Source of the DNA: Acidobacteriaceae bacterium | GTDB taxonomy: Bacteria > Acidobacteriota > Terriglobia > Terriglobales > Acidobacteriaceae | Assembly (NCBI GenBank): GCA_003140235.1 | Contig: PLJN01000189.1 | Coordinates: forward strand, 1 to 54,832 | Direction: 5' to 3' | DNA: 54,832 nucleotides | Shown here: in pieces, positions 1 through 54,832 of the stretch | Position numbering within the stretch: the first letter of the stretch is position 1 | Layout of the letters: each line of letters begins with the position of its first letter | The notes under the pieces: generated by a model | Told to the model about the DNA's origin: nothing | The model's database searches: none | Seen by the model: the letters and a program-made list of their open reading frames with translations, nothing else | Translations under genes and position numbers: made by a program

Positions 1-8
1 CTTCAGGT

Positions 9-1841
9 TCAGTCACAAGCTGCTCCATCTTTCCTCCAAAAAGAGTTTTCCGGCGCCGGGTGGAGGTGGACCGTTTCCAGAGAATGCGACATCAGCGCGC
101 TCTTGCACAGTGCCCGTCGAATCTTACCGCTGGAAGTCTTGGGCACCTGCCCCGGTTTCAACAGCGCGACGGCATACGCCTGCACATCAAAATCACGCAC
201 GATCGCCTGCCGAATCGCTGCGACCATCTGCTGCGGCTCAGTGCGCAACGCCTCACGCTGGACTTCCTGGGCCACCACCAACCGTTCCTGCCCATCATAC
301 TCCACCGAGAATATCGCGCCAGATCCTGACTGCAATCCCGGATGGCTGGCTTGAGCGGATATCTCGAGGTCGTGCGGGTAGAGATTGCGTCCATTGATGA
401 TGACGATGTCCTTGATCCGGCCGGTGACAAACAATTCGCCTTGATTGAAAAATCCGAGGTCGCCGGTACGCAGGAACGGTCCTTCGTTTGTGTCCGCGCG
501 GTAAGCGCAAAAAGTCTTCAAAGTTTCTTCAGGACGGTTCCAATACCCCGAGGACACACTCGGACCGGAGACCCATACCTCACCGACGCGTTTGTCAGGG
601 CACGCATAGCGAGTTTCCGGATCGACAATTACAACTTTTTGGTCCGAAAAAGCTTGTCCACATCCGACGACGGGCTTCGCGTCTTTGGAATTCTCCGGCG
701 CCGGAACGGCCGTGTCCTGCTCCAGCTCTTTGCGGTCCAGATGCACGACTTTGGGGCCGGACAATGCTTTGCCCCCGGCAACAATTAATGTCGCTTCCGC
801 CAGTCCATAACATGGATAGAACGCTTTGGGATTAAAACCGCAGTCGGCAAAAGCGGCCGAGAACCGCTCCAGAGTTCCCGGGTGAATTGGTTCCGCGCCG
901 TTAAAAGCAATCTTCCAGCTGCTCAGGTCCAGAGTCGCACGCTGTTCCGGTGTGACCTTGCGGAGGCACAACTCGTAAGCAAAATTTGGACCACCGGTAA
1001 TCGTTGCGCGGACTTTGGAAATTGTCTGCAACCAGCAATACGGCTGCTGCAGAAAAGCAAACGGCGAAATAATGGTCACCGGAAAGCCCGCGAAAACCGG
1101 CTGCAGGATGCCGCCGATCAATCCCATATCGTGGTAGGGAGGAAGCCATGAAATGCCCACGCTCGACGGCTCCGATTCAAATCCACGGGCGATCAAACTT
1201 GAGTTGTGCAGCAGGTTGCCGTGGGTGATCATCACGCCGCGAGGCCGGCTGGTTGACCCTGATGTGTATTGCAGAAGAGTCACTGTGTCGCGGTGGATTG
1301 CCGCCGGACGCCACGCATCGGCCATTTCAGGCGAAACGTCGTCACTGGCAATCACGCGCGGCTCATCTCCGCCAATCACTTCCGCCCAGGCTGTGGTGAA
1401 GATTGTGGCGGCATCGGCGCTGGTCAGGACGAACTTGCTCTCCGCGTCCTTCATTAGATCCACGATCTTGGGCAGCCCCTGCCTCAACCTTCCGCGATGT
1501 CCCAGATATGTGGTGACTGCAACCGCGCCCGCGTAAAGGCATCCAAAGAACGCCGTAACAAAATCAGCTCCGGGCTGATGTAACAGCAGGACCTTGTCTC
1601 CAGCCGAAACACCCGCAGCCTGCAAAGTGGCTGCAATGGCCCGGGCTTGCTGGTCCAGCGACGCATACGAGATGCGGCTGAAGTTGTCATCTTCCGCAGA
1701 GCGCTCCTTCAGAAAAAGATAAGCTGTACGCTCCGGCTGGGTCGTGGCCCGGTGTCGCAGTAGTTCGACAAAGCTGTGCCATTCCGTTGGGGACTGGGGC
1801 CGGGCCGTGACCCCCAACGACTCTTGGAGTCGTTCAGGCAT
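9..1841 (-). CDS. Fatty acyl-AMP ligase (FAAL-type adenylating enzyme)
   Basis: Adenylate-forming enzyme of 610 residues that would activate a free fatty acid as acyl-AMP and pass it to an acyl carrier protein. The ATP-binding P-loop YTSGSTSRPRGV lies at about residues 192-203, and the C-terminal catalytic lysine motif TSSGKIRR has Lys at about 573. Length and overall layout fit the FAAL branch, which feeds ACPs, better than CoA ligases; the FAAL/FACL distinction is inferred. The start overlaps the stop of the upstream aminotransferase-reductase gene by 8 bases, so the two are probably translationally coupled. Its stop is only 8 bases from the window edge, so a downstream ACP gene would be off-window. 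It is the last visible gene of the six-gene minus-strand operon. Confidence 0.88.
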   Translation of the reverse strand: MPERLQESLGVTARPQSPTEWHSFVELLRHRATTQPERTAYLFLKERSAEDDNFSRISYASLDQQARAIAATLQAAGVSAGDKVLLLHQPGADFVTAFFGCLYAGAVAVTTYLGHRGRLRQGLPKIVDLMKDAESKFVLTSADAATIFTTAWAEVIGGDEPRVIASDDVSPEMADAWRPAAIHRDTVTLLQYTSGSTSRPRGVMITHGNLLHNSSLIARGFESEPSSVGISWLPPYHDMGLIGGILQPVFAGFPVTIISPFAFLQQPYCWLQTISKVRATITGGPNFAYELCLRKVTPEQRATLDLSSWKIAFNGAEPIHPGTLERFSAAFADCGFNPKAFYPCYGLAEATLIVAGGKALSGPKVVHLDRKELEQDTAVPAPENSKDAKPVVGCGQAFSDQKVVIVDPETRYACPDKRVGEVWVSGPSVSSGYWNRPEETLKTFCAYRADTNEGPFLRTGDLGFFNQGELFVTGRIKDIVIINGRNLYPHDLEISAQASHPGLQSGSGAIFSVEYDGQERLVVAQEVQREALRTEPQQMVAAIRQAIVRDFDVQAYAVALLKPGQVPKTSSGKIRRALCKSALMSHSLETVHLHPAPENSFWRKDGAACD

Positions 1842-4335
1842 GGGCCACCTTCATCTCTTTCAGGTCTTTGGTATCCGAAACCGGTGGTCCGGCGATCTCG
1901 AGTTTTCCTAAAGCAAAGCCATGCTTGCGCGCGGCCTTCAGGGCCCAGTCGACGCCTTCGGGCTTGATCGCACCAAACGAAACTGAATCCGTCCTGCCTT
2001 CCAGTCCCATCAGAAGAGTTTCAGCCATGCAAGCGAACACATATCCAGGTTCAAGGTCCAGACCGGCGATCAGAAAATCGTCATTCCGCGGTAGCTTGAC
2101 CAATCCGCCGCGCAGCACGGTCGCCAATGGACGTTCCACGAGAACTTGAGGCGAGACATCCGCCGGCACCGCAACATCGCAAATCACGACCGGCGCAGAC
2201 GACAAATGTCTGGCGTGAATGAGCGGCTCCGGGCTGTTGGAGGCGGCAACGATCAAATTGCATTTGCGCAATTCATCCAGATTGTCAGTGACTTCGAGGT
2301 TGTTGGACACACGCCCTATTTCTTCTACCATGGTCTTGACCCGCGGGGACTGACAGTCACGCACTACCAAAAGAACACTCTCAACCTGAGGCGCCATCAT
2401 CAGGGCCAGCGTCGCGCCGATATTGCCGCTTGCTCCCAGCACGGCCAGTTTCGATTTTCTGATATCAATGCCGGAGTCCAGGGCGGCGCGCTTCATGCCT
2501 TCAATGGCCATGCCCACGGTCAGCGAATTACCCGACGTCAGCGTAATGCCCTCCGTCGTGATTCGTTTGCAATTTCCCGACAGGATCGACGTATAGGCGC
2601 CCAAGCCGACCACCTGGCATCCATAGTCACGCGCTTGCGCGACGCCGTCTTCGATTTTGTCCATCATCCACTGGGTGTCCCGGTTGTAAATGCCCTCCAT
2701 GATCTGCTTGGGCGTGAGATCGAGACCAATATAGCTCAGATGGACTTCCTCACCTGTGACGGACGTCACATTGAGCTGGTCGTAAATGCTGCCTTGCAAA
2801 ACGCGGGAAGGCTTCTCCATGTACTCGCGCAATTTGGGTTTCAGGGAAATGAGAGAAGCGTCCCACAACAGCGCATGTTCCGGCTGCATCAGATGACCAA
2901 CAAACGCCACACGCTTTGGCGTCCGCGGAGTTTCCCGCCGGCTGAGACGAGATCCGCTGTAATCGACGATCGGGCCGGCCTGCAGGCCGACTTGATAGCT
3001 GGTGAGATGCGCGACATCCGCGGCCCGCAAGGCTTCACAGAACATTTGCAGGGCATCCACAAAACGGTCAACATCAGTCCGTGAAAGATACGCCGAGGGC
3101 TGAACCCGAAGAGTAAAACGTTCGCTCAGGGTGGGCGCCACACGAATGCAGTGGACATTCAGCAGATATGCCGCCGCCAGATAACCCAAATATTCCTGCT
3201 GCGAAAGCATTCTCAGCGTGTTCGAAGGAGAATCAGAGAGATCGTGCAACTCCATGCCCAGCATCAGTCCGCGGCCACGAATGTCTTTGACTATGTCCGG
3301 AAAGCGGTCACGAAGCTCTTGCAGCTTTCCAATCAAATAGTTCCCTGTTTCCAGCGCGCGCTTGCCCACCTGATCGCGCTCGGTGATCTCAATGGCCTTG
3401 AGCGCCAGAAAACAACTGCGGTCATCTTCGGCGAACGTCGAACTGTGTTTGAAGGAGAATTCGTCAACGAAGCGCTCGCGCTTGATGAGTAGCGCGCCGA
3501 TCTTCGCCAGGCCGCCGCCCAGCACCTTGGAAAGACAAATGTAATCAGGTTCCAGTCCCAGGTCCTGGCACGCGAGAAATTTACCCGTGCGATAGAAGCC
3601 GGTCTGGATTTCATCGGCAACAATGGGGATCTCATTTTCGCTCTGTACCTTCTTGATCCATTCGACGAATGCCGCAGGCAGGGGCTTAACGCCGCCTTCA
3701 CCCAGAATCGGCTCAATGAAGATGCCGCCAATTTCGTCAAGCTGGGTCTCTACCGCGGCCCAGTCAGACGGATCATTCATATCGATGAAGCGCACTTCGG
3801 GTCCCATGTGGGCGTATGGTTCGCGATATGAATACGTAAGCTGGACGGCCCCTGTGGTCTTGCCATGAAAAGCGCCGCGCACCGCACAGATCAAACGCTT
3901 CTGCGGACGCTCCAGCGCCAAATGTTTCAGTGCGGCTTCGACTGTTTCGGTTCCAGTGTTAGTGAAGATCGTAATGTAGTCGCCGGTGCGCTCGCTCAGC
4001 GCTTTCGCAAGTTGGGCTGCTCCGCGCCGGCACGACCCCTGCGCACTGTGCGGAACACGTTCCTGGATCAAGCGCAGCTCTTCCGCTACGAGTTCAGGAT
4101 GATAGTGCCCCAGCAGGTTGACTCCGAAGCCGCCGACTAAATCGAGAATTTTGACGAGCTGCTCTCCGCGACGCTGCCAGAGATAATCACCTTCGGCGCG
4201 CTCATACACGGCATCCAGGCTCAGCGCATGCAGCATGCGCACCAGTTCCGGGCGGCAATAGTGTCCGTAGTCGGAAACGATTTCCGGCGCCGTGCCCAGT
4301 GGAACTGTTCCTGAATCCTTTTTTATAGACTGCAT
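1834..4335 (-). CDS. Fused class III aminotransferase / AAR-like acyl-ACP reductase
   Basis: An 833-residue two-enzyme fusion. Residues about 20-440 are a PLP class III (ornithine/acetylornithine-type) aminotransferase: ADEIQTG with the cofactor Asp at 241 and CLSKVLGGG with the Schiff-base Lys at 270. After a short linker, residues about 474-820 resemble the cyanobacterial long-chain acyl-ACP reductase (AAR): VAFVGHL at its start, LGAYTSIL near 579, the NAD(P) loop LGASGNIGA at 633-641, and FACMAETLLMGLEG, whose Cys769 aligns with the acylated Cys294 of Synechococcus AAR. The expected chemistry is acyl-ACP to fatty aldehyde, then transamination to a fatty amine. This is inferred. A start with a GAGGA ribosome site lies 10 bases after the permease stop. 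PigE (prodigiosin) and TamH (tambjamine) are functional analogues, but as I recall they carry the aminotransferase at the C-terminus. Confidence 0.85.
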   Translation of the reverse strand: MQSIKKDSGTVPLGTAPEIVSDYGHYCRPELVRMLHALSLDAVYERAEGDYLWQRRGEQLVKILDLVGGFGVNLLGHYHPELVAEELRLIQERVPHSAQGSCRRGAAQLAKALSERTGDYITIFTNTGTETVEAALKHLALERPQKRLICAVRGAFHGKTTGAVQLTYSYREPYAHMGPEVRFIDMNDPSDWAAVETQLDEIGGIFIEPILGEGGVKPLPAAFVEWIKKVQSENEIPIVADEIQTGFYRTGKFLACQDLGLEPDYICLSKVLGGGLAKIGALLIKRERFVDEFSFKHSSTFAEDDRSCFLALKAIEITERDQVGKRALETGNYLIGKLQELRDRFPDIVKDIRGRGLMLGMELHDLSDSPSNTLRMLSQQEYLGYLAAAYLLNVHCIRVAPTLSERFTLRVQPSAYLSRTDVDRFVDALQMFCEALRAADVAHLTSYQVGLQAGPIVDYSGSRLSRRETPRTPKRVAFVGHLMQPEHALLWDASLISLKPKLREYMEKPSRVLQGSIYDQLNVTSVTGEEVHLSYIGLDLTPKQIMEGIYNRDTQWMMDKIEDGVAQARDYGCQVVGLGAYTSILSGNCKRITTEGITLTSGNSLTVGMAIEGMKRAALDSGIDIRKSKLAVLGASGNIGATLALMMAPQVESVLLVVRDCQSPRVKTMVEEIGRVSNNLEVTDNLDELRKCNLIVAASNSPEPLIHARHLSSAPVVICDVAVPADVSPQVLVERPLATVLRGGLVKLPRNDDFLIAGLDLEPGYVFACMAETLLMGLEGRTDSVSFGAIKPEGVDWALKAARKHGFALGKLEIAGPPVSDTKDLKEMKVAHA

Positions 4336-4345
4336 CCAGCCGTCC

Positions 4346-5683
4346 TCACGAAGTCTTCGTCTGCAAATTCAATGCTGCAGCGTTCTTGTACCGCGTCGAC
4401 CACCACACCGTAACCGCGGAAACCAACACCAGGCCTAGCGCGGTTGCCAGCACCTGCACCGTCTTACCCTTGATGCCGAACAACGCCAGGATTCCAGCGA
4501 TCGGCAAAATGCCAATCAAGGCCCACTGGAGCCAGACGGGCAGCGGACTGCGGAACGTCCTGCGTGCATTGGGCTGCGTCTTGCGCAAGCGCAGGACTGC
4601 CCACATGAACGCGGCATAAACAAAACAGACAATCGCCGATCCAGTGACCGCCGCGACCTCTTCTAATTCAAACCTAACGATCACCACGGAGGCAATCGAA
4701 GCCAACACTCCCAGCGCCAGCACGCCGCCAATGGGCGCGCCGGTGGTGAGCGAAATCTTGCCCCAGGATTTCGGGAAATTGCCTTCACGCGCAAGAGCAT
4801 GAATCAGGCGCGATCCGCCCATCACGCCGGCGTTGAAGCACGAAACAATCGCCAGGATGGATAGCACCAGCCCAACAACGCTGCCGCGCGGTCCAAAGAT
4901 CTGGACGAAATACGGAAGCTGCGGAATAGCGGTCCCCGTGACGGCTTCGACCGGCAACCGTGTAGCCAGCGCCAGCGAAAAGATGCAATAGGCGACAACA
5001 TTGGTGAGAATCGCCAGCGGCATAGAGATGGGGATTTTCCGCTCATACGCTTTGGCGGTAAAACCCATCATGGTGACCCACTCAAATCCAATGAAGAGGT
5101 AGACGGCGGAGCCGACTGCGTCCCCAATCTGAGACAAGGGATGTCCCGCCATGATCGTTGTGGCGTTCCAGTGCAGATTGCTCAAGTGCGATCCTGCTCC
5201 GGTAGCGCCCAGGGCCAGAACGCCTAAAATCAACGCCGTAGTCGTAAACATCTGGACACCGCGTGGAAGTTCCAGCCCAAGAAGATTGACGATCACCGTG
5301 CAGGCGAGAAGTGTCAGTACCACCGCTAGCGCCGGGAGTTGCGGGAAAAGTTGCCGAACGACCAGCGCGAACAGGTAGCTTTCAATTCCCGCCACCATAA
5401 TCATGAACATCAAGTAGAGGTAAACCAGAAACAGCGAAGTACGCGGCGGTAGCGCAACTTTCAGATAAGTGCGTACACCCGGGGCCGAAGGATACATGCT
5501 GGCCAATTCTGCAATCGAACTCGAAAGCAGCATGCAGACAACGCCGGCCAGACAAATGGATACGATGACCCAAAAGCTGCTGGCCACCTTAAACATCTCG
5601 GAGAGAATGGTAAAAGAGCTGATGCCGAAGGCGATGCCCGCCCCGAACGTCACATAAAAACCCAGCTCAAATATTTTCTTCAT
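4346..5683 (-). CDS. APC-family amino acid/polyamine permease
   Basis: A 445-residue polytopic membrane protein with about 12 hydrophobic segments and the general look of the amino acid-polyamine-organocation superfamily. It opens with FELGFYVTFGAGIAFGISSF and carries SAVYLFIGFEWVTMMGF in the middle. It would move an amino acid, amine or related cation across the inner membrane; direction and substrate cannot be read from the sequence. It sits inside the lipid/amine operon, 27 bases after the SCP2-like gene and 10 bases before the aminotransferase-reductase. A role in supplying the amino donor or exporting an amine product is plausible but inferred. A GAGGGG sequence precedes the start. Confidence 0.82.
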   Translation of the reverse strand: MKKIFELGFYVTFGAGIAFGISSFTILSEMFKVASSFWVIVSICLAGVVCMLLSSSIAELASMYPSAPGVRTYLKVALPPRTSLFLVYLYLMFMIMVAGIESYLFALVVRQLFPQLPALAVVLTLLACTVIVNLLGLELPRGVQMFTTTALILGVLALGATGAGSHLSNLHWNATTIMAGHPLSQIGDAVGSAVYLFIGFEWVTMMGFTAKAYERKIPISMPLAILTNVVAYCIFSLALATRLPVEAVTGTAIPQLPYFVQIFGPRGSVVGLVLSILAIVSCFNAGVMGGSRLIHALAREGNFPKSWGKISLTTGAPIGGVLALGVLASIASVVIVRFELEEVAAVTGSAIVCFVYAAFMWAVLRLRKTQPNARRTFRSPLPVWLQWALIGILPIAGILALFGIKGKTVQVLATALGLVLVSAVTVWWSTRYKNAAALNLQTKTS

Positions 5684-5710
5684 CGCCCCTCGTGAGTCCC
5701 CGGCCAGCGC

Positions 5711-6100
5711 TTACAGGCCCCAAATGATCATTGCGATTGCTTCCAGTTTCACTTTGTCGCGGTCACCGGAAAAGACTGCCAGCGCGCCGTCAATCAGCGC
5801 GTGCGCCGGGTTGTATTTGCCGAGAAAAATCCGGACCAGGGTTTCTTGCGCGGCCTGAAGCGTAATCACGTCCTCGTCACCTTCCGGACGCGGACAGCCG
5901 GACTCCACCTTGGTGATGGTGAGGTCTTCGATGGTCACCGTGTATATCTCGTTGGTGTCGGTGGATTCGGCCTTGAGAAACCGGTTCCAGCCCTTGATCA
6001 ACTTCTTCACGCGCTGGTTTGCATTGAACGTTTTTTGGAAATCATGCAGCGAATCCAGCAGGATGCTGGTCTGGACCGCGCTCACATCTGTGGTAGCCAT
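5711..6100 (-). CDS. Small SCP2-like lipid-carrier domain protein
   Basis: A 129-residue soluble protein. The second half (ALIDGALAVFSGDRDKVKLE and flanks) has the pattern seen at the end of sterol-carrier-protein-2 domains, which hold a fatty acyl or other hydrophobic ligand in a pocket; the first half is acidic and helical. The assignment is by pattern, not a confirmed match. It lies 6 bases after the acyl-CoA dehydrogenase-like gene and its AGGAG ribosome site overlaps the end of that gene, so the two are co-transcribed. In this operon it could hold or present the acyl chain to the neighbouring enzymes. Confidence 0.6.
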   Translation of the reverse strand: MATTDVSAVQTSILLDSLHDFQKTFNANQRVKKLIKGWNRFLKAESTDTNEIYTVTIEDLTITKVESGCPRPEGDEDVITLQAAQETLVRIFLGKYNPAHALIDGALAVFSGDRDKVKLEAIAMIIWGL

Positions 6101-6106
6101 ACGGTT

Positions 6107-7372
6107 TTATCTCCTCTGCTCCCCGTCCCAGGGTTGGGGAATACCCAAAATCTGCCGTCCTACAATCAACTTCAAAGAATCATCGGATGGGGCCATCACC
6201 GAGCCCGCCCGCGCATCGCGCACCAGCCGCTCCACCGGATGGCCCCGCTTGTATGCCGTGCCGCCGCAAACCTGGAAGGCCTTGCCGGTGACTTCCATGG
6301 CGATCTCATTCACCGCGAACTTGAGCTGGGCCAGCTCGATGAAATAAGGATCATCCGGATTCTCGCGAATCACCTCATCCAGCAGATCGGCGGAATTCAG
6401 CTCATTAAAGAGGACGGTGGCGTTGTCCGACATCTGGGCCACGCGATAGACCATGCAGCGGGCTTCGTCCACCCGCATCTTCATTTCGGCGATGTAGCGC
6501 TGTACCGTTTCCACCTGCGCAAGCGACTGCTTGGTGTCGCTGTGTATGCGCTTTTTCACGTGAGCTACGGCCGCATCGTAGGCAGCCTGGGCGATTCCGA
6601 GATACACGGTTGCCAGCCCAACTTGATAGGCAGGCAGCGAATACGCGAACAGCATGGAGAAGCCGCAGGTCGGCGAACCGAGCCGTGCTTCTTCGGGTAC
6701 CTGACATCCTTTGAAGTGGATGGGCATGCTGCAGTTGCCGCGCAGCCCCATGCCGTCCCATTTGCCGATGGGCAGGATGTTGGGATCTTTTCCCTCAATC
6801 ACAAACAAACTGAGTTCGTTGGGCCCGACCTTGTCGTCGGCGCGCACCGGCACCACGTAGAAATCTGCCTGTCCGCAACTGGTGCAGAAAGACTTGAAGG
6901 AATCAATCAGATAGCCTTTGTCATTTTTCTGGGCAAAACTGTCCATATGCCACAGACGGTTGCCGGAACCGGGTTCGCTCATGGACAGAGCGCCAATCCA
7001 ACGACCTTCAATGATGGGTTTCACGAAGGCTTCAATCTGGCTGCCCTGAGCCAGAGCGCCGATCATGGGCAGCGTGCTCATGTGCATGCAAACGACCATG
7101 GCCGTGGAAGCGCACCCCTGGGCCAGTTCTTCGAGCACCATGGCGTACGTCAAGATTCCTTCGCCCGGGCCGCCAAGATGCTTGGGGATGAGCAAGCCCA
7201 TCAGTCCAGCATCAGCAACGGCCTTCAGGCTTTCACGTGGATAGCTGCCTTCCTGATCAACCTGGGCGGCATTCGGCGCCAGTGATTTCTGGGCCACGCT
7301 CTTGGCCAGTCTCTTCCACTTTCCCTGCTCAACGGTCAGTGCAATTCCAGTTAAATTTAATGCATCAGGCAT
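6107..7372 (-). CDS. Acyl-CoA dehydrogenase-family flavoprotein
   Basis: A 421-residue protein with the full acyl-CoA dehydrogenase fold: N-terminal helical domain with a GLLIPKHLGGPG motif, central beta domain with LSMSEPGSGN, and C-terminal helices with FQVCGGTAYKRGHPVERLVR. These enzymes use FAD to desaturate acyl thioesters at C2-C3. At the position where medium-chain enzymes have the catalytic Glu (YEGT-type motif) this protein reads VMAPSDDSL, so the usual base is not seen. It may use another residue or have drifted to a different flavin reaction. In an operon with a FAAL and an acyl-ACP reductase it most likely acts on an ACP- or CoA-bound chain, like the TamP-type step in tambjamine synthesis (inference). 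AAGGA lies 11 bases before the start. Confidence 0.85.
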   Translation of the reverse strand: MPDALNLTGIALTVEQGKWKRLAKSVAQKSLAPNAAQVDQEGSYPRESLKAVADAGLMGLLIPKHLGGPGEGILTYAMVLEELAQGCASTAMVVCMHMSTLPMIGALAQGSQIEAFVKPIIEGRWIGALSMSEPGSGNRLWHMDSFAQKNDKGYLIDSFKSFCTSCGQADFYVVPVRADDKVGPNELSLFVIEGKDPNILPIGKWDGMGLRGNCSMPIHFKGCQVPEEARLGSPTCGFSMLFAYSLPAYQVGLATVYLGIAQAAYDAAVAHVKKRIHSDTKQSLAQVETVQRYIAEMKMRVDEARCMVYRVAQMSDNATVLFNELNSADLLDEVIRENPDDPYFIELAQLKFAVNEIAMEVTGKAFQVCGGTAYKRGHPVERLVRDARAGSVMAPSDDSLKLIVGRQILGIPQPWDGEQRR

Positions 7373-7454
7373 GTAGGCTTCAGTCCTTAGTAGGTAGTTG
7401 GTTTTCTTTTTGGCGCTTTGCTGATTTCATTGCCTCTCAAGTACGGCCTTGAAA

Positions 7455-8723
7455 TCATAATGCAACATTGGCTTTCCCGTTGGCTTTTACAGGCTCCAGT
7501 TCAACGTTCAAGCGCTTGGCAATCCGCTCCATGGTTTCCACCAGGCGCGATGCATGGCCGTCGTTGTGTGCGGCGGTGCAGGAAATCCGCAACAGGTTCT
7601 GGGCGGCCGCGGGCTTGACCACCGGATTGACGTAGATACCTTCTTCCAACAACTGCTTGGCCATCAGGAACAGCGCGACATCCTCTTGAATCACCACGGC
7701 GACCACGGGGCTGCGCGCCTGGATCACGTTGAACCCGAGCGCTGACAGATCAGCCCGTATCTTGGCGGCAATGACCATGGGTGCATTGCGCCGATCCGGT
7801 TCTGTTTTCAATATTCGCAAGGCGGCGCGGGCCGTCTCGACCGAGGCAGGGGGAACGCTGGCCGAGAATACGAATGGCTGTGCCAAATGTTTTAGATAGT
7901 GAATGACCGGCTCGGTGGACGCCACAAATCCGCCAGCAGCCGCCAGAGACTTACTGAAAGTACCCATGATGACGTCGACGTCCTTCAACACACCCTGTTC
8001 TTCCGCCACGCCCGCGCCGGTTGGACCAAACAGTCCGATTCCGTGGGCTTCGTCAACATAAGTGCGTGCGCCATAGCGGGCCGCGATCTCGGTCAGGGCT
8101 TTAAGGTCGGCCATGTCGCCTTCCATGCTGAACACGCTCTCGGTCACGATGAGCGCGCCTTCATCGCACTGCTGCAGGCGCTTCTCCAGATGCTGCATGT
8201 CGTTGTGGCGGAACCGCACACTGCGCGCTTCGGACCGCAGCGCTCCATCCACCAGGCTGGCGTGGAGGTTGTGTTCGCAAAGAATGACTTCGCCCTCCTG
8301 GGCCAGCGCCGCGATGACTGCATAATTCGCCTGGAATCCGGTACCCAGGACCAGCGCGGCTTCCTTGCCCACAAATTCCGCCAGCTCTTCTTCCAACGCC
8401 ACATGGATGCTTAAGGTCCCATTCAGCAAACGTGATCCGCTGCAGCCGGTGCCGTACTTGTGAATGGCGGCGATGGCGGCTTCCTTGACGCGGGGATCGT
8501 TGGTCAAATCCAGATAATCATTGGAGCCGAACATCAGGATCTTGCGGTCACCCAGCATGATTTCGCTGGCGCCGCAGCCTTCACGGGTGCCGAACACCTC
8601 GAAATAGAGATAGAGACCAGCCTCCTGCAGCGCCCGGGCACGGTTGAAATTCCAGCATTTCTCGAAGATATCCTTGCGAGTAGACCTTGCAGGGCTGGAT
8701 TGGGCGGTCGAAAGGTCTTCCAT
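7455..8723 (-). CDS. Alpha-oxoamine synthase (serine palmitoyltransferase / AONS / KBL family)
   Basis: A PLP enzyme of 422 residues that condenses an amino acid with an acyl thioester and releases CO2, giving an alpha-amino ketone. Motifs seen are the glycine-rich GTGCSGSRLLNGT, VDEAHGIG (cofactor Asp and His) and GTFSKSLAAAGGF with the Schiff-base Lys at about 258. The family includes serine palmitoyltransferase, 8-amino-7-oxononanoate synthase and 2-amino-3-ketobutyrate ligase; the sequence alone does not settle which. The start was placed at the second Met because an AGGAG lies 9 bases before it, whereas the first Met, 30 bases upstream, lacks one. It is the first gene of the lipid/amine operon, which would make it either the chain-entry enzyme or a separate branch yielding a sphingoid-like base. 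Confidence 0.86.
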   Translation of the reverse strand: MEDLSTAQSSPARSTRKDIFEKCWNFNRARALQEAGLYLYFEVFGTREGCGASEIMLGDRKILMFGSNDYLDLTNDPRVKEAAIAAIHKYGTGCSGSRLLNGTLSIHVALEEELAEFVGKEAALVLGTGFQANYAVIAALAQEGEVILCEHNLHASLVDGALRSEARSVRFRHNDMQHLEKRLQQCDEGALIVTESVFSMEGDMADLKALTEIAARYGARTYVDEAHGIGLFGPTGAGVAEEQGVLKDVDVIMGTFSKSLAAAGGFVASTEPVIHYLKHLAQPFVFSASVPPASVETARAALRILKTEPDRRNAPMVIAAKIRADLSALGFNVIQARSPVVAVVIQEDVALFLMAKQLLEEGIYVNPVVKPAAAQNLLRISCTAAHNDGHASRLVETMERIAKRLNVELEPVKANGKANVAL

Positions 8724-8732
8724 GTGATTCAA

Positions 8733-8737
8733 CTCCT
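8733..8737 (-). promoter_or_regulatory. Ribosome binding site fixing the alpha-oxoamine synthase start
   Basis: The minus strand reads AGGAG followed by a 9-base spacer and ATG at 8723. This supports initiation at that codon and not at the ATG at 8753, making the product 10 residues shorter than the longest open frame. Confidence 0.75.
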
Positions 8738-8798
8738 GAAATTGACTGCACATCTGTTAGCTCGGTTCGCCTTGGCAAACCAGGGTCCAATGGCCTTC

Positions 8799-8823
8799 AT
8801 GAATAATGTCCAGAATGAATAAT
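8799..8823. repeat. Two perfect 9-base direct repeats upstream of the lipid operon
   Basis: ATGAATAAT occurs at 8799-8807 and again at 8815-8823, a 16-base period. The second copy continues into the palindrome GAATAATATTC (8817-8827). The pair lies 76-100 bases upstream of the alpha-oxoamine synthase start, where an operator or a core promoter element would sit. Confidence 0.6.
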
Positions 8824-8940
8824 ATTCAGAAGCTTTCCCCAAGCTCGCGACATAGAACGTTAACAGCAGGTTAGACGGAATGCAAAGATTTTTGCCTGTG
8901 GTCCCGCTTTCCGGCAAGACTTAAATTCGTTCTCTGACCA

Positions 8941-8981
8941 GTACGGGAAATCCCAGTATGAACCTGGGAACCCTATGGTAC
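8941..8981. repeat. Imperfect inverted repeat upstream of the reductase gene
   Basis: Left arm GTACGGGAAATCCCAG (8941-8956) faces right arm CTGGGAACCCTATGGTAC (8964-8981) across 7 bases. The inner TCCCAG/CTGGGA and outer GTAC/GTAC pairs match and the middle is looser. It lies about 90 bases before the flavoprotein start and may be a regulator binding site. Confidence 0.4.
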
Positions 8982-9069
8982 GATGAATTTCTTTTACGCG
9001 CGAATGTATTTGCGATTTTGGCGTCCGGCGTGGTGTCTGGCGCATCGAAATACTCAAATACCCTAAAGT

Positions 9070-9840
9070 ATGAGCTCACCATCGGCCTTTCCCGCCACAG
9101 ACAAGCGCCACCCTGCTCCTATCCTGGACGCAACGTTAATCACGTCTGTGCCTCTGACATCGTTCGCCCAGCACCTTACGTTTCAGGTGGAAGGCGGGGT
9201 GAAGGGTAACGACCGGCTGGAGTTCCTGCCCGGACAGTCTGTCCGCATCGAAGTAGCACTGAATGGCCGGCCTACGCCGTTTGCCTATTCGATCGCTTCG
9301 CCTCCCAACGAAGACAACCGCTTTGAGCTTTGCTTAAAGGGCGTCAGCAAGGGATCACCGGCAGACAACCTGCGAGAACTTAAAGAAGGCACGCGAGTCC
9401 GCGTGACGCATCCGCAGGGCCATTTCGTGTTGCAGCAACCGGTAGGCGACACCATTTTTCTCGCCGCGGGCACTGGCATCGCGCCCATTCGTTCTATGGT
9501 CCACTGGCTCATGAAATCGAGCGATTGTCACCAGGGGGCGCGGGTCTGGCTGTTTTTTGGCGCGAGAAACCACGAGTCACTTTTCTTCGATCGTGAGTTT
9601 CTAGAGTTGGCGCGGCAGAATCCGAATTTTCACTACATCCCCACGCTGAGCCGGTCCCATTCAGAATGGACCGGCGCACGCGGACACGTCCAGGAACATT
9701 TTCTCCGCTTGGCGCCCTCGGGAGAGCCCATTCATGCCTATGCCTGCGGCCCTCCGGCAATGGTCACCGACGTCCGCAAGTTACTCAGCGAACAGGGCTG
9801 GCCTGACGCGCTGGTCCATTTCGACCATCACGAATTCTAA
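9070..9840 (+). CDS. Ferredoxin-NADP reductase-family flavoprotein
   Basis: A 256-residue oxidoreductase with an FAD-binding beta barrel (PFAYSIASPP, about residues 76-85, fits the RxYS-like flavin motif) followed by an NAD(P) domain (FLAAGTGIAPIRSM near 137-150; ACGPPAMV near the end). It has no 2Fe-2S ferredoxin domain, so it would hand electrons to a separate partner. It is transcribed divergently from the lipid/amine operon and could serve a redox enzyme there, for example the acyl-CoA dehydrogenase-like protein, but this is only positional. The ribosome site before the start is weak, so the exact start is uncertain. Confidence 0.8.
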   Translation: MSSPSAFPATDKRHPAPILDATLITSVPLTSFAQHLTFQVEGGVKGNDRLEFLPGQSVRIEVALNGRPTPFAYSIASPPNEDNRFELCLKGVSKGSPADNLRELKEGTRVRVTHPQGHFVLQQPVGDTIFLAAGTGIAPIRSMVHWLMKSSDCHQGARVWLFFGARNHESLFFDREFLELARQNPNFHYIPTLSRSHSEWTGARGHVQEHFLRLAPSGEPIHAYACGPPAMVTDVRKLLSEQGWPDALVHFDHHEF

Positions 9841-9868
9841 AAAACTCCAGCACTTGGTCGGAGCACGA

Positions 9869-10219
9869 TCATGGCTTGTAAGGCGGAGGTTGCTTTTCGC
9901 TGTCCAGCCAAGCGGTGTAGCAGAGGTCGATCAGCTGCTGCGTTCCCTTGGCCAGCCGGCCAAGAATGAATTTGCGGCCGTCAGCGTTTCCGGCCTCCTT
10001 GAGAGACGGCTCTAACGTGCTGCGCCAGCGGTCAGGCTCCGGTCCGAGATATTCCATACGGTCCGCTGCTTTGCGGAAGAAAGCCGGCATCTCGTTCGGC
10101 ATGTGCAGCGCCGCATTGCGGTTGATGAAGCGGTGGCCGTCAGGCCCCCATCCAAATGTCACGTTCGAGATACCAAACAGCAAGAGCAGTATGCCGGCGG
10201 CCCGTTGCCTGATTTGCAT
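9869..10219 (-). pseudogene. Internally deleted S1/P1 nuclease-like secreted protein
   Basis: A 116-residue open frame with a signal peptide (ILLLLFGISNVTFG) followed by WGPDGHRFINRNAALHMP. This is the N-terminal Trp and metal-binding His region typical of zinc S1/P1 nuclease and phospholipase C-like proteins, which run to about 300-400 residues. After PDRWRS the frame jumps to GTQQLIDLCYTAWLDSEK, which resembles the C-terminal end of the same family. The catalytic middle is missing, so an in-frame internal deletion of a longer gene is the simplest reading; the product is probably non-functional. GGAG lies 11 bases before the start. It converges on the flavoprotein gene with a 28-base gap. 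Confidence 0.55.
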
Positions 10220-10419
10220 TCTGTTTTTTCTCCGAGTTCCGTGCCATTATAAGCGGGCATATCCGCTCGCGAACAACCAGGTTTTCAGAGTTGGAATCTT
10301 GGTCGAGAAGGATGAAATGGTGGCCTTAGGACGGATGGCACCGGCCGCCGGTTTCTAAAAGCCCGGGATTGATTACGTTGCCCCCAAAAGCCCCAGACCG
10401 AGCAGCCAGGTGGCTGTTC

Positions 10420-12972
10420 TTACTTGTGACCCCAAAGGCTCCATCCCTGTAGCGGGCGAAAACTCAGCTGCAGTCCAGCACTCACGTTGGTTTTCGGGGT
10501 TGCCGCAAGCAGTGGGAAATTCCAATGTTCATACTTAGCTACGACCGTCAACACCAGGCTTCTCCTCTGGACAATGCTGCCGGTCAAATCAAAGTCTCTC
10601 AAGTAGCCGCCCTGCAGGAATTCCGGGTTCACATGCTGGGTGCGGTAATGCAATTGAACAGTGTTCGTGCTCGTAAAGTGGTACGTCGCCCAGACATTGA
10701 CACCCCGTCCTTCCCGGCCAATCGCGTTGCCGATGATCTGGCCATAATTCGTGTAGCCGCTTAAGTAATGGCCATTGAAATACGCGACTCCCGTGCTTCC
10801 CAGGCTGGGAATGTCTGTATAGACGCCTTCCGCTCTTAATTCTACCTTCAAAAGTTTCGGTAGCCGGGGCAGGTAGAGGCCGGCCCGGAACGACGATTTA
10901 CGCGGGAAGGAGACAGGTGTATATTCGTCTTCGGTAAACGAATCGCCATAGAACGTGAGCCAGTTGCGAAGGCGGGGGACGCGGTACGAAAAATCAAAGG
11001 CCGAGCGGCGGTCTCCGGGATCGTTGGCCGCGCCCGGCACGGTATTTCCACTTGGCGAGTAGGTGCGCAAGAGACTGCGCAGCGTCAGCGGGAAGCCCGG
11101 GCCGCTCAAGATCCCTGTCACTCCAAACCCGAACTCCACATTGCGCGTCGGCTTGAAGGAGAATTTCAGTCCCTGAACAAACGGATGAGGGTGCAGCGGG
11201 GCGCTCACCACCTTCCTCTTGCCGGTGGCATCGAACAACGCCACAAACTGCTGTCCACCCAGCTGCCCAAAGAACATCTCCGCGCGAATCGGCCCGAACA
11301 GACGGAAGACGGAAGGCAGCACCAACGGCGAAGCCCGCGAGATGCGCAACAGGGGGAGCGGCTCGGCATTATTGCTGGCCAGGAAAGGTCCGTCGGCCCC
11401 CGGCCCCCACCATAGCGTCTGCTTGCCAATCGAAATCACATTATTGTGAAAGGTGAAGGAAGCATACGCCTCCAGAAAGCGCAAACGATCGAGCGAATCG
11501 GTCCGCTGTGGCGGAGCGAAAGGCAGGCCTTCCAGGCTGATAATGGCCTGCTGCGCGGCCGCACCCTGGACCGGAAGTGTGCCGGCATGCTGGTATTCAC
11601 CGCGCACATAAAATGCCAGCGGCCCCACTACTGCTCTCCCGGAAACTCCGGCTACGGCGTTGGCGCCACTTCCAAACGGCCGGCCGAAATCGTCAGTGAA
11701 GGTCTTGGCGAAGTGGTAGTCATCGGCGAGGGGCGTGCCGGAAAGAAAGCCAACGCGCGCATAGATCTCCTCAATGCGGGCATCCGGCTGCGTCTGCTTT
11801 CCCTCTATCTCCATCTGAAATTCCGACGCCAGTCGCGCGTACAGGTCCGACTCCGTACCAGACCCCCCAGGATCGATTTCCTGCCCCGCTTCCTGCACCA
11901 GTCGTGCGCATTCCGAGCGCGTCCACGGCCGCAGTCCCGCCACCGCGGTGTCGATATAGCCCATCGCCGTCAGACGGTCGAGGGACGGATATACCCAGCT
12001 ATCGATGGAGACATAGGTCGTCCCCGTCAGCGGAGCTTCCGGTATGAAGTTCCCGTACTGTATATTGTCCAGTTCCCGATTGTGATGTGCGTTATAGATC
12101 TGCCGGCCGGTGAGCCATCCCGTCACGCTCCCGACGAGCACGTCGGAAGGGAAATGCTGGCGCGCGGTCACGCGAGACAGGCTTACGGCGGTGGCGCCGC
12201 CGTACACCACAAGCTGGGACAGCCACCCTGGATACTCGTGCGCAAAGACCGAAGCCGCCGCCCAACTCAACGTGCTGTGAGCGGATGGAAAAGAGCTATT
12301 GAACCGGCTGGAAGTGAAGAACCTGCCGTCACCACCGGTCAGGGTGGGGCGGGCCCGGGCCGTCAGGACGTTCAGGGCTTCATCCACGATCAGACTGTCC
12401 ACGACTGCTTCACCGGCCAGTATGCCGGTCTCGTGCTCCCGGCGTGAACCGTTCAATAGACTACTGACATACGTCACCGCGGGCAAACCCAGCATGAGCG
12501 CCAATCCGGCGTTCGATATCGTTGTGCTCCGGCGCACGGCGGTGGCGTTGGAATGTTCCCGGGCCAGGCTTTGCTGATCACTCCCGATCAAGACACCAGA
12601 AGTGACCATGAGCGGGACCAACCAGGTGAGATCCTGGATGCGGGCCTTGAACGGCGAAGTCCAGATCGTGAGCTGGTCACGGGGCAGGCTTCGGACAGCA
12701 CTTTTAATGGTTACATCTGGCGGGTCGGTCTTCCCTGCCTGCGACAATGCGGGCGCTTCACTGGGAAAAGGTAGAGAATTCTTCCGGTAAGGTACCGCAG
12801 ACTCCTCGGCAGTTGCCGGCTGCGCGGGGCTCGGCGCATCGACGCAAGGGGCCGTGACGTCGCCGTCTCTGACGCTGGCGGGGCCGCAGGCGGGTGAAGT
12901 CGGGACAGTGTGCTGCGCCAGAGCTGCGGCAACACAAAGAAAAAACGCTGTTAAGTTGCGAAGCCAGGACAT
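10420..12972 (-). CDS. PAP2 phosphatase fused to a Wzi-like outer-membrane capsule-assembly barrel
   Basis: An 850-residue exported protein with an N-terminal signal peptide. Residues about 110-290 form a type 2 phosphatidic acid phosphatase domain with the motifs RARPTL, PSAHS (229-233) and SRVTARQHFPSD (266-277), which are the phosphatase signature residues. From about 330 to the end it resembles Wzi/capsule-assembly outer-membrane barrels: GKQTLWWGPG, alternating aromatic beta strands and a C-terminal strand ending in GWSLWGHK. Wzi anchors surface polysaccharide, and PAP2 domains dephosphorylate lipid phosphates such as undecaprenyl pyrophosphate. The fusion may link lipid-carrier recycling with polymer attachment (inference). 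It is divergent from nothing and stands alone beside the exopolysaccharide locus. GAGGG precedes the start. Confidence 0.82.
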   Translation of the reverse strand: MSWLRNLTAFFLCVAAALAQHTVPTSPACGPASVRDGDVTAPCVDAPSPAQPATAEESAVPYRKNSLPFPSEAPALSQAGKTDPPDVTIKSAVRSLPRDQLTIWTSPFKARIQDLTWLVPLMVTSGVLIGSDQQSLAREHSNATAVRRSTTISNAGLALMLGLPAVTYVSSLLNGSRREHETGILAGEAVVDSLIVDEALNVLTARARPTLTGGDGRFFTSSRFNSSFPSAHSTLSWAAASVFAHEYPGWLSQLVVYGGATAVSLSRVTARQHFPSDVLVGSVTGWLTGRQIYNAHHNRELDNIQYGNFIPEAPLTGTTYVSIDSWVYPSLDRLTAMGYIDTAVAGLRPWTRSECARLVQEAGQEIDPGGSGTESDLYARLASEFQMEIEGKQTQPDARIEEIYARVGFLSGTPLADDYHFAKTFTDDFGRPFGSGANAVAGVSGRAVVGPLAFYVRGEYQHAGTLPVQGAAAQQAIISLEGLPFAPPQRTDSLDRLRFLEAYASFTFHNNVISIGKQTLWWGPGADGPFLASNNAEPLPLLRISRASPLVLPSVFRLFGPIRAEMFFGQLGGQQFVALFDATGKRKVVSAPLHPHPFVQGLKFSFKPTRNVEFGFGVTGILSGPGFPLTLRSLLRTYSPSGNTVPGAANDPGDRRSAFDFSYRVPRLRNWLTFYGDSFTEDEYTPVSFPRKSSFRAGLYLPRLPKLLKVELRAEGVYTDIPSLGSTGVAYFNGHYLSGYTNYGQIIGNAIGREGRGVNVWATYHFTSTNTVQLHYRTQHVNPEFLQGGYLRDFDLTGSIVQRRSLVLTVVAKYEHWNFPLLAATPKTNVSAGLQLSFRPLQGWSLWGHK

Positions 12973-13315
12973 TCAGCCCTCAAGAAAAGAGGAGTATTTT
13001 GCTACCACCGCACTGGTAAGACAGTACGGCATGAACGACTGTTCTGGCAAGGACAGGACTTTGGGGAGACTTCGCGCCATTGGCCAAAACAAAAAAGAAG
13101 TATGTGCAGGGGGACGGAATTGTCACGGTGGGCTTCTGGAGGCAGCCCGTGGCGCCGGGTATTTGCAAAGGCGTGCTTGCCTGAAGGTGAGCTTCAGAAA
13201 AGCTACCGGATGCGCACCCTCGCGCCTAAGAGTCAGCGTTAAGAACGCCTCTTCTGCGGATCACCGCTCCGGTCAACGGCGTCCCGAGGGCTTAGGCGCA
13301 ATACCCTTCCAGTCT
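12973..13315. other. Intergenic stretch, nothing recognised
   Basis: Gap of 343 bases between the PAP2-Wzi gene and the end of the dehydratase gene, both on the minus strand. It must hold the promoter of the PAP2-Wzi gene next to 12973, but no clear promoter, terminator or small gene was seen. Confidence 0.4.
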
Positions 13316-15343
13316 TCAATCCCCTGGCTGTTCCGCCTCAGGATAGGGATAAAGGAAGCGACTGAGACGTGTACCGATCTTTGGGGACCCCTTGTCCCGT
13401 CCTGGCGCTGGGTCGTTTCGTGAAAGGGAAAGGGCCGCTTCTTTCTCCGCAGACGCGGGCTGTGGCTCCGCGAAGTCGATTGGGAGAGAATCAAGTAATC
13501 TACAAATTTCGTCTTGGTCTGCTCGCTGGGCGGCGGCTCTCTCCAACTCAAGAATTTGGTCTGATATACCAGGCTGCAAAGGACTGCCCTTGATGCGACG
13601 TACGTTAGGAAACCGCGTACTAGTTACTTCGGCATTCTCCTGCCAAAGCCGCTCATGCAACTTTTCGCCAGGACGAACGCCTACAATTTGAATGGGGACA
13701 TCAATGTCTGGACGCAGCCCAGACATGAGGATCAACTTGCGCGCGAAATCCATGATCTTCACCGGATCGCCCATATCCAGCATGTAAACATCCCCTCGGG
13801 AGGCGAGCGTCGCAGCCTGCAAGACCAGCTGAACGGCCTCAGGAATACTCATGAAATAGCGCGTCATCTGTTCATGAGTAATGGTCACGGGTCCGCCTGC
13901 TTCGATTTGGCGCAGAAAGGTTGGAACCACACTGCCCCGGCTTCCGACAACATTGCCAAATCGCACGCAGGCAAACTGGGTCTTAGTGTTGCCTGTGGCA
14001 CACTCGGCGCGATGTTGCACGATGATCTCTGCGATTCGCTTAGTGGCACCCATGATGTTCGAGGGGCTGCACGCCTTGTCGGTTGAAATCATCACAAACC
14101 GTTCGCAGTTAAACCTGTCCGCGTGTTCCACTAACTGCCGCGTGCCGGTAACATTGTTTAATATCGCCTCGCAAGGATGTGACTCCATCAGCGGAACATG
14201 CTTGTACGCAGCGGCGTGAAGCACTATATCAGGGGCATGAAGCCGGAAAAGCTCTTCCAGCATAGTTGCATCCCGAATGTCTCCGACCCGCGGGATGATT
14301 TCGATCTTCGCAGAGGCCAGCTCGTTCACCAGTTCGAAGATAGAATTCTCATCTTGATCTAGGAGGATCAACTTCAAGCTGGGAAGCAGCGATATCTGAC
14401 GAGCGATTTCTGAGCCAATGGAACCGCCTGCACCGGTTACTAACACGCAACGGTTGCTGAAACAAGAAACCACAGGAGAACTCGCGCCATTTTGTTCATA
14501 CGTTCCCAGCATCTGCTCGATCCGCACGCTGCGGCTCACCCGCACGCGACCACGCACTAAGTCTCGAGCTGTGGGAAGAATGCGTATTTCGACACCCAAC
14601 TCAGCGGCCTGGGCCATAATCTCATCCGCCGCAGTCATACCGCCGCTGGTCATGAGCACCAACTGAACTCGATGCAGGACGATCATTTTCTGCAACACGC
14701 CGAAACCACCGAGGATCGGGACACCGGCAACCGTTCGCCCGCGCATGGCGTGCTCATTGGTAATGATGCCAACCAATTGAACGTCCGGATAGGGTTCAAT
14801 CAAGCTTACCGCCCCGGCGACCGAGGTCTCGTCGGTAACTAAGAGTGTGCGGTAGTTGGGTTCGTTTCTGGCGCGGCCAGCGTTGTGGGTCCATCGCCGG
14901 AATATCCGGAGAGAGCCAGCGAAGATGACAAAGAGGTTTAGCTCAATGAGCGCGATGCTGATCGGGAGAGTTGGTATATGAAGACCGAAGCCATGTGAAA
15001 AACGAAAAACCAGGACACCCACAGTCAAAAGCGACGACTTCAGCGCCAGTTCTACACCGTCCGCAAGATGAAAGTGTCGCCAAGTAGGCCGGTACGCTCT
15101 GCTGAGCAGCAACGTCAAGGGACGCGCCACAGCAAACAAAGGGAGCCAGACGAAGAATTGCGGAAACCACGGTACGACCCGCAACTCGCCACGTATGAGA
15201 CACGCACAAGCGAGAGCAAGGGTGGCGGCCCCCCCGTCAAGTGCCAGTTGCATCCCGCGGCGAAGCATCCATTGTGGCGGTCGCTCAAACCACTTTCCAA
15301 CTGATCTCACTATATGTCCAGGGTTCATTATGGGAGCCCACAT
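13316..15343 (-). CDS. FlaA1/CapD-type membrane-anchored nucleotide-sugar 4,6-dehydratase
   Basis: A 675-residue protein. The N-terminal 150 residues carry about four transmembrane helices and the SRAYRPTWRH motif typical of WbpM/PglF/CapD proteins. A CoA-binding-like domain follows, and from about 300 there is an extended SDR domain with TGAGGSIGSEI (303-313) and STDKACSPSNIMGATKR. In that motif the usual active-site Tyr is replaced by Met, as in the inverting UDP-GlcNAc dehydratase family. It probably converts a UDP-N-acetylhexosamine into a 4-keto-6-deoxy sugar, the first step to deoxyamino sugars for the exopolysaccharide. It is divergent from the export operon. The start could also be at 15328; neither Met has a strong ribosome site. 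Confidence 0.88.
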   Translation of the reverse strand: MWAPIMNPGHIVRSVGKWFERPPQWMLRRGMQLALDGGAATLALACACLIRGELRVVPWFPQFFVWLPLFAVARPLTLLLSRAYRPTWRHFHLADGVELALKSSLLTVGVLVFRFSHGFGLHIPTLPISIALIELNLFVIFAGSLRIFRRWTHNAGRARNEPNYRTLLVTDETSVAGAVSLIEPYPDVQLVGIITNEHAMRGRTVAGVPILGGFGVLQKMIVLHRVQLVLMTSGGMTAADEIMAQAAELGVEIRILPTARDLVRGRVRVSRSVRIEQMLGTYEQNGASSPVVSCFSNRCVLVTGAGGSIGSEIARQISLLPSLKLILLDQDENSIFELVNELASAKIEIIPRVGDIRDATMLEELFRLHAPDIVLHAAAYKHVPLMESHPCEAILNNVTGTRQLVEHADRFNCERFVMISTDKACSPSNIMGATKRIAEIIVQHRAECATGNTKTQFACVRFGNVVGSRGSVVPTFLRQIEAGGPVTITHEQMTRYFMSIPEAVQLVLQAATLASRGDVYMLDMGDPVKIMDFARKLILMSGLRPDIDVPIQIVGVRPGEKLHERLWQENAEVTSTRFPNVRRIKGSPLQPGISDQILELERAAAQRADQDEICRLLDSLPIDFAEPQPASAEKEAALSLSRNDPAPGRDKGSPKIGTRLSRFLYPYPEAEQPGD

Positions 15344-15463
15344 TCAAATGTCTTCGTGCTTTGCTTTTCATAACTCACACGCCACCCGCCGCGAGTACTC
15401 TTCCGCAGTGAGAACGCATTCAAACCAAACATAGGATTCTAACAGACTAGGCCGCCGGGGATA

Positions 15464-15520
15464 GCGTTTTATTTTGTCAAGACTTGATTATTTCTATTAT
15501 TTCTTGATTTGCTAAAACGC
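15464..15520. repeat. AT-rich inverted repeat in the divergent control region
   Basis: Arms 15464-15481 and 15503-15520 share outer GCGTTTTA/TAAAACGC (8 perfect pairs) and inner TCAAG/CTTGA (5 perfect pairs), separated by 21 AT-rich bases. A further CTTGA sits just inside the left arm. This is a plausible regulator binding site placed between two divergently read polysaccharide genes. Confidence 0.55.
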
Positions 15521-15705
15521 AGGTACGCGAGGTATCCTGAACTGCGCCAAACGGCGAGTCACTACTAAATATTTATTCTCAGCAGCCCGCTCAAGTGTAG
15601 CGGAGCCCGCAAGGTTTTGCTCCGAGAGATCAAACTGCGGTTTCTTGATTCTGTTGAGTAAATTTGTCGAGCGGTGCGATGCAGCGGCGGGACATTTCCG
15701 TGGGC

Positions 15706-15710
15706 GGGAG
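15706..15710 (+). promoter_or_regulatory. Ribosome binding site fixing the export-protein start
   Basis: GGGAG followed by 9 bases and ATG at 15720. This selects the Met that begins a clean signal sequence rather than the ATG at 15645, which would put 25 charged residues in front of it. Confidence 0.75.
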
Positions 15711-15719
15711 CCTTGTTCA

Positions 15720-18224
15720 ATGTTGAAGAGACCGATAGTGTGGATATGTGTGACAGTCTTGAGCCTGCTGGGTTGCTGCTTCGGGCAAACCACGCTGACT
15801 ACGCCAACTCCGCAAAATACGGAGTGCGTGGGAACGGACTGCCGCCGAACCGAAAAAGGGGCTACGGATTCTTCCCGGGGAACGACCGGGGAACGGATTC
15901 TTGACACCGCGCCTCGCGTCCCGACGCCGCCAGCGAACTTGGATCTCCCCAACAGCCGAAGAATACCGCCGCCTTACAGGAAAACTGAGTTTGAGAAGTA
16001 CGTGCAGGCTTCGGTGGGACGAGAGCTGCTCATCTTTGGCCATGAGTTCTTTGAAGATGTTCCCACTACATTCTCACCTGTGGACCGCATTCCCGTGCGC
16101 GACGATTATGTGATCGGCCCCGGCGATGAGCTCTTGATCCAGGCATGGGGGAAGATCGATCTTGACGCACGGGTCGTCGTGGACCGCACCGGACAGATTT
16201 ATATCCCGCGCGTGGGCGCGATCAATGTTGCGGGAATTCGCTATGACCGGCTCAATGGCTTTATTCACTCCGCGATTGGCCGGTTCTTTAGGGACTTCGA
16301 TCTCAACGTGAACATCGGCCAATTGCGGTCCATTCAGGTGTTCGTGCTGGGATATGCGCGCCGGCCAGGGACCTACACCGTGAGCTCGCTGAGTACTTTG
16401 GTGAACGCGCTGTTCGAATCGGGGGGGCCGGCCTCCAACGGTTCAATGCGTCACGTGCAGCTGAAGAGAAACAACAGACTGGTGACGGACCTGGACGTCT
16501 ACGATCTGATTCTCAAGGGCGACAAATCCTCCGACGCCACATTGCAGTCCGGCGACGTCATTTACATTCCGCACGTGGGTCCCCTGGTGGCGGTCTCGGG
16601 CAGCGTCAATCACCCGGCTATCTACGAATTGCGCCCGCCCACTCAGTTGGGTGAAATCGTAGAGGACTCCGGAGGATTGACCAGTGTCGCGGGCAGCAGA
16701 CGGGTATCACTGGAACGCATCACCGAACACACGGAGCGAGTCATTGACGAGTTTGCGCTCAACTCCGAAGGCCTAAAGCATGATCTCAAAGAGGGTGACA
16801 TCGTCCGCGTCTACCCGGTATCTCCGCGGATTGGGAATGCGGTCACGCTGCGCGGAAATGTGGCCTGGCCCGGGCGGTATCTGTGGCATGAGGGAATGAG
16901 GGTCTCCGACCTGATTCCCTCAAGAGACGCTCTCATCACCCGGGACTACTGGAACGAGCAGAATAACCTCGCCTCTGGCGGCAATGACGAATTTGCGTCC
17001 CGCAATGGCCGACGCAGGGTGGGGATGCGGGGAGAACGTCAAGAGCCCGGCAGCGAACCGGAAAACCAATACCCGAGGGACTCCAGCAGAGAACCCGGAA
17101 ACCAGTCCACCAAGGAGCCCAGCAGAGAACCCGGGAACCAGTCCATGAAGGATCCTGGCACTACGGTTCAACCTTTCAACGCCGACAGGAACCGAAGCGA
17201 AGATGGCGAAAATGGTGCGAACTCGGATGAGGGCATGCCGCAGGAAGACCTGCGCACGGAGATCCGCCGGCGGGGGTCAGCCATCAACTGGGAATATGCG
17301 GTGATTGAGCGGCTGGACCAGAACAACCTCTCCAAGCAGTTGCTTCCCTTCAATCTTGGCCATGCCGTCGATCAGCCGTCCTCAAAAGACAATCAACAGC
17401 TTCTGGCGGGTGACGTGGTAACGATCTTCTCCCAAGCGGACGTTCCCGTGGCGACGGAGAACCGCCCCAAATTCGTGCAGATTGACGGAGAGGTCAAGGC
17501 GCCGGGTGTGTACCGGGTTGAACCCGGAGACACCCTGCGCGACGCCGTCGACAGGGCCGGAGGGCTCGGCGCGCACGCATACCTATTCGGCTCGGAACTG
17601 CATCGCGAATCCGCCCTCAAGGCCCAGCGCGCTCGCCTGGGGCAGATGGTGGAAAGAATGCAGAAGGAACTGCTGGAGACGGCTTCTTCCAGTGCGGGCT
17701 CAACTCCTGAGGACCGTGCCGAAAACCGGGCACGCATCCAGGAGCAGCATGACTTTATCGCCAAGCTCGCTCAGGTGAAGCCCACGGGCAGGGTGGTACT
17801 TGGGCTTAAGGTTACTGACAGCACCATCGACGATGTTCCCACCATGGCCCTGGAAGACGGCGATGTCTTCTCCGTGCCAGCCCGGCTCGATACGGTCCTA
17901 GTACTCGGGTCGGTGTACAACGAGAACGCATTCCGTTTTAAGCCCGGCAAGCGCGTGTCTGACTACCTCAGTAACGCCGGAGGGACAAGCCGAGGCGCGG
18001 ACAAGGGCCGGGTGTTTGTCATCCGGGCGGACGGGACGGTGATCGGCCAGCACAGCACGGCCTTCCTGGGCAACACCTTTGAGCGGCTAAGACTGATGCC
18101 GGGAGACACGATTGTCGTACCGCAACGGTTCCGGACCACCAGCATACTGCGCGAGCTTCGCGACTGGTCCCAGGTGTTCTCGCAACTTGCGCTAGGCTCC
18201 GCGGCGATCGGCGTTTTGCGATAG
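15720..18224 (+). CDS. Wza-like polysaccharide export protein with SLBB domains
   Basis: About 834 residues. A signal peptide with a possible lipobox (LSLLGC, Cys19) leads into a poly-export domain (VIGPGDELLIQAWG and the following strands). Several SLBB repeats follow (VFVLGYARRPGTYTVSSLST; VQIDGEVKAPGVYRVEPGDT; VLVLGSVYNENAFRFKPG), and the C-terminal helical end is RELRDWSQVFSQLALGSAA, like the outer-membrane helix of Wza. It would form the outer-membrane channel for the exopolysaccharide. It is longer than E. coli Wza (about 380) because of extra SLBB domains, a coiled coil near LGQMVERMQKELLE and a hydrophilic repeat insert encoded at 17046-17150. It is first in the operon, 11 bases before the Wzz-like gene. 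Confidence 0.88.
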   Translation: MLKRPIVWICVTVLSLLGCCFGQTTLTTPTPQNTECVGTDCRRTEKGATDSSRGTTGERILDTAPRVPTPPANLDLPNSRRIPPPYRKTEFEKYVQASVGRELLIFGHEFFEDVPTTFSPVDRIPVRDDYVIGPGDELLIQAWGKIDLDARVVVDRTGQIYIPRVGAINVAGIRYDRLNGFIHSAIGRFFRDFDLNVNIGQLRSIQVFVLGYARRPGTYTVSSLSTLVNALFESGGPASNGSMRHVQLKRNNRLVTDLDVYDLILKGDKSSDATLQSGDVIYIPHVGPLVAVSGSVNHPAIYELRPPTQLGEIVEDSGGLTSVAGSRRVSLERITEHTERVIDEFALNSEGLKHDLKEGDIVRVYPVSPRIGNAVTLRGNVAWPGRYLWHEGMRVSDLIPSRDALITRDYWNEQNNLASGGNDEFASRNGRRRVGMRGERQEPGSEPENQYPRDSSREPGNQSTKEPSREPGNQSMKDPGTTVQPFNADRNRSEDGENGANSDEGMPQEDLRTEIRRRGSAINWEYAVIERLDQNNLSKQLLPFNLGHAVDQPSSKDNQQLLAGDVVTIFSQADVPVATENRPKFVQIDGEVKAPGVYRVEPGDTLRDAVDRAGGLGAHAYLFGSELHRESALKAQRARLGQMVERMQKELLETASSSAGSTPEDRAENRARIQEQHDFIAKLAQVKPTGRVVLGLKVTDSTIDDVPTMALEDGDVFSVPARLDTVLVLGSVYNENAFRFKPGKRVSDYLSNAGGTSRGADKGRVFVIRADGTVIGQHSTAFLGNTFERLRLMPGDTIVVPQRFRTTSILRELRDWSQVFSQLALGSAAIGVLR
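17046..17150 (+). repeat. 36-base in-frame tandem repeat inside the export gene
   Basis: Two close copies start at 17083 and 17119 (36-base period) and a degenerate third precedes them from about 17046. They encode SREPGNQSTKEP and SREPGNQSMKDP, a charged, proline-rich linker between SLBB domains. Copy number may vary between strains without breaking the frame. Confidence 0.75.
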
Positions 18225-18235
18225 AGGGAGTGGTC

Positions 18236-19483
18236 ATGAGTGGTAACGGCGAGAAAAAACCCGCGTCCGATCAGGATGATGTCTCCTTCCGGGAGAAGGA
18301 TGCTGCCGCGCAGGATGTTCCGGGCCTCCTTGATCTGGCCACCGCTCTGGCCTTGCGCAAGCGGTTCATTGTTAAGGCCACCCTGGCGGCGATGGTGATC
18401 GGCGCAGCCGTGGCCTTCATCATTCCCAAGCGCTACACCGCGGAGACCAAGATCCTGCCCCCGCAGCAGCAGGCGCAGTCCTCGGCCGCCATGCTTCTCA
18501 GCTCACTGAGCAACACTAATCTGGGTAGTCTGGCGTCGGCGACGGGCATGAGCGTCAAGAGCCCCAACGATCTTTACGTCGGCATGTTGAAGGCCCGCCC
18601 GGTCGCCGACGCTCTGATTCACCGCTTCGACTTGCTGAAGGTGTATGGCTCGGCCGATATGACTGCCGCGCGCCTGGCGCTGGCCTCAAGAAGCGACATC
18701 CTCTCGCAGAAGGACGGCATGATCAGCATCTCGGTGGAAGACAAAGACAAGAAGCGTGCTGCGGAGATGGCCAACGCCTATGTGGAAGAGCTGCGCAACG
18801 TCACCAAGGGGCTGGCCCTGACGGAGGCCTCGCAGCGCCGCCTCTTCTATGAGGAGCAGCTCAAGCAGGCCAAGGACGACTTGGCCGGCGCCGAAGTGGG
18901 GCTCAAACAGGCGCAGGAGAAGAGCGGCATGATCCAGCTCGACGCCCAAGCCAAGGCCATTATTGAAGGCATCGGCGACCTGCGCGCGCACATCGTGGCC
19001 AAGCAGGTGGAGGTACAGGCGTTGCGTTCCTTCGCCACCGAGCAGAACGCCCAGCTGAGCATGGCCGAGCGGCAGCTGGCGGGGATGCAGTCTGAACTCA
19101 GGCGCCTCGAACAACAGGGCGGCGGCGGCGACATCTACGACATATCTCTGAAAAAAATCCCCGAAGCCGGCCTGGCCTATATCCGCGCCACCCGCGAATT
19201 CAAGTTCCGCGAAGCCGTGTTCGAGCTTCTTGCAAGGCAGTATGAGATGGCACGGCTGGATGAAGCGCGCGACGCCGCCCTCATCCAGGTGGTGGAGCCG
19301 GCCGTCGAACCGGAGCGCAAGAGCTTCCCGCCACGCACCCTCATGACCCTCCTCTTCACGCTCTCCGGCATGTTCCTCGGATGCCTGATTGTCATTCTCG
19401 GCCATTGGACGGCCCGTGTCCAGGCCGACCCGGCTCGTGCCGCCCAACTCAAAGAGCTGCGCAACGCTGTCTTGAGCAAGTGA
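18236..19483 (+). CDS. Wzz-like polysaccharide chain-length determinant / co-polymerase
   Basis: About 415 residues with the layout of polysaccharide co-polymerases. A transmembrane helix lies at about residues 46-64 (LAAMVIGAAVAFII), a large periplasmic coiled coil (repeated Glu/Gln/Leu heptads around residues 190-290) follows, and a second helix lies near the C-terminus (LLFTLSGMFLGCLIVILGHW), preceded by ERKSFPPRTL, the Pro-rich segment of the family. No cytoplasmic tyrosine-kinase domain follows, so it is Wzz- rather than Wzc-like. It controls polymer length at the inner membrane together with the Wzy-like protein. GAGGGAG ends 5 bases before the chosen ATG; a GTG at 18230 overlaps that site and is less likely. 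It lies 11 bases after the export gene and 3 bases before the flippase. Confidence 0.85.
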   Translation: MSGNGEKKPASDQDDVSFREKDAAAQDVPGLLDLATALALRKRFIVKATLAAMVIGAAVAFIIPKRYTAETKILPPQQQAQSSAAMLLSSLSNTNLGSLASATGMSVKSPNDLYVGMLKARPVADALIHRFDLLKVYGSADMTAARLALASRSDILSQKDGMISISVEDKDKKRAAEMANAYVEELRNVTKGLALTEASQRRLFYEEQLKQAKDDLAGAEVGLKQAQEKSGMIQLDAQAKAIIEGIGDLRAHIVAKQVEVQALRSFATEQNAQLSMAERQLAGMQSELRRLEQQGGGGDIYDISLKKIPEAGLAYIRATREFKFREAVFELLARQYEMARLDEARDAALIQVVEPAVEPERKSFPPRTLMTLLFTLSGMFLGCLIVILGHWTARVQADPARAAQLKELRNAVLSK

Positions 19484-19486
19484 ACC

Positions 19487-20803
19487 ATGAGCACCGCTAC
19501 CTCCGGCCAACCGGGTACTGACGCCAACCCAGCCGCGGGACTCAGATCCCGCTTCAAAGAAGCGGCGTTTTGGGGCGTCATGGGTGCCATAATCTCCCGT
19601 GCTCTCAACATGGCGGCGTGGGTGATTTGTGCGCGTCTGCTGGGCAGGTCAGATTTCGGCCAGTTGACGATGGTCCAAAGCACCGCCGGGGTCTTCGGCG
19701 TGCTCGCTGGGATGGGACTCGGCCTGACCGCGACAAGATATATCGCTGAATTCCGGACCTCCAATCCCGCGCGCGCCGGTCGCATCCTGGGACTGTCTCA
19801 ACTGGTGGCCATCGTTGCTGGGCTATCGATCTCCGCCGTCATGGTTGCCCTGGCGCCGTTTCTTGCTTCCACGACCTTGGCGGAACCGGCCCTGCGGCTT
19901 CCTCTCATCGTCGGATCGGGGCTGGTTCTGTTTGGGGCGTTGAATGGCTTTCAGACCGGCGCACTCGCCGGCGTGGAGGCATTCCGCACCATAGCCAAGG
20001 TGAATTTCTGGGCCGGACTGCTCTCTTTTCCCTGCATTTTTTTGGGCGCATGGCTGGGCCGCGTGCCCGGCGCCGTGGCCGGGCTGGTTCTCGCCTTGGC
20101 CGTGAATTGGCTATTAAACCAGGCGGCGTTGCGCCGGGAATGTCAGCGTGCCGGCGTCCCTCTCACCTTCTCGGGATGCTTTGCGGAATGGCCTATCCTT
20201 CTGCACTTCAGCCTGCCGGCCCTGCTCGCTTCAGCGATCGTGTCGCCGGTCATGTGGCTCTGCAATACGTGGCTGGTACGCCAGCCAGGCGGCTTTGGTG
20301 AGTTGGGGCTCTATGGAGCCGCGGACCGCTGGCGGCTGGCAATCCTCTTTGTTCCCGCATCCGTCGCCTCCCCCGTGCTTTCCATGTTGGCTAACCTTCG
20401 TGGCGCCGGCAGCGACGCTTCGTATCGCAAGGTATTTCGGACGAATCTCGCTCTCACTGCAGGGCTGGTCACGGCGCTCTCCATCACCGTTGCGCTCTGC
20501 GCGCCCCTGGTGATGCGTTTGTTTGGACCGGCCTACCGGGATGGGTGGAAAGTCCTGGTTGTACTTTCGTTTTCCGCGGTCTTTGAGGCCCTCAACACAT
20601 TTCTGGGCCAACCCTTGGTCACGCATTCGATGTGGCGCAGGTTCGGCTTTGACGCCGTACTCGCATTCACTCTCTTGACGACGGCCTGGTATTGCATTCC
20701 CCGATGGCGCGGGCTTGGGCTGGCCGTGGCTTACGCCGCCGCTTTTCTTACCGTCAGCGTGCTGCTGGCCGGCTACCAGCGCAGGCGGTTGCTGGCGCCA
20801 TGA
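19487..20803 (+). CDS. Wzx-like polysaccharide flippase
   Basis: A 438-residue inner-membrane protein with about 12-14 hydrophobic helices. The N-terminal pattern is typical of oligosaccharide flippases of the MOP superfamily (ARLLGRSDFGQLTMVQSTAG, MGLGLTATRYIAEF). It would flip undecaprenyl-linked repeat units to the periplasm. It starts 3 bases after the Wzz-like gene and its TGA overlaps the ATG of the next gene (ATGA), a sign of coupled translation. A second, MurJ-like flippase lies at 30510, so the locus has two. Confidence 0.87.
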   Translation: MSTATSGQPGTDANPAAGLRSRFKEAAFWGVMGAIISRALNMAAWVICARLLGRSDFGQLTMVQSTAGVFGVLAGMGLGLTATRYIAEFRTSNPARAGRILGLSQLVAIVAGLSISAVMVALAPFLASTTLAEPALRLPLIVGSGLVLFGALNGFQTGALAGVEAFRTIAKVNFWAGLLSFPCIFLGAWLGRVPGAVAGLVLALAVNWLLNQAALRRECQRAGVPLTFSGCFAEWPILLHFSLPALLASAIVSPVMWLCNTWLVRQPGGFGELGLYGAADRWRLAILFVPASVASPVLSMLANLRGAGSDASYRKVFRTNLALTAGLVTALSITVALCAPLVMRLFGPAYRDGWKVLVVLSFSAVFEALNTFLGQPLVTHSMWRRFGFDAVLAFTLLTTAWYCIPRWRGLGLAVAYAAAFLTVSVLLAGYQRRRLLAP

Positions 20804-22311
20804 GTACGGTTTCCAGTCTCGCCCTCCGTCCCGCAAGGTCTGCCTCTGTGCCGGCGTTTGTGACCGTCGCATTAACCTGGGTGGCCGTCCTGTTTTTTCT
20901 GTGGCCGGGCAAGAACAGTCTGCCCGCAGGCGCTGTCAGCTCCGCCAGTTTCTTCCTGGCCCAGCTTCTATTTCCCAACTGCCGCTTTTCCTTCCGCCAT
21001 CTCGTCAGCCCTCTGAACTGGATGCTGTGTGTCTTCGCCTTACAGCTTGTGGTTATGCCTGCGGCGGTTCGTATCGCCGGACCTTCCAGCTTTGTCCTGC
21101 CCGCGCTGCCTTCTCCATTTGCGATCAATTTTGCGTTGATGATCAGTACCGTGGCGTTCTGGTCATTCTGCGTCTCGGTGCAAATCTTTCGGCGACGCGG
21201 TCCGGCGCGGGGGCACCGCCCGGCCCGCGCGCAGGATTGGATCCCTGGACGCAAACTTCCACTTCTGTTCGCGGTCCTGGGTTGCGTCGGCATGGCCTTG
21301 CGGTTCGGCAGCCTGGAGCGTCTGGGACAATACATCACCGATCCGGCTATCTACATGGGGTTCGCCCTCGAGGCGGCGGAAAAGCCGGCAACGCTGGCCG
21401 GGGCGACCGGAACGTTTCTTACTCCCTTCCTGGGCTTCGCCTTTGTCCTGCTCTTGTGCCGCTCGATTGATCTTCCCGTGAAGGAACACGAGCGCGGGCG
21501 CTGGCTGGGGCGTGTGGTTCTGATCGCGCTCACGGCCGCAGCTTACTCCACCATGACCTACAACCGCGGTTCCTTCGCTGTCCCCATGGTGGCGATCGCC
21601 ACCGTGATCGGCAAACGCATGCCACGTGCCGCTCTGCGTTATCTGCTGGCCACAGGTCTTGTGTTTGGTCTGCTGGTTTCGGCAGTTACCTTTTACCGCG
21701 AAGCTCCACAGAAGGACTCGCTCTCCGTCACGGAAGCAGCCGGCCTCATCGAATTCGGAGGTATTTTCCAGGAATACGGGCAGGCGCCGCAGCGCCTGGG
21801 CTACTTCCTGGAAAGAAACCATTTTGCAGAGGAACCGCTCCTTGGACGCACTGTCATCTGTTCGGTCCTGTCCCCGGTCCCAGTTCTCGGCAAGGGATTT
21901 CGTGACTGTAGTGGTGGGGTCGTGTATAACGCGACTTTACAGCGTCTTGGGGCAGATCAGATTTTCCAGGCTGAAGGCGAGCTTTTTCTCGATTTCCACA
22001 TTTTTGGCGTCGTCTTCGGCTTTGTGTTGCTGGGTTGGGCGGTGGCCAAGATTCAGTTGCGCTTCGAACTCACGAGCGCCGCGGCGGAGGTCTACGTTCT
22101 GGTGTTTGCGACCGTGTGGCTTGGTTTTCTCACCGTCGGCAGCATAGACGTCCTGGCACAGATCGCCATTTATTCTTGCCCGCCCATCTATTTGTACTTA
22201 TGGGTTCGTGCAAGACAGCGGCGGCAAAACAACCCGGGCCGCCGGAGGTTGCTCCTGGACGCCGCTGGTCCCGAGAGAGGAGTGTCCAGTCCTGCCTCCG
22301 ACACCTTATGA
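20800..22311 (+). CDS. Wzy-like O-antigen/exopolysaccharide polymerase
   Basis: About 503 residues with roughly 10-12 transmembrane segments and no soluble domain. Sequence conservation in this family is low; the call rests on topology, position between flippase and glycosyltransferases, and motifs such as YNRGSFAVPMVAIATVIG with its periplasmic Arg region. It would join flipped repeat units in the periplasm. The ATG at 20800 overlaps the stop of the flippase (ATGA), which is why it was chosen over the longer in-frame start at 20692. A hypothetical polytopic protein of other function cannot be excluded. Confidence 0.72.
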   Translation: MSTVSSLALRPARSASVPAFVTVALTWVAVLFFLWPGKNSLPAGAVSSASFFLAQLLFPNCRFSFRHLVSPLNWMLCVFALQLVVMPAAVRIAGPSSFVLPALPSPFAINFALMISTVAFWSFCVSVQIFRRRGPARGHRPARAQDWIPGRKLPLLFAVLGCVGMALRFGSLERLGQYITDPAIYMGFALEAAEKPATLAGATGTFLTPFLGFAFVLLLCRSIDLPVKEHERGRWLGRVVLIALTAAAYSTMTYNRGSFAVPMVAIATVIGKRMPRAALRYLLATGLVFGLLVSAVTFYREAPQKDSLSVTEAAGLIEFGGIFQEYGQAPQRLGYFLERNHFAEEPLLGRTVICSVLSPVPVLGKGFRDCSGGVVYNATLQRLGADQIFQAEGELFLDFHIFGVVFGFVLLGWAVAKIQLRFELTSAAAEVYVLVFATVWLGFLTVGSIDVLAQIAIYSCPPIYLYLWVRARQRRQNNPGRRRLLLDAAGPERGVSSPASDTL

Positions 22312-23476
22312 ATCGCCGCAAATAATCCACATTGGCCCATGCAGTGGGGAGATACCGGCGAAACGCGGCGGGGCCATCGAGCGCCGCATGTGGGAACTCG
22401 CCCGCCTCCAGCGTCAGCGGGGCCATGCCGTGCAGATCTTCTCCATTGGCCACGCGGATTCCGACGAGATCATTGACGGGGTGTTGGTGTCCCGGGTTCA
22501 GCTGGCCGCATCGTCACGATTCAAGGCGTTCACATTTCTGCGGAAGTGCTCCGAACGCGTCAGAAGCGGGAGCGCGATCCTTCATTTTCACAGCATGCCA
22601 GAGGCTGCGTGGGTCTTTAGAAAAGCAGAAAACCCTAAGCTTCTCAATTTTGATTTTCCGCGATTTCGCCGAGGCAGACAAACGCCTTTGTTCTTCTTTT
22701 ATCGACAATGCCTGACCCAGTTCGATTTGCTGATGCCGGTGTCGAGCTTTTGTAAACGGACCGCCGCCCGGTACTGGGTGCTCCCGGACAAGCTCTTCCG
22801 GGTTACGTTCAACGGCGTTAACCTAGATCATTTTCAGCCCAACCCCCTTGCGCGGACCCAGTTTCGGGAAGCCCATGGCCTCGCGGATTGCACCGTGCTG
22901 CTGTATGCGGGCAGAGTGAACGAGCAAAAAGGAACTGACATCTTGATCGACAGTTACTGCGCCCTCCGCGACGAGTTCCCCCGCCTGCGTCTGGTTGTCT
23001 GCGGCCCCCCAGGGCAGTTCGGACGGACGGGCGAGACGGACCTGACGCGGCGCATCGTACAAGTCGGAGGTTTGTTTCTGGGGGCCGTTTCAGAAAGTGA
23101 GCTAGTCGGAGCTTTTAATGCAGCCGACATCTTCGTGCTGCCGACTCGCCAGGATGAAATGTTTGGGATGGTCGCCGCCGAGGCGCAGGCGTGCGGCATT
23201 CCTGTGGTTGCCAGCGACAACGGAGGGTTGCCCGAGGTGGTCGCTCGGACCAGCGGCGCGCTGTTCCGTGCGGGATCGGTTGCTTCGCTCACCCAGGTGC
23301 TGGCTGGCTTGCTGAAGGATCCCCGGCGGTTGGACGACTATCGCCAGCGGGCCCGCGAAAACGCCGGCAGGTTTTCGTGGCAGATCATCTGCGATGATCT
23401 TGAAGTCGCCTATGCTCTCGCGCGACAAAGGCGTCTCCAGCGTTTGCAAGGAAGGAATGGGAGTCACGAACCATGA
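22208..23476 (+). CDS. GT4-family glycosyltransferase, start uncertain
   Basis: A two-domain GT-B retaining glycosyltransferase. The N-terminal donor-independent half begins at about IIHIGPCSGEIPAKRGGAIE (the glycine-rich first loop). The C-terminal half has LLYAGRVNEQKGTDILIDSY and the E-x7-E motif EMFGMVAAE. The only conventional in-frame start upstream is a GTG at 22208, which overlaps the polymerase gene by 104 bases. A strong GAGGAG-type site at about 22274-22282 is instead followed 9 bases later by an in-frame CTG (22292), so a CTG start is possible. Its stop overlaps the next ATG (ATGA). It adds one sugar of the repeat unit at the cytoplasmic face. Confidence 0.82.
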   Translation: MQDSGGKTTRAAGGCSWTPLVPREECPVLPPTPYESPQIIHIGPCSGEIPAKRGGAIERRMWELARLQRQRGHAVQIFSIGHADSDEIIDGVLVSRVQLAASSRFKAFTFLRKCSERVRSGSAILHFHSMPEAAWVFRKAENPKLLNFDFPRFRRGRQTPLFFFYRQCLTQFDLLMPVSSFCKRTAARYWVLPDKLFRVTFNGVNLDHFQPNPLARTQFREAHGLADCTVLLYAGRVNEQKGTDILIDSYCALRDEFPRLRLVVCGPPGQFGRTGETDLTRRIVQVGGLFLGAVSESELVGAFNAADIFVLPTRQDEMFGMVAAEAQACGIPVVASDNGGLPEVVARTSGALFRAGSVASLTQVLAGLLKDPRRLDDYRQRARENAGRFSWQIICDDLEVAYALARQRRLQRLQGRNGSHEP

Positions 23477-24555
23477 GGGTGGCAGTCATTGGCGGCATTT
23501 ACGGAAAATCAATGGAGTACAGGGAGACTGTCCGCATCACCCCCGAGACCACCCTGGAGTCGGGCCTTCGCGCCCGCGGCATCGACGTGACAACCTTCAG
23601 CCACTACGCGAGGATCGATCGCCAGGAGTTCGACATCATTCATGTCCATCATCTGAGTTGGGGGGCAGTCCGTGCGGCGGTGGACCGCTCCCCGGCTGCG
23701 TTCGTTTTCACGGCCCATGATGGCGCTGCTTTGACGGGCACGCTTTCCCGCCGCAAGAAACTGGCCATGGCCTTTGTCGTCGAACGCGCTGATGCCCTCG
23801 TTGCGCTCTCCTCCCCGGAGGCGGACTTCCAGAAACGCGATGGCTCCGTGAAGGGCGCTTTGCACCGGGTGATCGCCAACGGCGTTGATCCCGCTCCGTT
23901 CCCCAGGCGGCGCACCAACCAACAAGGAGTCGGCGCACCATGGGAAGTTCTGTTCGTCGGACAGCTGGTGGAAATCAAAAGAGTTGACTTGTTACTCAAA
24001 GCCCTCGCGGCCGCGGGCTACCCTTTCAACCTGAAGCTGGCCTACCAGAATCCGCAGCTGAAGCTGGACCTTCAGGCGCTCGCGGAGCGACTGGGTATTG
24101 CTCGGTCGGTTGAGTTCCTGGGACCCCGCAACCCGGAAGAGCTTTGCGCGTTGTACAATGCAGCCGATATGCTTGTGCTGCCCAGCTCCGGCGAGGCGCT
24201 CCCTACGGTGGTCACGGAAGCCATGCTGACGGGAACGCCGGTCATTGCCACCGACGTGGGTGGCATTCGCGCGCAACTTGGCGGATTCGGTATCCTCGTT
24301 CCTCCCGACCGACCGGAGGAACTGGCCGGGGCGCTCCGGGAAATGTATTCGAACTACGCTCGGTTTTTCGAGAGCGGCGCATCCATGGCAAGCTACGCGA
24401 GGCGGAATTTCTCCGCCGAAGCCATGGTGGCCCAGCACATCGAGATGTACGAACAGCTGGCGGCCACCAGGATGAGACGGCGTCGCCGGACCGCCTTGTG
24501 GCTCTCCAATACGATTACAAGGACACTCCTATCATGCCATCCGCAACTCAGTTGA
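23473..24555 (+). CDS. GT4-family glycosyltransferase
   Basis: A 360-residue GT-B enzyme. The N-terminal half includes IIHVHHLSWGAVRAA; the C-terminal half has VLFVGQLVEIKRVDLLLKAL, the donor-loop region LVLPSSGEALPTVVTEAM with E-x7-E, and GTPVIATDVGGI. It transfers a sugar from a nucleotide donor to the growing lipid-linked repeat unit. It is coupled to the previous gene by an ATGA overlap and overlaps the start of the following methyltransferase by 22 bases. Sugar specificity cannot be read. Confidence 0.87.
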   Translation: MRVAVIGGIYGKSMEYRETVRITPETTLESGLRARGIDVTTFSHYARIDRQEFDIIHVHHLSWGAVRAAVDRSPAAFVFTAHDGAALTGTLSRRKKLAMAFVVERADALVALSSPEADFQKRDGSVKGALHRVIANGVDPAPFPRRRTNQQGVGAPWEVLFVGQLVEIKRVDLLLKALAAAGYPFNLKLAYQNPQLKLDLQALAERLGIARSVEFLGPRNPEELCALYNAADMLVLPSSGEALPTVVTEAMLTGTPVIATDVGGIRAQLGGFGILVPPDRPEELAGALREMYSNYARFFESGASMASYARRNFSAEAMVAQHIEMYEQLAATRMRRRRRTALWLSNTITRTLLSCHPQLS

Positions 24556-25304
24556 CTCAGATGCTCACCGTGTATGGCTATCCTTCGCAGGCTTTCTGGC
24601 GCGCATTTGAGCTGGACGCGCTTTCCCGGGTGACGATGGAGCGTCCCATCCTTGAATTGGGTTGTGGCAACGGTGGCTTTACCCGGCAGGCCTGCGGCAC
24701 GGTAGAAGTGGGAATCGACATCAATCCCCGGGCCGTCGAGCAAGCGGGCAAAACAACGGCATTTGGAACGGTGCGCTTGCAGGATGCCCGGAAACTCGAA
24801 AACAAGCCGCAGTTTGCAACCGTCCTCGCCAACTCCGTTCTTGAGCACATCTCAGATGTGCAGTCGGTCCTGGAAGGCTGCTTTCGGGCTCTCCGGCCGG
24901 GAGGCAAGCTAGTAACCACCGTACCGCTCCAGGACATGAATCTAGGCATGCTCTTCTCTTCCCCGGCGTGGATACGCTACCGCCAAGATAGGTTGTGCCA
25001 TGTCAACTTATGGTCTCTTGGAGAATGGATAGCTACGCTCCATAAAGCCGGATTCGACGTAACTCTGACGGAACGTTTTCTCTCGCCCCAGCAGATACGC
25101 GTCTGGGACTGCATGGATGGCATTGCAGTGCTCGGTACCCGCCGGATCAACGCGGGAGGTGTATCGGGGAAGCTCACCAAAGCGCTTCCTGGCGCATGGC
25201 AGCGACTTATTTACTCCTCTTATTCCAGGGTGCTAAGTTCCCAACTGAAGGACGACGGATCAGAGAACGGATGCTGTGCGCTAATCGTCGCCAGCAAGCC
25301 ATGA
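24534..25304 (+). CDS. Class I SAM-dependent methyltransferase
   Basis: A 256-residue methyltransferase of the type 11 pattern: PILELGCGNGGFTRQACG (SAM motif I), GIDINPRAVEQ (acidic end of strand 2), ANSVLEHISDV (motif IV) and ALRPGGKLVTTVP. It probably methylates a sugar hydroxyl or a lipid-linked intermediate; the substrate is unknown. The start at 24534 is chosen because AAGGA lies 10 bases before it and the protein fold begins soon after. The same frame stays open 390 bases further upstream, but that part is antisense-like read-through of the glycosyltransferase. It lies in the middle of the exopolysaccharide operon. Confidence 0.82.
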   Translation: MPSATQLTQMLTVYGYPSQAFWRAFELDALSRVTMERPILELGCGNGGFTRQACGTVEVGIDINPRAVEQAGKTTAFGTVRLQDARKLENKPQFATVLANSVLEHISDVQSVLEGCFRALRPGGKLVTTVPLQDMNLGMLFSSPAWIRYRQDRLCHVNLWSLGEWIATLHKAGFDVTLTERFLSPQQIRVWDCMDGIAVLGTRRINAGGVSGKLTKALPGAWQRLIYSSYSRVLSSQLKDDGSENGCCALIVASKP

Positions 25305-25347
25305 GCAGTGGCTGCTCGGCACGGCGCCGTGGTATAACTAGCTGATT

Positions 25348-25989
25348 GTGGCCTACGGACATTACATTCTCCGCACCGGTGGCGGACTGGTGGGTGAGTT
25401 TGAAAATGTGCTTGGGGCATTTTTCTACCAATCCCGCTTTGCCGGCCGGAGTCCTGTTCTCGACCTGGCTCCCGGACGCTGCTGGTTCGCGCGTCAGAAT
25501 CCTGCGGCCATTCTGGCTGTGGATAACTCGCCGGAATTGGTCGATCATTACTCCCGGACTGGCATCAACATCCGTCTGGGAGACGCGTACGAGCTTCCCG
25601 TCGCAGAAAATCATCTTGAGGGCGTATTCTGCTGCTGGCTTTTGGAGCACTTGTCCGATCCGCAGCGCGCACTCAGCGAGATCTACCGCGTTCTGAGAGC
25701 CGATGGATATGCGCTCGTCATTGTGCCTACCCCGCATGACATGAACACCTTCTACGACGACTACACGCATCTGCGCCCGTTTACACCCACATCCTTGAAA
25801 CAGCTCGCGGAGGATGCGGGCTTTACCCGGCACAGAGAATTATTTTTTCCTTTCACGCGAGGCGCCATGCATGTGCTGAGATATTTCGGCCCAAAGGCCG
25901 CCATGAAGTATCTCCGTTTCTCCGACCGCGTTCTGCGACGCGTAGGTATCGTGAACCGTAATAATCTTATGCTGGAAGCGTGGAAGTAG
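25348..25989 (+). CDS. Small SAM-dependent methyltransferase
   Basis: A 213-residue protein with the methyltransferase order: VLDLAPGRCWFA in place of motif I, AVDNSPELVDHY, a central GVFCCWLLEHLSDPQRALSE and VLRADGYALVIVPT. The glycine-rich loop is altered (LAPGRC), so SAM binding may be unusual. It starts with GTG and has no good ribosome site, so the start is the least certain part. It lies 43 bases after the previous methyltransferase and 7 bases before the GT2 gene, in the same operon. Confidence 0.72.
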   Translation: MAYGHYILRTGGGLVGEFENVLGAFFYQSRFAGRSPVLDLAPGRCWFARQNPAAILAVDNSPELVDHYSRTGINIRLGDAYELPVAENHLEGVFCCWLLEHLSDPQRALSEIYRVLRADGYALVIVPTPHDMNTFYDDYTHLRPFTPTSLKQLAEDAGFTRHRELFFPFTRGAMHVLRYFGPKAAMKYLRFSDRVLRRVGIVNRNNLMLEAWK

Positions 25990-25996
25990 GCCTGTT

Positions 25997-26899
25997 GTGA
26001 TCTCCGTTGCCCTCCCCGTCCTGAATGGGGAGCGAACACTGAAGGACGCAATCGTATCCATCCTCTCTCAGGGCTACAGCGACTGGGAGTTGCTGGTGAT
26101 GGATGACGGATCCAGCGACCGCAGCGTTGAGATCGCGAAGAGCTTCAACGACCCCCGCATTCGAGTGGTGGCGGACGGACTCCATCGCGGGATTTCCGGC
26201 CAAGTGAACAGGGCCGTGCAGATGGCTCGTGGCAAGTATCTGGCAAGGATGGATCAGGATGATGTTGCCTATTTTTCAAGATTTCAGAAGCAGGTAGAAT
26301 TCCTCGACACCCATCCCGAAGTGGACCTGGTGGGCGGATGGATGGCGGTGTTTCGAAGTGGCGGCACCTTGTTGGGCATGCGCCGGCCACCGGCCACGCA
26401 TGCTGAAATCTGTGCCCGCCCGTGGGGAGGCCTTCCCATGGGCCATCCCACCTGGATGGGCCGCAGCGAATGGTTCCGGCAGAATCCCTACCGGGCGGAC
26501 GTCGTCCGCATGGAAGACTGGGAACTGCTGTTCCGTACCTATCCGCACAGCCGCTTCGCCAACATCCCGGAAGTGGTCCTCGGCTACCGGGAAGACTCGC
26601 TTTCCCTGGCGAAGCTGCTTTTCACCAGAAAAAATATCTGCAAGCTCGCGATCCGGTATGCAAGAGCGAACAAGAAGGCCTCTCTGGCGGTAAGAGTGAT
26701 TGCCGGCCAGGTGGCGCGGTCGTTGGTGGACACTTTGGCGCTCTCCACCGGCCTTGACTACAAGCTCCTGCGGCATCGCGCCGCGCCGGCAACCTCCAGC
26801 GAAGCCGAAGAATGGAGAAAGATCTGGGCAGCGACCACGGAGGCTGACCGTTCGGCAACCGGCGCCATGGCGCTGGCCAGGACCGCGAGTGAAGCCTAG
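25997..26899 (+). CDS. GT2-family glycosyltransferase
   Basis: A 300-residue GT-A enzyme opening with ISVALPVLNGERTL. It has the nucleotide-binding MDDGSSDRS, the metal-binding MDQDD and a conserved GHPTWMGRSEWF segment. This subtype often makes galactosyl, rhamnosyl or similar transfers in O-antigen pathways; specificity is unknown. It begins with GTG and its TAG stop overlaps the GTG start of the next gene (TAGTG), indicating translational coupling. Confidence 0.86.
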   Translation: MISVALPVLNGERTLKDAIVSILSQGYSDWELLVMDDGSSDRSVEIAKSFNDPRIRVVADGLHRGISGQVNRAVQMARGKYLARMDQDDVAYFSRFQKQVEFLDTHPEVDLVGGWMAVFRSGGTLLGMRRPPATHAEICARPWGGLPMGHPTWMGRSEWFRQNPYRADVVRMEDWELLFRTYPHSRFANIPEVVLGYREDSLSLAKLLFTRKNICKLAIRYARANKKASLAVRVIAGQVARSLVDTLALSTGLDYKLLRHRAAPATSSEAEEWRKIWAATTEADRSATGAMALARTASEA

Positions 26900-28674
26900 T
26901 GGCCCCTCCGATCGAGCTTCGGACGCCGCAGCAGCCGCATCTTGCGCTGGTGGTAACCTCTGCCCTGAGCACGTTCTTTTTTCGCGGGCAAATTGCGCGG
27001 CTGCGTCAGGCCGGCTTCCGCATTACCTTCATTTCTAATCCCGGGCCCCAAACCGCCCCAGCCGCCGCGGAAGGCGCCGAGGTCATTGGCATCCCCATGG
27101 AGCGCGATATCGCCGTCTTCAAGGACATAAGATCGCTGTGGCGGCTTTGGCGCACGCTGCGGCGGATCCGGCCGGACATTACGGACGTGGGAACACCGAA
27201 GGCGGGATTACTGGGCGGGATCGCGGCCCGGCTGGCCGGAGTGCCGCATCGCATTTACACCTTGCACGGCCTCCGCCTGGAAACCGCCACGGGATGGAAA
27301 CGCCGCCTGCTGACCCTTACCGAGCGCATCGCCTGCGACAGCGCCCAGCAGGTACGCTGCGTCAGCCCCAGTGTTCGCGACAGGGCCATCGCTCTGGGCG
27401 TGTCCGATCCCGGGAAAGCCGGCGTCATCGGCGCAGGCAGCGCCAACGGCATCGACTGCGAACGCTTTAGCAACGCACCGGAAAAAGTTGTCGCAGCGCG
27501 CGCCGCGACTGACGAACTGCGGCGCACTCTGGGCATTCCTGTTGGAGCGCCAGTCATCGGCTTCGTCGGCCGCTTCAACCGCGACAAAGGCATCACTGAA
27601 CTCAACGCGGCCTATCGCCGCCTGAAGCAACCGTTCCCGGAACTGCGCTTGCTTCTGGTGGGGGACTTCGAAGACGGCGATCCGGTCGATCCCGCAATTC
27701 GCGCGCAGCTGGAAGGAGACGCGAACGTGCGTTTCGCCGGCATAGTTGCGGACCCGGCGCCCTATTACCGGTTGATGGACGTGGTGGCGCTGCCCACGTA
27801 CCGCGAAGGCTTTCCTATTGTTACGCTGGAAGCCCAGGCCTCTGGCGTTCCCGTGGTCACCACCACGGCCACCGGCGCCGTGGACTCGGTGCTCGATGGC
27901 ATCACCGGCCGTCTGGTGCCGCCGCGGGACGAAGCCGCGCTGGCTGCCGCGCTCCAGGAGCTTCTGGCCAATCCGCAGAAGGGCCGCCGCATGGGCCAGG
28001 CCGGCGCGGATTGGGTGCGCACCAGGTTCCGGCAGGAGGTGGTATGGGAGGCGTTGATCGCCGATTACAACGACATACTCCAGCGGAAAGGCGGTGCGGG
28101 TCGCGCCCTGCTTGCCAAAAGGATTTTCGATTGTGTTCTTGCTGTCCTTTTGCTGCTGTTGCTTTTTGTGCCGCTGCTGATGATCGCAATCGTCGTGAAG
28201 CTTACATCCAGGGGACCTGTGCTCTATTGGTCGGACCGGGTTGGACGCAATAACGCCGTCTTCAGGATGCCCAAATTCCGGACGATGAAGACCAACACCC
28301 CTGAAGTGGCCACCCATCTGCTCCCTGACCCGAAAACCTACCTTACAACTGCGGGCGGGTTTCTGCGAAGCACCAGTCTGGATGAACTGCCGCAGCTTTA
28401 CAGCATTCTGAGAGGCGACCTCAGCTTTGTCGGACCCCGCCCGGCGCTCTTTAATCAGGATGACCTCGTAGCTCTTAGGACCGAATGCGGCGTCCATAAA
28501 CTCACGCCGGGTCTCACCGGTTGGGCTCAAGTCAACGGCCGTGATGACCTTCCCATTTCCGTGAAGGTGGCTTTTGACTACAAGTACATGCAAACCAGGT
28601 CCTTTCTCTTTGATCTGAAAATCCTGGCGCTGACCGCAGCCAAAGTAGTCCGTCGCGACGGCGTCGCTCACTAG
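26899..28674 (+). CDS. GT4 glycosyltransferase fused to a monotopic phosphoglycosyl transferase
   Basis: A 591-residue two-enzyme fusion. Residues 1-395 are a GT4 glycosyltransferase (VIGFVGRFNRDKGITELNA, E-x7-E in EGFPIVTLE). Residues about 402-591 are a bacterial sugar-1-phosphate transferase: a membrane re-entrant helix rich in Leu (VLAVLLLLLLF), PKFRTMKT, the catalytic Asp-Glu pair in STSLDELPQL (about 495-496), GPRPAL and PGLTGWAQVNGR. The C-terminal part would start the repeat unit by loading sugar-phosphate onto undecaprenyl phosphate, and the fused GT4 would add the next sugar, keeping the first two steps together. The GTG start overlaps the previous stop. It is the last gene of the operon that starts at 15720. 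Confidence 0.88.
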   Translation: MAPPIELRTPQQPHLALVVTSALSTFFFRGQIARLRQAGFRITFISNPGPQTAPAAAEGAEVIGIPMERDIAVFKDIRSLWRLWRTLRRIRPDITDVGTPKAGLLGGIAARLAGVPHRIYTLHGLRLETATGWKRRLLTLTERIACDSAQQVRCVSPSVRDRAIALGVSDPGKAGVIGAGSANGIDCERFSNAPEKVVAARAATDELRRTLGIPVGAPVIGFVGRFNRDKGITELNAAYRRLKQPFPELRLLLVGDFEDGDPVDPAIRAQLEGDANVRFAGIVADPAPYYRLMDVVALPTYREGFPIVTLEAQASGVPVVTTTATGAVDSVLDGITGRLVPPRDEAALAAALQELLANPQKGRRMGQAGADWVRTRFRQEVVWEALIADYNDILQRKGGAGRALLAKRIFDCVLAVLLLLLLFVPLLMIAIVVKLTSRGPVLYWSDRVGRNNAVFRMPKFRTMKTNTPEVATHLLPDPKTYLTTAGGFLRSTSLDELPQLYSILRGDLSFVGPRPALFNQDDLVALRTECGVHKLTPGLTGWAQVNGRDDLPISVKVAFDYKYMQTRSFLFDLKILALTAAKVVRRDGVAH

Positions 28675-28703
28675 AAATTTCAAGACGGCGAGGTTTAGTT
28701 CGC

Positions 28704-28709
28704 TATAAT
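28704..28709 (+). promoter_or_regulatory. Probable promoter -10 box before the GT4 gene at 29090
   Basis: Perfect TATAAT in a 415-base gap after the first operon ends. The -35 region is weak (TCAAGA at an 18-base spacing). Transcription would begin around 28716, just before the hairpin at 28724. Confidence 0.45.
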
Positions 28710-28723
28710 GCCCGCTGGTTCGG

Positions 28724-28764
28724 TGCGGCCTGCGTGAACAGGTTCGCGGCCACGCAGGTCCGCA
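28724..28764 (+). ncRNA. Strong hairpin at the start of a long 5' leader (unclassified)
   Basis: Arms TGCGGCCTGCGTG (28724-28736) and CACGCAGGTCCGCA (28751-28764) pair over 13 base pairs with a single bulged T and a 14-base loop. It sits right after the TATAAT box and leads a roughly 375-base untranslated stretch before the GT4 gene. A second perfect 8-base stem (TGCCGCAA at 28888-28895 with TTGCGGCA at 28908-28915) lies further down. No T-run follows, so a simple terminator is unlikely. No known riboswitch class was recognised. Confidence 0.4.
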
Positions 28765-28895
28765 GTGAAAGCGAATGCGTTGTGCGTCATGAATGATCCA
28801 GGTTAGGTCACAAAAGCCTCTGTAAGTGACGGAGCGAAGCTGTAAGTTTCCAGGGTGACGGGACTCTCTTGGCAATGGTGATTAGACTGCCGCAA

Positions 28896-29011
28896 CGCGT
28901 TAGGAGATTGCGGCAACGTGATATCTTCAACGTCCTCCACAGAAGGCAACTTCCCAAGGTGAAGATTGGGTTCTTGAAAGATCGTCGAAGCGCAATCTTG
29001 CCCAGAGGCAC
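28896..29011 (+). repeat. Diverged direct repeat, left copy
   Basis: About 116 bases resembling 33496-33614 in the same orientation, with roughly four in five positions alike by eye. They share blocks such as AGAAGGCAACTTC and GATCGTCGAAGCGCAAT. The two copies bracket a 4.5-kb block holding the GT4, MurJ-like flippase, GT4 remnant, FkbM methyltransferase and the MITE-like element. It may mark the edges of an inserted cassette. Confidence 0.65.
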
Positions 29012-29089
29012 ACGCTCATTCCGGCGGCTGGCACGCCATCAGGCTGCGGGCAGGGTTGTCGTGCTGCTGCCTGGGGTGATCGGTTGGTT

Positions 29090-30214
29090 ATGCGGTTGAC
29101 CTTGGTGATTTCGTCTCTCTGGGGCGGTGGAGCGGAAAAGGTCGCGAGCCTCCTGGCAAATGGCTGGGCCGAGCAGGAAAACGAAGTCACCGTCTTGACC
29201 TTCGATCACGGCGCAACCCTTGGCTACCCGCTGCATCCCCGGGTGCAGCATCGCAGCCTGGGCCTGCTGGCCATCTCGAGTCATTTCTTCGAGGGATTGT
29301 GCCGAAATGTTGGCAGAGTCCGCGTGCTTCGCCGCGCTATCCGCGAATCTGAGCCCGACGCAGTGATTAGCGCTGTGGACATTACGAACGTTCTCGTTCT
29401 CCTGGCCACGCGCTGGCTGAAAGTGCCCGTGATTATCCAGGAGCAAACTGATCCTGCTCTGCACGACATCGGACGCATTTGGCAGCTTCTCCGCCGTTGG
29501 GTGTATCCCTTTGCCGACGCTCTGGTTTGCCCTGTGAGTGCGTCGCTCGCCCGGTTCCAGGCGATGACCAGTGTCCGAGGTTACGCCATCCCTTGTCCTT
29601 TTGTAGCACCCCAGTACCTTGTCAGGCGCGACCGGGAAAAGCAGGGCCGTACGCTGGTTGCCATGGGCCGGTTGGTCCATCAAAAAGGCTTTGACCTTCT
29701 TCTGGATGCGTTCTCGCGGCTGGCCCCTCGTCATCCGGATTGGTCGCTTACCATTGTGGGTGGGGGGCCATTGCGCGACGCGCTGCAATCTCAAATTGAA
29801 GCTCTGGAACTGACCGGAGTTGTTCATTTGGCGGGTGCCTTGGCGGACCCGTCTCCTGTGCTTTGCGCAGCCGACCTCTTTGTGTTTCCTTCTCGCTATG
29901 AAGGGTTTGGACTCGCGCTGGCTGAGGCCATGGCGTGTGGCCTGCCTGTGGTCAGCTTTGATTGTCCCGAGGGCCCCGCCCAGATTATTCGGAATGGAGT
30001 AGACGGTGTGCTTGTCCCGCGGGAAGACGTCGCCGCTCTGGCTTCAGCGTTGGACCATCTCATGAGCCATGATCAAGAGCGGGAGAAGCTCGCAGCGCGC
30101 GCACCCGAAGTGGTCACACGCTTTGGCAAAGACAGGATCTTGCTGCTGTGGCAACAGCTTTTTGAAGAGCTGCTGCCGTCCAAAGTGAATTACGCGGCGG
30201 GGCAGACGCGCTGA
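29090..30214 (+). CDS. GT4-family glycosyltransferase
   Basis: A 374-residue GT-B enzyme. LVISSLWGGGAEKVASLLAN is the classic N-terminal loop, followed by TLVAMGRLVHQKGFDLLLDA, FPSRYEGFGLALAEAM with E-x7-E and GLPVVSFDCPEGP. It resembles the GalNAc/glucosyl transferases that act late in repeat-unit assembly; the sugar is unknown. ATG at 29090 is preferred over a TTG two codons earlier. The last 210 bases and the following leader are duplicated at 31928-32263. It lies outside the main operon behind its own probable promoter at 28704. Confidence 0.86.
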   Translation: MRLTLVISSLWGGGAEKVASLLANGWAEQENEVTVLTFDHGATLGYPLHPRVQHRSLGLLAISSHFFEGLCRNVGRVRVLRRAIRESEPDAVISAVDITNVLVLLATRWLKVPVIIQEQTDPALHDIGRIWQLLRRWVYPFADALVCPVSASLARFQAMTSVRGYAIPCPFVAPQYLVRRDREKQGRTLVAMGRLVHQKGFDLLLDAFSRLAPRHPDWSLTIVGGGPLRDALQSQIEALELTGVVHLAGALADPSPVLCAADLFVFPSRYEGFGLALAEAMACGLPVVSFDCPEGPAQIIRNGVDGVLVPREDVAALASALDHLMSHDQEREKLAARAPEVVTRFGKDRILLLWQQLFEELLPSKVNYAAGQTR

Positions 30215-30350
30215 TGCGGGCGCTGCACACGCGAATGAAGTATCCCAACCTTGGGCTAAAAGAGGCGGCTGCGACAGCAGACAATGAGAGATCCATGGGC
30301 GTGACAGGTGCGCATGACACAGGTGCGCATAACGATGATTTGAAACCAAC
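30004..30350 (+). repeat. Direct repeat, upstream copy (GT4 tail plus FkbM leader)
   Basis: About 340 bases, roughly 90 percent alike to 31928-32263. It runs from the codons for GVLVPRED of the GT4 gene, through its stop, into the sequence that precedes and begins the FkbM methyltransferase in the second copy. The two copies flank the MurJ-like flippase gene. Confidence 0.85.
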
Positions 30351-30509
30351 ACTCCTCCGGAAAGCAACGATTCGCTGGCACCGGGCGACCACCGCGAGGC
30401 GCGAAGAGACCCGCAGTGGTTCCTGTAAGAAATACTGTACCGTCTTTCTGTCCTCCGGGAAGAACTCTTCGCCCCCTGGCAAAGCCGCCCACCAAAGCAG
30501 TAAAGGCCA
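30215..30509 (+). pseudogene. Remnant of an FkbM methyltransferase 5' end
   Basis: The bases after the GT4 stop match the start of the intact FkbM gene at 32195. ERSMGVTGAHDTGAHNDDLK can be read here against EKSMCATGAHYDDLK in the intact protein, followed by KPTLLRKATIRW against KPAPLWANVVAS. A 12-base unit ACAGGTGCGCAT is duplicated in tandem here (about 30304-30331). After about 30380 the similarity ends and no methyltransferase motifs follow. The rest of the gap up to the flippase at 30510 shows nothing recognisable. Confidence 0.6.
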
Positions 30510-31892
30510 ATGCGCTTAGGCATGCTCAGAGCAACGGGGACGGACTCACCGAACCGCAAAATCTTTCGGGCCGTCCTTATTGTTGGCGCTCTCACGTTGC
30601 TGGCCAAGCTGGGTTCAACGGCCAAGGAACTGCTGGTGGCAAACTCGTTTGGCCGCAGTGATGCCTTGGATGCCTTTCTGATCGCGTTTGTGCTGCCTGC
30701 ATTCGCGGTGAATCTCCTGATCGGCTCTTTTGCCTCTGCCGTGGTCCCGGCCTTCGTAGAGATGAAATGCTCCCAGGGGCCCGCAGCGGCGCAAAAGCTG
30801 TTTTCGAATGTTATGTTTGCCTGCGTTCTTGGTTTGCTGGCCCTGACGGTTGGTCTGGGTTCGCTCGCACCCTGGTATCTGCCCTATCTGGCTTCCAGTT
30901 TTTCTCCGGCAAAGTTGCAATTGACCCGTGAAATCCTCTACATGCTTCTCCCTTTCGTTCTATTCAATGGAGTGGCATTGTGTGCGTCTGCGGTCTTAAA
31001 CGCAGGTGAGAAGTTCGCTCTTCCCGCTTTGACTCCCGTGGTTACGCCACTGGTCACCATGGCATTCATTGTGTTGGGCCCCAGAAGCTGGAGCACCTTT
31101 TCACTTGCTGCTGGGATCGTACTCGGTAGTTTTCTTGAGGCAGCGCTGGTCCTTCAGGCATTGAAGGCGCAAGGTATACGGCTAACCATGAAATGGTACG
31201 GCTTCGATCCGAGCGTCCGCTCCATTTTGCGACAATATAGGCCACTCGTGGCCGGATCATTCGTGATGGGCGCCGCCAGCGTTGTAGACCAGTCCATGGC
31301 GGCCATGTTGCCGCAAGGCAGCGTTTCTGCCCTGAGTTATGCCAGTAGGACGATCAGCGTGGTCTTATGGATCAGCGCAGCCAGTCTGAGCACGGCCGTA
31401 CTGCCGTATTTTTCTCAGATGGTTGCGCAAAACGACTGGGCCGGTTGCCGTAACACGCTAAGACGCTACACCACTCTCGTCGCGGCCATCGCCGTGCCGT
31501 GCACGCTGTGTTTGATGGCCTTTTCCCGGCCTCTGGTCAGACTTCTGTTTCAGAGGGGTGCCTTCACCGCGGCGGATACGGCCCTGGTAAGCCGCGTGCA
31601 GATCTGCTATGCCATCCAGATTCCGTTTTATATTGGGACGATTCTCTTCGTCCGGTTCCTCTCGTCTGCCATGAGGAATCATGGGCTGCTGTGGACATCG
31701 GGTATTTGTTTGGTCCTGGATATACTGCTGAATCTCGCCCTGATGAGAGTATGGGGCGTTGCCGGCATTGCTTTGTCAACGTCCCTGGTCTTCGTCGTTG
31801 CGTTTGTATTGGTGAGTGCGTACTCCGGCCGGCTGCTGGGGCGAAAATGTGCTCCCTGTCTGGCCGCGCCGGCGCAGGGAGTTGCCGGCTAA
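30510..31892 (+). CDS. MurJ/MviN-like lipid-linked oligosaccharide flippase
   Basis: A 460-residue protein with about 12-14 transmembrane helices. The MurJ-type N-terminal half includes LTLLAKLGSTAKELLVANSF, SDALDAFLIAFVLPAF and SAVVPAFVE; later it has LPQGSVSALSYASRTISVVL and LLFQRGAFTAADTALVS, the latter being a MurJ hallmark. MurJ flips lipid II; MurJ-like copies in polysaccharide loci are thought to move other lipid-linked glycans. Slightly shorter than housekeeping MurJ (about 510), it probably serves the exopolysaccharide. It is sandwiched between the two copies of the 340-base repeat, so it may have arrived with the rearrangement. Confidence 0.82.
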   Translation: MRLGMLRATGTDSPNRKIFRAVLIVGALTLLAKLGSTAKELLVANSFGRSDALDAFLIAFVLPAFAVNLLIGSFASAVVPAFVEMKCSQGPAAAQKLFSNVMFACVLGLLALTVGLGSLAPWYLPYLASSFSPAKLQLTREILYMLLPFVLFNGVALCASAVLNAGEKFALPALTPVVTPLVTMAFIVLGPRSWSTFSLAAGIVLGSFLEAALVLQALKAQGIRLTMKWYGFDPSVRSILRQYRPLVAGSFVMGAASVVDQSMAAMLPQGSVSALSYASRTISVVLWISAASLSTAVLPYFSQMVAQNDWAGCRNTLRRYTTLVAAIAVPCTLCLMAFSRPLVRLLFQRGAFTAADTALVSRVQICYAIQIPFYIGTILFVRFLSSAMRNHGLLWTSGICLVLDILLNLALMRVWGVAGIALSTSLVFVVAFVLVSAYSGRLLGRKCAPCLAAPAQGVAG

Positions 31893-31894
31893 CC

Positions 31895-32138
31895 ATGCGC
31901 ATGACCCTGGTGATTTCGTCACTGGCACGGTGTGCTTGTCCCGCGGGGAGACGTCGCCGCTCTGGCAGCAGCATTAGACCATCTCATGAGCAATGATCAA
32001 GAGCGGGAGAAACTCGCGGCGCGCGCACCCGAAGTGGTCACGCGCTTTGGCAAAGACAGGATTTTGTTGTTATGGCAACAGCTTTTTGAAGAGCTGCCGC
32101 CGTCCAAAGTGAATTGCGCGGCGGGGCAGACGCGCTGA
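31895..32138 (+). pseudogene. Collapsed second copy of the GT4 gene
   Basis: The first 29 bases (ATGCGCATGACC and on) match the 5' end of the intact GT4 gene at 29090 (MRLTLVISSL against MRMTLVISSL). The sequence then jumps to the 3' end from GVLVPRGDVAALAAAL to the stop. About 0.9 kb is missing in between. Both ends of the deletion carry CGGTG in the intact gene, so a 5-base microhomology deletion is likely. The junction shifts the frame: reading from the ATG ends at 31996, while the tail stays open in another frame. It has no function as a glycosyltransferase. Confidence 0.8.
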
Positions 32139-32263
32139 TGCAGCTCTTCACACGCGAATGAAATATCCCAACGTTTTGCTATAAGGAGATTGCTTTGATA
32201 ACAGAGAGCGAGAAATCCATGTGCGCGACAGGTGCGCATTATGATGATTTGAAACCAGCGCCC
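31928..32263 (+). repeat. Direct repeat, downstream copy
   Basis: Second copy of the 340-base unit at 30004-30350. It covers the GT4 tail, the CACACGCGAATGAA linker and the start of the FkbM gene. It shows that an ancestral GT4-FkbM pair was duplicated and then decayed differently on each side of the flippase. Confidence 0.85.
32183..32188 (+). promoter_or_regulatory. Ribosome binding site supporting a TTG start
   Basis: AAGGAG followed by 6 bases and TTG at 32195. The first ATG (32219) lacks such a site, so the FkbM methyltransferase probably starts with TTG. Confidence 0.65.
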
Positions 32264-33175
32264 CTATGGGCGAACGTAGTAGCAAGCGTCACCCGACGAT
32301 TGCCCAGAGGCAAGTCGCGCGTGATTGACTGGGTTTGTCGCAGATCCAGCGAGAGATTTGTAGGGAAGATGTGTGGGCAGCTTGGTGGCTACGAATTTGA
32401 TTGTTCTTTGCGTAACCGTATGGCACGCGAAGTGTTTTTCGGAGGTTGTGCTGCGGCTCAAGAAATCGCCTTTGCGCGTGCTGTCTTGCAACCGGGCATG
32501 AACTTTGTAGACGTAGGGGCAAACTGGGGCCTGTTTACCCTTGTGGCAGCCCATCGCGTTGGGACCGCTGGCAGTGTGGTTGCATTGGAACCACATCCTC
32601 AAATCTTCGCCATGTTGAAGTCAAACGTTAGGCGCAACAATCTTCAACAAGTACGTGTTTTTGATGTAGCAGCGGCAGATCGTAATTCCCATCGCATTCT
32701 AGCGGCGCATGACGCTGCCGGAGACAACTGGGGGACATCCAGATTGGTCGAGGACGGCTCAGCTGCACAAAACACTCTTACCGTCCGTTCTCGTCGGCTC
32801 GAGTCATTACTAGACGAGATCGGATTAGACAAAGTTGATTTGCTGAAGATCGACGTTGAAGGAGCCGAGGACATGGTTTTGGCGGGCATGGAAGCCGGGC
32901 TAAAAGCCAAACGATACTCCCGCATTCTGCTGGAACTCCATCCGCTAGCGCTGGCGGAGCGCGGCAGAGACGTACGCGACGTCATTGGCGTCCTCATGAC
33001 TGAGGGTTACAAAGGATATGCCTTAGATCATTCGCAGGCAGGTGTGCGAAAGGCATACTATAGCCCTTGGCTGCACTTCTTCGAATTTGTTCGGGCTTTG
33101 GAGCAGGGGCTCAAGGAGCCTTTACCGCATACAATCTGGCTATCACCAGACCAGCCGGGATTTGGTCGGATCTAA
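32195..33175 (+). CDS. FkbM-family SAM-dependent methyltransferase
   Basis: A 326-residue methyltransferase of the FkbM type, which O-methylates sugars or polyketides. VDVGANWGLFTLVAAHRVG is SAM motif I, VVALEPHPQIFAMLKSN the acidic loop, and LLKIDVEGAEDMVLAGM the FkbM-specific Asp-x-Glu-Gly-x-Glu segment. It probably methylates a sugar hydroxyl of the exopolysaccharide. The start is TTG with a good ribosome site. The first codons are part of the duplicated unit, whose other copy at 30215 lost the rest of the gene. It is followed by a 476-base gap containing a MITE-like element and a repeat. Confidence 0.86.
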   Translation: MITESEKSMCATGAHYDDLKPAPLWANVVASVTRRLPRGKSRVIDWVCRRSSERFVGKMCGQLGGYEFDCSLRNRMAREVFFGGCAAAQEIAFARAVLQPGMNFVDVGANWGLFTLVAAHRVGTAGSVVALEPHPQIFAMLKSNVRRNNLQQVRVFDVAAADRNSHRILAAHDAAGDNWGTSRLVEDGSAAQNTLTVRSRRLESLLDEIGLDKVDLLKIDVEGAEDMVLAGMEAGLKAKRYSRILLELHPLALAERGRDVRDVIGVLMTEGYKGYALDHSQAGVRKAYYSPWLHFFEFVRALEQGLKEPLPHTIWLSPDQPGFGRI

Positions 33176-33344
33176 GGTGGTGCGGGATCACTGGGTAGAC
33201 ACTGTAAAGTATTGATTCCATTGGCCATTATTCCTTAAAAGGCATCGCTGGCTGTTTATTTTTCAATAATATTGGATTAAACTGGGACGATTTTTCGATA
33301 AACGATAGACAGTGATACGGTTCGGGGGTAGGATTCACTAAGAA

Positions 33345-33476
33345 AGCGTGTTTCATAGATACCCTGATGGGTGTGACGACAGCCGGAAACCAAGGGCCGA
33401 AGTGCTGATTTTTACTGGCCTTTTGTCTCCGCCACCAAGGACAGTGCCCCTTCAAAGCCTATTTATAAAACACGCT
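33345..33476. mobile_element. MITE-like element with 17-base terminal inverted repeats
   Basis: A 132-base element. The left end AGCGTGTTTCATAGATA (33345-33361) matches the reverse complement of the right end (33460-33476) at 15 of 17 positions. The interior has no intact gene. A target-site duplication is not clear. Size, terminal repeats and position between genes suggest a non-autonomous transposable element or a fused pair of IS ends. The rest of the gap from 33176 to 33344 is AT-rich without a gene. Confidence 0.5.
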
Positions 33477-33495
33477 CTAGAGTTTTTCTCCAGGA

Positions 33496-33614
33496 TGCGT
33501 TGAGCAAATTGTGGCGACGCGATATTTTCGCCCGTCCTCCGCAGAAGGCAACTTCGTAGGGTGAAAATTAGGTTCTTTAATGATCGTCGAAGCGCAATTT
33601 TGCTTGGGAAGCAC
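33496..33614 (+). repeat. Diverged direct repeat, right copy
   Basis: Counterpart of 28896-29011 with one or two small indels. It ends 38 bases before the stop of the convergent methyltransferase gene. No reading frame is preserved between the two copies, so it is either noncoding or a decayed gene fragment. Confidence 0.65.
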
Positions 33615-33651
33615 CATCATAGACGGCCCGCTTATTCGAGGCCACGACGAA

Positions 33652-34461
33652 TTACTTACGGCAGAGGAATACCGTAGTCGGCCAAAAGGTCAGGCACAAG
33701 CGCTTCGCCAGTTTAGACGATTTGAGGATCTTCGCTGCAAAGCGGCGCGTTCGCGTGGGGTTGTTAAGATCATCAGGATCTTTCATTTCAATGTAATCAA
33801 AGATGTCTCGGAACCCAACTTGCCCGAGAAACTTCCTGAGGAATGGGTACCGAAATTGATTGCAGTCCATGTACCAGAGCAGCACCCCAGGTCCTTCAAC
33901 CGTCGTTCTTATCCACCGGCGGACCTTGTCAGGAAACCAGCCGTAAAGCGGGATCCGGCGGAACTCGCCCGAGACAAAGGCGAATTTATTGCTGGAGGAG
34001 AAGTAAAAGACACCTTCCGGTTTCAGGGCGGCGTAGATTTTTTGAACAGCTTCTTTCCAGTTGGGAAGATGCTCCAGGACCGACTCAGCAACGATGGCAT
34101 CATATTGGCTTTCCCCGATATCCGTGTTTTCGATATTGCCAAGTCGTACTTTGGGCTGCACGCCATACCGCTCGCCAAGTTCGCGGGCGCGCTCGACACA
34201 TTGCGGACTTAGCTCAAGGCCCTCACAGTCAACGCCGTTACGAAGACAGTTCACCTGGAACCATCCTATTCCAGGACCGATTTCCAGGATGCGGAAACCG
34301 CTATCAACTGGGCGAAACTTATTGAGCAGTTTTAAATTTTCGCGAAACTGAGACTCGGCTCTTTCCGCCGTGAGCCTATTTGATATGTCAAGAAAGTAGG
34401 TGAGGTCGAATTGCTCTACATCTTCTGGGGTAACAGGCATTTGCTCGACATTGTACAGCAT
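33652..34461 (-). CDS. Class I SAM-dependent methyltransferase
   Basis: A 269-residue enzyme read against the direction of its neighbours. RILEIGPGIGWFQVNCL is motif I, GLELSPQCVERA follows, then VAESVLEHLPNWKEAVQ (motif IV) and ALKPEGVFYFSSS. The C-terminal third carries FWPTTVFLCRK near its end, like methyltransferases of glycan clusters. The substrate is unknown. It may have been inserted or inverted relative to the polysaccharide genes, since it interrupts a run of plus-strand genes right next to the right copy of the diverged repeat. Confidence 0.83.
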   Translation of the reverse strand: MLYNVEQMPVTPEDVEQFDLTYFLDISNRLTAERAESQFRENLKLLNKFRPVDSGFRILEIGPGIGWFQVNCLRNGVDCEGLELSPQCVERARELGERYGVQPKVRLGNIENTDIGESQYDAIVAESVLEHLPNWKEAVQKIYAALKPEGVFYFSSSNKFAFVSGEFRRIPLYGWFPDKVRRWIRTTVEGPGVLLWYMDCNQFRYPFLRKFLGQVGFRDIFDYIEMKDPDDLNNPTRTRRFAAKILKSSKLAKRLCLTFWPTTVFLCRK

Positions 34462-34829
34462 GGTCCATCAGGAACTGATAGCACTTGGCGGGTGGCTGGC
34501 GCAATTGCTTGGGCTGAGAAGTGAATTCCGATTTTAATTGAATCCCGCCATTTTTTGCGGCATTTCTTGGTTTTCTCTGCGATAATACGCGGTAGGAAAT
34601 TGAAGGCAACAGGGGGCGATTGCACCAGATTAAGGGCAGTTTTTCGAGAAACTTCAACAAATTAATGATACACTTGGCGTGTCAGATTCACTAGTCTTTC
34701 AGCAGCGGATCAGGGTTCGCTGGGGGGTTCGTTTGGGTAGTCATGGTGGTGTTTATTCGCTGTGCGCATGATGGTTGGGTGTCCATTATGGCTCAGGAAA
34801 AAAAATTGGAGAAGAAATTGGAGAAAAAA
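34462..34829. promoter_or_regulatory. Divergent intergenic region, methyltransferase / beta-helix protein
   Basis: A 368-base gap with an AT-rich core near 34530-34680, and promoters expected for both sides. A GATAAT is visible at 34581 but without a matching -35 box. An imperfect ACACTTGGCGTGT palindrome lies at about 34670-34682. The last part (34788-34829) is Lys/Glu-rich when translated and contains GGAG 6 bases before the ATG at 34830. No gene was seen. Confidence 0.4.
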
Positions 34830-35774
34830 ATGAAAATTGCTAATTCAATAAAGTTGTTGGCGATTGTCGTGTTGGGAACGACAATGATGAGTGCCCAGGC
34901 AACCCGCACTTGGGTGTCGGGCGTTGGAGACGATGCCAATCCTTGCAGCCGCACGGCGCCTTGCAAGACTTGGGCGGGTGCCATTTCAAAGACCGCCTCT
35001 GGCGGCGAAATTGATGCGCTGGATCCAGGCGGGTTCGGTTCGGTCACCATAACCAAAGCCATCACACTTGATGGTGGCGGAGGCCAGGTGGCTTCCGTGC
35101 TCGTCAGCGGTACCAACGGAATCAATGTTGTGGCCGGATCCGGTGACGTTGTGACTATCCGCAACCTCCGTTTCGACGGCCTCTTTGGCGGGACCGGTAC
35201 GGCCGGCGTCAACGGAATCCATTTCCAGTCGGGCAAAGACTTGAATGTAGAGAACTGCTACATCTTCGGTTTCAGCAACAATGGAATCGATATTGCCCTC
35301 AATCAGGCTACTCAGGCTTCAGTGCATATCCTTAACACCATCCTGAAAAACAACGCTGGCGTCGGAATCAGGGCCACCAACGCCCAGACCCCCGCTGTAC
35401 AGGTGGGGATTAACGAAACTTCTGTAATGATCGACACCATTGGGATCGAGGCGGCCCAGCACAGCCGGGTGGTCGTAAATCGGTCCTTCGTGGAGCACGC
35501 GTCCCAAGATGGTCTGAAAGCGGATGATGCCGCGACGTCTGACGCGCAGATGACGATTGACCACACGGACGCCAGCTACAATAACAACGGAATCACTTCG
35601 ACCGCGGGAGCGAATGTCACCGTGAGCGACTCCAAGCTCGGGTTTAATACCACTTGTGGCTTGAACGCCGCTGGAGGCGGTGTTTTTTCGTGGCAGATCG
35701 GAACCGTTGGCGGAACCAATCGGCAGGCGGGCAGTCCCAGCTGCGGAACGATCACGCCTCTACCGCAAATCTAG
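34830..35774 (+). CDS. Secreted right-handed beta-helix protein
   Basis: About 314 residues. A signal peptide (IKLLAIVVLGTTMMSAQA) is followed by TWVSGVGDDANPCSRTAPCK, a start seen in secreted parallel beta-helix proteins. Repeated strand-turn units follow (VTIRNLRFDG, VENCYIFGFSNNGIDI, VHILNTILKNNAGVGI). Such folds bind or cleave polysaccharide, but no catalytic lyase residues can be assigned. The start at 34830 is chosen for its GGAG at 6-base spacing and the clean signal peptide; an ATG at 34743 would add a Lys/Glu-rich lead. It is placed among polysaccharide genes, so a role in binding or modifying the secreted polymer is possible. Confidence 0.78.
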   Translation: MKIANSIKLLAIVVLGTTMMSAQATRTWVSGVGDDANPCSRTAPCKTWAGAISKTASGGEIDALDPGGFGSVTITKAITLDGGGGQVASVLVSGTNGINVVAGSGDVVTIRNLRFDGLFGGTGTAGVNGIHFQSGKDLNVENCYIFGFSNNGIDIALNQATQASVHILNTILKNNAGVGIRATNAQTPAVQVGINETSVMIDTIGIEAAQHSRVVVNRSFVEHASQDGLKADDAATSDAQMTIDHTDASYNNNGITSTAGANVTVSDSKLGFNTTCGLNAAGGGVFSWQIGTVGGTNRQAGSPSCGTITPLPQI

Positions 35775-35876
35775 CTAGTAACCGCATCACGTTTGGGTAA
35801 GTGGGTTGTGGGCTGGGCGAACATTCGCTCAGCTCACAAGCCAGCCTTCACATTCGTCTTTCCCGCCCGGTGCAGA

Positions 35877-36668
35877 ATGAGATTTACCGTCCTCACGGCG
35901 ACGTACAACCGTGCTCACCTGCTGGAAGGTGTATATCGCAGCCTCTGCTCGCAAACCTTCCCTGACTTTGAATGGGTGATCGTGGATGATGGCAGCACCG
36001 ATGGAACACGAGAACTTGTCGCGTCGTGGAAATCTTTTTTCCCGATTCGCTATACGTGGAAGCCCAATGGCGGCAAGCATACTGCGATCAACATCGGGGT
36101 CCAGCAAGCCGCCGGCGAATTCGTTCTGATATTCGACTCCGATGATCGCTGTGTGCCCCGCGCTCTGGAGCGGTTCGATTGTCGCTGGAAGCGGATCTCG
36201 GAACCAGATCGTTTTGCCTTCCTCGTGGGCTTGTGCTATCAGAAGGACGGGATCACCCTCCACGGGAGCCCACTGCCTGCGGACTGCGTTGACGTGTTTA
36301 CCGCTGGCGAGAGCATGGCCCTGTGCGCCGTGGATCGCTGGGGCATGGTTCGCGCGGACGTCTTCCGCAAATTCCCTTTTCCCGTCTTCCAGAACGAGCG
36401 ATTCATTCCCGAAGGGACCGTCTGGAACCGGATCATGAAAGAATATGGCGCGCGTTTTTTTAACGAGCCCCTCTTGATTGCCTGCTATGCCCCCGGAGGC
36501 CTCGGCAGACAAGGCGACCTGCGCTTTTCGAGTCCCAAAGGTGCTGTGGTCTATCACGCAGAGCTGGCCCTGGCCAAGGTTCCGGTGAACGTCCGGATCA
36601 AATCGGCAATCAATACACTTCGATTCTCATTTGTGGCCCTGGCCAGAGAGTTGCGTCTCTTTCGATGA
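35877..36668 (+). CDS. GT2-family glycosyltransferase
   Basis: A 263-residue GT-A enzyme: FTVLTATYNRAHLLEGVYRS, VDDGSTDGTRELV (nucleotide binding), KHTAINIGVQQAAGEF and FDSDD (metal site). It resembles the compact glycosyltransferases found in exopolysaccharide clusters; the sugar is unknown. The ATG at 35877 begins the conserved fold. The last bases overlap the start of the GT4 gene at 36665 (ATGA), so the two form a coupled pair. Confidence 0.86.
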   Translation: MRFTVLTATYNRAHLLEGVYRSLCSQTFPDFEWVIVDDGSTDGTRELVASWKSFFPIRYTWKPNGGKHTAINIGVQQAAGEFVLIFDSDDRCVPRALERFDCRWKRISEPDRFAFLVGLCYQKDGITLHGSPLPADCVDVFTAGESMALCAVDRWGMVRADVFRKFPFPVFQNERFIPEGTVWNRIMKEYGARFFNEPLLIACYAPGGLGRQGDLRFSSPKGAVVYHAELALAKVPVNVRIKSAINTLRFSFVALARELRLFR

Positions 36669-37774
36669 TATCGGCGCGACGCAGAGTCCTCCTGCTCATG
36701 CCGACCCTTGGCGGAGGGGGGGCCGAGCGTTTTTTCACCCTGCTGCTCCGCTATTTAGACCGCAATCTCTTCGAAATCCACCTGGCCCTTTTGCAGGCCC
36801 GGGGCGAATACATCCCGGACATCCCCGACGATGTAGTGGTCTATGATTTGCAGAGTTCCCGGGCACGCTACGCGCTGCCCCGTCTCATACGGCTGATCTG
36901 GAAAGTGCGGCCACAATCTGTGTTATCCACTCTGCCGCAAACCAATATTGCATTGACCCTCAGCCGGCCTTTTCTGCCCGATGGGACCAAGTTGCTGATC
37001 GCGGAAGCCGCCATGACCAGCGCCGCTCTCAAGGAAGATTTTGCGCATCCGCGTTTGTGGAGATGGTTTTACCGGCGCCTGTACAAGCGTGCGGACAAAG
37101 TAGTATGTCTGTCGGACTCCATGGTGGATGATTTGGTCACGAATTTCCAAGTGCCACGGGAGAAGACGAGGCGTATCTATTACCCTGTGGACGCCGCGAA
37201 GGTGCATCACTTGGCGGAAATCGACGGAAATCCGTATCTCGGTCCTGGACCACACGTTGTTGCCGTCGGCCGGCTCACCCGGCAGAAGGGTCTTGATCTC
37301 CTCCTCGACGCCATGGCCGCCGTTCGGGAGTGTTTTCCCCAGGTACAGCTCACGATCCTGGGACAAGGTCCTCTTTTGAACGAGTTGACGGAACAGGCGC
37401 GCCGGTTGGGACTCTCCGAGACCGTGAGGTTCCTTGGCTTTCAGCAGAACCCATGGCGCTACATTCGCCATGCGAGCTTATTTGTGCTGCCTTCTCGCTA
37501 TGAGGGGTTGCCCAACATCCTGCTCGAAACATTGGTGCTGGGAACGCCAGTAGTCGCTACCGATTGCCCTGGCGCGATCCGTGAGGTACAGGCCGGCAAT
37601 CCCCATGTGACTGTGGTGCCTCCCGAGGACCCGCCCGCACTCGCGCAAGCCATCTGCGACGTCTGCGAGCAGCAGAAAAGCATGGTCGAACCTCACGCGC
37701 GGCCCCCGAGCTATCTGACCAGGTTCGATTTGCACCACGTGGTGGGTGAATACAGCGAACTTCTTTTGGATTAG
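36665..37774 (+). CDS. GT4-family glycosyltransferase
   Basis: A 369-residue GT-B enzyme. The N-terminal LLLMPTLGGGGAERFFTLLL is followed by VVAVGRLTRQKGLDLLLDAM, VLPSRYEGLPNILLETLVLG with E-x7-E and GTPVVATDCPGA. It is close in type to the GT4 at 29090. It is translationally coupled to the GT2 upstream. Sequence after it (37775-38485) is mostly without genes. Confidence 0.87.
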   Translation: MISARRRVLLLMPTLGGGGAERFFTLLLRYLDRNLFEIHLALLQARGEYIPDIPDDVVVYDLQSSRARYALPRLIRLIWKVRPQSVLSTLPQTNIALTLSRPFLPDGTKLLIAEAAMTSAALKEDFAHPRLWRWFYRRLYKRADKVVCLSDSMVDDLVTNFQVPREKTRRIYYPVDAAKVHHLAEIDGNPYLGPGPHVVAVGRLTRQKGLDLLLDAMAAVRECFPQVQLTILGQGPLLNELTEQARRLGLSETVRFLGFQQNPWRYIRHASLFVLPSRYEGLPNILLETLVLGTPVVATDCPGAIREVQAGNPHVTVVPPEDPPALAQAICDVCEQQKSMVEPHARPPSYLTRFDLHHVVGEYSELLLD

Positions 37775-37931
37775 TCGAGTGACGGCGAACAGCAACGGAC
37801 GGTCGTTCGATTCGCCTTCCGAGGGCGTCGACACCGGTTCAGCACTGGACGAAGTGGCGACTGCCGTCGCGTGGTCGCCATTCCCCCGCTGGTTCGCGTG
37901 TTAGGCGTCGCGCGTTGCGGTTTCCTCTCGT

Positions 37932-37947
37932 TGGCATGGATGTTGTA
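37932..37947 (+). promoter_or_regulatory. Possible sigma-54 promoter
   Basis: TGGCATGGATGTTGTA fits the -24/-12 consensus (TGGCAYRNNNNTTGCW) except for T in place of the C of GC at -12. It lies 540 bases upstream of the epimerase gene in a gene-poor gap. The spacing between the GG and G-T elements is exact. Found by eye; a chance match is possible. Confidence 0.35.
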
Positions 37948-38009
37948 GGCTACTTCAGTTTTCTTGATGTGCGCATGGGAGGACGCTAACCCGACTAGTC
38001 GCCGATAAG

Positions 38010-38177
38010 ATGATGGGAATTGATATTCACGCCCTTAACTTTCTCGGGTGTGCCTTAAGAAAGAGTTTGGTAGCCCACAATTGCCAGGCAGGCACTAGCG
38101 GTTTCATCCCATACGCTAGCCTGTTACCTGCTGATAGAATCCATAAATTATCAAACTCGTTCTATCAGCATCGGTAA
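38010..38177 (+). pseudogene. Possible decayed gene start in a gene-poor gap
   Basis: A 55-codon open frame beginning MMGIDIHALNFLGCALRK. The first 18 residues look like the beginning of a conserved protein family member; the rest loses any pattern. The whole gap 37775-38485 has a few short frames but no intact gene, which suggests one or more genes decayed here. Weak call. Confidence 0.25.
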
Positions 38178-38485
38178 ACGCAGTGTTTCTAAGTCTCAGC
38201 CATCGGAAAGCGATGAAAACCTTCGCCGCAGCCCGGTTGGTCTGCGCGTTGCAAGAAGAATATAATATCTAGTTCCCGTATGAGCTATGACCTCACACAA
38301 CTTGGAAGGTCCACGCCGACAACGCCGGCGGAAGTGGTCCTTGAACTTCTGCGGGACGACGAACATCGTCAGGAAACCTGCAGCAGGGCTTGCTCCTGCT
38401 CCAAACACCGGCGGGGTGTCCGAGATCAAGAAAATCGAAGCGGCCTTTGCTTGGGGCCTGAATGGTTTACCTCTGGACAAACACT

Positions 38486-39439
38486 ATGAGTGAGACATCG
38501 ATGTGTGTTGTCTTGGGAGGCAGCGGGTTTCTGGGTGCGCGTCTCTGCAGAAGTCTGTTGGGTAAGGGATTTCGTGTTCGGTCGGTCTCGCGCTCCGGGC
38601 GTCCGAAGGGTCAGCCTGAGCCATGGTGGCCGGAGGTGGAGTGGGTTGCTGCTCCAATTGGGACAGAATTGTGCGCCCGGGCCCTTCGGCACGCGGGCCT
38701 CGTATTCCACTTGGCGAGCACAACCGTTCCCTCGTCCTCCAATGCCGACATTGCATACGATTTGGAGTCCAACGTCGTGGCCACGGTGCCTACCTTGGAG
38801 GCTGCCGCCTCCATGGGGGTTCAGAGAGTGATCTTCGCCTCTTCCGGCGGCATGGTTTATGGCCCTGCGCGGGAGAGTCCGATAACCGAGAGCCACGCCA
38901 CCGAACCCATCTGCTCTTATGGCATTCACAAACTCATGATCGAGAAATACTTGCAGCTCTTTCGCTCCCGGAACGGCCTGGATTCGATTGTGCTGCGGAT
39001 TTCGAACATGTACGGAGAATCTCAGGACTGCGTCCGGCCTTTGGGAGCGATTGCCCACTTTACCGAGCGGGCCGTTAGCGGAATCCCCGTTGAGATATGG
39101 GGCGACGGAACAACTACTCGAGATTTCGTTCATGTGGATGATGTCGTGAATGCTCTTCTGAAGGCGGCATTGTATGACGGAGCTGACCGTTTATTCAATG
39201 TCGGAACCGGCCACGGTGTTTCACTGAACCAGCTGATTGGACTCCTGCGGCAGCGTCTGGCGAAGCCGGTTACAGTGAATTTTCAGCCCTCGCGGAACTT
39301 TGATGTCACGGAGAATGTCTTGGATATTACTCGAGCCATGCGCGAGTTAGCTTGGGCACCCGGAATCAGTCTTGAGTCTGGTCTGGAACGCATGGTTCAG
39401 GCGGTGCAGGCCAGAGGCCCGTCGGCGCGCGATTGCTGA
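38486..39439 (+). CDS. NAD-dependent epimerase/dehydratase (extended SDR)
   Basis: About 317 residues. The Rossmann loop VVLGGSGFLGARLCRSL is at the N-terminus, followed by ASSGGMVYGPARES and the catalytic YGIHK (YxxxK). IWGDGTTTRDFVHVDDVV and the C-terminal half are typical of UDP-glucose 4-epimerase-like enzymes. It supplies an epimerised or dehydrated nucleotide sugar for the polymer; which one is not known. ATG at 38486 is preferred as it is close to the nucleotide-binding loop; one at 38462 is also possible. The last residues (QARGPSARDC) abut a truncated glycosyltransferase, so the natural C-terminus may have been replaced at the junction. Confidence 0.85.
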   Translation: MSETSMCVVLGGSGFLGARLCRSLLGKGFRVRSVSRSGRPKGQPEPWWPEVEWVAAPIGTELCARALRHAGLVFHLASTTVPSSSNADIAYDLESNVVATVPTLEAAASMGVQRVIFASSGGMVYGPARESPITESHATEPICSYGIHKLMIEKYLQLFRSRNGLDSIVLRISNMYGESQDCVRPLGAIAHFTERAVSGIPVEIWGDGTTTRDFVHVDDVVNALLKAALYDGADRLFNVGTGHGVSLNQLIGLLRQRLAKPVTVNFQPSRNFDVTENVLDITRAMRELAWAPGISLESGLERMVQAVQARGPSARDC

Positions 39440-39887
39440 TGAACCGCCGCTTCTGGATGTGCTGCCAACTGCATCGAATTGGTCCCCTGGTTCCCGGAAA
39501 CGAAAACTCAGGCAATTTGATGTCGGGATTACGCCTCTCCGGAACACACTTTGGAGCCGCGGTAAGTGTTCCGACAACATGGTTCTATATAGGAGCTGCG
39601 CTGTGCCGGTCGTTGTGTCGCCTATGGGAAGGAACGAGGCAGTCCTGAGGACGGGGACTTTTGGAGTAGGGGCCAGCACCGCTGCCGATTGGGTGACGGC
39701 ACTCGCACAAACGCTTGGCAGCCCGCAATTGGCGGGAGCCATGGGAAAGAATGGGTGCGAGGCGGTCCGGCAGAATTTCAGCATCAGCGGCCTGGTCCCA
39801 AGATTGGCAGGCGAGCGTCGCCGGGTCGCGGGGTACGGGCTTCTGAAGGGCCCCTGTGAAGAACTGGGGCCTTGGGAGCGTCCATGA
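39434..39887 (+). pseudogene. 3' half of a GT4 glycosyltransferase
   Basis: An open frame homologous to only the C-terminal half of a GT4 enzyme: ADEPPLLDVLP, QFDVGITPLRNTLWSRGKCS, AVPVVVSPMGRNEAVLRTG and WVTALAQTLGSPQLAGAMG. The N-terminal half is absent and the similarity begins exactly where the epimerase gene ends, so a deletion joined the two genes. The stop still overlaps the ATG of the next GT4 gene (ATGA), a relic of operon coupling. It should be inactive because the acceptor domain is missing. Confidence 0.75.
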
Positions 39888-41032
39888 CACGCATCATGCA
39901 CGTGATCAATGGGCTCGCTACGGGTGGAGCAGAGACAATGCTATTGAAGCTGCTCTCTGCGACCAGCCAGGATTTCGACCCGATAGTTGTATCGCTGACC
40001 AATGAGGGGGCGATTGGTCCTTGTATATCCCAACTCGGCATCCCCGTTTACAGCCTGGGGTTGGACCGTACAATCCCGAAGCCGACCCGTGTCCTTTCGC
40101 TTGTCTCCCTCACGCGCCGTTTACGCCCGCACCTGGTCCAGGGTTGGATGCCTCACGGCAACCTCATGGCCAGCCTGGCAGGAGCGTGCTCGCAGATTCG
40201 GCCATCCGTGCTTTGGAGCATTCATCAGTCCGTTTACAGCCTGTCCAGTGAATCCTGGCGAACCAGGGCCGCCATCCGCTTTGGCGCTCTCCGTTCCCGG
40301 AAGGCTGACGCCATCATTTATGTCAGCCACACCAGCAGGAAACAGCATGAGGCTTTAGGCTACCACTCATCCAATGGTCTGGTCATTCCAAACGGGACCG
40401 ACTGTGTTGCGTTTCGTCCCGACGACATGGCTCGCCAGCAAGTTCGCGCGGAGTTGGAGGTCGAGAATGACACTGTCCTGGTCGGACTAGTAGCACGGTA
40501 CCATCCTATGAAGGACCATGCGGGCTTTCTTCATGCCGCTGCGGCAGTGAGTCGTGCCCACCCTTCCGTTCGCTTCGCATTGATCGGGTCGGGGACCAGG
40601 GAACAACCGGCACTTCTAGCACTGATCCGAGAACTGCAACTCCAGGGCCGGATCTTGCTGCTGGGAGAACGACGGGACATGCCCAGAGTCACTGCGGCTT
40701 TGGATATTGCCTGTTCCGCCTCTTGGACGGAAGCATTCTCCAGTACCCTTGGGGAGGCCATGGCGTGCGGCATCCCCTGCGTGGTTACGGACATCGGTGA
40801 CAGCGCCTACCTCGTAGCCGATACGGGCATCTCTGTCCCCCCCAGAAACCCGGAGGCCTTGGCGCAGGCCCTATGCCATCTTGTCGAATCGGGAACCGAA
40901 TACCGCAGGCAGCTTGGCATGGCGGCACGGCGAAGAGTGGAACAGGAGTTTTCGCTGCCCGTCATTTCCCGCCGATACACGCTTCTTTATCAGGAGCATG
41001 TTGCCTCTCGGAGCCAGTCGCAATTTGAATAG
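39884..41032 (+). CDS. GT4-family glycosyltransferase
   Basis: A 382-residue GT-B enzyme: IMHVINGLATGGAETMLLKL at the N-terminus, HLVQGWMPHGNLMASLAG, VGLVARYHPMKDHAGFLHAA, then WTEAFSSTLGEAMACGIPC with E-x7-E. It resembles transferases of the WbnH/PelF-like kind found at the end of capsule clusters; sugar unknown. GGGAG lies 5 bases before the ATG. It overlaps the stop of the GT4 remnant. Confidence 0.87.
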   Translation: MTRIMHVINGLATGGAETMLLKLLSATSQDFDPIVVSLTNEGAIGPCISQLGIPVYSLGLDRTIPKPTRVLSLVSLTRRLRPHLVQGWMPHGNLMASLAGACSQIRPSVLWSIHQSVYSLSSESWRTRAAIRFGALRSRKADAIIYVSHTSRKQHEALGYHSSNGLVIPNGTDCVAFRPDDMARQQVRAELEVENDTVLVGLVARYHPMKDHAGFLHAAAAVSRAHPSVRFALIGSGTREQPALLALIRELQLQGRILLLGERRDMPRVTAALDIACSASWTEAFSSTLGEAMACGIPCVVTDIGDSAYLVADTGISVPPRNPEALAQALCHLVESGTEYRRQLGMAARRRVEQEFSLPVISRRYTLLYQEHVASRSQSQFE

Positions 41033-41071
41033 AGCGGCAATCCACCCAGCCCGATTCATCAATTCCCGATG

Positions 41072-41977
41072 TTAGCCGGGTCGGGGGGGCTTCATGGCAC
41101 TGCATACCCAATAGGGAAACGAATCGGAGAAGCGAATCTCCGTGAGTCCCGCTGACTGCAGCATTTGCACGATTTGTTCTCGAGTAAACCGCTTCTCCAG
41201 CCGTGTCCCAAACCTATCCAGCGCGTCAGTCCGCATGACATAGAAACTGCGGTCAGCATAGAACTTCAACGGCCATGTGTCCGGCACAGGAAGGTATTTC
41301 GCTGTGCGCGCCAAGGGCCAATACACACAAATCGCGATGATCTGCGACAGCCAGTAGCGGAACACAAAGGGAAGTTTGCTGATGACGCCCCGCACCAGGT
41401 CGCTGACCCGCCAGATCGCTTTGAACCAACGTGGCCGGCTATCAAACGCATAGAAGAGATAGAGAAGCAAGGTGCCGCCCGGGCAGAGCTTCTTTACCAG
41501 GCTGCCGATTGCGCCAGCTGTGTCCGGAACGTGATGCAAGACACCCAGAGAGAAGATAAAGTCAAAATACCCATCGGGATACGGCAGGGTTTCGGGAGTC
41601 GACTCCACGAAAGACACGTTAGAGGCCTGGATATTGCGTTGGGCGACCCCCAGAGCTTCCCGGCTTGCATCCGCGGCCACTAGTTCCCCGACGAGCGGGG
41701 CAACCAATACCGCCCATCGCCCGCTCCCACAACCCATATCCAGCGCTCGCCGCGGCTTCTTGCTCCAGTCAATCAGAGAAAAATACTTGCGGAAAACTTC
41801 CGCCCGTTCTACCTGGTTTAGCTCCGTCTGGGGGAATGCGCTCCACTCCTGGCCGAAGCCTTTAATGGTCTCAACATCGACGTTGGGTGGATCCGTCCTA
41901 GTGCTCCCGCCAGCTCCGGGAAGCACATCGACCACGGTAGCGTGCCGGGCACCAGGCAAACGTTCCGACGTTGCCAT
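41072..41977 (-). CDS. Class I SAM-dependent methyltransferase
   Basis: A 301-residue methyltransferase on the minus strand: ALDMGCGSGRWAVLVAP (motif I), AADASREALGVAQ, FIFSLGVLHHVPDTAGA (motif IV) and LCPGGTLLLYLFYAF. A hydrophobic C-terminal half (LPFVFRYWLSQIIAICVYW) suggests contact with membrane or a lipid-linked substrate. The N-terminal 40 residues are low in pattern. It converges on the GT4 at 39884 with a 39-base gap, where a GC-rich CCCGA/TCGGG pairing may act as a weak bidirectional terminator. Confidence 0.84.
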   Translation of the reverse strand: MATSERLPGARHATVVDVLPGAGGSTRTDPPNVDVETIKGFGQEWSAFPQTELNQVERAEVFRKYFSLIDWSKKPRRALDMGCGSGRWAVLVAPLVGELVAADASREALGVAQRNIQASNVSFVESTPETLPYPDGYFDFIFSLGVLHHVPDTAGAIGSLVKKLCPGGTLLLYLFYAFDSRPRWFKAIWRVSDLVRGVISKLPFVFRYWLSQIIAICVYWPLARTAKYLPVPDTWPLKFYADRSFYVMRTDALDRFGTRLEKRFTREQIVQMLQSAGLTEIRFSDSFPYWVCSAMKPPRPG

Positions 41978-42077
41978 TATCGGCTCCCACCGGAAGGCGT
42001 GAGAATATTCATTCTAGCGGGAGTCTTGGTGCACCGGCGCGTGGATCTCTTGAGTCTGTACACTCTTAGTAGGGACA

Positions 42078-42647
42078 TCATGCGGACACAACCATCCCGC
42101 TCTCATTCGTATAGTGGAAAGTGGAAATACTATCATAGCCCCTGACAAAAATTCCACACGTTCTCCCGGCGTCCCATCGCGGACTCTTCAGAAAGGTTCT
42201 CCAAGCTGTGTGGACGGTCTGCGAGGACGAACCAGGCACTTGGCGGCCGTCGCCTGAAAAATCATCCTGACACAGTTTCAGGAGTTCGCCTTGGATGCGC
42301 GGAGCACCCAGCGCGGGTTGGCGACACTGATTTGTCGAAATCAGATCTCGGACTTCGGGAAGACCGGCGATCGGCCGTTGCGCGTTCGGCTTTTCCAAGT
42401 CCAGTACAGTGGAGTCCTTACGATTCCAGGAGATGATGGTCTCCAGTTGAATTAGCGCTGGCCTCGCGACAGGAGAGACAGCCAAACCCAGAAAGTATGA
42501 TCGGTAGCCTGCCAGCAGCCAGCGCCCACCGGTAGAACGCTGCAGCACCAGAAGCGGATGGCGCAAGGCGAGGGATCGCAGGTTGCATGGCAGCGCGGGA
42601 ATGCAGGAAACCGCGAAGAGAAGAAACCGGAGGCGGAAAATCGTCAA
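42078..42647 (-). pseudogene. Decayed integrase/transposase of the IS3-like helix-turn-helix plus rve type
   Basis: The frame contains LRSLALRHPLLVLQRS and LIQLETIISWNRKD, followed by EVRDLISTNQ, LGAPRIQGELLKL and TAWRTFLKSP. These are recognisable as the N-terminal half of a common family of integrase-core proteins (LALRHQL..VLQRS, PETVI.WHR, GAPRIHGELLKLG, SQTWRTFL). The DDE catalytic half is missing, and the linking segments are shortened. No terminal repeats were found nearby. It marks a past insertion at the boundary between the glycan genes and the giant secreted protein. Confidence 0.65.
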
Positions 42648-42797
42648 TCCGGGGAAACTACACCTACAGCCACCCCATCGGCGGAGTATTTACGTAAGCT
42701 TAGAGCAAAAAAAGAGCACCACTTGTGCGTTGCGGGATTTATACTGATTATTCTTGTCTTGGAGCTTCTTAGGCAAGGAAAATTCTGCCTGATGACG

Positions 42798-42803
42798 AAG
42801 GAG
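42798..42803 (+). promoter_or_regulatory. Ribosome binding site supporting a GTG start
   Basis: AAGGAG followed by 9 bases and an in-frame GTG at 42813. This starts the giant protein shortly before its signal sequence; ATGs at 42792 and 42825 have no site at a proper distance. Confidence 0.65.
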
Positions 42804-42812
42804 TTGCCTGCC

Positions 42813-45800
42813 GTGACAATTTCAATGCCGCCGTCTTTTGTTTTGTCGTTTTGGAAGCGCGTGATTGCGTGCCTGGTGTCTGTTGTGCTGGTGCTTTGCC
42901 TCCAAACTGCATTGCTCGCGCAGTCCTCGCGCGTGCCGCACATTTACTTGCAGGAGGGCCAGTCCCTGAAGGTCAATCATTCAGGAGACACGGCCGCGGT
43001 CCAGGCCATGCAGACGGGCAAAGCACAGCCCGTGTCCATTGCCTCGGCTGATGTTGACGCAGACGGCGTGGCCGACATGGTGGTGGGATACAGCGCGCCG
43101 GATGGCGGAATTGTCGCCGTATATCGCGGCAATCTGGACGCCTTTGCTCCGCAAAGCCACGAGTCTTTTCTGGCCATTGGCCGGGGTCAGTTTCCTTCGC
43201 CGTTTCTGACGGATGTACAGGTGTTCAAGGTCCCGGTCAGCCCGGATTTTCTGGTCACGGGAAACTTTACCGCAAGTGGCCACACTGACCTGGTTGTCGC
43301 ATCCCGAGGCGGGAACGCTTTGTATGTTTTCGCCGGCAACGGGAAGGGTGGTTTTGCGGCGCCACAAACGATTAGCTTGCAGGGAGCAATCACGGCACTG
43401 GCGGCGGGACGCTTTGGCAAGTCACCGGCCACCAGCGTGGCCGTGGGTCTGGCCGGTGCCAACAATTCTTTCTCTCTATCGGTCTACGGAGGCACACAAC
43501 ATGGACTGGCGCAGCCCAGCAATTATTCGCTGAGCGCTGCTGCATCCTCTTTTGCTTTCGGTAACCTCACAGGCAGTGCGGACATCGCCGTGGTTTCCGG
43601 CGGCCAGGTGCAGATTCTCAGCGGCTCCACGCGGCAACTGCAAACTGTTTCGCTGCCGGTTGATGTGAGCGCCGTGGTTTTGGGTTCGTTCATTCACGAC
43701 CGCAATTCCGGCCTGCAGATGGCGTTATTGGCATCCGATGGCAACATACATATTGCCGCGCACAGCGGCTTCGATCCCCGCGGCTACACGGCGGACGAAG
43801 CCAGGGCCATGGGCCTGGCGTCCATGAGCGGAAAGTCCAACAGTGCGGCTCCGGTCCGCAGAGCGCCGGTAAGTCAAGGCTGGCAGATCGTAGAGAGTTT
43901 CGCTTCGGTCGCGCCCTTCAGCGGCCCCGCGGAACTTCCTGTGATGTTGCGCAGCCGCATCTCCGGCAATTCCGCTGATGACGTGATGGTGTTCAATCCA
44001 GCGGCGGGCCATGCCTCTGTTATCTCGCATGCCAACCTGGCGGCAGGCGCGGCAACGTTTGTTCCGGGTGGAGTGTCCGTTAGCCCCAATAGCGGCTCGG
44101 TTGTCGCCGCCGTGTCCATGCGAGTCAATGCAGGCGCGCTACCGGGAGTCGTTCTACTGCGTCAGGGCCAGCCAACGCCCATTATTGCGGCTCCCCCGCC
44201 GTCGCATACCTACTTCGTAAACATCTCGGACGCTAATGCCACCCCTGATCCCACCCCTGGGGCCGTGGGCACCATCTGCAACAACACCAGCGCCACGGAT
44301 ACCTCGTCCGACTGCAGCTTACGCGAGGCGGTGATCAAATCCAACAACGACGGCGGATCGAACATCATTATGGTGGCCGCCGGGTTTTACTCGCTCACGA
44401 TTGGCCCCCCCGGAGGCGCTGATCCCCACGACTCCCAGGCTGGCGACCTGGATATTCTCAATACCGTCAGCATCGTGGGTGATACCCCCGGTACCAGCCT
44501 TGTCTCGGCCAGCAATAATGACAAAATCTTTTCCGTCAACCCAACGGGAGCACTGGCTGGGTTTAACGCCAGCATTTCCAACCTGACGCTGGAGAACGGA
44601 AGCAATTTTTACGCCGCGGGCAGTGGAGATGAACACGGTGGCGCCCTGGATTGGAACGCCGGCACAGACGGCAACGGTAATCTGACCATCGACAATTGCG
44701 TGATCGACAGCAACACAACCAATGATGGCTTCGGCGGCGGCGTCGCGCTGTTTGATGCCAGCGGAGGCTCGGGAACCGGGTTTGCTTTCATTGAAAACAG
44801 CGTCATCACCAATAACGTCACTACGACGAGCGCCGCTAATGGCGCGGGCGGCGGCGTCTATGTGGACAGCGCGGCGACCATGATGATGGCCAATTCTCAG
44901 GTCAGCAACAATCTGGCCAGCGATTCGGGTGGAGCAGGCGGCGGCGTCTTCCTGGCGGCGCCCACTAATCTCAATACCTTATCGGCTATCCAAAGCTGCA
45001 CGATCGGCTCCAATTTTACGGGTGGGGAAGGCGGAGGAGTGTGGAACTCGCAGGGCCTGCAAATCAATCTGGCCACGGTCATCAGCGGTAACACGGCCGG
45101 CGGCAATGGCGGCGGGCTATATACCGATGCGTCCAACGGCGACACCACGTCCCTTTCCCACATGACCCTGACCGGGAACTCTGCGGGTGGCAACGGCGGC
45201 GGTGTAGCGTTGGGGACCAACACAAATCAAAACTTCAACATGAACTTCAGCCGCATTGTCGGCAACACTGCGGCCGCAGGAACCGGTTTCTATACGGCTG
45301 GATCGTCTCCGCTGTCTCCGGACCTGACCGATGACTGGTGGGGCTGTGATCTGGGACCCAGCACGACTCCCTGCGACACAGTGAGTGACGTCAACAGTAT
45401 TACTACATTCGATCCCTGGATTGTGCTGAACCTCACCGCCAATCCCAGCACCATTACTCTGGGCGGCAATCCCAACAGCACCACCCTCACCGCCAGCTTT
45501 CTGCAGGACAACCATGGCGCAGCGTTTACCGCAGCCAATGTTAGTGTCCTGTTTGGGTTGCCGATTACCTTTAGCAACGCTCTCAATGGCACCATCTCCA
45601 ACGCCCAGCCCACCATTCAAACAAACGGCAACGCCACAGCCACCTTTACCGCGACCGCTTCCGGCACCGGGAGTGCCAGTGCCATCGTGGACAGTGGCGT
45701 CTCCACCGCCAACTTCACCATCAACGCGGGTCCCGCCGATATGACTATTTCGAAGACTCATAACGGCAGCTTCAATCAGGGACAAGCGGGAGCGATTTAC

Positions 45801-48119
45801 ACAATTACGGTAAACAACATCGGCGGCTCAGCAACCGTGGGGATCGTGACCGTGGTCGATACTCTGCCCGTCGGACTGACGGCGACCGCCATGACCGGTA
45901 CAGGATGGGCTTGCGTTGTCGCCACAGCGACTTGCACACGCTCCGATGCCCTGGCTGCCGGCAGCAGTTACCCGGCGATTACTCTTACGGTGACTGTGGC
46001 CCCCAACGCTCCTTCGTCCGTCACCAATACCGCAACCGTCTCCGGAGGCGGCGAGGTCATTACCAACAATGACACGGCGAACGATTTTACTGTGATTAAT
46101 CAGATTCCTGACCTCACGATCACCAAGACGCATAGCGGAAACTTCGCTGTTGGCCAGGTCGGCGCAACCTACACCTTGACAGTGAGTAACGTTGGTGGCG
46201 GAACCACAAACGGCAGCACTGTCCAGGTCGTCGACACCCTGCCGAGCCCGCTGGTAGCGACCGCGATGACCGGTACGGGGTGGACTTGCATCCTGGGTAC
46301 GCTCACTTGCACTCGCACCGATGTTCTGAATGCTGGCACGAGCTACCCGGTCATCACCCTTACCGTGACTGTGCCGCCAACCGCTGTCCCGACGACCGTC
46401 ACCAATATGGCCACGGTTTCCGGAGGCGGCGAAACCAACACCGCCAACGACACCGCTAGCGACTCAACGATAATTGCCATTTCCGATCTCACTATCACCA
46501 AGACACATACCGGAAATTTCTTCGCTGGTCAGACCGGGGCAACGTACACCATAACGGTGACCAATGTTGGCGCTGGACAGACGACCGCTCCCGTCACAGT
46601 CGTCGACAACCTGCCCACCCAACTGGTAGCAACCGCCATCAGCGGGACGGGATGGACTTGCACCCTGGGTACGCTCACCTGCACGCGCTCCGACGTTCTG
46701 GCGAATGGCGCGAGCTACCCGGTCATCACTCTTACCGTAAATGTGGCTGGCACAGCGACACCGCCGACTGTCACCAATACGGCCACGGTTTCCGGAGGCG
46801 GCGAAAGCAACACCGCCAACGACACTGCCAGCGATTTAACGACCATCACCGTTTCCGATCTCACCATTGCCAAGACGCATGTCGGGAATTTCGTCGCTGG
46901 CCAGACCGGCGCGACGTACACCTTGACTGTGAATAATGTTGGCGCTTCACAGACAAGCGCTCCCGTCACAGTTGTCGACAACCTGCCGGCTCCGCTGGTG
47001 GCTACCGCCATCAACGGTACGGGATGGGCTTGCACCCTGGGTACGCGCACATGCACCCGCGCCGATGCTCTGGCGAATGGCGCGAGCTATCCGGCTATCA
47101 CTCTTACCGTGAGCGTGCCTGCCGGCACGGCGCCAACGACCGTCACCAATACGGCCACAGTTTCCGGAGGCGGCGAAAGCAACACTGCCAATGATACCGC
47201 CAGCAATCCAACGGTCATTGTGACTCCCGATCTGACCATCACCAAGACCCATGCGGGGAACTTCGCCATCGGCCAGATCGGCGCGACGTATACCTTGACC
47301 GTAAATAACGCCGGCGGCGGACCCACCAGCGGTCTGGTTACAGTTGTTGACACGCTGCCCAGCCCGTTGCTAGCAACCGCCATTAGCGGTACGGGATGGA
47401 CTTGCGTCCTGGCGACGCTCACGTGCACCCGCGCCGATGCTCTGGCTGCTGGATCGAGCTATCCGGCCATTACCCTAACCGTGAACGTGCCCGGTACCGC
47501 CACCGTGTCGACCGTTACCAATACGGCCACGGTTTCCGGAGGCGCCGAAAGCAACACGGCCAACGACACAGCTAACGATGCAACGCAAATTCTGCCGGCG
47601 CTCTCGATTACGCCGACCGCCACCAACAATGCCTCGGTGGTGGCCGGCGGAACAGCCATCTATGTGTTTACCGTGAACACCGCGGGTGGCCCAGTGGGTC
47701 CCATCAACTTTGCTTGTAGCTCGCTGCCGCCGGGCACAGCGTGCACTTTCAACAACCAGGGAGAAAACCAACCCAGCGCCCAGGTGACGCTGTCAGTTTC
47801 CACCACGGCCAGTACGGCCTCAGCGTCTCCGCTGATCAAGGGAACAGCTCCTCTCTACGCCGCCTTGCTGCTGCCCTTCTTTGGATTGGTGCAGCTTGGC
47901 CGCGGCAGGAAGAAGTCGAAGAAATCCTGGCTGCGTCTGACCATGTGGCTGGGTGGTCTGGTGCTTCTGCTGGCCATCGCCGGATGCGGCGGCGGAAACA
48001 GGGTCGGCAACGGCAACGGAGGAACGCCGCGCGGGAGCTTCACCTTCACGGTGACAGCTACTGCCTCAAACAACCCGCCGACCACCGCAACCACAACTGT
48101 GAACTTGACCGTCCAGTAA
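42813..48119 (+). CDS. Giant secreted protein: propeller, beta-helix, five DUF11 repeats, membrane tail
   Basis: About 1768 residues. A signal peptide (VIACLVSVVLVLCLQTALLA) comes first. Residues about 40-460 are FG-GAP/VCBS-like propeller repeats (VDADGVADMVVGYSAPDGG). About 490-860 form a parallel beta-helix that opens with the CSLREAVIKSN motif of secreted adhesin-like proteins. About 868-975 is an Ig-like domain, and about 976-1595 are five DUF11 repeats (TITKTHAGNF...TNTATVSGGGESNTANDTAS). The tail has an Ig-like segment split by two hydrophobic segments (LYAALLLPFFGLVQL; LRLTMWLGGLVLLLAIAGCG) around a Lys/Arg cluster, ending in a Thr-rich strand. It is probably a cell-surface protein; the ligand is unknown. 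Confidence 0.8.
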   Translation: MTISMPPSFVLSFWKRVIACLVSVVLVLCLQTALLAQSSRVPHIYLQEGQSLKVNHSGDTAAVQAMQTGKAQPVSIASADVDADGVADMVVGYSAPDGGIVAVYRGNLDAFAPQSHESFLAIGRGQFPSPFLTDVQVFKVPVSPDFLVTGNFTASGHTDLVVASRGGNALYVFAGNGKGGFAAPQTISLQGAITALAAGRFGKSPATSVAVGLAGANNSFSLSVYGGTQHGLAQPSNYSLSAAASSFAFGNLTGSADIAVVSGGQVQILSGSTRQLQTVSLPVDVSAVVLGSFIHDRNSGLQMALLASDGNIHIAAHSGFDPRGYTADEARAMGLASMSGKSNSAAPVRRAPVSQGWQIVESFASVAPFSGPAELPVMLRSRISGNSADDVMVFNPAAGHASVISHANLAAGAATFVPGGVSVSPNSGSVVAAVSMRVNAGALPGVVLLRQGQPTPIIAAPPPSHTYFVNISDANATPDPTPGAVGTICNNTSATDTSSDCSLREAVIKSNNDGGSNIIMVAAGFYSLTIGPPGGADPHDSQAGDLDILNTVSIVGDTPGTSLVSASNNDKIFSVNPTGALAGFNASISNLTLENGSNFYAAGSGDEHGGALDWNAGTDGNGNLTIDNCVIDSNTTNDGFGGGVALFDASGGSGTGFAFIENSVITNNVTTTSAANGAGGGVYVDSAATMMMANSQVSNNLASDSGGAGGGVFLAAPTNLNTLSAIQSCTIGSNFTGGEGGGVWNSQGLQINLATVISGNTAGGNGGGLYTDASNGDTTSLSHMTLTGNSAGGNGGGVALGTNTNQNFNMNFSRIVGNTAAAGTGFYTAGSSPLSPDLTDDWWGCDLGPSTTPCDTVSDVNSITTFDPWIVLNLTANPSTITLGGNPNSTTLTASFLQDNHGAAFTAANVSVLFGLPITFSNALNGTISNAQPTIQTNGNATATFTATASGTGSASAIVDSGVSTANFTINAGPADMTISKTHNGSFNQGQAGAIYTITVNNIGGSATVGIVTVVDTLPVGLTATAMTGTGWACVVATATCTRSDALAAGSSYPAITLTVTVAPNAPSSVTNTATVSGGGEVITNNDTANDFTVINQIPDLTITKTHSGNFAVGQVGATYTLTVSNVGGGTTNGSTVQVVDTLPSPLVATAMTGTGWTCILGTLTCTRTDVLNAGTSYPVITLTVTVPPTAVPTTVTNMATVSGGGETNTANDTASDSTIIAISDLTITKTHTGNFFAGQTGATYTITVTNVGAGQTTAPVTVVDNLPTQLVATAISGTGWTCTLGTLTCTRSDVLANGASYPVITLTVNVAGTATPPTVTNTATVSGGGESNTANDTASDLTTITVSDLTIAKTHVGNFVAGQTGATYTLTVNNVGASQTSAPVTVVDNLPAPLVATAINGTGWACTLGTRTCTRADALANGASYPAITLTVSVPAGTAPTTVTNTATVSGGGESNTANDTASNPTVIVTPDLTITKTHAGNFAIGQIGATYTLTVNNAGGGPTSGLVTVVDTLPSPLLATAISGTGWTCVLATLTCTRADALAAGSSYPAITLTVNVPGTATVSTVTNTATVSGGAESNTANDTANDATQILPALSITPTATNNASVVAGGTAIYVFTVNTAGGPVGPINFACSSLPPGTACTFNNQGENQPSAQVTLSVSTTASTASASPLIKGTAPLYAALLLPFFGLVQLGRGRKKSKKSWLRLTMWLGGLVLLLAIAGCGGGNRVGNGNGGTPRGSFTFTVTATASNNPPTTATTTVNLTVQ
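45738..47595 (+). repeat. Five DUF11-coding tandem repeats, about 372 bases each
   Basis: Units begin at 45738, 46110, 46485, 46857 and 47229 (372-375 bases, 124-125 residues). Each opens with a motif like LTITKTH and ends with TVSGGGESNTANDTAS. Units 3 and 4 are the closest pair, which suggests recent duplication and possible copy-number change by recombination. Confidence 0.9.
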
Positions 48120-48129
48120 CCATGATTGT

Positions 48130-48163
48130 GATGCGGCAAAGCTCCAGTGGGCTTTGCCGCATC
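48130..48163 (+). terminator. Perfect 13-base-pair hairpin after the giant gene
   Basis: GATGCGGCAAAGC and GCTTTGCCGCATC pair perfectly across an 8-base loop, 10 bases after the stop codon. Only a short GTT follows, so it is not a textbook T-tract terminator, but its position makes termination or mRNA 3'-end protection likely. Confidence 0.7.
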
Positions 48164-48251
48164 GTTCGGACGGATCAACGCTGAACGGTAAAATGACGTT
48201 GGTGGTCGCTGACAGAAAAATCGAGTGACTGCTTTTTCTCCGTGAACGTGG

Positions 48252-48294
48252 CACCCATATGTCCACCCGTATCTTCACCCGAATACACCCATAT
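48252..48294. repeat. Four short phased repeats upstream of the GT2 gene
   Basis: CACCC followed by an AT-rich tetranucleotide occurs at 48252, 48264, 48276 and 48286 (CACCCATAT, CACCCGTAT, CACCCGAAT, CACCCATAT). Spacings are 12, 12 and 10 bases, close to one helical turn. They lie in the 439-base gap 48120-48558, about 270 bases before the GT2 start. Otherwise that gap has no gene. Confidence 0.6.
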
Positions 48295-48558
48295 ATCTGT
48301 CGCGATTGGGCAGCAAGCGAAAGAGTGGCCATTGCTATCCTAGGCGAGCTAAGATTTTCTCGCCCGTTTCTTCCCTTCCCGCGCCCACCTCTCTTGTGCC
48401 TCTCGCTGGAGCAAGTCACTTTTTGAAAACGGCGAATTATCTGGCGGACTGCGGTGTCGAAACGCTCAAGCTCCGTCTTGCTGGGAGCGTTTGGCGACAT
48501 TTCTTCTTCCGGTTCGACACGCCGACTGCCTCGAGTATGATCTCTCTGAGCTAAAAGC

Positions 48559-49494
48559 ATGGGCCAACCGTCACCAACGCCTCAGGTCACTGTCATCATC
48601 GCCACCTATAATTGCAGTCGTGTCCTGCGGTATGCACTGCTTAGCTTGTGCAATCAAAACTTCAAGGACTTTGAGGCATGGGTGGTGGGCGACTGTTGCA
48701 CGGACGACAGTGAGCAGGTCGTTGCAGGACTCGCTGACCCGCGTCTTTACTGGACCAATCTTCCCCAGCGGGGAGGTTCGCAATGTGAACCCAACAACGA
48801 AGGCCTGCGCCGCGCCCGGGGAAAGTATATCGCTTATCTGGGGCATGACGATCTGTGGTTTCCCTGGCACCTGGCCAGTCTGGTGCAAATCATAGAGCGG
48901 GAGCACGCGGACTTTGCGGATGCCGGCGTCATCCTCACCGGTCCAGGCGGACCCGTTCGGGCGTATGGAGACGGGCGGCGCACCGCGCAGGGTAACTCCA
49001 CGCCGCCATCGGGCTGGCTGCACCGGCGGGAGGTCGCAGAAAAATGCGGTCCGTGGCCCAGGCCAGAAGCTAAGCCTCTTGGCTTGGACATGGGTTTCCA
49101 GTCGCGCGCGTTTCTTGCCGGCTTTTGTTTTGTTCCCAGTTGGAAAATGAGCGTCCTCAAGTTCCCCTCGCACTGGTGGCGGACGTATGCTCGGCATGGC
49201 GGTTATCCCCAGGAATCGTATTGGGCAAGGATGGCAGAGGATCCAGTGAAGCTGCACGGGCAAGTGCTCACCGAACTCGTCTTTGCCTATATGCGCCTTT
49301 GTCATGCGCCTACAGTACCGCAGAGCTTGGAGTCGGCGGCGCGGGTCCTCTGGAGAAAATTTGCTGCCTGGTATGGAGCGGACCGCTGGCCAATGCCGCA
49401 ATACGTGTTTTGGAGAAATGCCCGCCACCGCAAGCGCGCCACGGCTCTGCGCGGATTGACGGAATCCGGCGACAGTTCCGGCGACGCCGGTTGA
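48559..49494 (+). CDS. GT2-family glycosyltransferase
   Basis: A 311-residue GT-A enzyme: VTVIIATYNCSRVLRYALLS, VGDCCTDDSEQVV and YLGHDDLWFPWHLASLVQ (metal-binding DD region). The C-terminal half is longer than needed for a minimal GT2 and rich in aromatic residues. It stands alone, away from the main operon, with its own upstream region containing the phased CACCC repeats. The sugar and acceptor are unknown. Confidence 0.84.
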   Translation: MGQPSPTPQVTVIIATYNCSRVLRYALLSLCNQNFKDFEAWVVGDCCTDDSEQVVAGLADPRLYWTNLPQRGGSQCEPNNEGLRRARGKYIAYLGHDDLWFPWHLASLVQIIEREHADFADAGVILTGPGGPVRAYGDGRRTAQGNSTPPSGWLHRREVAEKCGPWPRPEAKPLGLDMGFQSRAFLAGFCFVPSWKMSVLKFPSHWWRTYARHGGYPQESYWARMAEDPVKLHGQVLTELVFAYMRLCHAPTVPQSLESAARVLWRKFAAWYGADRWPMPQYVFWRNARHRKRATALRGLTESGDSSGDAG

Positions 49495-49879
49495 CATCCA
49501 GGCTGCCTGGGCCGCGCACTTTTGGCATCTCCAGTGTGCCGCCATCGGCCGACGGCTGAAGTTTGAGGAACGAATGTCTGATTGCCACCCGTACCCCGCG
49601 GGCCGAGGCCGGAATTCTCGGCGTTACTTGCAAGCCCGCACCACCTGGTCCTGGCGGAAGGCTCCGTAACGATTGGCTTGAAGGACCTGCGTGCTGATCC
49701 CAGCGGTTTCGGATGAAGGAATCCAGCAGACGAAATGGGCGGCCGCTGGAATGAGCGGCCTGGAATTCACTGGCCGGTCACCCGCTCCCTTGCTTTCACC
49801 GCGCGACGGTACCCTGCCGTCATATTCCGTTTTACAGGGTTAGGGATTATTATCTCCGCGACACATTCGAGGTAAGAAA
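49495..49879. other. Intergenic stretch with a small hairpin
   Basis: A 385-base gap. GGCCGCT (49741-49747) pairs with AGCGGCC (49754-49760) over a 6-base loop, and TGGAATTCACT is framed by GGCC boxes directly after it. No gene is seen. The promoter of the beta-helix gene is expected in the AT-rich part at about 49830-49875; GAGGTAAGAAA directly precedes its ATG. Confidence 0.45.
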
Positions 49880-51733
49880 ATGCGCACACTATGCAGACCC
49901 CTTCTCTTCGGCGTTGCTCTTGCACTGGCGTTTCACATCACCCAGGCTCAAAACTTCACTCTCCAGGGCGGCAACTTCCAGTTACCGCCGCCCTCCGTCA
50001 GTGGCCCGGTCTATGCCGATCAGCAAGCGGGCGCCGACATCTGCGCCAAGATCGTCACCGCCATGACCAAGAATCCAGGCGGCGCGGAGATCATAGTGCC
50101 AGTTGGCAACTGGACGACCTGCGCGGCGGATATCGTGGTGCCCAACGATGGGACCGTGCCGCCGCAGCAGGCGTCGTTCAAGCTGACCGGGATGAGTTCG
50201 GACGCAGGATCGGTGAACGAGCCGACGCTCGGCAAGAATCCAGCTACGGGAACGATCATTAATTTCGGCAATACCAGCCCGAACACCGGACACCTTGACA
50301 CGCGCGGGGCCGGCACGCTGGAGATCAGCGGCATCACGTTCAAGGCCGCGAACGACTGCGGTGCCATCATCTTTACCAGCAATACCATCCTCAAGGTCCA
50401 TGACAATTACTTCTATGGAGCGGTTCCGGCCTATATCACGCACGGAGCGACGCATATCCAGACCACAGGGGGATCGTCACTCCGCAAATATCAGATAGGG
50501 TTAGGGAACAGTACCGTGGGCGTTGTCTATCGCTACTTCGTGGAGGTCAAGAATCAAGGGGCCGGAACGGTAACTGTCTACAATAATCAGTCAACATTGG
50601 TGAGTATCCCCGCGGGAACCACGAAGCAGGTTAGCTTCGATCAGGCTGGCAATGGTTCAGCCCTGGTCCTGGGATTCGAAACCGCCAAGATGGGCGACGC
50701 GATGGATGTGCTTGCTTTCGTTCCGACCGTCGCCGCGCGCAATTATACAAATCTAATCACCGGAGCAAGTCTTACCTTCGCTGGAAGCTGGTCAGCACAG
50801 TTCGGCGCCACCCCAACCCTGACGCAGGGCCAGACGGTTGATCAGGAGCCATGCAACGACGGCATCGTGCTGGGCGGCAGCGCCCTCAACATTGACGGAA
50901 CCAGTACCGGTGCGTTCCAGGGATATGGCACCGAGATCCGCGCGAACAACTTCAACAACATCCAGCGCGCCGTACGCTTCAGAGCTTTCGCGAACGCGGT
51001 GGTTGTTGAAAATAACACCGTGTGGATCAACTCCGGCAGTTCGTCTTTTGGAGCCATTGACTTCGACGCCAGCCTGGGAGAGCAGGGGAACTACATCGCC
51101 CACAATACGATTGAAGTCTTTGCCTATAAGTACGGCATCCATCTTGGGGCAGGCGTGGGCAGTAATTATCTCAGCGGAAATAACTGTTTTGATTCTGCGG
51201 GCGCTTTTCCGTTCGTGGCCTGCACCCAGCTGGATAACACGGCCTCATCCAACGTGGTGATTGATACCAACTTGATCGCTCCCAGCGTGGTGGAAACGAA
51301 CGGCCAAAACACGATTATCTCCCACGGCAACAAGATGTCATTTCCGACGCCGGCTGGCATGCCCGCCCAGTTCAATCGGCTTCGCTGTAACCTGGGCACT
51401 CCAGTAGGTATTGGTAATTTCGTTCTGTCAGGCGGGTGGGGCTCAACCGCAACGGTTTCAGTTGCATTAGGAACTGATTGTTCAGGAATTATATTAATTG
51501 CATCTTCTGGAACGGGACAGGCTGCCAATCCAACGATCACCTTCAATCCTCAAGATGCCAATTGGCCTACAAGTCCTGTAATCATACTCAGTAGACAGGA
51601 TATTAGTGTGCCGCAGAATGTTTTATTTGTGCCTAACAGCGGGGGAAACAGTGCTGAAACGTGGACATTTACAGGAACCCCGGTGGCCGGAAACACCTAC
51701 GGCGTTTATTACTGGATTACAGGTAAGCCATAA
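49880..51733 (+). CDS. Secreted beta-helix (pectate-lyase-like) protein
   Basis: A 617-residue exported protein. The signal peptide (LLFGVALALAFHITQAQ) is followed by a region that begins ADQQAGADICAKIVTAM, which resembles the start of pectate-lyase/beta-helix surface proteins. Parallel strand units follow (LEISGITFKAANDCGAII, VVVENNTVWINSG, YIAHNTIEVFAYKYGIHLG), then a C-terminal beta-rich domain of about 120 residues that looks like a binding or trimerisation module. No catalytic triad can be assigned. It is the third secreted beta-helix-bearing protein in this window and could act on the exopolysaccharide. Confidence 0.78.
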   Translation: MRTLCRPLLFGVALALAFHITQAQNFTLQGGNFQLPPPSVSGPVYADQQAGADICAKIVTAMTKNPGGAEIIVPVGNWTTCAADIVVPNDGTVPPQQASFKLTGMSSDAGSVNEPTLGKNPATGTIINFGNTSPNTGHLDTRGAGTLEISGITFKAANDCGAIIFTSNTILKVHDNYFYGAVPAYITHGATHIQTTGGSSLRKYQIGLGNSTVGVVYRYFVEVKNQGAGTVTVYNNQSTLVSIPAGTTKQVSFDQAGNGSALVLGFETAKMGDAMDVLAFVPTVAARNYTNLITGASLTFAGSWSAQFGATPTLTQGQTVDQEPCNDGIVLGGSALNIDGTSTGAFQGYGTEIRANNFNNIQRAVRFRAFANAVVVENNTVWINSGSSSFGAIDFDASLGEQGNYIAHNTIEVFAYKYGIHLGAGVGSNYLSGNNCFDSAGAFPFVACTQLDNTASSNVVIDTNLIAPSVVETNGQNTIISHGNKMSFPTPAGMPAQFNRLRCNLGTPVGIGNFVLSGGWGSTATVSVALGTDCSGIILIASSGTGQAANPTITFNPQDANWPTSPVIILSRQDISVPQNVLFVPNSGGNSAETWTFTGTPVAGNTYGVYYWITGKP

Positions 51734-51734
51734 C

Positions 51735-52217
51735 TTAGTTCCACGCCCAAAGATTGCAGTCGGCTGGCGGCTCCTGACCGTTCAATTCTCCCCGGGCCGC
51801 CACCCTGACATGGCGAAACTGGGAACGGATAAACGCGAGAAGTGCCGCTCGATCGGACAAGCGGTTGTACTCAATCAGCAGCTTCATCCCGGGTGAGCGC
51901 TGGAGGGTCCGCTGCATTCCGGTCAACGCTCCGAGTTCCGCTCCCTCGATATCCATTTTGCACACGTCAATGGGCGGAAGGTTGAGAGAGTCGATCGTGC
52001 GGCCGTGAATCGGGATAGTGCCTCCGCCCAGAAACCAGGCATTTTTGATTTCGATACCTGTTACCGACTTGCACGCGTCGCGCAACACCAGGAGCTGCAC
52101 ACCAGTGCCGCTGCCGATTTCCAAAAGGTCTTTACCGGCAAAGAAATCGTGGTGCCTTTGCAGGATACTGCTTATCTCCTCGGTACGCAGAGCGTTCATG
52201 AACTCGAGTTGGGTCAT
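51735..52217 (-). pseudogene. Chimeric methyltransferase fragment (type 11 start, FkbM end)
   Basis: A 160-residue frame. The first third carries DLLEIGSGTGVQLLVLRDAC, a type 11 methyltransferase motif I. After GIEI the sequence changes to FkbM-like sequence: GRTIDSLNLPPIDVCKMDIE and GMQRTLQRSPGMKLLIEYN. A complete methyltransferase would be 220-330 residues. The likely cause is a deletion or recombination joining two different methyltransferase genes. It probably has no activity, although both a SAM loop and an FkbM tail are present. Its ATG overlaps the stop of the fragment upstream. Confidence 0.6.
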
Positions 52218-53048
52218 GGACCAAAACGCAACGCTGATCTCCCGCCGATTGTATATGATCTCGCGATTGAGTTGTGTATGCGGTTTTGATCATCTGACCT
52301 TAACCCAGTCAAGGGCCGGCATAACGAAGTAGGATCATCTCCGACACTTCTGGAATGCGGACATACCGCCTTGTTATTTTTTGCAGTGTTTCTTTCCAAC
52401 TCTGCGTTTACGATGATGTCCCCGCCTGCCACCTTCAGCTTACGCTCCCAGGGCTTGTACCCCGCCTTTCCGTGGCCGCTGAAGCCGTATGGCCCTTGTT
52501 GCCAATCGCCCGACAGGAGAAACACCTTGAGGGGATAATGTGCCGGATCTACATCGGAGGGATGAAGGTCCTTTTGCATCCTCTGCCTTGCGTCTTCCTG
52601 CGCTTTCAGTTGCGCCTGGGAATACGTTATTAGGTGTCCGTCTTTCATTCCGTAGACATCATTCTTGAGAGCAATCTTTAGCTCACAATTATGGTGCTTG
52701 TCTGTCTTCCCGATCTCCGTTGTTAGGATCACCAGAACAGTTTTATCCTTCCGCCATTTTCCGGGATAAAAACCGCTTCCGGTGGTTGCATTAAACGGAG
52801 ACGAACAGTCAAAGGTAAAATCGAAGCCCTGATAACTGCGCGACTCGCCCACAGCGTATTCCAGCAGCAAGGTGTTGGCCCCCAGCAATTGCTGGATTTC
52901 CTTCGTGCCCAGTGAGTGGGGCTGCATAAGGGCCGCATAGCCCGGACTGTTTACACGGATATCGGCTTCCACCTGCTGGAACTGCTTGAGAAGGTCCGTG
53001 ATCTCCTTATCGACGGCCGCTAATTGTTCTTCCGTATGCTTGGCGCTC
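52214..53048 (-). pseudogene. Mosaic fragment: CHAT-protein piece fused to an unknown domain
   Basis: Minus-strand frame open from 53048 with no start codon until 52972. Its first part (HTEEQLAAVDKEITDLLKQ, then NSPGYAALMQPHSLGTKEI and ANTLLLEYAVGESRSY) matches the region just before and at the start of a CHAT peptidase domain in TPR-CHAT proteins. At 52828 it switches to a different sequence (DFTFDCSSPFNATTGSGFYP, CELKIALKNDVYGMKDGHL) that I do not recognise and that looks like a small beta-rich domain. The last about 45 residues have no pattern. The protease active-site His and Cys region is absent, so this is a broken gene or a random fusion. Confidence 0.55.
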
Positions 53049-53130
53049 AGCCTGCAACAGGTTCAAGATCAATCAGTTAGAAACAACGCGTTTCAATGAG
53101 TTTCAATAAGATTTAGAATCTGGTTCGGAC

Positions 53131-53310
53131 CCAGGTGCTCTACCCCGGCGTACCTCTCGGAAGTCCTTTAGATTCAGCGCTCCAAAAAACTGAAGGCGTT
53201 GAGTCGTGTTGAAACTTGAGGCTTTGCCGTCACAAAATTACCTACAGTGCCCGCGCGCCGTCATTCAATCTAAAGAATTAAGCTTTCGATCTGTGAGGTA
53301 GAGCACCTGG
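53131..53310. repeat. 14-base perfect inverted repeat resembling tRNA D-arm sequence
   Basis: CCAGGTGCTCTACC (53131-53144) and GGTAGAGCACCTGG (53297-53310) are exact reverse complements 152 bases apart. Read in the sense of each copy, GGTAGAGCAC is the usual end of a tRNA D-arm. On the minus strand the next bases CCTGGGTCCGAACCAG fold like an anticodon arm; the T-arm is missing. No complete tRNA exists here. The stretch 53049-53309 holds nothing else recognisable. Confidence 0.45.
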
Positions 53311-53810
53311 TGTTGCACCAGTGGGCCGACGAGCGATGTGGAGGATTGCACAAACCGATCATTGCGTTGTTCTGGCTGCGCGATCGCATGGGACGCTGGT
53401 TCCGATGGAAAGATGGCGGTTGGGACGGCAGCACAGTGAAGCTCCCGATTCCGGGCTGTGCGGAGACGACCCTTAGGGTCCGTCTTCCTGAAGATCTGAA
53501 GCAATCCGCACCGGCTTCGGAAGCAAGCGCGGACAAGTTTCGCGCCGTCTACTGCACCAAATCGGAATGCGCCGAGGAGATATCCAACGCCACGGTGCAT
53601 GCTATCAAGCACCTCGTTTGGATTGACCAGGGCGGCGGGCTGTATCACGGACAAATGGGTGTGTTTGTCAAACCGCGCGGCTGGTTGGGCTCGTTCTACA
53701 TGGCGCTGATCGGGCCCTTCCGCCACTTCATCGTCTACCCAGCGGCTATGCGGATGATCGGGAACACCTGGGCGGCGCGCGCCTCAGCTAGTGTAATGCC
53801 TCTGAAATAG
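53310..53810 (+). CDS. DUF2867-family protein, probably N-terminally shortened
   Basis: A 166-residue frame with the DUF2867 pattern: IIALFWLRDRMGRWFRW near the start, CAEEISNATVHAIKHLVWI, GQMGVFVKPRGWLGSFYMAL and GPFRHFIVYPAAMRMIG. The function of the family is not established. Members are usually somewhat longer at the N-terminus, and the frame here begins (GTG at 53310) right at the tRNA-like inverted repeat, so its 5' end may have been replaced. A GAGG about 10 bases before the GTG could serve as ribosome site. Confidence 0.6.
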   Translation: MLHQWADERCGGLHKPIIALFWLRDRMGRWFRWKDGGWDGSTVKLPIPGCAETTLRVRLPEDLKQSAPASEASADKFRAVYCTKSECAEEISNATVHAIKHLVWIDQGGGLYHGQMGVFVKPRGWLGSFYMALIGPFRHFIVYPAAMRMIGNTWAARASASVMPLK

Positions 53811-53848
53811 TAACGACTATAAGTCGTACCGCACCCAAGCCGGAAGGG

Positions 53849-54832
53849 CTACGAAGCTGGAATCCAATTGCGGCGCTCGACAAACGTTGGAGGTTCGTAC
53901 GTGCGTCCTGCCGCCAACCGGTGCTCCTCCCGGCGTGTGGACCACAACAAGATTGGGCCCAGCGTTGCGGCGGCGAGTCGGCCTATGAACGGGCACTCCT
54001 TCTCGACTTCGCGGCGCAACTGGTGAATCTGCTCGCTCACGCTGCGATTGACTTTCCTGAATTCCCGCTCCATCACCCAAAGCGCCGCATTGTAAGCGCC
54101 GCTGAGCTTCTTCATTTGCCGTGCAAACCGCTCGCGGACGCGGGGATCGGGGTAGTTCTTGTAGCGTTGCCAGCCCTGGAGCATGGTCTGGCACAAGCGA
54201 TAGAGACTCGGTCCATTGCGCTCGAAATCGCGCCAGAACGCCCAATCCAGGAACTTCTTGGAATCGTCGCGGGAAATGGCGGCGTGCCGGAAGTTGAATT
54301 TGTATTGCCCATGGATGTCGGCAAAGTCAACGTCCGCCAGCAAACGCCCCTGCGCGGCCATTTCCTGATACAGCGGCGTGCCGGGGGCCGGCGTGTAGAG
54401 CATGAACTGGTGAAAGTCTGTCTGGTAGCTGACCGCGGATTCAATTTCCTCGAAGATATTTTCCGGGGTGTGGTGTTCGAGTCCGATGATCGTCGAGCCT
54501 TGTACTCGTATGCCGTGTTCGCGCAGCTCGCGCGTGAGCTGCCGGATGTCCGTACCCTGCAGCTTGCTATAGCTGGACCGGGGAGATTCCAGGCCCATCC
54601 ATACCCAGGAAATGCCGAGTTCGACCAGTTCCTGCATGGTGTATTTCTGGATCGCATTGGCGGAAGCAAAGACAGAAAACTCCCAGCTCTTGCCGGCCTG
54701 CTTCATGCGCTCCAGCAGGCGCAGGGCACGCTTGCGGTGGAGCAGGAAGTTTTCGTCCATCACAAAGAAGGACTGCACTTTCAGCTCGGCTTCGATGCGG
54801 CACATCACGTCAAACAGTTCATCGCCGGTCTC
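53849..54832 (-). CDS. Radical SAM protein, C-terminal part (runs off the right edge)
   Basis: The frame stays open to the window end, so the N-terminus with the CxxxCxxC cluster and any B12-binding domain is missing from view. The visible 328 residues contain VMDENFLLHRKRALRLLERM, WVWMGLESPRSSYSKLQGTD and GSTIIGLEHHTPENIFEEI, typical of the second half of B12-binding radical SAM enzymes, followed by FMLYTPAPGTPLYQEM. A C-terminal helical domain rich in Arg/Glu follows. The reaction cannot be told without the missing part; methylation, as in HpnP/HpnR-like or P-methylase-like members, is one option. It has no obvious link to its broken neighbours. Confidence 0.8.
   Translation of the reverse strand, partial: ETGDELFDVMCRIEAELKVQSFFVMDENFLLHRKRALRLLERMKQAGKSWEFSVFASANAIQKYTMQELVELGISWVWMGLESPRSSYSKLQGTDIRQLTRELREHGIRVQGSTIIGLEHHTPENIFEEIESAVSYQTDFHQFMLYTPAPGTPLYQEMAAQGRLLADVDFADIHGQYKFNFRHAAISRDDSKKFLDWAFWRDFERNGPSLYRLCQTMLQGWQRYKNYPDPRVRERFARQMKKLSGAYNAALWVMEREFRKVNRSVSEQIHQLRREVEKECPFIGRLAAATLGPILLWSTRREEHRLAAGRTYEPPTFVERRNWIPAS

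Follow-up and report, generated by a model that had tools for sequence, protein, structure and literature searches.

An aminotransferase-acyl-ACP reductase fusion, probably a fatty-amine synthase, inside an apparent sphingoid-type operon of an acidobacterium

A protein in which an aminotransferase is joined to an acyl-ACP reductase (AAR) is probably a fatty-amine synthase of the TamH or PP_2782 type, encoded inside an apparent sphingoid-type operon. It was found in a stretch of acidobacterial DNA of 54,832 nucleotides (the window), which is an entire contig, C7, of a genome comprising 204 contigs. Because enzymes of this architecture have already been published, the fusion taken alone is ordinary. 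It is the gene neighborhood, on which the initial annotation is silent, that is least ordinary, and the genomic setting is unusual.

The positions of the features are given in Table 1. The initial annotation placed the ends of the fusion gene exactly but omitted its strand, which is minus; frame 1 of the plus strand contains stop codons in the same interval. The division of the protein between residues 455 and 456 is our own choice of boundary. The N-terminal half had been described as a class III aminotransferase with Lys270, and this is borne out by the Pfam match to Aminotran_3 (E 1.6e-59) and by the position of the lysine in the motif SKVLGGG. The top PDB match of this half is the aminotransferase half of PigE, followed by CrmG and putrescine aminotransferase. 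The NCBIfam PigE model gives 334 bits on the N-terminal part of the fusion, compared with a cut-off of 850.

Table 1. The fusion gene, its predicted functional elements and the neighboring genes of the set that lie in the window
Feature	Position	Strand	Basis
FAAL-type protein	9..1841	minus	AMP-binding and DIP2-like C-terminal domain (Pfam); 8-bp overlap with the fusion gene
Aminotransferase-AAR fusion	1834..4335	minus	Single uninterrupted ORF, 833 aa
Acyl-ACP reductase domain, residues 456-833	1837..2970	minus	phmmer to 6jzq/6jzu/6jzz and PigE 4ppm
Cys769 codon, predicted acyl-accepting cysteine	2029..2031	minus	Aligns with FACFAE of AAR
Nucleotide-binding loop G634-A-S-G637-N-I-G640	2416..2436	minus	Aligns with the GATGDIG loop of Synechococcus AAR
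Class III aminotransferase domain, residues 1-455	2971..4335	minus	Pfam Aminotran_3, residues 42-369
Lys270 codon, predicted PLP lysine, within SKVLGGG	3526..3528	minus	Motif position and alignment
APC-superfamily amino-acid permease	4346..5683	minus	AA_permease_2, E 8.5e-24
129-aa weakly SCP2-like protein, possible lipid carrier	5711..6100	minus	SCP2, E 0.0044, below the Pfam cut-off
Acyl-CoA-dehydrogenase-fold flavoprotein	6107..7372	minus	Pfam and alignments
Alpha-oxoamine synthase, serine-palmitoyltransferase-like	7455..8753	minus	SPT 8guh/3a2b, 317 bits

The sole Pfam match in the C-terminal half is Shikimate_DH (residues 624-731, E 1.2e-8), a generic Rossmann model, and Pfam alone is thus insufficient to identify an AAR. 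The assignment was made by a phmmer search of the PDB, at E <= 0.01, with the last 378 residues of the protein. The only distinct PDB sequences retrieved were those of Synechococcus AAR 6jzq (E 4.9e-17) and 6jzu (E 5.8e-17), matched over residues 61-353 of this half, together with 6jzz (E 1.4e-15) and the N-terminal reductase of PigE, 4ppm (E 6.3e-15). In a control of 2800 shuffles, 200 each for the window protein and 13 relatives, the best score of the AAR half was 28.5 bits (E 2.1). The C-terminal half is of the AAR type, as had been proposed. Both of the motifs that had been pointed out are also in place. LGASGNIGA starts at residue 633, and the motif FACMAETLLMGLEG lies at residue 767; FACMAE of the fusion pairs with FACFAE of AAR, which puts Cys769 on the catalytic Cys294, a position where 6jzz carries serine. 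AlphaFold models of the fusion and of the neighboring 129-aa protein, built on alignments of just 3 and 2 rows, had mean pLDDT values of 41.9 and 40.7 respectively, too low for the models to be of use.

The initial annotation went on to state that no AAR-aminotransferase fusion had been described, and that TamH and PigE contain a reductase of a different type. Neither statement stands. Fusions have been published as TamH (PMC9594044), PP_2782 (PMC10829540), KecF (PMC6498172) and PigE (PMC8341465). According to the available text, the C-terminal domain of TamH is an AAR homolog, with 27-28% identity to cyanobacterial AARs, Cys887 and a GxxGxxG motif; TamA and TamH together convert a C12 acid to the C12 amine, and free acyl-CoA is not taken by TamH (PMC9594044). 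The N-terminal half of PigE was itself modeled on AAR (PMC8341465), and is retrieved by the AAR half of our fusion. PP_2782 and three homologs from thermophiles have the domain order found here, and their catalytic cysteine and NADP(H) loop were located by reference to AAR 6JZU; transaminase activity is reported for these proteins, and reductase activity is given as not determined. The same report, in its available part, tabulates 230 PP_2782 homologs with comparable clusters, in a table that has no Acidobacteriota (PMC10829540). KecF is proposed to release an ACP-bound polyketide chain on the way to a tetrahydropyridine alkaloid (PMC6498172). PtTamH, KecF and PP_2782 are likened to the fusion from their published descriptions. 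These papers remove the claim of novelty and at the same time lend support to the functional inference. Since TamH, PP_2782 and KecF share its architecture, the fusion is likely to be one more fatty-amine synthase of a known kind.

The same fusion is present in another species of this genus (genome G524; 76% identity) and in a metagenome-assembled genome of a cyanobacterium, Xenococcus (55% identity), and because it recurs in this way it is not the product of chance or of faulty assembly. Codon differences between the window gene and its 76% relative are concentrated at the third position, numbering 158, 92 and 482 at positions 1, 2 and 3 over 829 codons, with dN ~0.17 and dS saturated. A survey of genomes, which the initial annotation had suggested, found the fusion at E <= 1e-60 in 3 of 396 genomes of the phylum and in 2 of 300 of the family, the source genome being counted in both. 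Among the nine members of the genus in the family sample it occurs in the source genome and in G524. Scanning genome contigs with the fusion gave two loci, one of them on the same contig as the G524 match. A collection of 72,556 plasmid records contains 16 in which 80% or more of the fusion is covered at a single place, loci with the reverse domain order included, and nine of these 16 records were inspected.

Thirteen other loci were examined. In ten of them the aminotransferase comes before the AAR part, and in the remaining three, from Methylocystis, Pseudoalteromonas xiamenensis and Thioclava, it is C-terminal, the order in Thioclava being assigned without a separate alignment of the AAR half. 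The PLP lysine is aligned in all 11 fusions of the same order (that of the window and ten relatives), and the cysteine in all 10 in which the AAR end is present, window included; in genome G008 the contig stops within the fusion, which was left out of the cysteine count. In a tree of the aminotransferase part, which has 18 rows, some long branches and a midpoint root only, the window protein pairs with that of its congener (support 100/98). These two are joined by Xenococcus (93/93), and the three form a five-row group with genome G072 and Photobacterium (100/100). The three aminotransferases of reverse order side with the genome's own single-domain aminotransferases (96/95). Beside the fusions of three Rhodobacterales relatives we noticed VPLPA-CTERM neighbors. 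A link with an exosortase was rejected for the window: PF09721 occurs in one of four genomes (G000, G524, G072 and G008), that one being G008 and not the source genome.

Within the window the fusion belongs to a run of six genes, all on the minus strand and with the SPT-like gene first. The intergenic gaps from this gene to that of the FAAL-type protein are 82, 6, 27, 10 and -8 bp. The FAAL-type gene abuts the start of the contig, which begins at base 1, and the last four genes of the set lie on a second contig of the source genome, C100. The two contigs are joined on the strength of 14 bp common to the end of C100 and the start of the window, and of contiguity in G524, where all of the corresponding genes are consecutive on one contig. 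C100 carries a desaturase gene with ~79-80% identity to the next gene of the relative; the match ends 25 bp from the contig end, where the ORF is open. It is followed by genes for an ACP, a KdsR-like SDR and a PAP2 protein. The complete order of ten genes is therefore SPT-like, ACAD-fold, 129-aa, permease, fusion, FAAL, desaturase, ACP, KdsR-like SDR and PAP2. Order and orientation are the same in the two species, with identities that span 59-86% (77, 86, 75, 84, 76, 67, 79, 81, 75 and 59% in gene order), and the ten genes appear to form one operon. On the C100 side the edge of the set is not sharp. A metallophosphatase-like protein encoded further out is common to both species (51%), and between it and the set both have GMC oxidoreductases that are unlike one another (23%).

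The assignment of the 129-aa protein is weak. SCP2 scores below the Pfam cut-off for the relative's protein as well (E 0.00058), and for the protein of the window Alkyl_sulf_C (0.0042) and DUF6036 (0.0097) score about as well as SCP2. A homolog was found in one of the 396 phylum genomes, the source genome itself, in a sample that lacks G524, which does have one.

The FAAL-type protein finds its best PDB matches in 7r7g, a polyketide-synthase chain (541 bits), and 3kxw, a saframycin-synthetase chain (450 bits), with FadD32 at ~320 bits. The highest score among the NCBIfam fatty-acid--AMP ligase models is 433 bits, for a model with a cut-off of 975, and every one of them is below its cut-off; nonetheless, the PDB ranking favors FAAL-type chains. 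An adenylating partner or an ACP is found beside the fusion in 5 of 10 lineages with the same domain order, taking the window and its congener as one lineage. In these two species a FAAL and an ACP accompany the fusion, and in G008 a FAAL-ACP lies near it. In G072 and Leisingera an adenylation domain is fused to the aminotransferase-AAR protein, and in P. phymatum the protein is fused to an ACP, with a FAAL adjacent. The fetched stretches around the fusions of Xenococcus, Photobacterium, Haematobacter, Rhodovulum and Pseudorhodobacter gave no match to FAAL or ACP; a housekeeping acyl-ACP could serve the fusions in these five lineages. A candidate ACP-like ORF was noticed by eye in the Photobacterium stretch.

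The sphingoid character of the set is suggested by several features, among them the alpha-oxoamine synthase and the SDR. SPT is the best PDB match of the oxoamine synthase, ~84 bits ahead of the next family (233 bits). SPT is also placed first by NCBIfam, with 426 bits against a cut-off of 640, and bioF gives 356 against 426; the protein is thus nearer to the bioF cut-off than to that of SPT, and among the matches listed no model exceeds its cut-off. Another SPT-like protein of the Acidobacteriota, with a PAP2 gene two genes away, is likewise under the SPT cut-off (441/640). The best NCBIfam model for the SDR is the 3-ketodihydrosphingosine reductase KdsR, matched over nearly its full length with 310 and 313 bits in the two species, compared with a cut-off of 400. 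For the PAP2 protein, a match to the phosphoinositol-dihydroceramide synthase model was obtained with the relative's protein only, at 23.6 of 480 bits.

SPT-like homologs occur at E <= 1e-95 in 76 of the 396 phylum genomes. This type of gene is common in the phylum, but the aminotransferase-AAR fusion is not. We compared 10 of the 76 neighborhoods; in one of them, L061, the SPT-like gene was placed by the genome search but is absent from the ORF calls. A homolog of the PAP2 protein is encoded close to the SPT-like gene in three of the ten. At a threshold of E <= 1e-4 the ten neighborhoods have no ORF that matches the KdsR-like SDR, the fusion or the ACP, and SPT-PAP2 is thus the sole pairing seen elsewhere; a FAAL match (25%) and an ACAD match (23%) were each found in one. 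In three neighborhoods, L057-L059, a ketosynthase-like gene adjoins the SPT-like gene, as tested by profile for L057 only. The available open-licence PMC literature yielded no description of such a fusion among sphingoid genes, which is weak evidence of absence.

Could the set instead be a cluster of the prodiginine or tambjamine type, in which the fusion would make an amine tail, as TamH does, or a ring precursor, as PigE does, and the oxoamine synthase and the ACAD-fold protein would be PigH- and PigA-like? The plasmid loci of Thioclava, Methylocystis and Pseudoalteromonas also bring together an oxoamine-type class I/II aminotransferase, an ACAD, an AMP ligase, an ACP and an aminotransferase/AAR protein. 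In these loci, however, the aminotransferase is at the C-terminal end, and they include a polyketide/ketoacyl synthase, a methyltransferase and a PEP/pyruvate-binding protein, none of which is present in the ten-gene set. The oxoamine synthase of the window has 34-35% identity to those of the three loci, compared with 40-51% to nine free-standing SPT-like proteins of Acidobacteriota, and the AMP ligase of the window matches theirs weakly, at E 7e-15 and 3e-7, with no match in the third. On the grounds of domain order and of the genes missing from the ten-gene set we reject this reading, which appears very improbable.

The flavoprotein with an acyl-CoA dehydrogenase (ACAD) fold has no glutamate at either of the usual catalytic positions: the PDB alignment shows Ala394 at the usual glutamate position, and Tyr249 is at the alternative position, where the Methylocystis relative has glutamate. 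We take residues 394 and 249 to be the two usual positions of the catalytic base. This protein may not be a simple dehydrogenase, and because it is unlike a normal one, an exact parallel with TamA-TamT-TamH is weakened. If it were an oxygenase acting on the amine, with reduced flavin supplied by the flavin-type reductase encoded divergently at 9070-9840 of the window, the product might be a simple N-capped or N-oxidized fatty amine. The lack of glutamate at both positions agrees with such a role. So do PDB matches across residues 31-397 to 3m9v (113 bits), named as an FAD-dependent oxidoreductase and presumably an N-oxygenase, and to 3mxl (84.5 bits), named as a nitrososynthase, and the nocuolin cluster has genes for an AAR, an aminotransferase and an N-monooxygenase together. 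Yet ordinary acyl-CoA dehydrogenases score higher than these in the PDB, at up to 185 bits, and the 9070-9840 reductase has no homolog in the fetched region of the relative. The SPT-like, KdsR-like and PAP2 genes would moreover be left unexplained, and we regard this simpler product as unlikely.

What might the ten genes make? From the domains, motifs, gene order and conservation in the second species we infer all of the chemistry of the set. A fatty acid would be activated by the neighboring acyl-AMP ligase and loaded onto the set's own ACP. Cys769 of the reductase domain is predicted to accept the acyl group, and reduction by NAD(P)H would give the fatty aldehyde. Our best reading is that the aldehyde passes to the aminotransferase domain, where PLP on Lys270 would convert it to a long-chain primary amine; the motifs and the biochemistry of TamH suggest that the aldehyde is probably kept from free release. 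The SPT-like synthase would draw on the same acyl-ACP to form a 3-keto long-chain base, to be reduced by the KdsR-like enzyme. One pool of acyl-ACP probably feeds both the amine branch and the sphingoid branch. If the SPT-like enzyme and the fusion both use acyl-ACP, there would therefore be two nitrogen-introducing exits from a single pool.

The two activities might instead act in series, the fusion taking as its substrate a chain with a modification (hydroxy, keto or unsaturated), to give a lipid with two nitrogens. The desaturase, the ACAD-fold protein and the SDR could each alter the chain. SPT-like and AAR enzymes both free the chain from a thioester, however, so a serial route would require both ends of the chain to be activated, and no gene in the set directly shows such a chain. 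KecF, with its proposed polyketide substrate, offers some precedent for a modified chain (PMC6498172), but we think the serial scheme improbable. Returning to parallel branches that share the FAAL/ACP pool, we suggest tentatively, as a possibility short of a probable outcome, that the set makes an undescribed amino-lipid, in which the fatty amine would be joined to the long-chain base or would replace its N-acyl chain. Such a product would resemble a sphingolipid, with one chain derived from a fatty amine.

If this reading of the neighborhood is true, fatty-amine synthases are also to be found outside alkaloid clusters, and some acidobacteria would have a lipid with an amine-derived chain, perhaps missed by routine lipid searches. 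The separately encoded FAAL, ACP and fusion would also be a compact set for the production of fatty amines.

Cyanobacterial AAR provides the aldehyde for alkane formation. Its reductase (6JZQ/6JZU) is homologous to that of the fusion, with the cysteine and the nucleotide loop aligned, but is free-standing. PigE, of prodigiosin synthesis, resembles the fusion in joining an AAR-type reductase to a class III transaminase, and differs in its reverse domain order and in its role in MAP formation (PMC8341465). KecF and PP_2782 have the domain order of the fusion, whereas their neighbors differ in the available descriptions (PMC6498172, PMC10829540). On the sphingoid side, the SPT-AcpR-AasR module of Caulobacter, a trio of SPT, ACP and acyl-ACP synthetase, is like the ten-gene set in having an SPT with an ACP of its own and, nearby, an enzyme that activates fatty acids. 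The available text on that module mentions no aminotransferase-AAR fusion, and the ten-gene set, unlike the module, has a FAAL-type ligase, a KdsR-like SDR, a desaturase and the weakly SCP2-like protein (PMC9386255). PtTamH of Pseudoalteromonas tunicata, from the pathway to tambjamine YP1, has the same arrangement as the fusion, an N-terminal class III transaminase followed by a C-terminal AAR with GxxGxxG and cysteine, and likewise has a fatty-acid-activating enzyme and an ACP as its partners. Its partner TamA is one ANL-ACP protein, whereas here the FAAL and the ACP are separate genes; and TamH belongs to a bipyrrole cluster, while the fusion described here lies among sphingoid-type genes (PMC9594044).

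An MMPL/RND-type transporter lies in the vicinity of the fusion in four of the 10 relatives in which the aminotransferase is N-terminal to the acyl-ACP reductase domain, the acidobacterium G072 being counted by a match below the cut-off, and this suggests lipid export. The amine could be N-acylated by the FemAB-like acyltransferase encoded beside the Xenococcus fusion.

The VPLPA-CTERM proteins encoded next to the fusions of Haematobacter, Rhodovulum and Pseudorhodobacter are mutual homologues (36-44% identity, three loci), and the exosortase XrtD is also found near the fusion in Rhodovulum. A possible link between exosortase anchoring and fatty amines is speculation.

In the window, the capsule/exopolysaccharide genes encode a Wzi-PAP2 protein, an epimerase, an SLBB export protein, Wzz, a flippase-like protein, and a sugar transferase joined to a glycosyltransferase in one protein. 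The DUF11-repeat protein is probably surface exposed. No homologue of the window's NAD(P)H reductase was found in the fetched region of the congener genome G524.

Features of the window and of loci with related fusions
Feature	Position	Remark
Flavin/ferredoxin-type NAD(P)H reductase	window:9070-9840	divergent from SPT-like (oxoamine synthase) gene
Capsule/exopolysaccharide genes	window:10420-28674	part of the stretch's genes searched
Five DUF11 repeats, FG-GAP-like repeat	window:42558-48119	1853 aa
MMPL/RND-type transporter, Xenococcus	L009:7240-9492	near fusion
FemAB-like GNAT acyltransferase, Xenococcus (cyanobacterial)	L009:12511-13674	directly 3' of fusion
Adenylation-aminotransferase-AAR, G072	L015:10186-14628	one protein, 1480 aa
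RND match, G072	L015:14621-16543	near fusion; below cut-off only
MMPL/RND-type transporter, Photobacterium	L017:18441-21035	near fusion
VPLPA-CTERM protein, Haematobacter	L018:10508-11242	adjoins fusion
Aminotransferase-AAR-adenylation, Leisingera	L019:12010-16197	one protein, 1395 aa
MMPL/RND-type transporter, Leisingera	L019:16203-18593	near fusion
VPLPA-CTERM protein, Rhodovulum	L023:14748-15464	adjoins fusion
VPLPA-CTERM protein, Pseudorhodobacter	L035:12773-13465	adjoins fusion
Locus L036	G008:C65:1-6799	fusion broken off at contig end

At L036, from another acidobacterial family (genome G008), the fusion is grouped with a FAAL-ACP reading frame, possibly incomplete, and an ACAD-fold protein; a glycosyltransferase-like gene, assigned by eye, is also present. 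The set resembles the TamA/TamT/TamH trio.
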